Positions 1-32,886 of a stretch of DNA of 32,886 bases are shown piece by piece. Position 1 is the stretch's first letter. Each line of letters starts with the position of its first letter. The DNA is from Akkermansia muciniphila (GTDB taxonomy: Bacteria > Verrucomicrobiota > Verrucomicrobiia > Limisphaerales > UBA9464). The DNA is taken from the NCBI GenBank assembly GCA_945898055.1, contig CAMDGV010000050.1, positions 1 to 32,886 of the forward strand. Direction: 5' to 3'. The notes under the pieces are model-generated. The model made no database searches and was not told where the DNA came from. It saw only the letters and a program-made list of their open reading frames with translations. Made by a program: the position numbers and the translations under genes.

Positions 1-1857
1 TACGCTCTTGTTTCAACTGAAAAACCAGTCGTTCCAATCGTAAACACAGCTCCGAGCTTTGCAGTTGCCAACAAGACGGTGAACGAGTTGTCCCTTCTCA
101 CTTTTAATCTAAGCGCAACGGATAGTGATTTACCGGCTCAGACCTTGACCTACTCGTTAGTGAGTGGTCCTGCGGGGATGACGGTGAGCGTTGGCGGAGC
201 GGTGAATTGGACCCCAACCGAAGTCCAGGGCCCTTACACTCTTAGTCCCGTGGTAGTGAGGGTGAGTGATGGAGTGGCGAGTGTGGACACGAGTTTCTTC
301 GTGACCGTGAGTGAAGTTAACACCGCTCCGATTTTGGCAGCGGTTGCCAGCAAGACGGTGAACGAGTTGGTCCTTCTCACTTTTAACCTAAGCGCAACGG
401 ATAGTGATCGACCGGCTCAGACCTTGACCTACTCGTTAGTGAGTGGCCCTGCGGGGATGACGGTGAGCGGTTTTGGAGCGGTGAATTGGACCCCAACCGA
501 AGCCCAGGGCCCGAGCATTCTTAATTCCGTGGTAGTGAGGGTGAGTGATGGAGTGTCGAGTGTGAACAGTACCTTCAATGTGTCGGTGTCTGAAGTGAAC
601 ACCGCTCCGCAGCTGGCGGCGGTTGCCAACAAGACGGTGAACGAGTTGTCACTTCTCACTTTTAACCTTAGTGCTACGGATAGTGATCGACCCCTTGTTC
701 AGACGTTGACCTACGGATTGGTACGTGGCCCTGTGGGGATGACGGTGAGCGGTGGCGGAGCGGTGAGATGGACCCCAACAGAAGCCCAAGGGCCCATGGT
801 CACCAATGTGTTAGTGAAGGTGAGTGATGGAACCGCAAGTGTAACCAATACCTTCACTGTGTCAGCCACTGAGGTGAACGTGGCACCGAACTTTGCCGTG
901 GTGACTTCGAAGACGGTGGCAGAGTTGGAGACTCTCTCTGTGACCTTGAGTGCCAGCGATACTGATCTGCCGCTCCAATCCTTAACCTATTCGCTGGTGA
1001 CCGGTGAGTTTCCGACTGGAATGGTGCTGACAGGCAACACGTTAACTTGGACCCCAACCGAAGCCCAAGGCCCGAGTGTAAATACCGTGGGAGTGAAGGT
1101 AAGCGATGGGTCAGCCAGTGTGACTAATCGATTCACGGTGACCGTGAATGAAGTAACCTTGGCTCCGCCTCAGGGATTTGTGTTGATTCAGTCCGGAACG
1201 TTTATGATGGGGAGCCCGACTTCTGAAGCTGATCGTAGCTCTGACGAAGTGCAACATAGCGTGACCTTGAGTCGAGGATATTGGATGAGTGATCACGAGA
1301 CGACGCAGGCGGAGTACGAGAGTGTGATGGGGAGTAATCCGAGTTCATTTAAGGGTTCGACGTTGCCGGTGGAACAGGTGAGTTGGGATGAAGCCGTTTC
1401 GTATTGTGCGAAGTTGACGGTGAGGGAGTTAGCCGCTGGACGGATAGTAGCGGGTCAAGCGTATCGATTACCGACAGAAGCGGAGTGGGAGTATGCGGCA
1501 CGAGCAGGGACGACAGGGAGGTTTGCGGGAGAGTTAGACTCAATGGGATGGTATGGAGACAACTCAGGAGGAAAGACCCACGCTGTGAAGGGTAAACAGG
1601 CAAATGGATGGGGTTTGTACGATATGCACGGGAATGTGTTTGAGTGGTGTTCGGACAGGTACGGAGCCTATCCGAGTGGAAGTGTGACGGATCCTACGGG
1701 GCCTACGGGGGCGACCGATGGGGATTTTCGCGTGTTTCGTGGCGGCAGCTGGTTCAGCGGGGCTAGGAACTGCCGTTCGGCCCACCGGAACAGGAATGAG
1801 CCGGGCTCCCGCTTCAACAACCTAGGCTTCCGTTCCGTCCTCAGTTCATCCCGCTAA
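1..1857 (+). CDS. Surface protein: Ig-like repeats plus C-terminal SUMF1/FGE-type domain (5' partial)
   Basis: The frame is open from base 1, so the start lies upstream; the GTG at 79 is internal to a repeat and is not a real start. Four Ig-like (He_PIG/cadherin-like) repeats of 92-93 residues cover 43-1155, each with the pattern NTAP, NEL.LLTFNLSATDSD, QTLTYSLV, WTPTEAQGP and VKVSDG. A SUMF1 domain follows from about 1168 to the stop, with GTFMMGSP, ETTQAEYESVMG, LPTEAEWEYAARAG, WGLYDMHGNVFEWCSD and RVFRGGSW. The paired cysteines of true formylglycine-generating enzyme are not present near the C-terminus (only NCRSAHR), so a sulfatase-activating role is unlikely and a ligand-binding lectin-like fold is the better reading. 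The end of the domain resembles DGR variable regions (see separate feature). Secretion is inferred from the repeats, since the N-terminus is outside the window. Domain calls are firm; the role is inferred. Confidence 0.85.
   Translation, partial: YALVSTEKPVVPIVNTAPSFAVANKTVNELSLLTFNLSATDSDLPAQTLTYSLVSGPAGMTVSVGGAVNWTPTEVQGPYTLSPVVVRVSDGVASVDTSFFVTVSEVNTAPILAAVASKTVNELVLLTFNLSATDSDRPAQTLTYSLVSGPAGMTVSGFGAVNWTPTEAQGPSILNSVVVRVSDGVSSVNSTFNVSVSEVNTAPQLAAVANKTVNELSLLTFNLSATDSDRPLVQTLTYGLVRGPVGMTVSGGGAVRWTPTEAQGPMVTNVLVKVSDGTASVTNTFTVSATEVNVAPNFAVVTSKTVAELETLSVTLSASDTDLPLQSLTYSLVTGEFPTGMVLTGNTLTWTPTEAQGPSVNTVGVKVSDGSASVTNRFTVTVNEVTLAPPQGFVLIQSGTFMMGSPTSEADRSSDEVQHSVTLSRGYWMSDHETTQAEYESVMGSNPSSFKGSTLPVEQVSWDEAVSYCAKLTVRELAAGRIVAGQAYRLPTEAEWEYAARAGTTGRFAGELDSMGWYGDNSGGKTHAVKGKQANGWGLYDMHGNVFEWCSDRYGAYPSGSVTDPTGPTGATDGDFRVFRGGSWFSGARNCRSAHRNRNEPGSRFNNLGFRSVLSSSR
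43..1155 (+). repeat. Four tandem ~279-bp in-frame Ig-like repeat units
   Basis: Units start at 43, 319, 598 and 877, giving lengths of 276, 279, 279 and 279 bp. Units 2 and 3 are close at the DNA level, sharing long runs such as the stretch encoding TVNEL..LLTFNLSATDSD and the stretch around TWTPTEAQGP-like segments; unit 4 is the most diverged. All unit lengths are multiples of three, so gain or loss of units by recombination would keep the frame. More units may lie upstream of the window. Confidence 0.85.
1741..1857 (+). other. Candidate DGR variable region (VR) at the end of the SUMF1 domain
   Basis: The last ~115 bp encode RGGSW followed by FSGARNCRSAHR, NRNEPGSRF and NNLGFRS. DGR targets with this fold usually carry RGGSWNNN..NCRSA.RN......NN.GFR, with AAC (Asn) codons in the template at the variable sites. 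Here the residues replacing those Asn or Asp are F (ttc), S (agc), H (cac), G (ggc), S (tcc) and F (ttc). Every one of these codons keeps the third-position C and could come from AAC, or GAC for ggc, by changes at adenine only. Fixed neighbours such as aac tgc cgt and aac aac remain. The codon style is richer in C-ending codons than the preceding part of the gene. No template repeat or reverse transcriptase is in the window, so this is an inference from fold, position, length and codon pattern. Confidence 0.55.
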
Positions 1858-1879
1858 AAGCGGACCGGCCGGAGGCCGG
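1851..1879 (+). other. Two adjacent perfect GC-rich hairpins at the stop codon
   Basis: Hairpin A pairs CCGCT (1851-1855) with AGCGG (1859-1863) around the loop AAA and includes the TAA stop. Hairpin B pairs CCGGCC (1865-1870) with GGCCGG (1874-1879) around the loop GGA. There is no T-run after either, so they do not look like an ordinary intrinsic terminator. In characterised DGRs a short GC-rich hairpin or cruciform just downstream of the variable region promotes homing, and the position here matches. A role in mRNA 3'-end protection is the alternative. Confidence 0.6.
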
Positions 1880-2203
1880 AATCGGAGGAGCGAGAGCGGA
1901 GCGAGGGCGACGTAATGGGACTCGGCGAGGGACGAGCAAGGGTCCCAAGACGTTGCCTAGAGCGAGGAGAGCGGAAGCGTGTTGGAGGGAAAATCTCTTC
2001 AACACGCTCCATGCAATGGTCGATTTTTCTAAGTCTGCCCCTTGAGGGTAAGCTCGGGATCGCCCTTCCGGCTTAAATCTAATCTTTCTGTTTTTTTGAT
2101 CTAATCGTCTCAGGGGTTAATTCCCGGCAAAGAACAGTTTTCGTCCTTTTTTCTCCCAATAGGGTCGGCCTTCAAATCAATGGTAGAATCAATCAACCTT
2201 TGT
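1880..2203. other. Non-coding stretch with one imperfect hairpin
   Basis: No credible gene. The first ~90 bases are rich in gagcg/gagcgg words. A hairpin pairs 1976-1984 (agcgtgttg) with 2000-2008 (caacacgct), with a short inner stem and a small bulge; a T5 run follows about 12 bases later, so it could be a weak terminator for the surface-protein gene. The rest shows nothing recognisable. Confidence 0.4.
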
Positions 2204-2570
2204 TTAAGTGCGGCGAGTAATGACCGGAATCCTGAGTTTGTGGTAGAGTTCAAGGCCGCGCTGGGCTGTAGGTGGCCATGTAAACTAAGTCCGTCTATGT
2301 TCCGGCGCTTGGGCCCCGAGAGTTGCTGCAAGTTTAGGGTTGAAGACCAGTTCGTCGATACGTCGTCCTAATATCTCAGGATCGTAGGGAGGAACGGTGT
2401 ATCCAGTGATGCCCTCGACGTCGAGTCTAGGCTAGCTGCTGATGCGGGTGATAATCATCGGTTTAACTGTGGCCATCCTTTCGAGACAAACTAGGCTGAG
2501 CAGTTCTGGTTTGGGGCCGGCAGGACTCTAGGGCTGGAGGACAACATCGGCATCAGCGTCTTGTCGTTTT
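2204..2570 (-). pseudogene. Decayed family-4 glycosyltransferase, C-terminal remnant
   Basis: Read on the minus strand in one frame, the stretch encodes fragments typical of the GT-B nucleotide-sugar binding half: DADVVLQP, LLSLVCLERMATVKPMIITR, EGITGYTVPPYDPEILGRR, IDELVFNPKLAATLG, then FTWPPTAQRGLELYHK, ending in TAA at 2204-2206. This is the usual order at the end of GT4 enzymes (advvlqPS, LEaMA..kPVi.Tr, tGy.vpp.d, FtW). The frame is broken by three in-frame TAG codons: after LQP, after ITRISS and after EHRRT. The N-terminal half is missing; where it should be lies the IS66 fragment, so insertion or rearrangement probably killed the gene. The upstream limit is uncertain by some tens of bases. 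Confidence 0.75.
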
Positions 2571-2633
2571 AGCGTCAGCGTGCGCCCAAGCCGATGGTTC
2601 CCAATTTGTCCTGCTTGGGGGTAGCCTGCGCGG

Positions 2634-2975
2634 ATGAACTCAATTGCAGCGTCTCGGAAGCGTCGTGGTCTTGCTGAAATCCAACTGCGGATCGCTGAAT
2701 TTAAAAGCTCGGAACTCTCGAAGACTGAGTTTGCTGCGAGATTGGGAGTTCATCCTCTTTCGATGGATCGCTGGCTACGGATTACTCAGCCCACCCAGTC
2801 CATCGCCTCCCAAAACAGTCCGGCCTTCGTTCCCGCGCTCTGCCCGCCGTCAGCTTCGGCGAGTTCTGCCGACGGGCCGGAAAGTGTTGCCCCATTCGAT
2901 TTGGCACTTCGACTACCCCCAGGTTTGGATCCCTCAACCTTGCAGTCCATTCTTGATATTCTTTCCAGATGCTGA
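2634..2975 (+). CDS. tnpA: IS66-family accessory protein TnpA
   Basis: This 113-residue protein has the layout of IS66 TnpA: an N-terminal helix-turn-helix (about residues 15-48, with LSKTEFAARLGVHPLSMDRW), a Pro/Ser/Ala-rich linker, and a short C-terminal segment (FDLALRLPPGLDPSTLQSIL) that matches the rl.lp.gfd...L.sil..L ending of the family. Its stop overlaps the start of a tnpB fragment in an ATGCTGA arrangement, the usual translational coupling in IS66 elements. The transposase gene itself (tnpC) is absent. The reading frame is intact but belongs to a dead element. HTH and context make the family assignment good. Confidence 0.75.
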   Translation: MNSIAASRKRRGLAEIQLRIAEFKSSELSKTEFAARLGVHPLSMDRWLRITQPTQSIASQNSPAFVPALCPPSASASSADGPESVAPFDLALRLPPGLDPSTLQSILDILSRC

Positions 2976-3052
2976 GCTTTCTCTCCAACACTCGGGTCTA
3001 TCTCGTGGCCGGTCAGACGGATCTTTGCAGTATTGAATCGAAGGAGGCGTGA
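2969..3052 (+). pseudogene. tnpB: IS66 TnpB, truncated after ~20 residues
   Basis: ATG at 2969 overlaps the tnpA stop. The product MLSFLSNTRVYLVAGQTDL matches the N-terminus of IS66 TnpB (usually ..pg.RVYLa.G.TDMRk.fdgL), then loses similarity and stops at 3050-3052 after 27 codons. Intact TnpB is about 115 residues, so the element is deleted from here on. Confidence 0.7.
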
Positions 3053-3330
3053 GAAAAGTCAACGTGACTTTGGTCGATTTTTCGCCCCCGCCTTCGATCG
3101 TCGAATATCCTACTTTTGGCAACGAGGAAACCCTGAGGTTCGGCGTACCCTTACACTCAAAGTGGGGCTAGCGTGGATGAACTATTGGTTCATCCTTCGG
3201 CACCGATGGAGCTAAGGGTACTCGGTAAATTTGCCGCGGGATGTTTAGACTGAGCAATAAAACCTAGGGAGCAAAGGACAAGCGTCGGCATCTTTCCGCG
3301 TAAGGAGGTTTGAGTAAGGCCAATAGGGTT
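3053..3330. other. Non-coding stretch with a perfect hairpin
   Basis: No recognisable gene. A perfect 8-bp hairpin pairs ggatgaac (3175-3182) with gttcatcc (3188-3195) around tattg; no T-run follows. A short open frame from the GTG at 3049 would give 40 residues (..DFSPPPSIVEYPTFGNEE..) that I do not recognise; it may be another remnant. Confidence 0.35.
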
Positions 3331-4449
3331 CTATTTTTTTGAGGTAAAGCAGTAAACATAGCCGTCGTCAGAACCGATGACGATGTAGCCGTCGACAACG
3401 GCGGGTGAACTTTGGACTGGTTGCCCAATATCATAGTTCCAAACCTCCGAACCGTCCGCCAAAGAAACGACATAAACTCTGCCGTCATCAGATCCTACCA
3501 CGACTCGCCCTCCTGCAACCACCGGGGAACTCTCTACTTTGCCCCGTGTGGGAAAGGTCCACATAACTTTTCCATTTTCCCGATTCACACAGTGCAGCCG
3601 TTTATCTCGACTACCAATCAAGATGCGGTCAGGCGTCACTGCCGGTGATGACATAAAGGCAAAGGCTCGATCGCGGTAGCGCCAGTCAATGACGCCTTTG
3701 ACGACATCGACGCTGAGTAACTCGTTTTCATAGTGGCCGACATATAAGTGCCCTGCATCCATCGCACCTGAGGCGGCAATATAGGCACCGGCTTCAATTT
3801 CCCTGATTTTTTTGCCGGCTAGAATATCAACGACGTGGACAATCGCATCGCAACCACCAAAGGCTGTCAGGCCGCCGGAAATTGCAGCGGATCCATTGAT
3901 GTAGTTGCCCGTCTCGTAGACCCAATTGGAGCGACCGGTTTTAGCTTCGAGGCTGTAGAGTCTGAAGTCATAGGATCCAACCAAAACGTCACGCCTCGTG
4001 CCGTCAATGGTTTGAACCCAGTTCGCGCTACTTTTGATTTTGTCCTCAAATCCCCTATGCCAGAGTTTCGCTCCCGTCTTTGCGTCGAGACAGTAAAAGT
4101 TGGTGTTTACGTCCCCGATATAGACACGTTCGTCTAAAATTAGGGGAGAAGCCTCCACCGGGCCACCTGCTTGAAAAGACCAGAGTTTAGAGCCGCTGGC
4201 GAGAGCGAGGCAGACGATGTTTGAATCGGCAGATCCGATAAAAACTCGATCGCCAACAATGGCTGCGGAAGAGAAGACGGGGCCGCCCGTCTGAAACTTC
4301 CAAGCTAGAATAGGTTTGTCGGGTACCGAGGCAGGTGAGACCCCAGTGAGGGCTGGGTTTCCTCGAAACATCGGCCAGTCCGAGCGAGTAGCCGCGGTCA
4401 ATGCGGGTAAAATCAGGGCAGCGAGTGCGCTTAAGACGAATCGAAGCAT
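3331..4449 (-). CDS. Secreted PQQ-type beta-propeller repeat protein (BamB-like)
   Basis: The 372-residue protein starts with a signal peptide (MLRFVLSALAALILPALTAA, cleavage near residue 20), followed by SDWPMFRGNPALTG, the standard opening of PQQ-like propeller proteins in this group. At least seven blades follow with the repeating pattern SSP.V..g.V.vGS.D..vYcl....G...W, for example near residues 60-90, 100-130, 150-180, 270-310 and 315-372. These propellers bind partners or cofactors; there are no dehydrogenase catalytic residues that I can identify, so it is more likely a scaffold or assembly factor than an enzyme. It is transcribed away from trmB with a 117-bp divergent gap. It ends after a final blade (SSPAVVDGYIVIGSDDGYVY), so it is complete. 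Confidence 0.85.
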   Translation of the reverse strand: MLRFVLSALAALILPALTAATRSDWPMFRGNPALTGVSPASVPDKPILAWKFQTGGPVFSSAAIVGDRVFIGSADSNIVCLALASGSKLWSFQAGGPVEASPLILDERVYIGDVNTNFYCLDAKTGAKLWHRGFEDKIKSSANWVQTIDGTRRDVLVGSYDFRLYSLEAKTGRSNWVYETGNYINGSAAISGGLTAFGGCDAIVHVVDILAGKKIREIEAGAYIAASGAMDAGHLYVGHYENELLSVDVVKGVIDWRYRDRAFAFMSSPAVTPDRILIGSRDKRLHCVNRENGKVMWTFPTRGKVESSPVVAGGRVVVGSDDGRVYVVSLADGSEVWNYDIGQPVQSSPAVVDGYIVIGSDDGYVYCFTSKK

Positions 4450-4566
4450 CGTGGTACAGTTTTAGTTTTCTTGAGTGATTTAGCAATCTGCCGAGCACAA
4501 ATTTTTGCTTTGCTTGAGGCTCTAGGTTTCTTTTGTCTTGGATTTCAAATAGTCTAGCGCTGTCAC

Positions 4567-5217
4567 ATGGCTTTCGACACCCATTTTAACTCACTCCTGA
4601 TCCGACCTGACATCCTCAATAGGTTCGAATTTAAGTCCCTGTTTGGATCATCGAATCCAGTAGAGTTAGAATTGGGATCTGGGGATGGTTCTTTTATGCT
4701 TCAGTATGCGGCCCTTCATCCCGAGACAAATTTTCTCGCTGTCGAGCGGCTCTTGGGGCGTTTACGTAAAGTGGATCGGAAAGGAAACCGACTCGGTTTG
4801 AGAAATGTTCGAGGATTGCGAATGGAGGCCGCTTATTTGATGGAGTGGATGCTTCCCCCAGAGTGCCTCACCGGGCTCCACATTTATTTCCCTGATCCTT
4901 GGCCTAAAAAACGCCATTTGCGTCGTCGTCTTGTTAATGATTTTTTCGCGGTTCTTGCCGGTCGCGCCCTCGTTCCGGGTGGCCGAATTCATTGTCGTAC
5001 GGATGACTTAGATTATTTTAATCAGATGACCAGGGTTTTTGATTCAGCCGCGGGATTTGTGCGGGGAGTAGAACCACTTGGGTTGTTGGAGGTGAAAACA
5101 GATTTTGAGGTTAGTTTTAATGCTCAAGGAATTTCCACACTTCACGGAACTTGGATTCGATTGAAAGAAGCGAACGAGGAGGTAAACTCTACCGGTGGGG
5201 AGCAGGTTATGGCCTAA
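4567..5217 (+). CDS. trmB: tRNA (guanine-N7-)-methyltransferase
   Basis: TrmB methylates G46 in the variable loop of tRNAs using S-adenosylmethionine. The 216-residue length fits the family. The SAM-binding motif ELGSGDG is at residues 35-41, the acidic end of the next strand gives AVER at 58-61, and the family signature YFPDPWPKKRHLRRR (residues 107-121) is complete, followed by the C-terminal CRTDD segment. The next gene starts 35 bp downstream on the same strand and may be co-transcribed. Confidence 0.95.
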   Translation: MAFDTHFNSLLIRPDILNRFEFKSLFGSSNPVELELGSGDGSFMLQYAALHPETNFLAVERLLGRLRKVDRKGNRLGLRNVRGLRMEAAYLMEWMLPPECLTGLHIYFPDPWPKKRHLRRRLVNDFFAVLAGRALVPGGRIHCRTDDLDYFNQMTRVFDSAAGFVRGVEPLGLLEVKTDFEVSFNAQGISTLHGTWIRLKEANEEVNSTGGEQVMA

Positions 5218-5252
5218 CTTGATCGGCTTTGTGTGTCTTAGTCCTTGTTTCG

Positions 5253-6722
5253 ATGTCCCTCTTCTATTCTTTAATTTCGCTCTTTCTTCTGGTGGTGTTT
5301 TCAGCTGTTGGAGGCGAACTGTCTCCATCGCAACAGAATTTTTTGGCGGGGCTAGCGCGTGATCGTTATGCGGGTCGATGGCTTAATTTGACCACTAACC
5401 AATTGAAAGAGTTGCGGCTTAAGGCGGAAGACTATGGGCAGAGGTTCCGTGATCGGCATCTGTCCGACGGAATGGTAGTGAGTCTCCGGTATCGGTCGCT
5501 TCAGTCTAACGAGGTGATTTCTTACGAAAATCTTGAAAAGAGTGCTGCCCATACGGGGCTTTATTTAGGCACCTGCGCGTATCGATGGATGGTTTTGCGT
5601 GAGTCCGAGAATCTTAAGGATATTCGTATGGCATTGACTGGATTGAATCGTGCGGTGCAGTCAACCGGACGTTCTGGAGTCATTCCGCGGTTTGTTGGCA
5701 AGGCCGAAGATTCCCGATATCGGGAGGCCTATTCAAAGTTCGGAGGTGAGGATCCGCAGCGCCTCGGCTTCGGACGGTTGGCCTTTCGAGGAGAAGGGGA
5801 ACAGACGAATCTAGTCTGGCTCGGTGGAGCTACTCGGGAGGATTACGCGGGAGTTAATTGGGGTCTTTCGACCTTATTAGTTTCCACCCGAGATCTGGAA
5901 ATACGCAACCAAGTTAGTAATATTGTCGTACGAGTTGTTTCCCGATTAGACCAAGATTCTTGGCGTCTTAATGATGGAAAAGGTGAGTTTTCTTTTATCG
6001 ACCCAGTTTTGGTAACGGCTTGGTTGCGAACCGCAGTGGTCATTGACCCCAAAAAATATTCCGAAAAATATAATAAGCAGGTGACTGAATTGCATGGATC
6101 TCGAAAGTCCGATCTCAGTGACTCGGGTTTTTGCCGATACGGTGATCCAGCACCGGCCTTCTTTCGGCTTGCCAACCTGATGGCATTGAACCAAAGCGAG
6201 ACGAACTATGCTCGACACATTATTTTTCAGGAGATGATTTCCAAAGTGTGGAGACAGTCTCAAGCGGTGCTGAATCCTTGGCCGGCTTTGGTTTATCTTG
6301 GGGCCTTTGAGCCGACACCTACTGATTCGACTGCTTGGGCGATTCTTCAAGGTTTATTGTATGAGTATCCCTCTGCACCCAGGTGGTCCGCTAGACTGAA
6401 TCTTTCCGAAAATCGAGAAATTGATCAGCTTCAGGCCAACGGTGAAAGGTGGACTCGGTACGCCCAACTAATTTCCAAGCGACCCAGTGTCCCATTTCTT
6501 TGGTCATACCCCTCGACTCAGACGGTTGGAGGCCTCGATGAACCGGTAGTACATCCTGGTCTCGACTTTCTACTGGCTTATTGGATGGCGCGTCATTTTG
6601 GGGTCACTCCGAGTGATGAATTGGATCTCTCGATTACTCAAATTAAGCCAAGAGTTTTTGGTGGGGCAGCAATTTCGGGTTCTTCACTTCAGGCGACTAA
6701 CAGACCAGCAGCGGGTCAGTAA
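5253..6722 (+). CDS. Secreted protein of unknown function downstream of trmB
   Basis: I do not recognise this protein (489 residues from ATG 5253). The frame also allows a TTG at 5229, but ATG 5253 puts a normal signal peptide at the N-terminus (MSLFYSLISLFLLVVFSAVGG). The mature part is mostly helical in character, with patterns such as HTGLYLGTCAYRWM, MALTGLNRAVQSTG and VVHPGLDFLLAYWMARH, and many Trp and Tyr residues. This is reminiscent of alpha-alpha toroid (six-hairpin) carbohydrate-active proteins, but no catalytic signature stands out. The C-terminus has neither PEP-CTERM nor a membrane anchor. It follows trmB by 35 bp on the same strand, probably in one transcript, without an obvious functional link. 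Confidence 0.7.
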   Translation: MSLFYSLISLFLLVVFSAVGGELSPSQQNFLAGLARDRYAGRWLNLTTNQLKELRLKAEDYGQRFRDRHLSDGMVVSLRYRSLQSNEVISYENLEKSAAHTGLYLGTCAYRWMVLRESENLKDIRMALTGLNRAVQSTGRSGVIPRFVGKAEDSRYREAYSKFGGEDPQRLGFGRLAFRGEGEQTNLVWLGGATREDYAGVNWGLSTLLVSTRDLEIRNQVSNIVVRVVSRLDQDSWRLNDGKGEFSFIDPVLVTAWLRTAVVIDPKKYSEKYNKQVTELHGSRKSDLSDSGFCRYGDPAPAFFRLANLMALNQSETNYARHIIFQEMISKVWRQSQAVLNPWPALVYLGAFEPTPTDSTAWAILQGLLYEYPSAPRWSARLNLSENREIDQLQANGERWTRYAQLISKRPSVPFLWSYPSTQTVGGLDEPVVHPGLDFLLAYWMARHFGVTPSDELDLSITQIKPRVFGGAAISGSSLQATNRPAAGQ

Positions 6723-6783
6723 CAGCTTAGCTTTGAGTTCCATCTGAGATTAGTACCATTTTGATTCTAGTAATCTGAGTTTA

Positions 6784-6804
6784 GAAAAAGAGGAAGGGCC
6801 TCTG
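6784..6804 (-). terminator. Weak intrinsic terminator after the CehA-like gene
   Basis: Read on the minus strand just past the stop at 6807, AGAGG pairs with CCTCT around ccctt and is followed at once by a T-run (ttttct). The stem is only 5 bp, so efficiency is uncertain. It lies in the 84-bp gap between two convergent genes. Confidence 0.4.
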
Positions 6805-6806
6805 GC

Positions 6807-9065
6807 TTATTTTGGAGGCACGCTCTGGGCGAGTCGAAGTTTGTATTCCGAGCGAGCGTGATCATAGGCTGCAATGGCTTGAAAATGCTCTGGCCCTTTG
6901 AAGAAGCGCTCTTTCTGTTTCCAGCACTGTTCCACTGAATCGAGGCACCATTGAATGGATCGACGTTCTCGGACTGGGAGCCCTCCAACTTCGATAAAAA
7001 TCGGATTGGTGTGCGAACTGGGTAGAATCCGAACCGCATACCATCCGCTGCGAGTGACTGGATGGCGAAAGGTGAGCTTGGAAACCGAACCGTCTGCTAG
7101 AAGAGTTGTCTGCGCGACTGGAATGCCGTTTCCGATTAGTTCGACCGTTACAGTGCGTGACTGCCCAATGCGGGCTCTTTCCAGATGCCAGAAGGGCTGT
7201 TCACTGAAGCGGCGACCTCGGATATCTTCGCGAGGAGTTGTTTCAAGGCGGGCAGCGGCGTTGATTTCGAAGGTGACCTCTTGCGGTCCTATAAGTCGCA
7301 ATTCGGAAGCACCCGTTCCCATGGATATGCCACCGGCATTGAATTCCATCAGATGGCTCCGTCCGTCACCGACGTAATTACGACCCGCTCGAATGCCTTC
7401 ACACCAATCTTCGTAACTCCATTTGGCGGGTAATTTGACATAGCTTCGACCGAGGCCAACGCGTTCGCCGTAGATGCAGGGAAAGTCAGTTTCGCCACTG
7501 ATGCGAGTTCGGTAACCGGCATTCAGGGTGTGGTACCAAATATTCAATTCCCAAGGGTAGGGGGTATCAACTGTGCTGATGAAGTCGACAGCCGGCACGG
7601 GTTTGGAATCGGGGCCAGGAACGGAGTGGGTGACATCGACAATGTATTCATTTGCGCCGATGCCGTTGAAAGGTGGAATTCGGTAGGTCGGTAACTCGGT
7701 TGAATCGAGTTCTAGGCCCCAACCACTATGAGCGGGTCCGGTCAATGCGCCCTGTGCTTTTGCCCATTTAAGCGTGTTCAGCCCCAATTTGGGCCAATGA
7801 TTTTTTGAAGTGCCGCCTGGATACATTTGATCTCGGAGCCGGAGCAGGCAGAGATGTCCCGATTCATGTGAGCCGAATCCACTCACTTCAACATCGTATC
7901 GCAGTAAATACGGCCAACGACTGACGGCTGAATCCTTCCCAGTGAAGAATTGCTTTTGGTAATCAAAGCAGGGGCCCCAAGTGAGATTAGCTCCAATCTT
8001 AAGATCTTCTCCGAGAACGTGTTTCATCATATCTGGGGCGTGAACGCCTTCGGTCGGTTTCTCGTAGTGGGCACAACCGGCGGCGTGAATGTGGTGATCC
8101 CCAGAAATCCAACCGGTCACGGCAGGATCGATCCAGCGGACCACCTTGAAATTCCAACGATTTACCCCCGCCGAAACAGTGACCTCGCGTCGCTCTGGGA
8201 TTGATTCAGGTCCACGAGAAAACTGCACCGTATAACGCCCTTCCGGAAGACGCAGGAGGTCGCCGTCGGATCTGTAAATCTGCTGTTGAAAGAAAAAATC
8301 TGGCGCGAGCCGCTTGGTTTGAGCCGGGTAAATATGGCCTTGAGGGTCGGTAATTAAGAGGGCAGCGGTGGTGGGATTTCCAGATTCATCTTGGACACCG
8401 AGCGTGACTTCCCGAGCTGGACTGCTGGTAAATAAGGTATCCACTTCGCTCCGAAAGCCGAGGTCTTGCGTGCCTTGGCCGACATCAAAAATAAGTCGAG
8501 CTTCGCGAGGACCCGCGTCACGGGAGTAGACTTGGAGCAATCGATATTCGACCGGAAGACCGCCCAGCGATGCGGACAAGGGTTGACTTTGGACGTATTG
8601 AAGATCGAGCCAGCGGTCGGGAACGGTGGCAGCTGGGGATCCGTGCAGGCGCTCGGCCTGAGGGCTTCGGATGCGAAGCGGCGCGGTCGTTCCAGCTTCA
8701 TTGTGGACTTTAATTAGAAAGGTTTTCCATCCGCCCTCGATGAGCAGTGGTAGGGCATTACCGGCTTTCGCCTTGACTCGCATTTCGGGGGTGATTTGAA
8801 CGAAATGGAGCACATAGATATCGAGTAGTTCCTGCGCGGCGCGGGCGGCATCGTCTGGCTTAGCTCGGCCTAGGGCTTTGGTTAATGCGGTTGTTTCGCG
8901 AGTGGAAAGCGGAGTTCCAGTAGCCTCAAGTGCCTCAACGACTCGGCGGATCTGAGCGGCAAACGGCTGTAGATCTGGCACCGGTACTAAGGGAACCTCT
9001 GCTTGAAGACAAAAAGAGAAGCCGACAGCCGTTGTAACGGAGAAGAGTAACTGCAGGGCGGTCAT
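6807..9065 (-). CDS. Secreted CehA/McbA family metallohydrolase (PHP-like)
   Basis: The 752-residue protein begins with a signal peptide (about residues 1-22). Residues ~100-310 contain extracellular beta-rich segments, including a carboxypeptidase-regulatory-like part (ALLITDPQGHIYPAQT, LPEGRYTVQFSRGP). The metallohydrolase part starts near residue 318 with GDHHIHAAGCAHYE (metal ligands H325 and H327) and continues with PAHSGWGLELD, a conserved GANEYIVD, and SGETDFPCIYGERVG, in the order expected for PHP/CehA proteins. The family includes a carbaryl hydrolase and many secreted esterase-like or nuclease-like proteins of Planctomycetota and Verrucomicrobiota; the substrate cannot be read from sequence. 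It is convergent with the preceding gene and has a weak terminator. Confidence 0.85.
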   Translation of the reverse strand: MTALQLLFSVTTAVGFSFCLQAEVPLVPVPDLQPFAAQIRRVVEALEATGTPLSTRETTALTKALGRAKPDDAARAAQELLDIYVLHFVQITPEMRVKAKAGNALPLLIEGGWKTFLIKVHNEAGTTAPLRIRSPQAERLHGSPAATVPDRWLDLQYVQSQPLSASLGGLPVEYRLLQVYSRDAGPREARLIFDVGQGTQDLGFRSEVDTLFTSSPAREVTLGVQDESGNPTTAALLITDPQGHIYPAQTKRLAPDFFFQQQIYRSDGDLLRLPEGRYTVQFSRGPESIPERREVTVSAGVNRWNFKVVRWIDPAVTGWISGDHHIHAAGCAHYEKPTEGVHAPDMMKHVLGEDLKIGANLTWGPCFDYQKQFFTGKDSAVSRWPYLLRYDVEVSGFGSHESGHLCLLRLRDQMYPGGTSKNHWPKLGLNTLKWAKAQGALTGPAHSGWGLELDSTELPTYRIPPFNGIGANEYIVDVTHSVPGPDSKPVPAVDFISTVDTPYPWELNIWYHTLNAGYRTRISGETDFPCIYGERVGLGRSYVKLPAKWSYEDWCEGIRAGRNYVGDGRSHLMEFNAGGISMGTGASELRLIGPQEVTFEINAAARLETTPREDIRGRRFSEQPFWHLERARIGQSRTVTVELIGNGIPVAQTTLLADGSVSKLTFRHPVTRSGWYAVRILPSSHTNPIFIEVGGLPVRERRSIQWCLDSVEQCWKQKERFFKGPEHFQAIAAYDHARSEYKLRLAQSVPPK

Positions 9066-9342
9066 AAGGTTGGAAATAGCGTGGAGTACTGGGTCAAGGT
9101 CAGTGAAGGGAGGAGTCTTTCAAAGACGATAGGTGTGGAATTTGCAAGAACCTGAACTGTCAGGAGCCCGTTGTCAGGTGTTGTTTAATGGAGATTTGTT
9201 TTCGGCAGCGTTGGGATCTTTAATTATTTCATTCAGCAGTTTGAAAAGGCTGAAGATTTCAGGCGTGTCGACCTTTGGCGAGAGGCGAGCCGAGTTCGAT
9301 CAGGGATGAATTACAAAGACGCAGGGCCAAAGGAAAGGCAAA

Positions 9343-9439
9343 CGTGGATCGGTGACTGAGCAAACCTCGATTATTTTAATGGCCAAGTAGGCTGATTTAA
9401 AAGGGTGGAGTCGGAGGAGGGTCGATCCACCGATCCACG
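9343..9439 (-). other. Long-range 12-bp inverted repeat downstream of recA
   Basis: cgtggatcggtg (9343-9354) is perfectly complementary to caccgatccacg (9428-9439), with 73 bases between. In the recA transcript the first arm begins 7 bases after the stop codon. There is no clear U-run, so it could be a factor-dependent terminator, an mRNA 3'-end stabiliser or a small structured RNA. The rest of the 9066-9342 gap shows no gene. Confidence 0.5.
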
Positions 9440-9446
9440 GGAAACT

Positions 9447-10568
9447 TTACTTAGTCGGGGCGGGTGACGCCGCGGCTATCGCTGCAGCCAAGCGTTTGGC
9501 CATAATTGCATCGTGGATCTTGCGGGCCAATTCTGGTTTTTCGACCAGTGTTTTGCGCGCGGCATCTTTGCCTTGACCGATCAGTTCTCCGTTAAACTGA
9601 ATCCACGATCCTTTCTTTTCCACCGTACCGGCATCCAAACCGACATCAATGAGAGAGCCCTCTTTGTCGATGCCGTGATTGAAGAAAATATCGAATTCCG
9701 CTTCGGTGAATGGCGGTGCTACTTTGTTCTTCACGATTTTAACTTTGACGTGGTTCCCAATCGCCGCACCGGAAGCATCCTTAAGGGTGTCTTTACGGCG
9801 GATATCAATCCGGACCGAGGCATAGAATTTGAGAGCCTTACCGCCGGGAGTTGTCTCCGGACTGCCAAACATAACCCCTACTTTTTCTCTCATCTGATTA
9901 GTAAAAAGGCAGGTGGTTTTGGCCTTACTCAGAATGGCGGTGAGTTTACGAAGAGCCTGACTCATCAACCGCGCTTGCATACCCATCGTGGCCATACCCA
10001 TCTCGCCTTCCAGTTCGGCTTTAGGGACCAGCGCGGCGACCGAATCGACGACGATAATATCCAAGGCACCCGATCGGGCGAGGGTTTCGCAAATGCTCAA
10101 AGCTTCCTCTCCCGAATCGGGTTGTGACACCAGGAGATCGTCAATATTGACCCCGAGTTTCTTGGCGTAAGCGGGGTCGAGGGCATGTTCGGCATCAATA
10201 AAGGCGGCCACCCCGCCGGCCTTTTGGGCGTTGGCAATCAGGTGGAGCATTAGAGTTGTTTTGCCAGAAGATTCCGGTCCATAGATTTCGACAACCCGAC
10301 CGCGTGGGACGCCGCCCACTCCGAGAGCGAGGTCGATTGCAAGGGCGCCCGTTGGGATGACTTCGATAGGTCGCAGTACTTGTGAACCCAAGCGCATAAT
10401 CGAGCCCTCGCCGTAGGTTTTTGTGATCGTGGAAATTGCAGATTCGAGTTCCTTAAGTTTGGCCGCGCTCGGTCTGGGGACTTCAGCCAAACCGGTTAAC
10501 GGAACGGCATTGACGATGGAGGGAGATTTAGTTTCGGACTTAGATAGGACAGGTGTTTTTTCGGCCAT
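9447..10568 (-). CDS. recA: Recombinase RecA
   Basis: RecA forms filaments on single-stranded DNA, drives strand exchange and triggers the SOS co-protease activity. The core is canonical: GEGSIMRLG (residues 53-61), Walker A GPESSGKT (97-104), Walker B region [20 protein letters not shown], the L1 loop [15 protein letters not shown], and the L2 region [22 protein letters not shown]. Relative to E. coli RecA the N-terminus is about 31 residues longer (Lys, Ser and Pro rich, no motif), and the C-terminus ends in an Ala/Pro-rich [16 protein letters not shown] rather than an acidic tail. ATG at 10568 has a pyrimidine-rich upstream stretch and no Shine-Dalgarno. It follows the aldo/keto reductase gene by 59 bp on the same strand. 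Confidence 0.97.
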
Positions 10569-10627
10569 AATAGGAGGAGGTAGATGATCTGTTGGGATTT
10601 GAGAAAGAGGATTTTAAAAGAAAGGGA

Positions 10628-11761
10628 TCAGTGGGTGTAAATGAGATCTGTGTCGGGGTGAATACCCCATCGTTCGGCGACTGATTCGAGATCGGCATCC
10701 AGATTCCATTGATCGGGAAGAGGATCGGTGGTGTGACCTCGTTTGGCGCCTTTCAGTGCCATTGAGCCGAAATTGTTACCAAGGTGCGCGATCCGTTCGA
10801 GTTCGTCGGTGCTTAAGTTGCCCCGTTTAACTCCAGCTAGATCATCGACCTTGGATTCGATCGTGCGAGATCCGTCTCCTATTTCTTGAATGAGCGTGGG
10901 AATGACGGATTCGACGGCAGGTTGAGCGAGATTCCATGCTGCGGCCAGTTGCAGTGGAGTGAGGTTATGTTTGGCGGCAATGGGGCGGAGATGAATGAGT
11001 TTTTCAACACCGGCTTCGACCCATCCCGCCGGTCGGAAAGCGCGATGATCTTGAGGGCCAAAGCTGTGGCCGGGACGGACATCATCGTGAAAGATCCCGC
11101 CGTAATCCACGACACGAGTCAGGATGCGGATATCGTGTGCTTTGGCCGCTGGGAGAACCAATGATCCTGGCCAAGGTTCAAAGGGGCCAAGAATGAGCAT
11201 GGCCCAATCGATGAGAGGACTGAACCGTTCGAAACAACGGATGAGATCGAGAGTGAATCCGTTGGCAGGGCCAGGGGCGATTCCAAGACGATCCGTTAAT
11301 CCAGCGTCAACTAACCGCTGCAGTTCAGTCCAAACCGTGTCTTGAGTGTAGCCAATCAGGTCCGGGTTATGAAGGAGCAGAACATCGAATTTGGAAACTT
11401 GGCAGCGCTCGAGAGATTTCTCAGTGGCCATTCGTAGGTAGGATCCATAGTCCTGCTTGGTACGAAGACGCGGGTCGGTAAACCGGGGGAACCCTTTTGC
11501 TCCATCCCGCCGTGTGGCGTAAAAATCATGTCCAATGCAACCCACGAGGCAGTAAGAATGCCTCGGGATCCCGGACAACGCCTGTCCTAGGAGGGTATCT
11601 GCTTCGCCGGATCCGTAGACGTCGGCGGTGAGAAAAGTTCGAACGCCTTGGTTCCAAGCGTGGCGAACAAGTTGAGTCCATCGAGCGGGGTCGAGGGGGT
11701 GCCCATAGTTCATGAAGCGCCCACCGTTCCAAGTACCGAAGGCGGTTTGGGTAATGTCCAT
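10628..11761 (-). CDS. Aldo/keto reductase family protein
   Basis: NAD(P)H-dependent oxidoreductase fold (TIM barrel). The start chosen is ATG 11761 (MDITQTAFGTWNGG), which has a GGAAAG a few bases upstream and opens directly on the first barrel strand. An in-frame ATG at 11851 would overlap the preceding gene by 4 bases (ATGA) but adds 30 basic residues with no counterpart in the family. Recognisable parts are TADVYGSGEADTLLGQAL (catalytic Asp and Tyr), SLERCQVSKFDVLLLHNPD (His), DAGLTDRLGIAPG, and PLQLAAAWNLAQPAVESVIP near the end. The strand that normally ends in the catalytic Lys reads YCLVGCIGHDF, so the Lys appears to be missing. It lies between a pseudopilin gene and recA; no pathway can be inferred. 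Confidence 0.85.
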   Translation of the reverse strand: MDITQTAFGTWNGGRFMNYGHPLDPARWTQLVRHAWNQGVRTFLTADVYGSGEADTLLGQALSGIPRHSYCLVGCIGHDFYATRRDGAKGFPRFTDPRLRTKQDYGSYLRMATEKSLERCQVSKFDVLLLHNPDLIGYTQDTVWTELQRLVDAGLTDRLGIAPGPANGFTLDLIRCFERFSPLIDWAMLILGPFEPWPGSLVLPAAKAHDIRILTRVVDYGGIFHDDVRPGHSFGPQDHRAFRPAGWVEAGVEKLIHLRPIAAKHNLTPLQLAAAWNLAQPAVESVIPTLIQEIGDGSRTIESKVDDLAGVKRGNLSTDELERIAHLGNNFGSMALKGAKRGHTTDPLPDQWNLDADLESVAERWGIHPDTDLIYTH

Positions 11762-11847
11762 TGGGGATACTTTCCGAACTCTTGGCCTTGGGTGCGATAG
11801 GATTCGGCGAGGAATATTCGTGGAGAGGTGTGGAAGGAGGGTGGGAG

Positions 11848-12531
11848 TCATGGATTCCAGATCAGTGGGCTAGTGGAGTTGGAGGCAGCGGAACGAGGGG
11901 TGCTGAAGTGTCGCACTGAGCCGTCCACAAAAAGAATGTTGGCGCCGTTGCCGTGGATTTGTGGGTGAAGATTGCCCCGACCCGCGCAGGCTGCCAGGCG
12001 ACCATTGTCGAAGAGCCAGACGGTCTGAGATGGAGTGGGGACAGAATCAGTTCGGGTTTGTTGAGTGTTACGGCCGTTGCCGTTGAGTTCGCGATTGAGG
12101 CAATAGTGAAAGAGCAAATTCCCATTGCTTCGTCGTCGATTTGACGGGCAGAACCAGAGCGGATGCCCGAGCGAGGCCTGGGCATTGGTCCGCCAAGCGC
12201 CCTCTGCATGGTAAGGTTTGATGGAGAGAAAAGGAGGCAGATCGACGTACCAAGCTCGAGAGCGAGAAATACCATTGGGCGCTCCGTCCCAAGGAAGAAA
12301 TCCCGCAGAATCGGCAGAATAAAGAGAGGTTGCGAGGGCCCATTGACGGAGAGTACCGAGGCAGGAGACTGCCCCAACTCGATGGAATGTTCGGGCGAAA
12401 GCCGGGATGAGTAATGCGGCCAACAGGCCGATAACCGTCGTGACAACGAGGAGTTCGATTAGAGTAAAGGCGAACTGTCCGTGGATTTTAATCTTAAATC
12501 TCGGTAATTTTTTGGAAGCGATAGATTTCAT
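11848..12531 (-). CDS. Type II secretion-like pseudopilin (N-terminal methylation motif)
   Basis: A short basic leader precedes [20 protein letters not shown], a prepilin peptidase site with Glu at mature position 5 and the hydrophobic helix that lets pseudopilins assemble. The rest is the C-terminal globular part common in Verrucomicrobiota and Planctomycetota: CLGTLRQWALATSLYSADSAGFLPWDG, a WFCPSN segment, and a final HGNGANILFVDGSVRHF, matching the H...gan.lf.DGhv motif of this family. It is 227 residues long, normal for the group. These genes occur in many copies in such genomes with unknown individual roles. Its stop overlaps the upstream alternative start of the reductase gene. Confidence 0.85.
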   Translation of the reverse strand: MKSIASKKLPRFKIKIHGQFAFTLIELLVVTTVIGLLAALLIPAFARTFHRVGAVSCLGTLRQWALATSLYSADSAGFLPWDGAPNGISRSRAWYVDLPPFLSIKPYHAEGAWRTNAQASLGHPLWFCPSNRRRSNGNLLFHYCLNRELNGNGRNTQQTRTDSVPTPSQTVWLFDNGRLAACAGRGNLHPQIHGNGANILFVDGSVRHFSTPRSAASNSTSPLIWNP

Positions 12532-12812
12532 TCGGTCTGGTAACCGACCCCATGAAATCAGAAGAGGAAAGATTCAGCACTGGGCGAGTGGCGCCCACCC
12601 CCTATTTCAATCGAACCAGCGTGCATTCGCCAGTATCGTCCTCTTGCCACTTCGTCTGACCCTGCCCAACGGGTTACTCCATCTTCAGTCAATTGGCAGA
12701 CCGAACCGAGTGCTTACCGCTCGGTGGTAAATGGGAGTGCAGAGCGCCGTGACGGTCGGTGTTTCCCGAGTAGTTCGACTTACGAACTGAGCTGAATTTA
12801 GAAAGAGGAAAG
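12532..12812. other. Non-coding stretch upstream of the pseudopilin gene
   Basis: No gene is supported; a 107-codon plus-strand frame through it starts inside the pseudopilin gene and looks like a shadow. It should hold the promoter of the minus-strand pseudopilin, but I cannot place -10 and -35 boxes with confidence. Confidence 0.4.
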
Positions 12813-12883
12813 ACTGCCGCTCACTTAAGTAAGCAGACTTACGCTCCACCTAAAAAACGTCTAGAGCGGGGTAAAGCGGCAGT
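12813..12883 (-). ncRNA. Branched RNA structure downstream of serA
   Basis: A 9-bp outer stem pairs actgccgct (12813-12821) with agcggcagt (12875-12883). Two hairpins fill the loop: taagt/actta (12826-12830 with 12837-12841, loop of 6) and, directly abutting, cgctc/gagcg (12842-12846 with 12864-12868). This predicts a three-way junction of about 71 nucleotides. On the minus strand it begins 12 bases after the serA stop and is followed by a pyrimidine-rich run (ctttcctctttct), so it may be an unusual terminator. A small RNA, or a leader element for the pseudopilin gene 280 bases on, is also possible. I do not recognise a known riboswitch core. Confidence 0.45.
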
Positions 12884-12895
12884 TTTGATTGATGA

Positions 12896-14494
12896 TTAGA
12901 GGGTGACCACTCGCACGTTATAAATGGCTCGGTCAGCGGCAAGTTGGTCGAGGCAATCCTTGAGCGGTTTGGTATCTAAAAGTAGGACGGTGAGGGCTTG
13001 TCCCCCAGCGGTTTCTCTACCGAGGCTCATGCTGGCGATGTTGACATTGTGATCGGCAAGAATGCTGCCTAACTTGCCGATCATTCCGGGGCGGTCTTGA
13101 TGATTGAGCAGCAAAAGGGTGCCCTTGGTTGGGATCTCGACGGCGGTGCTGAACAGTCGGACGATCCGAGGATTGTTCGGCGATCCAAAGAAGGTCCCGC
13201 CTGCGCTCCCTACTTTGGTGTCGCCGGCAAACAACTGAACATGGAGCCATTCGTTAAAAGTGACTGGTTCATCGGATCGTTTTTCTTCGACGGTGATACC
13301 CAGATTTGAGGCAATGGAGCGGACATTAATCGTGTTAACATCTTGAGGTCCGTTGGTGCTGAGGAATCCCTTTAAAACGGCGCGGGTCACTGGATCTGTG
13401 GCCGGTAAGTCCTTGGCTTTACCTCCAAAGGTGACGTAGATTCGATCGACACCTGAGGCCCCCATTTGACTCAGCAACTTGCCAATTTTTTCGCCGAGGG
13501 CGACGTAGGGTTGGATGATCTCGAAAGATTTGGCATCGACTCCGGGCAGATTCACTGCGTTACGAACTTCGCCGGTAAGTAGAAAACTAGTAATAATTTC
13601 GGCGACCTCGAGTCCGCATTTTTCCTGAGCTTCCTCGGTACTAGCACCGAGGTGAGGAGTCAGGATCACATTAGGGAGCGATCGCAAAGGATGATCTGCG
13701 GCGAGGGGTTCGGCCGCAAAGACATCGAGAGCGGCACCGCTGACTTTGCCCGAAACGAGGGCGGCAACTAGGTCCGTTTGATTAATAATTTCGCCACGAG
13801 CACAATTTATAATCCGCACCCCCGGCTTCATCTTAGAGATTGATTCGGCATTGATCATCCCGCGCGTCTCTGCGGTGACCGGCATATGAACGGTGATGAA
13901 GTCAGAGGATTGATAAAGGGAGTCAACTTCTGTGGCGAGGTCTACGCCCAACTGTTTGGCTCGCGATTCAGTGAGGAAGGGGTCATAGGCAAGAACCTTT
14001 AGTCCAAAGGCAAGAGCCCGCTTGGCGACTTCCGAACCGATGCGCCCCATCCCGAGAACGCCCAGCGTTTTTCCGAAAACCTCGAGACCTTGAAAGGCTT
14101 TCCGGTCCCATTTTCCGGCAACCATAGTCGCGTGAGCCTGCGGAATTCGGCGCGCGAGAGCCCCGAGCATGAAGAAGGTTAGTTCGGCGGTGGTGATAGT
14201 ATTTCCGGCGGGAGTGTTCATCACCACGACGCCGCGTTGTGTTGCGGCTTCCACATCGACATTATCGATCCCGACCCCGGCCCGGCCGACGACCCGGAGT
14301 TTAGGTGCAGACTCAAGGACGGTGCGCGTTACCTTTGTTTCGGACCGGACCACCATGGCTTCGACATCGGCGAGGAGCGGCAACAGTTCCGCCTCGGGAA
14401 GGTGCTTAGGAAGGACGGTTACCTTGAACTCGGGGCGAGCGTGGAAATACGCAATCCCACGGGGTGAAATGGGGTCACAGACAAGAACGTGCAT
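12896..14494 (-). CDS. serA: D-3-phosphoglycerate dehydrogenase
   Basis: First step of serine biosynthesis: oxidises 3-phosphoglycerate with NAD+. ATG 14494 gives 532 residues beginning MHVLVCDPISPRG, the normal length and opening for the long bacterial form; the frame extends to 14602 but that part has no counterpart. Rossmann motif LGMGRIG at residues 147-153, catalytic Arg in NCARGEIIN, Glu in AAEPLAADHPL, and His in LTPHLGASTEEAQEKCG. An intervening ASB domain (about 320-450) and a C-terminal ACT domain (RPGMIGKLGSILADHNVNIA) follow, the latter probably sensing serine. The gene is divergent from the TPR gene at 14619 with a 124-bp shared promoter region, and ends next to a branched RNA structure. 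Confidence 0.95.
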   Translation of the reverse strand: MHVLVCDPISPRGIAYFHARPEFKVTVLPKHLPEAELLPLLADVEAMVVRSETKVTRTVLESAPKLRVVGRAGVGIDNVDVEAATQRGVVVMNTPAGNTITTAELTFFMLGALARRIPQAHATMVAGKWDRKAFQGLEVFGKTLGVLGMGRIGSEVAKRALAFGLKVLAYDPFLTESRAKQLGVDLATEVDSLYQSSDFITVHMPVTAETRGMINAESISKMKPGVRIINCARGEIINQTDLVAALVSGKVSGAALDVFAAEPLAADHPLRSLPNVILTPHLGASTEEAQEKCGLEVAEIITSFLLTGEVRNAVNLPGVDAKSFEIIQPYVALGEKIGKLLSQMGASGVDRIYVTFGGKAKDLPATDPVTRAVLKGFLSTNGPQDVNTINVRSIASNLGITVEEKRSDEPVTFNEWLHVQLFAGDTKVGSAGGTFFGSPNNPRIVRLFSTAVEIPTKGTLLLLNHQDRPGMIGKLGSILADHNVNIASMSLGRETAGGQALTVLLLDTKPLKDCLDQLAADRAIYNVRVVTL

Positions 14495-14618
14495 AAAGTC
14501 GGGCGCAACAATAGGAAGTGAAGGCCGTTCGGTCAACGCAGGAGGAAGCACACGCAGGAGGAAGCCACCGGTTCGGTCTTGTCTTTCCTCTTTGGACGGC
14601 AATCATCTCTCCATCGTT

Positions 14619-15353
14619 ATGAGTTTGCAGATCCAACCTAACCCTGAAAAACAACAACCCGAATTCGACCTGTCTTTTTCCGCCATGACTTGGCTCGAGG
14701 AAAATAAGCGACTTTTAACAATTGCCTTTGTGATTGTGTCGGTGGGGGTGGTGGGGGCGATCATTCAAAAGAATCTCCGAGCAACCTCGGAAGCAGCAGC
14801 AGAGAGTGCTCTTTTTGATGTTCTTAAATTGGGTGTTAAAGACACGGTTATCCCCGCTCAATCGTTAGAGAAGGTGGTTGCTGAACACTCGGGGACGAAG
14901 GCAGCCGAACGGGCTTCACTGCTGTTTGCGACTCGCCTGTACGAGGAAGGGAAATTTCTCGATGCACAGAAAGCCTTTGAGAAGTTTGTCGCTGCTCATT
15001 CCGAAAGTTCGCTGAGTGCGACAGCGGTTCTTGGGATTGCGACGTCTCTCGATGCTCAGAATAAAACAACAGAGGCTATTTCGGCCTATCAGAGCTTCAT
15101 TATTGGCTTTCCCAAAGATTCTCTGATTGTTGACGCCCGACTTTCCAAGGCCCGTATCCATGAGTCGATCAGTCAATTTAAGGAAGCTCTGGCTTTGTAC
15201 GATGAACTCGGTCGGGGAGGATTTAATGGGGGCACGCAGGAAGCGTCTCGTCGGCGTGCTTTATTAATTCAGGCGCACCCTGACTTAGCCCCAATGCCGG
15301 CCGCTCTGACCAACTCAATCAAGAGTCCCTCGGCCGGTAATTCAGTGCCGTAA
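14619..15353 (+). CDS. Membrane-anchored TPR protein (YfgM/BamD-like)
   Basis: The frame runs far upstream but that part is antisense to serA; ATG 14619 gives 244 residues. A soluble N-terminus (about 30 residues) with MTWLEENKRLL precedes one membrane helix (about residues 32-50, LTIAFVIVSVGVVGAI), followed by an outward-facing tetratricopeptide domain: AERASLLFATRLYEEGKFLDAQKA, ATAVLGIATSLDAQNKTTEAISAY, DARLSKARIHESISQFKEALALYDEL. The single-helix-plus-TPR layout resembles YfgM, which works with the SecYEG translocon, but sequence alone does not establish orthology. The C-terminal 30 residues are Ala, Pro and Ser rich and probably unstructured. Confidence 0.8.
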   Translation: MSLQIQPNPEKQQPEFDLSFSAMTWLEENKRLLTIAFVIVSVGVVGAIIQKNLRATSEAAAESALFDVLKLGVKDTVIPAQSLEKVVAEHSGTKAAERASLLFATRLYEEGKFLDAQKAFEKFVAAHSESSLSATAVLGIATSLDAQNKTTEAISAYQSFIIGFPKDSLIVDARLSKARIHESISQFKEALALYDELGRGGFNGGTQEASRRRALLIQAHPDLAPMPAALTNSIKSPSAGNSVP

Positions 15354-15404
15354 AGTCATGGCCCGTGTTTGCCTCAGCTTCCAACGTCTGGCGGCGATTT
15401 CCTA

Positions 15405-15428
15405 GGGAGGGAGTAGAAGCTCTCTCCC
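15405..15428 (+). other. 9-bp hairpin between the TPR gene and mutT
   Basis: gggagggag (15405-15413) pairs with ctctctccc (15420-15428) around tagaag, with one G-U pair on the RNA. Flanking cgatt and aatcg can extend it across a bulge. No T-run follows. Probably an RNA 3'-end structure for the TPR gene, or a terminator needing a factor. Confidence 0.45.
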
Positions 15429-15568
15429 AATCGTCAAACGCTAAGGGAAGATCCGCGATCTGTCTCCGCTGGGGCGATTGCGAGACGGTCGGTTCTAGTC
15501 GATGAATTCAATTTTTTGGACCCAGTGAAAACAAACGTTCATCGACCCTTTTATCAAATTTTCTGGCG

Positions 15569-15961
15569 ATGATTTCCCTTCCCATCGAGGTGTCGGCGGG
15601 ACTTCTTTTTCGCGATGGGCTCATTCTTATCACCCAACGAAAGATGGGAACTCACTTGGGAGGATTTTGGGAGTTCCCGGGTGGAAAACGAAATCCGGAT
15701 GAGTCTTGGGAGGGTTGTTTGATTAGGGAACTGGAGGAGGAACTAGGAATTTTGGTCACGGTTGGAGACCTCCGATTTGAGATCACTCATTCTTATTCGT
15801 CGAAATCGGTCCATTTGCGCTTCTATCTCTGCACCTTGGTCCGGGGCGAACCTCAACCGATCGACTGTGAGGCTGTCCTCTGGGTTCGACCTGTCGATTT
15901 GCCGCTTTACACTTTCCCAGAGGCCGACGAAGCCTTGGTTCGCTTGCTTGCGAACGGATAA
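15569..15961 (+). CDS. mutT: Nudix hydrolase, MutT-type (8-oxo-dGTP diphosphatase)
   Basis: A 130-residue protein of MutT size. It starts EVSAGLLFRDGLILITQRK, and carries FWEFPGGKRNPDESWEGC leading into a complete Nudix box at residues 39-61 (G x5 E x7 RELEEELGI). MutT-type enzymes remove 8-oxo-dGTP and so prevent A-T to C-G changes. The C-terminal part (CEAVLWVRPVDLPLYTFPEADEALV) fits MutT (w...eL....fp.ad..i). Convergent with the dsbD-like gene with only 29 bp between stops. Confidence 0.88.
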   Translation: MISLPIEVSAGLLFRDGLILITQRKMGTHLGGFWEFPGGKRNPDESWEGCLIRELEEELGILVTVGDLRFEITHSYSSKSVHLRFYLCTLVRGEPQPIDCEAVLWVRPVDLPLYTFPEADEALVRLLANG

Positions 15962-15990
15962 AAAGAGGATTTAAAGGCGTGCGGCTAACC

Positions 15991-18105
15991 TCATTTGACG
16001 GCCACTTGTTCAAGGGCTTTGAGCAGGTCATCTGCGGAAAAGAGTCCATCCGACATGACGATGGGTTCTTGGTTTAAGTCTGCGGGAAAAATGAGAACTA
16101 AAGGGACCCCAGCCCGTTTAAAGCGTCTCAGTTCGGCTGCGATCGCCGGATCATCAAAGGTGAAATCTCCCATCAAGGGGGCCACCTTCAGTTCAGTGAT
16201 GCGTTGAGCCACTCGTTCTACCTCGATAGCGCGGCGTTTGTTGATTTGGCAGGTGGTACACCAGTCGGCGGTGAAATCGACTAGGACGGGGCGCCCTTCT
16301 TTTCGAAACTGAGTGACCGCCTCTGACGACCAAGGTTTCCAACCGATTAAACCTTCTGATTTCGCGGACGCACGATTTCGTATCGGTGGGTGGCGCCAGT
16401 CGAGTTCCCTTTCTAGAAACCAACCGACCGCCATAATGACGAGGAAGGTGAGGGTCAACCATCCAGCAATGGAAGCCTTGGCTGATCTTTGGATTACCGC
16501 ACCATAGATCCAAGCTGCCATGGCCATCACCACGAGGAAAAGGCCAACCCAGAAGGAGCGGTCAGCACCGTAGTGCGAAGTGGTGAGAGTCGACAACCAG
16601 ACCGCAGTAGCGAGCACCGGAAAGCCCATGGCCACTTTGAAAGTGACCATCCAATTTCCGGGTCGGGGTAAATACCGCAACCAAGCTGGTTGCCAGCAGA
16701 GTAGAACATAGGGCAGAGCCAACCCGATACCGGAGGTTAAGAAGAAAAGAATGATCACCGGCGTTGATTGGGCCAAGGCGTATCCGAGTGAGACCCCTAA
16801 AAAGGGAGCGGTGCAGGGGGTGGCGAGAAGCGTCGCTAAAACTCCGTTAAAAAAGGCTCCGCTGAGGCCGTCTTTGCCCGAAAGATCTGAGGCTGACTGC
16901 ATGGCTTTACCCGGTAGAATTACTTCGAAGACGCCGAACAAATTTAAGGCGACCAAGAGGACCAGTAAGGTCATCAAAAGAAGAAACTTTGGGTTTTGAA
17001 ACTGCATTCCCCAAGAGGCAGTTCCGCCTGTGGACTTCACCGCAATCACCAGGAAGGCTAGAGCTAGAAAAGAGGTGAGCACACCGGCTCCATAGACAGA
17101 GCCTAGCAAGCGGACTCGCCCAGGTTTTTGGTTGGCTTGACCGACAAAGCCGAGAATTTTGAGAGCAAGAACTGGAAGAACGCAGGGCATAATATTGAGG
17201 ACTAATCCGCCCAATAATGCGGCGACCAACATTCCCCAAAAGGAGGTCGAGAGACTTGCGGTATTTAGAGACTCCGTTGATCCAGATGTCTTGGAAGAAA
17301 GAAGCGCTGACTTCAGATCAACATCGAATTCATAGCCTACCCTATCGGAGGATCGGACCAGCAAGCCCTTGAGACGCGATGGCCATTCTTGTTCAAATTG
17401 GTTAAAGGTCAGGGTCCAAGTCGCTGGATCTCCAGTGCGAAGTGGGCCCTTTTCAGCGGTCCATTGTCCCTCTGCAGCTTTGTCGGGCATGATCACCCAA
17501 AGATCAGAAGGGGCGGAAATGGAAAGTTGCGCCCTGCGAATATCTCCCTGTGCAACGTCCATCCATGTCGCATTTTGAGGAAAAGGCAGGGGTTTAGGCA
17601 GGGCCGAAAAATGTTGCCGAAGGAGAAGTGCGTCCGGTGATTCTGCTTGTTGGGTTGAAACGATCAATGGAAGCAAAACGACCTCAGAGCCCTTAACGCA
17701 GCTTTTTTCACATTCCAACCACGAAACCGTAGCACTCAACTGATGATTTCCTGGAGCGAGGTCTTTAGAAACCGAAATTGAAGTGAAAAGTCGGACTGTG
17801 CCAGTGTAGGCGTAGACCGTCAGGCCATCTTCAACAAGGATGGTTGGCACAGGCCACTGTAGTTCAGCAGCACTAAATCCTGCAGGCAGTGACCAGACGA
17901 CTTTGGTGGCCTGCCCGGCATCTCCAGGATTTCTCCAGTAGGTATGCCAACCGGCGGGCATAATTAGTTCGATGGCGACAGACAGTTTGCCGCCCGGTTG
18001 GACAGAAACGAGGTCTGACACGAGTCGCGCCCGAGTCAATGACTCTGCTAAACCTACGTCGAACCGAAGAGCCAAAAGTGTGAGTAAAAGGGTGAGAAAA
18101 CGCAT
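15991..18105 (-). CDS. dsbD: Thiol:disulfide interchange protein, DsbD/ScsB family
   Basis: Moves electrons from cytoplasmic thioredoxin across the membrane to reduce extracytoplasmic disulfides. The start chosen is ATG 18105 (AGGA upstream); a TTG at 18126 adds 7 residues. A signal peptide (MRFLTLLLTLLALRFDVGLA) leads into the DsbD alpha-like domain with GWHTYWRNPGDAG and the CEKSC pair, then eight or so membrane helices from about residue 290, carrying the redox cysteines in LNIMPCVLPVLALKILGF and ATLLATPCTAPFLG. A C-terminal thioredoxin domain has VDFTADWCTTCQINK. All three redox pairs are therefore present. At 704 residues it is longer than E. coli DsbD because of the larger N-terminal domain, as in ScsB-like proteins. 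Confidence 0.9.
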   Translation of the reverse strand: MRFLTLLLTLLALRFDVGLAESLTRARLVSDLVSVQPGGKLSVAIELIMPAGWHTYWRNPGDAGQATKVVWSLPAGFSAAELQWPVPTILVEDGLTVYAYTGTVRLFTSISVSKDLAPGNHQLSATVSWLECEKSCVKGSEVVLLPLIVSTQQAESPDALLLRQHFSALPKPLPFPQNATWMDVAQGDIRRAQLSISAPSDLWVIMPDKAAEGQWTAEKGPLRTGDPATWTLTFNQFEQEWPSRLKGLLVRSSDRVGYEFDVDLKSALLSSKTSGSTESLNTASLSTSFWGMLVAALLGGLVLNIMPCVLPVLALKILGFVGQANQKPGRVRLLGSVYGAGVLTSFLALAFLVIAVKSTGGTASWGMQFQNPKFLLLMTLLVLLVALNLFGVFEVILPGKAMQSASDLSGKDGLSGAFFNGVLATLLATPCTAPFLGVSLGYALAQSTPVIILFFLTSGIGLALPYVLLCWQPAWLRYLPRPGNWMVTFKVAMGFPVLATAVWLSTLTTSHYGADRSFWVGLFLVVMAMAAWIYGAVIQRSAKASIAGWLTLTFLVIMAVGWFLERELDWRHPPIRNRASAKSEGLIGWKPWSSEAVTQFRKEGRPVLVDFTADWCTTCQINKRRAIEVERVAQRITELKVAPLMGDFTFDDPAIAAELRRFKRAGVPLVLIFPADLNQEPIVMSDGLFSADDLLKALEQVAVK

Positions 18106-18160
18106 GAAACTAATTTTCCTGCTCAAGTGAGCTCTGCAGTTCGCCTTTTGCCAAGGGTGA

Positions 18161-18198
18161 TAAAAATAAAAAAGGGCGCGACCTTAAGTCGCGCCCTT
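18161..18198 (-). terminator. Strong intrinsic terminator of the PEP-CTERM gene
   Basis: On the minus strand aagggcgcgac pairs over 11 bp with gtcgcgccctt (arms 18188-18198 and 18172-18182) around a 5-base loop, followed by a T-rich tail (ttttttattttta on the minus strand). It starts 16 bases after the stop codon at 18215. A textbook Rho-independent terminator, the clearest in the window. Confidence 0.93.
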
Positions 18199-18214
18199 CC
18201 TTGGAAAACTAAGA

Positions 18215-18946
18215 TTAGCGGCGATTCCGACGGAGGGTAGAAGCCACCAGAACGGCAGCACCCAAGACGCCAAGAGCTACCGTGGTCGGTTCAGGAACAT
18301 AACCCGCCTTGAAGGTGACTGAGAAACCGCCATCACCGGCAGCACGGGTATCCCATTCACCGGAACCAGTTCCAGTTTTGACAAGGAAGTCGTTGAAAGA
18401 AGAACCTGGATAGGCCCAGTTCTGTCCACCAGCACGAATACCAGTATCGACTGAATCGCCGATATACATACCCACATCGGTGTTTCCAGTAAATTTAACC
18501 GTGTAAGCGAAGTGTTTTGGAAGAGTGAAAACGTCGCCCGGAGTGCTGGTGTAACTGATGGTAATATTGTTCGCGCCCTGAAGGATTGGGCCTGCGTCAG
18601 AACTGAAAAGTAGAGTTCCTGGGGTCTTCTTGTTTGCACTGCTGAGCGCACCGTTCATATCGTACATCGAAAACACATAGGTTCCAGCCGTGCTTCCTGC
18701 GAAATAATCAAAGGAAGCAGAGGTGAAAATGTATTTATCAGAGTCAAGAATAATATCGTCACCGAACTCTCTGCCCTTGTGTCCGTTGATGGATTGCGCA
18801 GAAGACGTTCCGGTTCCGTATCCATAAACGCTTGTTCCCTTGACGGTGGTAAACAAAGTTCCGTCTTTGATCGGGAAAGTTTGCGCTAAAGAGGTGAAGG
18901 CTCCGACTAAGGAGAACAATGCCAGTGGCTTCAGGTAGTTTTTCAT
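18215..18946 (-). CDS. PEP-CTERM sorting domain protein
   Basis: 243 residues. An N-terminal signal peptide (MKNYLKPLALFSLVGAFTSLA, cleaved near QTFP) is followed by a beta-rich extracellular domain (YIFTSASFDYFAGSTAGTY, AYTVKFTGNTDVGMYIG, GFSVTFKAGY). The C-terminus is VPEPTTVALGVLGAAVLV then STLRRNRR, i.e. Pro-Glu-Pro, a membrane helix and an Arg cluster, the signal recognised by exosortase. The protein is therefore expected to be exported, cleaved and released or attached at the surface. No exosortase gene lies in the window. It has its own strong terminator, so it is probably monocistronic. Confidence 0.9.
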   Translation of the reverse strand: MKNYLKPLALFSLVGAFTSLAQTFPIKDGTLFTTVKGTSVYGYGTGTSSAQSINGHKGREFGDDIILDSDKYIFTSASFDYFAGSTAGTYVFSMYDMNGALSSANKKTPGTLLFSSDAGPILQGANNITISYTSTPGDVFTLPKHFAYTVKFTGNTDVGMYIGDSVDTGIRAGGQNWAYPGSSFNDFLVKTGTGSGEWDTRAAGDGGFSVTFKAGYVPEPTTVALGVLGAAVLVASTLRRNRR

Positions 18947-19362
18947 AAAATTGTTATCCGACGGGTTAGATTAAATTCGCTTTTAAAAAGGTGAGCGAGA
19001 GGGGTGCTGTCGGTCAATATGTTTTTTAATTCTCTTGGGAAGATTTGAGTTGGCGCGGGTGGGCACCCTCTGCGGTCTGCGCTTCATGGCGGGAAATTCG
19101 CCGAGTTTAGTGTTCACCGGCGATGCACGCGCCAAGATTCTGAAGTTGTCTTCGTCTCTCGAAGATTCAGACATCGCGCGGTCTTTGGTGTAGGCTCCGG
19201 GGGAGGCGGAAGAAATCGATTGAGCGCTTCTAGCTAACCGTCGGCGTCTGATTTTCACTCCGCCGCGGCAGGGTTTGCCCGGTGGATTGAGGAAATGGAG
19301 GGGGCCTAACAAAAATGGCGATGGAACAACGGGTCAGAATGTCGATACTGGAGGGCGATAAA
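18947..19362. other. Non-coding stretch upstream of the PEP-CTERM gene
   Basis: About 416 bases without a supported gene. A 109-codon minus-strand frame here (18983-19312) is Arg and Pro rich, with no domain and no ribosome-binding site, and I do not call it. The promoter of the PEP-CTERM gene must lie at its 18950-19050 end; a TTGACC at about 19009-19014 on the minus strand is a possible -35 box, without a convincing -10. Confidence 0.35.
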
Positions 19363-20070
19363 TCAGCGGCTAACTCGGCGACCACCCAAGAATCGGCTGG
19401 CCCAATAAGAATCGTCTAAGGATGCCGTGGTAACGCCAGTAGAAGTCCCCGCGTGAGTGAACATTCGTTCGCCTAAATAGACACCGACATGCGTCGGATT
19501 ACCTGCACCTTGCGTATTGAAGAACAGCAGGTCTCCTGGTTGAAACGCTCCGATACCAATCGCGACAGAAATGTCTCTTTGCGCAGAGGTAGCGTGGGGT
19601 AAGGCAATCTTGTTGACGTCGAGATGCAACTGGGCAGCGTAACCGGAACAATCGATTCCATTGCGGCTTTGACCTCCGATTTGATAGGGGGTTCCCATCC
19701 AACTTTTTGAGGCTTCAACCCAGGCGTTGCTGAATTCGGGAAAGCGGAACGGTCGGGGAGGAGGATTCAGTAAGGGTGGAGTAACTTGCATCGGCGGCAC
19801 CGAGGCGAGCGGCGGGAGTAGGGCGATTTTTTCGAATCCAGTCGGAACATCAACCATGTAAACTGGGCCGGGCGGCCAGTAGGGTAATCCAGTTGAGGTG
19901 ACGATTTTTTGGCCTGCCTCCCTCGATATAGAGGGAATTATAGAGGACGTAGAGGTCGACGGAGGCGTTCCTCGGGCTGGAACTGCCCCGTTTCGGGATC
20001 GGCAGGCAGAGGTGGCCAAGATGAGGGTCACCGAGAGGATTTGATTTAAATAAAAAAGGTGTTTTTTCAT
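19363..20070 (-). CDS. NlpC/P60 family lipoprotein (murein endopeptidase)
   Basis: A lipoprotein signal (LILATSAC, lipidated Cys23) is followed by a low-complexity Pro/Ser linker and an NlpC/P60 domain from about residue 113. The catalytic Cys is in GIDCSGY (C141), and the His residues are in NPTHVGVYLG (H194) and FTHAGTS (H206); the spacing (53 and 12) is close to that in E. coli MepS. The expected role is cutting D-amino acid cross-links in peptidoglycan. The lipobox lacks Asp at +2 (CRSR), so outer-membrane sorting is plausible. The M48 protease gene ends 5 bp upstream, so the two are almost certainly one operon. Confidence 0.9.
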   Translation of the reverse strand: MKKHLFYLNQILSVTLILATSACRSRNGAVPARGTPPSTSTSSIIPSISREAGQKIVTSTGLPYWPPGPVYMVDVPTGFEKIALLPPLASVPPMQVTPPLLNPPPRPFRFPEFSNAWVEASKSWMGTPYQIGGQSRNGIDCSGYAAQLHLDVNKIALPHATSAQRDISVAIGIGAFQPGDLLFFNTQGAGNPTHVGVYLGERMFTHAGTSTGVTTASLDDSYWASRFLGGRRVSR

Positions 20071-20075
20071 GTAAC

Positions 20076-20900
20076 TTAACGCGTCGCGGGTCGAAATTCA
20101 GCCTGCGCTTTAGGTAACAGACTTTGTATTTTGGCAATCCGTTGTTCGTCGAGCGGGTGAGTTCGGAGAAACCAAGGCGTCTGGCTCCCAGATGCCCGAT
20201 TGTATTCGGCAAACCGCTGCCAGAAACCAACCGCCGCCTGTGGTGCATACCCAGCTTTTGCCATTAATATAAGCCCGATTTCATCCGCGCTACTCTCTTG
20301 AACTCGGCTATGCGGCAAAGCGACAGCCACTTGAGACGCCGGCGCGTACAGTTGTTGGAAGACTGGCCCGTACTTCGATTGATCCGTGGCAACCGTGCCA
20401 ACCGAACCGAGCATCTGTAAGCCCAGAGCCACGGACATCCGCTCACCTCCATGCCGAGCCAAGGCATGGGCTACCTCATGGCCAATCACTGTGGCCAAGC
20501 CTGCTTCATCTCGGGTTATTGGTAAAATCCCTGTGTAAATTCCGACCTTTCCTCCGGGTAAACAGAATGCGTTGGCTTGCGGGCTTTCAAATAAAATAAA
20601 TTCCCACTGTGCCCCTTCCATTCCTGAGACCTCGGCTATTCGACGACCCACTTTTTGCAAAAACGCGGTCTTCGCCGCATCACCACTGATCGGGACTTCG
20701 CGCTTCAGTTTATCGAACTCGGAAAGTCCCAAGGCGGTCTCCTGACCTGATGGAGTCATGATGAATTGACGACGGCCGGTCACTGGTTCGGTCAAGCAAC
20801 CGCTCAGGCTTAGGATGAGAAAAACGAGGGTGCCAAGCGCTGGAGCAGTTCGAAGGATCGATGTCACGGTGTGAGGCAAGCATAACCGTCGGTCGATCAC
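20076..20900 (-). CDS. M48 family metalloprotease lipoprotein (LoiP/YcaL-like)
   Basis: Zinc protease of the cell envelope. GTG at 20900 starts the longest frame; a GTG near 20867 is an alternative. A hydrophobic segment ends in a lipobox LSLSGC (Cys35 in the long form). The catalytic site is HEVAHALARHGG (zinc ligands H141 and H145, E142 catalytic) with the third ligand Glu203 in QESSADEIGL. The C-terminal FLRTHPLDEQRIAKIQ is the usual end of the family. The size (about 275 residues) matches LoiP and YcaL, which degrade misassembled outer-membrane proteins. It is followed after 5 bp by an NlpC/P60 lipoprotein gene. Confidence 0.9.
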   Translation of the reverse strand: MIDRRLCLPHTVTSILRTAPALGTLVFLILSLSGCLTEPVTGRRQFIMTPSGQETALGLSEFDKLKREVPISGDAAKTAFLQKVGRRIAEVSGMEGAQWEFILFESPQANAFCLPGGKVGIYTGILPITRDEAGLATVIGHEVAHALARHGGERMSVALGLQMLGSVGTVATDQSKYGPVFQQLYAPASQVAVALPHSRVQESSADEIGLILMAKAGYAPQAAVGFWQRFAEYNRASGSQTPWFLRTHPLDEQRIAKIQSLLPKAQAEFRPATR

Positions 20901-20958
20901 AAGCCGCGGAAGAGTCGCCCCTCATGTTTTAGAAAAGGGGCCTGGCGATTAATTCTGA

Positions 20959-23169
20959 TTGGGCTTTTTGCTTTCTTCCCCCTTTCTTGAGTTTGTGGCA
21001 CGCGAGTACTCACTTAATCCGACGTCAGTTCCGCCGACCTTGCGTATCGATTATGCAGGGGAATTAAACAATCAGCAGTATCTTGCCGTCACAGCGCGGC
21101 CAGGACCGGCTCTGGTCCTCGCTGGTGCGGGTGCCGGTAAAACCCGAACTTTGACCTATCGCGTTGCTTGGCTCATCGAGCAGGGGATTCCAGCCGATCG
21201 TATTCTTCTTCTAACTTTTACCAACAAATCAGCCCGTGAGATGATGCAGCGGGTCGCTGAACTCTTAAAGGGTGACGGTTCTCTTCTCTGGGGTGGTACT
21301 TTTCACTCTGTGGGCGTCCGCATTTTGCGTCGTCATGCCGATCGGCTGGGGTATCGTCGCGACTTCAGTATTGCTGATCGCGAAGACGTCAAAGATTTGA
21401 TCGCTGCCTGCATTACTGACAGCGACATCGATATTAAAGCGGGCCGTTTCCCGAAACCGGAAGCACTGGCTGATTTGTATTCGATGATGATTAACACGGG
21501 GAAAAATTTAGAAGAAGCGTCTGGTGGCGAGATCGGCCCCTTCGCCAACGTTCTTGAGGGAATTGGGGCTGTCCGCCGCCGTTTTATGGAACGAAAAAAA
21601 ACCTCAGGCATCATGGATTTCGACGATCTTCTTTCGCTTTGGGTCCGTTTGTTGCGGGACTGTCCAGATGTAGCCGATCTTTATCAGCGACGGTTCCAGC
21701 ACGTTCTAGTGGACGAATATCAAGATACGAATCGGCTTCAAGGTGAACTCCTTGATTTACTGACTGTTCGTCATCGAAATCTGATGGCCGTGGGTGACGA
21801 CGCTCAAAGCATTTATTCTTGGCGTGGTGCGGATTTCACTAACATCATTAACTTCCCGGACCGGCATCCTGACGCGCAGGTTTTTAAGATTGAGACTAAT
21901 TACCGGAGCACCCCAGAAATTCTGGCTCTGGCCAACGCGGCTATCGCGGCTAATACCCGCCAGTTTCCCAAGCTTCTTCAACCGGCCCGCTCCTCTGGTA
22001 TGAAGCCCGCCGTCATTGTCACGACAGACGCCCGTGAGCAGGCTTCTTTTGTCGCTCAGCGGACTCTCGAACTCCGGGATGAAGGGGTTCCCCTCAATGA
22101 ACAATGTGTTCTTTACCGTTCCCATTTTCATGCCATGGAACTGCAGATGGAACTTACCCGCAGGAACATCCCGTACTCGATCACCAGCGGGATCCGGTTC
22201 TTTGAACAGGCCCATATTAAGGACATTGCCGCTTACCTCAAACTGGTGAGTAACCCTGCTGATGAGCTGGCCCTTAAACGACTCGCTCGGATGCTGCCGG
22301 GTGTGGGTGGCCGGGGTGCCGACAAAATCTGGGCCACTTTTAGTGCCCGCCTCCCCGTCGCGGCCCAGGCCCTGGAAGCGGTTGTGAGTTTCAATACCGC
22401 CTCAGATCAAGACGCACTTTCCGATAACGATGGGATTCTGCCGGAAGTAGGGCCAATTATTCTCGTCGCTCCCCTGTTGGTGGCGGCGCAGCCTTCTGTT
22501 CCTAAGAAAGCAGCGGTTGCTTGGGCCCAATTCACTGCAACTGTCTCGCAATGTGAGGCCCCCGCCTTCCGGTCGGCTCCAGGGCGGATGATTCGTTTGG
22601 TGGTTGAGGCTGACTACGAGAATTACCTTAAAAACAACTACGAAAACGCCAAGAACCGTCTGGAAGACATTGTTCAGTTGGCCGCCTTCGCTGATCAATT
22701 TACTGAGGTCGGTACTTTCCTCGCTCAATTGGCCTTGCAGACGAATTTGGAAGCGGAAAATACCCAAGCACGGGACGACGACGACGAGCGGTTAAAACTT
22801 TCCACGGTGCACCAAGCCAAAGGACTCGAGTTCAAGGTGGTGTTTGCGATTATGCTGTGTGACGGCCTTTTTCCGAGTGGACGTTCCTCCGAGACCACCG
22901 ATGGTGAAGAGGAAGAGCGTCGGTTATTTTACGTCGCAGTGACGCGTGCCAAAGATGAGTTGTACCTGTGTCGCCCGCTCCTGCGGTTCATCCCGGGTGG
23001 CGGCGATGCCCTTCAACAGCCCTCTCGCTTTCTTGCTGAGATCCCCTCGGCACTGACCGAGGAGTGGAATGTGAAACCTCAGCCTTCGTCGTCCTTTAAT
23101 TCCGTTCGGGAACGTTCTCATCAGCCCAGTGACGCCCCCTCCGATTTCGACGAGGATATGCCTTTTTAA
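20959..23169 (+). CDS. UvrD/Rep/PcrA family ATP-dependent DNA helicase
   Basis: Superfamily 1A 3'-5' helicase. All motifs are present: Q-motif LNNQQYLAV (about residue 37), Walker A LAGAGAGKT (to residue 62), LTFTNKSAREM, GTFHSVGVRILRRH, Walker B VLVDEYQDTN, AVGDDAQSIYSWRGAD, ETNYRSTPEIL, STVHQAKGLEFKVVF and RRLFYVAVTRAKDEL. At 736 residues it is in the PcrA/UvrD range. Between motif IV and motif V there is an Ala-rich region (about 470-520) without the usual conserved residues. Whether this is the repair helicase UvrD/PcrA or a paralogue cannot be settled. The TTG at 20959 follows a stop immediately; a GTG at 20995 is an alternative start. It is divergent from the M48 gene. Confidence 0.92.
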   Translation: MGFLLSSPFLEFVAREYSLNPTSVPPTLRIDYAGELNNQQYLAVTARPGPALVLAGAGAGKTRTLTYRVAWLIEQGIPADRILLLTFTNKSAREMMQRVAELLKGDGSLLWGGTFHSVGVRILRRHADRLGYRRDFSIADREDVKDLIAACITDSDIDIKAGRFPKPEALADLYSMMINTGKNLEEASGGEIGPFANVLEGIGAVRRRFMERKKTSGIMDFDDLLSLWVRLLRDCPDVADLYQRRFQHVLVDEYQDTNRLQGELLDLLTVRHRNLMAVGDDAQSIYSWRGADFTNIINFPDRHPDAQVFKIETNYRSTPEILALANAAIAANTRQFPKLLQPARSSGMKPAVIVTTDAREQASFVAQRTLELRDEGVPLNEQCVLYRSHFHAMELQMELTRRNIPYSITSGIRFFEQAHIKDIAAYLKLVSNPADELALKRLARMLPGVGGRGADKIWATFSARLPVAAQALEAVVSFNTASDQDALSDNDGILPEVGPIILVAPLLVAAQPSVPKKAAVAWAQFTATVSQCEAPAFRSAPGRMIRLVVEADYENYLKNNYENAKNRLEDIVQLAAFADQFTEVGTFLAQLALQTNLEAENTQARDDDDERLKLSTVHQAKGLEFKVVFAIMLCDGLFPSGRSSETTDGEEEERRLFYVAVTRAKDELYLCRPLLRFIPGGGDALQQPSRFLAEIPSALTEEWNVKPQPSSSFNSVRERSHQPSDAPSDFDEDMPF

Positions 23170-23208
23170 ACCGAGCTAAACGAGAGCATTCGGGTGAGTC
23201 ATCGGTTT
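23168..23208 (+). terminator. Possible terminator after the helicase gene
   Basis: aaaccga (23168-23174), overlapping the stop codon, pairs with tcggttt (23202-23208), with a small cga/tcg stem inside and gttt after. Sixteen bases further on, caccaat (23224-23230) pairs with attggtg (23234-23240) around gag, a second perfect 7-bp hairpin. Neither has a long T-run. Confidence 0.35.
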
Positions 23209-23352
23209 GTTTACCGGCCGAGTCACCAATGAGATTGGTGGGGACTTGTAGAGGTTAATCTTATTCTAGCGATTGGTCACCGAGGAGAGTGCTGTTCTTG
23301 AGTTTTTGCCGATCACTGGCCTACTTGTCTTTTGTTTGATCGTTCTACTTAA

Positions 23353-23691
23353 ATCCTTCCTTCTCTTTCCGCTCTCTGCCTTGTTGAAGGGGATTTGGTG
23401 GCTGAAAAACCTGAAGTTGCCGCCAATTCTGGACCTCTTGAAGCCGTGTCGAATTATTCTACGACGTCTCGGATTCGATGATTCACGCAGGTGCAGAAAT
23501 TGCGGGCGGTGCTCGACCATTAGATTATTAACGATCACGAGATTCGCACGAGCATTGGCATTCAGTGGAGGCAAGCGACCGGATTTAGCGTGGTATTGGA
23601 AGCGGATTGGATGATTGACCGTCGTTTTTTGGGGATGATCGATGTTGATAGTCCAACGGACAGGGTGCCGCTGACGCGAGACTCGGTTTAA
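23353..23691 (+). pseudogene. Degenerate plus-strand reading frame of unknown family
   Basis: One plus-strand frame gives protein-like sequence interrupted by TGA (23479-23481) and TAG (23521-23523): VAEKPEVAANSGPLEAVSNY, then FTQVQKLRAVLDH, then HEIRTSIGIQWRQATGFSVV and EADWMIDRRFLGMIDVD, ending at TAA 23689. First-position purine bias and amino-acid mix look coding, unlike the Arg/His-rich frame on the opposite strand. I do not recognise the family. It could be a dead gene or chance. Confidence 0.3.
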
Positions 23692-23737
23692 GTTATCGTT
23701 CTTAACGAAAAGCTCGAAGAAGGGTCGGTTGCAGAGA

Positions 23738-24529
23738 CTAATTTCGAACACTGGTGTGGTCACGAACCCAATCCCAATCGAGAGTTGGGTTTGCGGAGAA
23801 AAGCCCGCCCGCAGCACCGCGGGTCGTCGGTCGCACAGTTCCCTCGGGGCCTGTTACTTGCCAACGGTGCGTTTCAGAGTGGCCATCAATAAAGGTAAAA
23901 TTAGCTGAACCGGTATGATGAGACGCCGGCAGATTCCCCCACTTCGGAGTTTCTTCGAGGCGGTTCATAAAGAAGCCGTCGTTGATTGTATCGGGGTGTT
24001 CATCCAAGAAAGTAAAGATAGATGAGGGAGTTGTTACCTCTGATTCCTTAAAGAACTGACGATACGAGGGATTGAATTTATTGGTGAGTTCACCGGGATC
24101 TCCAACGAGGCAATTCAGGGCGAAACTACGAATGCGCAGTCCGTTGTTGGCTCTTGCCAGATCAGATGGGCACTTATAAACGCCCACGCCGCCGAGGTAG
24201 CGACCGAGAAGGCTATTGGCGAGCAAGGCGACGTTGGTATTTCCTGGGTTAGCGTCCCAATCCATAACATTGGGTGCCCACGTATTGGTTTTGGTTCGAG
24301 TTTCACCAAGGCCGTGGTTGTTCACGTAGCGATCCAGGTGATCGTCGGAATAGAACTGGAGCGCGGTCTGAAGTTGGCGTGCGTTATTAAGGCAGGCAGT
24401 GCCATTGGCTCGAGATTTGGCTCGGGTGAGCGCGGGGAGGAGCATTCCGGCAAGAATCGCAATAATAGCAATCACCACCAGAAGTTCGATCAAGGTAAAG
24501 GCGGTGCGACGACGAATTGGGGAATGCAC
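23738..24529 (-). CDS. Type II secretion-like pseudopilin (N-terminal methylation motif)
   Basis: MHSPIRRR then [20 protein letters not shown], a prepilin peptidase cleavage motif and pseudopilin helix. The globular part carries [27 protein letters not shown] and, near the end, [20 protein letters not shown], the H..gan..F.DGH motif of this Planctomycetota/Verrucomicrobiota family. 263 residues, typical. It is a paralogue type of the protein at 11848-12531 but clearly diverged from it. The gene stands alone, followed downstream by the degenerate region. Confidence 0.88.
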
Positions 24530-24647
24530 GAAACCGAGTTTGCTGCGGTTTGGTCTTGGGCGAAAGGCCTAAGAGACTGGTTTAACGAAAAAATGAGAAA
24601 AGAGAAGAGGACGGCGGAGCGGTGATGCCACTTCGACGAGGCGGCGG

Positions 24648-26723
24648 TCAGCCGATTAGTTTCAGCGCGGCCTCGGCCATGTGGGTACCGGTTAGGCCGT
24701 GTTTCTGGTATAATTGTTCGGCAAGGTAGGCGCTTTGACCAAACTCTCCCTGAATACCTAGGGTCGTAATGCAGTGAGGAATTCCCGCTTGGCTGAGGGC
24801 ATGGCTGACTTGAGCCCCCATTCCGCCGATGGATTGATGATCCTCAATGGTGACTAGGCGCCCACCGCAGCGCGCCACCGCAGCACCGATGGTTTCGACA
24901 TCAACGCGATTGATAAACGGGTTGTTGATGAGAGTCGCCGATTTCCCCTGAGCCCTGAGCAATTTACCTGCCTCGAGGCATTTGCTAAAAAGAACGCCGC
25001 ACCCGACAAGGACGACATCGGCTCCTTCCTCGATTATTTGTGCCTTACCCCAAGAGTACTGGGCTCCGGGCACCCATTCGACGGGGTAATTCTCGCGACC
25101 CACGAAGAAAAGAACGGAGTCACCCGCCCGCCCCTCGGAACGTTCCTCGGAGAGGTGTTTGATCGCGTGATGCATGAAGTAGTCCGCTTCGTTGGCGCAA
25201 CTGGGTGCGATCACAATTGTATGAGGAATCGAGCTAACTGCGGCGAAGTAGGTTGTGGCCTGATGCGAGGCTCCGTCGGCAGCATCTTGGAATCCGACAT
25301 GAGAGAACATAGCGATAACCGGAGCCTGAGAGAGGGCGGCCATCGTCAGAGGCAGATTGCCCTTGGTGACCCCGAATTGACCGAAGGTATCGACAATAGG
25401 AATGAAACCAATTTTGGAGAGTCCGGAAGCGACACTGATCATATTGGATTCAGCGATACCGACTTCGACAAAGTGACCGGTCGCCTTTTGGAAGGTACTA
25501 ATGCCGGTAGAGCCTTGAACGTCGGAACTGACTGAGTAGACAGGATACCCTTCCTTGGCGGCACGGATGGCCCCAGCGGCTAGGCCTGCTTGGACCTTAT
25601 CTTTTTTGACTGAAGGGGTATTGGGCAGGGGATGAGCGGCGGCTGCGGCCGCTTTCGCTTTTTTGCTGGCTTCGGCACTCTCCCAATCGTTTCGAAGTCC
25701 TTGGCCCCAGTGGAGTAAATCCGCAGGAACCGTGTCGTTTTTGTAAATCTCGGTCAGCCACTCGATAATTTTTTCACCATTGAGAAGTGGGAAACCATGA
25801 CCACCGGCCGCGTTCTCTTCAGTCGCCTTGATTCCGTAGCCTTTGATGGTCTTAAGCCAGAGGCAAACTGGCTTTAAAGGAGTACTCTTGGCGTCTGCTA
25901 CCGCTTTTTCTACCGCCAGATAGACCGCTTGAAGATCGTGGCCGTTGGCGATTTTTCGGACGTCCCATCCGAGGTGACTCAAGGCTTCAAAGGACGGTTG
26001 CATCGAAAATGAATCCTGAGTGATGCGACCCGATAGTTTGGTATCATTGTCGGAAACAATCATGACAAACGGATTCACCCGACCCTTGGCGGCGAGACCA
26101 GGAATGGCGGCAAACCCTTCCTTAGCCTCTCCTTCCATCGAGGCGCCATCCGACACCACTAAAAGGGTGACCCGATCCGAACCGGAGAGTCGATCACCCA
26201 TAGCTAGGCCTTGGGCTTGGCCAACCGAGGAACCCAGAGGGCCATTCGAGAGAAGGACACCTTCGGGATTGAGATGGGATTCTCCATGCCCGGTCAGTTT
26301 CGATTCGATCGATCGAAATTTCATCAGGTCGGCAAAGGAGAGTCCGTCGAAACCATAGTTGCCGCGCAGCGCGTAGATTCCGTTTTCTGCGTGGCCAGCG
26401 TCATTGACGAAATGAAAGGCTTCAAACCAAGGGCGACCTTGGGTGGCGAACATTAGACCGTGAATCGCGGCATTGACCTCAGCGAAGGCGGCGGGACCAC
26501 CCCAATGGCAGGCCGCCCCTCCGAGAACGGCATGGACGTCCATTAGTGCGACGAGCGCCCGAGTTGCCCGAGGGTCGGCGAGGGTTATCGGTTGGCCGAG
26601 ATTATCACGGACAGTGACACTGTGTCTGGGCGCTCCCGGAGTGGAAGCCAGACGTGATTTTATTTTTTGAGGTGTCAGTGGCGGGAGTGCGACTTGAGCA
26701 ACGACTGACGTATCTACGGCCAT
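24648..26723 (-). CDS. tkt: Transketolase (divergent)
   Basis: Thiamine-diphosphate enzyme moving two-carbon units in the pentose phosphate pathway. 691 residues, with the usual order of PP, Pyr and C-terminal domains. Family landmarks are FVNDAGHAENGIYAL (usual FvlS.GH), KLTGHGESHLNPEG (usual GHPE), NGPLGSSVGQAQGLAMG (usual GPLGQG), a ThDP motif SDGASMEGE at 191-199 in place of GDG, and the later SDND at 224-227. The Pyr domain keeps the catalytic Glu in GIAESNM. An Ala-rich linker (about residues 355-380) separates the first two domains. The substitutions point to a divergent subfamily, but the core residues remain, so activity is likely. It lies 133 bp downstream of the ROK gene on the same strand. 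Confidence 0.88.
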   Translation of the reverse strand: MAVDTSVVAQVALPPLTPQKIKSRLASTPGAPRHSVTVRDNLGQPITLADPRATRALVALMDVHAVLGGAACHWGGPAAFAEVNAAIHGLMFATQGRPWFEAFHFVNDAGHAENGIYALRGNYGFDGLSFADLMKFRSIESKLTGHGESHLNPEGVLLSNGPLGSSVGQAQGLAMGDRLSGSDRVTLLVVSDGASMEGEAKEGFAAIPGLAAKGRVNPFVMIVSDNDTKLSGRITQDSFSMQPSFEALSHLGWDVRKIANGHDLQAVYLAVEKAVADAKSTPLKPVCLWLKTIKGYGIKATEENAAGGHGFPLLNGEKIIEWLTEIYKNDTVPADLLHWGQGLRNDWESAEASKKAKAAAAAAHPLPNTPSVKKDKVQAGLAAGAIRAAKEGYPVYSVSSDVQGSTGISTFQKATGHFVEVGIAESNMISVASGLSKIGFIPIVDTFGQFGVTKGNLPLTMAALSQAPVIAMFSHVGFQDAADGASHQATTYFAAVSSIPHTIVIAPSCANEADYFMHHAIKHLSEERSEGRAGDSVLFFVGRENYPVEWVPGAQYSWGKAQIIEEGADVVLVGCGVLFSKCLEAGKLLRAQGKSATLINNPFINRVDVETIGAAVARCGGRLVTIEDHQSIGGMGAQVSHALSQAGIPHCITTLGIQGEFGQSAYLAEQLYQKHGLTGTHMAEAALKLIG

Positions 26724-26856
26724 AAAGGTGGAACGGTTTGATTCGGTTTCTGAGATCCGCTGGATCGGGTGGAGAGGCTATTGATCCGATGATAAATAGG
26801 AAGGCGGTTTTTTTAGAGGAGTCGCCGGGCCGAGAATAATTGGGGTTGAAATATCA

Positions 26857-28242
26857 TCAGTGACAGCGGGCTAAACTCGCAGCGGCGATGGCTTGGCCGT
26901 GGCGTTTGTCCTTTTCATTTGGAATGTGAAAACGGATCTGCGCTGCGAGTTCTGGAAACTCTGTTTCGAGGACCGATTCCGCGTTTCGAAGAATAATATC
27001 ACCCCCGAGACCGCTGGTGACCCGACCGAGGATCAGTAGGTGGCGGAAATCATAAAAATCAGCCCAATGAGCGACGGCATAACCGAAGCAAACGCCAATG
27101 GTTTCGTAGAGGCGTTGGGCTCGAGAATCTCCCTCGGCTAGGAGGCTTTGGACCCGCTTGAGTTTTTCAGGAAGCGGCAAGGCTGGGTCTAGGTCAAGGC
27201 CAGCCGCAGGGATGAGACGCCCGACGCCTTGTTGGCTAAAGAACTGAACGCCACAACCAAGATCGCCGCCCCATTCATCGCGTGGGCCATTGGGCCGGTA
27301 ATCGATCGGCGCAAAGGCAAGTTCATTGAGCCAGTCGGTCGTATGCCCTTCGCTGTTCACAAATCCCGCGGCCGTGCTGGTTCCCATCGAGACTCCGAGA
27401 ACAGAGTTCACTCCCAGCGACATCGAAGCGGCGAGGGCGGTAACCTCGCCGTCGTTGAGCACTTCGAAAGGGATTCCTTTCCATTGATGTTTTAAATTAA
27501 GAAAGAGGTCGCGGATATGAGCATCGAAATCAGATTTGGAGACGCCTCGGAAGAGCGATGACACCTTCACTTGATTTTGCAGGAAAATGCCAGCAGCGCT
27601 GCCACCAATGGCATCAACACGAGGGAGATGAGCAGAGGCTCGGGTCAGGGAATCTTGAATTCCAGAAAGATGATAATTGGGATTGGTCTGAAAGTAGGGG
27701 TCCCAAACAATTTCTTCGCTAAAGAGGACGATGCCATTTTGCACTGCAGCAACCTTGCGATCGGAGCCTCCTAGATCAAACCCGATGCGGCATCCATCAA
27801 GATGACGGCCCAAGGGGGTGGAGGTGGCCTGAGGAGGAGGCAGGCAATCGGTATGAATGATTTCTAGGGGACTTCCGTAGATTCGTTCAGCGATGATCTC
27901 TGAGTCAAACCGGCCCGTCGCGGTAGCGCGGTAGTGTTGAGCGAGGGAATGGGCGAGATGTTTGGGCCCGACAAACCAGATGCGTCGTCCACCCCAAGCC
28001 CAGAGAAGAAATTTGGCCAGACGCTCCAAAAAGAAGGGGTTAGCGGCTTCTGCATAGGGGTGGGATTCCGCCAACACCGCGGTGGAATGGTGGAAGACCG
28101 AACCATCCGACTGTTCGAGAGCCAAGTGGATTGGGACAGTGGCAAGTCGAGCGAAAGCGCGTCGAGCAAGAATAGCCGGACGGAATCCAGGATCGAGTGG
28201 GGGTACTTTTTTGGGAACTGGAAGTAACGTGTCCGGAATCAT
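26857..28242 (-). CDS. ROK family protein / sugar kinase-like with long N-terminal extension
   Basis: The ROK/actin-ATPase core begins with IGFDLGGSDRKVAAV at about residue 153 and continues with GGSAAGIF, LNDGEVTALAASM, GVSMGTSTAAGFVN and a C-terminal LLILGRVTSGLGGD. ROK kinases phosphorylate glucose or amino sugars. The CxCGxxGC zinc motif of most ROK kinases is not visible; the corresponding part reads DEWGGDLGCGVQFF. About 150 residues precede the core, including AILARRAFARLATVPI and LAKFLLWAWGGRRIWFVGP; they do not look like the HTH of NagC-type repressors and I do not recognise them. ATG 28242 is preferred over a TTG at 28278. Same strand as and upstream of transketolase, consistent with sugar metabolism. 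Confidence 0.75.
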   Translation of the reverse strand: MIPDTLLPVPKKVPPLDPGFRPAILARRAFARLATVPIHLALEQSDGSVFHHSTAVLAESHPYAEAANPFFLERLAKFLLWAWGGRRIWFVGPKHLAHSLAQHYRATATGRFDSEIIAERIYGSPLEIIHTDCLPPPQATSTPLGRHLDGCRIGFDLGGSDRKVAAVQNGIVLFSEEIVWDPYFQTNPNYHLSGIQDSLTRASAHLPRVDAIGGSAAGIFLQNQVKVSSLFRGVSKSDFDAHIRDLFLNLKHQWKGIPFEVLNDGEVTALAASMSLGVNSVLGVSMGTSTAAGFVNSEGHTTDWLNELAFAPIDYRPNGPRDEWGGDLGCGVQFFSQQGVGRLIPAAGLDLDPALPLPEKLKRVQSLLAEGDSRAQRLYETIGVCFGYAVAHWADFYDFRHLLILGRVTSGLGGDIILRNAESVLETEFPELAAQIRFHIPNEKDKRHGQAIAAASLARCH

Positions 28243-28446
28243 TTTCTGAGCCTGCCGAAATCTCGGATTGGAGCGCAAGGCTGGTGTGCAGCCTCGGGGT
28301 TTAGCCTGTTCAAAGTGGACGACGGAGAAGAAGCTTGTTCTGGTTCGATTCGATCGCTGGCACTGAAATCTGCTGAAATGAAGAAACCCTTTCGAAAATG
28401 CCCACTGAGGGAATTTCTAAGATTGGTAAAGGATCTGACGGGATGG

Positions 28447-29631
28447 ATGAATGAAAGGAGGAGTGGACGACCTTTTTTTTGGTCCGCAGTTTTTCTGCTC
28501 TGTTTACCGATCCGGGCTCATGTATCGAGTGCGGGCTTTCTGTCGTTTGCGGTAACGAATGAACTGATGTGGGCCGAGATCCAAGTAGCCATTCGCGATG
28601 TAGACGATCTGATGGCTCTGGACGGCAATGGAGATGGATTTGTGGTGTGGTCGGAGGTTGAGGCCCGTAAAAAGGACATTTTTGAGTATTTATTTAAGCG
28701 AATCCAGATTGAAACCAAGGACGGACCGTGGATTTCAGGCGATGGAGATTTAAAGTCTGAACGTCGATCGGAGGGTGGGTATGCAGTGATGACCGTAAAG
28801 GGACCGAGGCCCTCCCAAGGCCTGCTCTCCGTTGATTACACGGTCTTTGCTGAACGAGATCCGCAGCATCGAGTTCTAGTGAAGTTTACCGATGAGATCA
28901 GCGTTCAGACGGCTATTCTGGGGACAACGGTTTCGAGAGCTCACTTTGTGGTTGGAGGCGGTCGATCATCGGGGCGGTTTGGAGACTTTGTTCGGGAAGG
29001 CGTTTACCATATTTGGACAGGGTACGATCATCTCGCATTCCTTATTGCTCTCCTTCTGCCCGCCGTGGTCCGGCGTACTTCCGACGGTTGGATTCCTGCC
29101 GTTGGATTTAAGGAAGTTTTTAATCGAGTTCTTCGGATTGTAACCGCTTTCACGGTGGCACATTCCTTGACCTTGGTAGCGGCTGGAATGGGGCTTGTTT
29201 CGTTGCCATCGCGGTGGGTGGAAACCGCGATTGCCGCGAGTATTTTGGCCGCTGTATTTTTGAGCGGATGGCCCAAAGGAAGAGAGTGCGCCGAAGACAC
29301 TATATTCCGAAAAGTTCGAGCTACCTTTGTGAGATACCCGGCCGTGCTGACTTTTGGGTTTGGCTTAATTCACGGATTTGGATTTGCGTCCGTTCTAGGA
29401 GAATTTGGATTGAAACAAGGAACACTTGCTGTGCCATTGCTAGGGTTCAACCTCGGGGTAGAAATGGGCCAGATCGCCGGTGTCGTAGTGCTTCTGCCAG
29501 GAGCCTACCTCCTTCGTCAGACCCGTTTTTATCGAGAGATCTTTTTGCCAGTGGGCTTGGCTAGCTTAGCACTTTTGGCGGTCGCTTGGATGGTTGACCG
29601 AGTTATGGGATTTCAATCCATGCCGTTTTAG
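28447..29631 (+). CDS. HupE/UreJ-like membrane protein with an extracytoplasmic EF-hand
   Basis: ATG 28447 gives a clean signal peptide (MNERRSG.. then WSAVFLLCLPIRAHVS); longer starts (GTG 28315, ATG 28378) are possible. The N-terminal soluble domain (about residues 25-175) contains a complete EF-hand calcium loop DGNGDGFVVWSE at 59-70. From about 190 the protein is a HupE/UreJ_2-type membrane domain: HIWTGYDHLAFLIALLLP, VTAFTVAHSLTLVAAGMG, WVETAIAASILAAVF, FGFGLIHGFGFASVLGEFG, LLGFNLGVEMGQIAGVV, with about six to seven helices. HupE and UreJ are nickel transporters; His and Asp in the first and third helices (YDH, HS, IHGFGFA) are conserved here. No hydrogenase or urease genes are near, so the substrate is open. 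Confidence 0.82.
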   Translation: MNERRSGRPFFWSAVFLLCLPIRAHVSSAGFLSFAVTNELMWAEIQVAIRDVDDLMALDGNGDGFVVWSEVEARKKDIFEYLFKRIQIETKDGPWISGDGDLKSERRSEGGYAVMTVKGPRPSQGLLSVDYTVFAERDPQHRVLVKFTDEISVQTAILGTTVSRAHFVVGGGRSSGRFGDFVREGVYHIWTGYDHLAFLIALLLPAVVRRTSDGWIPAVGFKEVFNRVLRIVTAFTVAHSLTLVAAGMGLVSLPSRWVETAIAASILAAVFLSGWPKGRECAEDTIFRKVRATFVRYPAVLTFGFGLIHGFGFASVLGEFGLKQGTLAVPLLGFNLGVEMGQIAGVVVLLPGAYLLRQTRFYREIFLPVGLASLALLAVAWMVDRVMGFQSMPF

Positions 29632-29665
29632 GTTTCTGCTTGGTTTTTGTTCGTCTGAGGCACGG

Positions 29666-29935
29666 TCATCGAGAGGTGAATTTGGCGGCAATTTCTAAAG
29701 CGACGAGGAAGCTCAACGGGAGGCAAATGACGGAAGTGAGGATTCCGACCACTGCGAGCTTCTCAGTGCGAGGATTGTTTGAGCGCCGTCGGTTCAGTAC
29801 AATAGCAATTGATCCTAAGAAGGCACCGGCTAGGCAGCCTATTCCGCAGCTGAAAGGGCCTGAAATGGCGCAAAAGATAGAAGCTTTAGCCAGACTCGAT
29901 TCTGAGTGAGTGGGAGGTGGGAGAGGGGACTCCAT
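29666..29935 (-). CDS. Small DUF4190-like membrane protein
   Basis: 89 residues from ATG 29935 (TTG 29947 is the longer option). A Pro/Ser-rich N-terminus is followed by two membrane helices, ASIFCAISGPFSCGIGCLAG and LAVVGILTSVICLPLSFLVA, separated by a basic loop LNRRRSNNPRTEK. This two-helix layout with a Gly-rich first helix is typical of DUF4190-type proteins, whose function is unknown. It starts 15 bp after the stop of the TPR gene on the same strand, so the two are likely co-transcribed. Confidence 0.7.
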   Translation of the reverse strand: MESPLPPPTHSESSLAKASIFCAISGPFSCGIGCLAGAFLGSIAIVLNRRRSNNPRTEKLAVVGILTSVICLPLSFLVALEIAAKFTSR

Positions 29936-29950
29936 TCGGAGACGCAAGGC

Positions 29951-31687
29951 TTAGCGCAACAGAGGGACCCAAGTCCCGAAGTATTCCCGCTCCGAGGTCA
30001 AAAGCGCACCGGTAGGAATGAGGGACGCGATGCGTCGGGATGCCTCCCGTTGGTTATTTGCCCCGAGTGAAGCAGAGTAAAGGGCGCGCCAGCGGGGTGG
30101 CATTGTTTCCCAAGGTAGGGCCATCCGTTCGAGCGAAGCGAGGGATTCGGCAACAGTGCCGCTCCTCAATTGCCCAAGTGCTCGAAGTAATTGAACTCGG
30201 GGCGTCGACTTCATCGGTTCGGGAAATTTTTCTATTTCGGTAACCGTGGACACTATCTGCTCACCAAGAATGAGGTGGAGGTAAATAAGTTCTAATTTGA
30301 TCCCGATATCATCTGGAACAATCGTTAGAAAGCGTCGATAGGCAGTGCTGATGATGCGTTGGTCTCGAGTTCCCTCAGCTGCGCGAATAAAACTGACGGC
30401 TGTTTCAAAACGGTCAAAGGGGCGGTTCAGTAGTTTCTCCCAAGCAGGAAACGCCGTGTCCCACAGTTGGACACTCGAGGCAGCGGTCGCCAGTCGTTGG
30501 AGATCGGCAGAATTAGTCGCGAAGAGCAGCGATTGGGTCCAATGCTTTTTTGCCTCGGTGATCTTCCCCGCCCTAAAGGCCAGATCTCCTTGGAAGAGCG
30601 TGCGGTCGAAGCGAGTGAGAGGGGCCTCGGGTTTGCTAATTAGAGATCGGACCGTTTCTAAATCTCCTGTATCCGAGAGAGCTTGTAGACGAAGTTTAAA
30701 AAGTGGGGCATTGCTCCCGGTGTCTTTTTCGGAAAGTTGGTTGGCCAACCAGCGGCCTTCGCCGAATGCAAGCAGCCAAGTTGCGGTTTTTAAGTAAGCG
30801 GTCGACGTCGGATTTAAGTCCATTGAAGCTTGAATCTTTGGGATCCAGAGCGAGAGGGAATTGGTGTTCGCTTGAAATGAAAATTTGGCAGCAATCAGAA
30901 GGTGATCAGCGCTCAGGGTAGGTCGATTGGTAATGCTAAAAACAATCTGATTCAATTCATCTTTGGTCAGCTCAGAGACGGTCTCAAGTGCCCGCCAAGA
31001 GTTGGTCTGATTCTCCCCTGACGTTGTGGCTAAATGGAAGAGGAGTTGTTGTCCGCGAAGTCGGTTTGAAGACGAACTTGGGTCGCCACTGAGAAGTGAA
31101 CCGGTGATCAACTGGGAGAGTGTCGACTCCGGGTTGACAGCGAGTAATTCACCGGCCGCTTCGAGGGTTTTTTGTTGATTGCCGATCCGACGGAAGAAAT
31201 CCACAGACAGGCCGAGGACGTTTGTATCCTTGGGAGTCTGGGCGTAGAGGGTTCGAAGATCGGTTCCAGCGATCGCGAGTTGCCCAGTGGCGAGTGCGAT
31301 TCTGGCTCTATTGAGTCGATCCTTATCGGTAAACGCACCCTTTTGTTCTAAACGATTCCAGTAGGTGATAGCCTCTGGGTTATTAAGCAGAGAGAAGGTC
31401 TCGGCCACCATACGGAGAACATAGTTATCGTCAGGAGCGAGGATGATAGCTAGACGAAGTTTCCCAACCGCGTTGGTAACATCAAGAGTTTGAAATCTCT
31501 CTTTAGCCTGATTGATGAGGCTACGCGCCCTCCAAGCCTTGCTTGCCCGGTAGGCGAAGGGCGCTCCGATTCCGAGAGAGATGAGTAGAACTATGATTAC
31601 CGAGACCCAGACCCAAACCTTTTGGTCGGGTCTGTCGTCTAACTCATCTGAATCATCGTCTTCATTTGGAGCGGCAGAGTTAGGCAT
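29951..31687 (-). CDS. Membrane-anchored TPR-repeat protein
   Basis: 578 residues. An acidic cytoplasmic N-terminus (EDDDSDELDD, residues 9-18), one membrane helix (about residues 24-46, VWVWVSVIIVLLISLGIGAP), then a long helical-repeat domain on the outside with TPR-like units, e.g. NAVGKLRLAIILAPDDNYVL, KTLEAAGELLAVNPESTL, DLAFRAGKITEAKKHWTQSL and ESLASLERMALPW. No catalytic motif. Such proteins usually act as scaffolds for envelope complexes; the partner is unknown. It heads a probable two-gene unit with the small membrane protein downstream. Confidence 0.8.
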   Translation of the reverse strand: MPNSAAPNEDDDSDELDDRPDQKVWVWVSVIIVLLISLGIGAPFAYRASKAWRARSLINQAKERFQTLDVTNAVGKLRLAIILAPDDNYVLRMVAETFSLLNNPEAITYWNRLEQKGAFTDKDRLNRARIALATGQLAIAGTDLRTLYAQTPKDTNVLGLSVDFFRRIGNQQKTLEAAGELLAVNPESTLSQLITGSLLSGDPSSSSNRLRGQQLLFHLATTSGENQTNSWRALETVSELTKDELNQIVFSITNRPTLSADHLLIAAKFSFQANTNSLSLWIPKIQASMDLNPTSTAYLKTATWLLAFGEGRWLANQLSEKDTGSNAPLFKLRLQALSDTGDLETVRSLISKPEAPLTRFDRTLFQGDLAFRAGKITEAKKHWTQSLLFATNSADLQRLATAASSVQLWDTAFPAWEKLLNRPFDRFETAVSFIRAAEGTRDQRIISTAYRRFLTIVPDDIGIKLELIYLHLILGEQIVSTVTEIEKFPEPMKSTPRVQLLRALGQLRSGTVAESLASLERMALPWETMPPRWRALYSASLGANNQREASRRIASLIPTGALLTSEREYFGTWVPLLR

Positions 31688-31731
31688 ATTTTAAAGAGAA
31701 CAATACCCGATTGAAAAATAGGCGTCGGGGT

Positions 31732-32012
31732 AAAGAAGTTCAGCCAACTCAGGCCTTTGCAGTACGCCGCTTGAGCCAAGTAAATCCGAGGAGGGTCGAC
31801 ATAAAAACTCCAGCGGCGAGGGTCTCAGGTTCGGGAATAATACCGAGGTCGGTTAATGAAACATTATCCAGCACGACGTTAGCTTGCGACCCCTGGACTG
31901 AAGAGAGGGCAGACCAGTAAAAGTCAGCACCGGTAACAGTCGCGGCGGGAATCCAATCGATAGTGTACTGTACCCAAGGGACGGTCGACTCTGCGGTATC
32001 AGACCAATTCTG
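31732..32012. repeat. Tandem duplication, first copy (3' part of PEP-CTERM gene)
   Basis: 31732-32011 matches 32607-32886 at an offset of 875 bp with about 8 mismatches in 280 bases and no gap (roughly 97% identity by eye). The match starts just outside the coding region and runs to the window edge, so the full unit is probably about 875 bp and spans the whole gene. Confidence 0.92.
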
Positions 32013-32594
32013 ATTTCTAGTCAGAGTTACGTACTGACTCGTTCCGGGCGGACTGGATAGTGGGTTAATTTCGAATCCTATCTTGGCTCCACTTGCTGCG
32101 GAATTAGCATCGGCAGCATAGAAAGAGAAGCGATAGGTGTTGCCGGCGGTGAAATTAAGGCCGGTCCCGTATCGAAGACAGGAATTGCCACCGACAGCCG
32201 CGGAAGTCGTGCTTAAATAGAGGTATTTGGCTCCATATTGAGCCATCACTGGGCTGTCACCATCAGATACCCAGCGGTCAACGTCTCCGTTGGCCCCAGA
32301 AGCGAAGCTCCAATTATCGATTGACCAACCCGTTGTGACTCCAGTGGTGGAGGCCCCCGTATTATTTGCCCCATTTGCAGTCTGCCCAGCGAAGGCTGAC
32401 GACGACGTCCCAAAAGTGCCCGATTCAAAACTGCCGTTTGAGAACAAATTTTGAGGGGGGGTGAGGATTATGGGGGTTGTGGGTCCTAGTGAGGTGAAAC
32501 CCCTTTGAGCGTGGAGGCTTTGCCCTTGGGCCCAAATTGCACCCATTACGAAAGAGAGATAGGCCTTCGCCGAGGCTTTGGAGGATTTCTTCAT
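31749..32594 (-). CDS. PEP-CTERM sorting domain protein (copy 1)
   Basis: 281 residues. A signal peptide (MKKSSKASAKAYLSFVMGAI, cleavage near AQG) is followed by a carbohydrate-binding-like beta domain: NLFSNGSFESGTFG, WSIDNWSFASG, YGAKYLYLSTTSA, CLRYGTGLNFTAGNTYRFSF and NVVLDNVSLTDLG. This NGSFE...L.L..G.tY...F...DNV layout is typical of DUF642/CBM-like exported proteins. The C-terminus is IPEPETLAAGVFMSTLLGF then WLKRRTAKA, the PEP-CTERM signal for exosortase processing. Its start codon is 29 bp from the stop of a near-identical second copy lying upstream in the direction of transcription. Confidence 0.9.
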   Translation of the reverse strand: MKKSSKASAKAYLSFVMGAIWAQGQSLHAQRGFTSLGPTTPIILTPPQNLFSNGSFESGTFGTSSSAFAGQTANGANNTGASTTGVTTGWSIDNWSFASGANGDVDRWVSDGDSPVMAQYGAKYLYLSTTSAAVGGNSCLRYGTGLNFTAGNTYRFSFYAADANSAASGAKIGFEINPLSSPPGTSQYVTLTRNQNWSDTAESTVPWVQYTIDWIPAATVTGADFYWSALSSVQGSQANVVLDNVSLTDLGIIPEPETLAAGVFMSTLLGFTWLKRRTAKA

Positions 32595-32606
32595 TAACAG
32601 TCTGGG

Positions 32607-32886
32607 AAAGAAGTTGAGTCAACTCAGGTCTTTGCAGTACGCCGCTTGAGCCAAGTAAATCCGAGGAGGGTCGACATAAAAACTCCAGCGGCGAGGGTCT
32701 CAGGTTCTGGAATAATACCGAGGTCGGTTAATGAAACATTATCCAGCACGACGTTAGCTTGCGACCCTTGGACGGAAGAGAGGGCAGACCAGTAAAAGGT
32801 AGCACCGGTAACAGTCGCGGCGGGAATCCAATCGATAGTGTACTGTACCCAAGGGACGGTCGACTCTGCGGTATCAGACCAATTCT
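32607..32886. repeat. Tandem duplication, second copy (cut by window edge)
   Basis: Near-identical to 31732-32011. Differences seen include the codon for the last residue (Ala to Thr), Asp to Thr in the TGA.FYW segment, and several silent changes, which suggests the copies diverged under selection or very recently. Confidence 0.92.
32624..32886 (-). CDS. PEP-CTERM sorting domain protein (copy 2, 5' end outside window)
   Basis: Only the last 87 codons are visible; the stop is TGA at 32624-32626. The product ends NVVLDNVSLTDLG, IPEPETLAAGVFMSTLLGF and KRRTAKT, the same PEP-CTERM signal as copy 1 with two amino-acid changes (TGADFYW to TGATFYW, and the final Ala to Thr). It lies directly upstream of copy 1 in transcription order and may be co-transcribed with it. 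Frame and motif are intact, so it is likely functional. Confidence 0.88.
   Translation of the reverse strand, partial: NWSDTAESTVPWVQYTIDWIPAATVTGATFYWSALSSVQGSQANVVLDNVSLTDLGIIPEPETLAAGVFMSTLLGFTWLKRRTAKT

Follow-up and report, generated by a model that had tools for sequence, protein, structure and literature searches.

The 3' end of the first gene in the window (the whole stretch of DNA analysed here, 32,886 nucleotides, which is contig C50 of its genome) is almost certainly the variable region (VR) of a chromosomal diversity-generating retroelement (DGR), with the reverse transcriptase (RT) and template repeat (TR) on another contig, C10. The genome is a draft in 136 contigs, 4.63 Mb in total, with 95% completeness and 0.5% contamination. 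The features on which the argument turns are as follows.

1..1857, plus strand: target gene, 5' end lost at the contig start; Ig/cadherin-like repeats, then an FGE-type C-type-lectin domain (open reading frame; Pfam Big_9, Cadherin_4, FGE-sulfatase)
1168..1854, plus strand: FGE/SUMF1-like domain with the VR at its C-terminus (PF03781)
1729..1848, plus strand: VR, identical to the template C10:1628-1747 at 108 of 120 positions; of the 12 mismatches, 11 are at template A
1843..1848, plus strand: 3' edge of the VR homology, holding 1845 C>T, the T being present also in the C70 copy
1851..1863, plus strand: hairpin 1, CCGCT-AAA-AGCGG, 5 bp stem and 3-nt loop, spanning the stop codon (1855-1857)
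1865..1879, plus strand: hairpin 2, candidate target-site hairpin, CCGGCC-GGA-GGCCGG, 6 bp GC stem and GGA loop
1860..2028, plus strand: 3' module downstream of the VR, common in whole or in part to C70:1-205, C10:3-101 (just upstream of HRDC-RT) and C96
C10:192-671: HRDC gene (PF00570, E 4.4e-21)
C10, ATG at 616 to stop at 1596: RT, frame intact, starting inside the HRDC gene in another frame
C10:1628-1747: TR, beginning 31 bases past the RT stop

The target gene, its template and the reverse transcriptase

A whole-genome search with positions 1700-1880 returned four places: the query itself, C10:1628-1747 (90%), C70:1-56 (95%) and C34:42684-42831 (68%). The alignment of the window VR with C10 is ungapped over 120 bases and holds 12 mismatches which, read from TR to VR, are A>T (7), A>G (2), A>C (2) and C>T (1). 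Template A occupies 30 of the 120 positions, and the hypergeometric probability that at least 11 of 12 mismatches fall on it is 4.7e-7; expressed as identity, the VR matches the TR at 89/90 non-A sites and at 19/30 A sites. All 11 A-site mismatches lie in codon positions 1 and 2, and they alter seven codons: AAT>TTT (1735), AAC>TTC (1753), AAC>AGC (1756), GAG>GGG (1759), AAC>CAC (1783), AAC>TCC (1807) and AAC>TTC (1813). The sole non-A mismatch, 1845 C>T, is synonymous (codon AGC>AGT, 1843), lies at the 3' edge of the homology and is possibly the IMH/IMH* difference. Free change of every template A would, by computation, permit about 2e16 protein variants.

The first-pass annotation had proposed looking elsewhere in the genome for a near-copy with its mismatches at A, and the C10 copy is such a sequence. 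Of the seven codons changed, five agree with the list in that annotation; the derivation of ggc from GAC fits none, the change being to GGG from GAG, and the TTT at 1735 was missed. The VR bounds of 1741-1857 are likewise replaced by 1729-1848.

The FGE DNA beside the VR differs by 7% from the copy on C7 and by 13% from that on C96. Set against this 7-13% drift in its immediate surroundings, the single difference from the TR among 90 non-A positions makes the VR look recently rewritten.

PF03781 is found with E 1.7e-42 over residues 391-613 (the open frame has 618 codons), C-terminal of the Ig/cadherin-like repeats (Pfam), in agreement with the SUMF1/lectin-like C-terminal domain that had been annotated; the motifs RGGSW, NCRSAHR and NNLGFRS are all found in the translated frame. 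The PDB entry most similar to the FGE part is 2y3c (TvpA, T. denticola variable protein 1; E 7.4e-37, with the next at 1.4e-16), and its alignment with the target covers most of the VR. These matches point to a C-type-lectin-fold protein with its VR at the 3' end. The further suggestion of a surface binder displayed on Ig-like repeats agrees with the domain order, while the N-terminus, and hence any signal peptide, lies outside the window.

An RVT_1 search of the whole genome gave a single match over the Pfam cut-off, C10:826-1410; a second match, on C16, fell below it. In a phmmer search against the PDB the best match of the C10 RT is 8ub7 (E 1.2e-36, next best 5.6e-16), which the search table labels 'Reverse transcriptase' and which we take to be the Bordetella phage DGR RT. 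DGR RTs carry the signature [I/L/V]G...SQ, and the IGSLISQ of the C10 protein, which also has an active-site YMDD, conforms to it. By its motifs and its best PDB match the RT adjoining the TR appears to be DGR-type, and the overlapping HRDC gene is the accessory gene of the element (Avd, HRDC or similar in DGRs). The DGR-type RT that had been predicted to exist elsewhere in the genome is thus present, intact and next to the template. Downstream of the TR, C10 has a match to the IS110-family transposases (G000:C10:2074-3076, L007); directly behind the template, this transposase seems split over two frames, with PF02371 on one part and no family on the other.

The two hairpins with 3-base loops that had been described at the stop codon are present, at 1851-1863 and 1865-1879. 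The fold of 1845-1885 has a z of -2.66 against dinucleotide shuffles; a stem of at least 6 arises in 6.9% of 1000 mononucleotide shuffles of the hairpin stretch, and 9 of the 20 VR or TR ends scanned are without a hairpin stem of at least 5 bp. By themselves, the hairpins are weak evidence for a DGR. A GGA loop on a GC stem occurs also at C70, L151, L064 and L102. Further into the 3' module, positions 1906-2008 contain two more inverted repeats, longer but imperfect (one of 16 nt at 81%, the other of 15 nt at 87%), in which some of the changes between copies seem to preserve pairing. An Rfam search of 1600-2400 at E 0.1 gave nothing, and no terminator-like or promoter-like sites were found in 1700-2200.

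Two other parts of the window deserve mention. The stretch behind the target has few long frames, among them a 113-aa frame at 2634-2975 (plus strand) which presumably resembles a small IS66-type transposon protein. Near the far end, on the minus strand, 31749-32594 and 32624-32884 are two tandem genes with near-identical C-terminal parts, the second cut by the contig end; we take their C-terminal ends to be a PEP-type sorting signal.

Copies in the genome and alternative readings

Pieces of the target recur across the assembly. C10:1-101 equals C70:40-140 exactly, and window 1866-1964 is 91% like C10:1-101. C70:1-205 is 87% like window 1825-2028, so C70 holds the end of a second VR followed by the 3' module; parts of the module are also on C96. 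The FGE domain in which C7 terminates is 93% like window 1179-1442; another, on C96, is 87% like window 1179-1669 but has a different tail. Assembly breaks probably fall at these repeats. Own-genome searches with the C48 and C96 tails for a second template, one that would serve the C48, C32 and C96 tails, gave relatives and short chance matches and no adenine-rich template. At G000:C31:30794-32353 a 1162-aa frame carries two tandem FGE domains of another type.

Some of these remains bear on whether the element still works. The gene could be a target rewritten once, its pair with the template real but the element now silent, and this we consider unlikely. Such a history would suit the dead RT fragment at C70:22575-22685, which contains a stop and whose DNA is 93% like C10 1366-1464, as well as the decayed VR at C34:42684-42831 and the transposase match behind the TR. 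Against it, the RT frame is intact and retains both YMDD and SQ, and the near-perfect agreement of VR and TR at non-A sites contrasts with the drift nearby. Ongoing activity is likely, as far as sequence can indicate it.

A little less probable again is that the window gene and the RT cassette are true neighbours, in tandem or head to head, hidden by a contig break. Both contigs end in repeats, C10 begins within a copy of the 3' module, and the order at the related locus of Verrucomicrobia bacterium ADurb.Bin122 is FGE-HRDC-RT; moreover, C50 and C10 each have an open left end, and these two ends could face each other across a gap, so the window gene could be a head-to-head neighbour of the cassette. 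Since C10 starts inside a module copy, a target probably does lie just upstream of HRDC-RT, and by analogy with the ADurb.Bin122 order we infer one more target in the gap there. However, the copy of the module in front of HRDC and that in the window disagree at 9/99 positions, and the window runs 31 kb beyond its VR without an RT over the cut-off, which argues that the RT is directly preceded by a different copy and not by the window gene. Diversification in trans, as first proposed, is therefore supported at the level of contigs, the sole RT over the Pfam cut-off being on C10 and the window gene on C50; that the target is remote is established for the contigs alone, both of which end in repeats.

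Ordinary diversifying selection in an FGE paralogue, with the C10 similarity a pseudogene relation, is extremely improbable: FGE genes are many in this genome (15 matches) and their C-terminal loops vary anyway, but this leaves the adenine restriction (P about 5e-7) and a C10 copy with AAY or GAG at the changed sites, 31 bases behind a DGR-type RT.

Relatives within and beyond the genus

A profile of 8 RTs was searched against 19 genomes of the genus, drafts in which an RT can be missed. Matches occurred in 4/19 genomes, and an intact DGR RT in 1/19, namely that on C10; the profile matches on C70 of the same genome and at G008:C201 are fragments. Several other matches were considered as DGR RTs, and all but that at G008:C180 were set aside. 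Those at G008:C132 and G010:C30 have YADD and QGG..SP and are for that reason read as group II intron type, those at G010:C100 and G013:C158 lack the SQ motif, and G008:C180 has no frame of at least 150 aa with the motif. An HRDC search matched 18/19 genomes, and all matches but the one on C10 start at query residue 73 or 74 within long frames; these others would be RecQ.

VR-like FGE tails were found in other genomes of the genus. Variability was measured on eight ungapped tails (own C32, four from G010, and one each from G017, G001 and G012), with seven omitted: the window VR, G008:C125 (frameshifted), and C48, C96, G005:C146, G010:C144 and the second G010:C126 tail (length changes or another type). 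The G017:C234 and own C31 tails are partial matches only. Among the eight, the mean pairwise difference in codon positions 1 and 2 is 0.69 and 0.63 at template-A sites, while the non-A sites give 0.11 and 0.10 (P 4e-13 by a rank test with sites treated as independent), and the contrast persists without G012 (0.66 versus 0.09) and without both G012 and C32 (0.67 versus 0.07). At the 11 template AAY codons, 87/88 tail codons end in C or T; the corresponding figure for five ordinary FGE genes, taken as controls from the own genome, is 41/55 (Fisher P 5e-6). It was 48/66 before exclusion of a further control, L017, in which the wrong frame had been matched.

An inferred template matched 9/19 genomes at E <=0.1 and 5/19 (own, G001, G005, G010 and G017) at E < 1e-15, with none in G012 at E 0.1. 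As a search for another template in the genus it gave 20 matches, those inspected being VR-like tails, the C10 template and short ends, with no further template among them. We read the tails, from their patterns of difference, as probable former targets: the DGRs concerned would have had related templates, and their RT would be lost or missing from the assemblies. Since they vary at template-A sites and yet an intact DGR RT is present in 1/19 genomes, some look like leftovers of lost DGRs. Ordinary FGE loop variability retains some probability as the source of the variation. In the genus-mate G010, a 1207-aa frame on C126 (L147) has two successive FGE tails of different template types (GFRPVLSS, and one ending GFRSALPPGQP), as if it were a target of two DGR lineages.

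Beyond the genus, 15 of 59 genomes (own and relatives together) match the RT at E 1e-3 or better, and same-family genomes of other genera do so at E < 1e-20 in 6 of 17 cases. RT relatives are found at 8 genome-contig loci and at 11 viral-contig loci, the latter with 24-38% identity. A TR/VR finder that reports a pair solely when 80% or more of its mismatches lie at A was applied to 15 RT loci. Eight of them, belonging to six same-family genomes, yielded TR/VR-like pairs; the remaining seven, ADurb.Bin122 included, yielded none. TR and VR are separated by at most 5.4 kb in all eight, and in the four inspected (L099, L100, L103 and L104) the variable copy ends an FGE-like frame.

Comparison with known systems and proposed mechanism

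The closest named relative of the RT is that of ADurb.Bin122 (locus L064), 61% identical to the C10 RT over the best segment, a kinship that points to Verrucomicrobiota as the phylum of the genome. That locus also has an FGE gene (PF03781) with a similar tail scaffold and an HRDC gene (PF00570), but there the FGE gene stands directly before HRDC-RT and the finder gave no TR/VR pair. The Bordetella phage BPP-1 DGR belongs to a phage, has Avd as its accessory protein and acts on a target in cis. It shares with our case the RT family, the adenine-restricted TR/VR differences and a hairpin just past the VR near the stop codon, although phage DGR hairpins have 7-10 bp stems and 4-nt GRNA loops, compared with 5-6 bp and 3 nt here (from part of PMC3240598).

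A close likeness is to the T. denticola DGR, that of TvpA. Its published description includes an HRDC gene that overlaps the RT, targets of the FGE family, targets at remote sites, and strains that have targets but lack RT or TR (part of PMC4891356). Likenesses in the same part of that paper extend to the reading frame of the overlap, which again differs from that of the RT, to the target genes in RT-less strains, to the remoteness of targets (here on different contigs) and to one genome that retains a leftover target belonging to another TR type. There are also differences: in T. denticola the accessory gene lies between TR and RT, whereas the order here is HRDC-RT-TR, and lipoprotein signal peptides are predicted for 62% of its targets, whereas the target here has Ig-like repeats (PMC4891356). 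In Thiohalocapsa PB-PSB1, according to parts of PMC10907252, VRs match a TR elsewhere in the genome at non-adenine sites and are read as diversified in trans, and one architecture has FGE targets; there, however, diversification was seen in reads and STAND NTPase domains are part of the FGE targets, whereas the pair described here is known from the assembly. The kind of system is already known, and this pair is a further example of a DGR. Divergent DGR RTs in Verrucomicrobiota are mentioned in the part of PMC10907252 used here, and among the matches listed for a literature search combining DGR and Verrucomicrobia terms there was no title on Verrucomicrobiota DGRs, a weak sign of absence.

Based on these comparisons we can outline how the element might act. 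By analogy with studied DGRs, the TR would be transcribed and copied by the RT, which would misread adenines, probably with the help of the HRDC protein. The mutated cDNA would then replace the VR in the FGE domain by homing, a step in which the hairpin may function. The binding face of a putatively surface-displayed protein would change while its scaffold was kept, and with it presumably the ligand bound.

We tentatively extend this proposal to the genus as a whole, as a possibility that we rate below even. One RT/template cassette would feed dispersed targets sharing a portable 3' unit, made up of the VR end and the module of about 170 bases; cassettes would come and go in the genus while targets stayed, their adenine-patterned VRs stored as frozen binders after loss of the RT. 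Remote targets of this sort would be missed by the approach of a metagenome survey published in 2021, which covered over 30,000 DGRs, as described in part of that paper (PMC8144416).

In the present case the target was spotted from sequence alone and the template was found later, which suggests that orphan-looking VRs can be used to find missing DGRs. Furthermore, the genus spans a range of states: at one end an intact cassette is accompanied by several target-like genes, at the other there are VR-like genes but no detected cassette. It therefore allows one to trace how a DGR is lost and what becomes of its targets.
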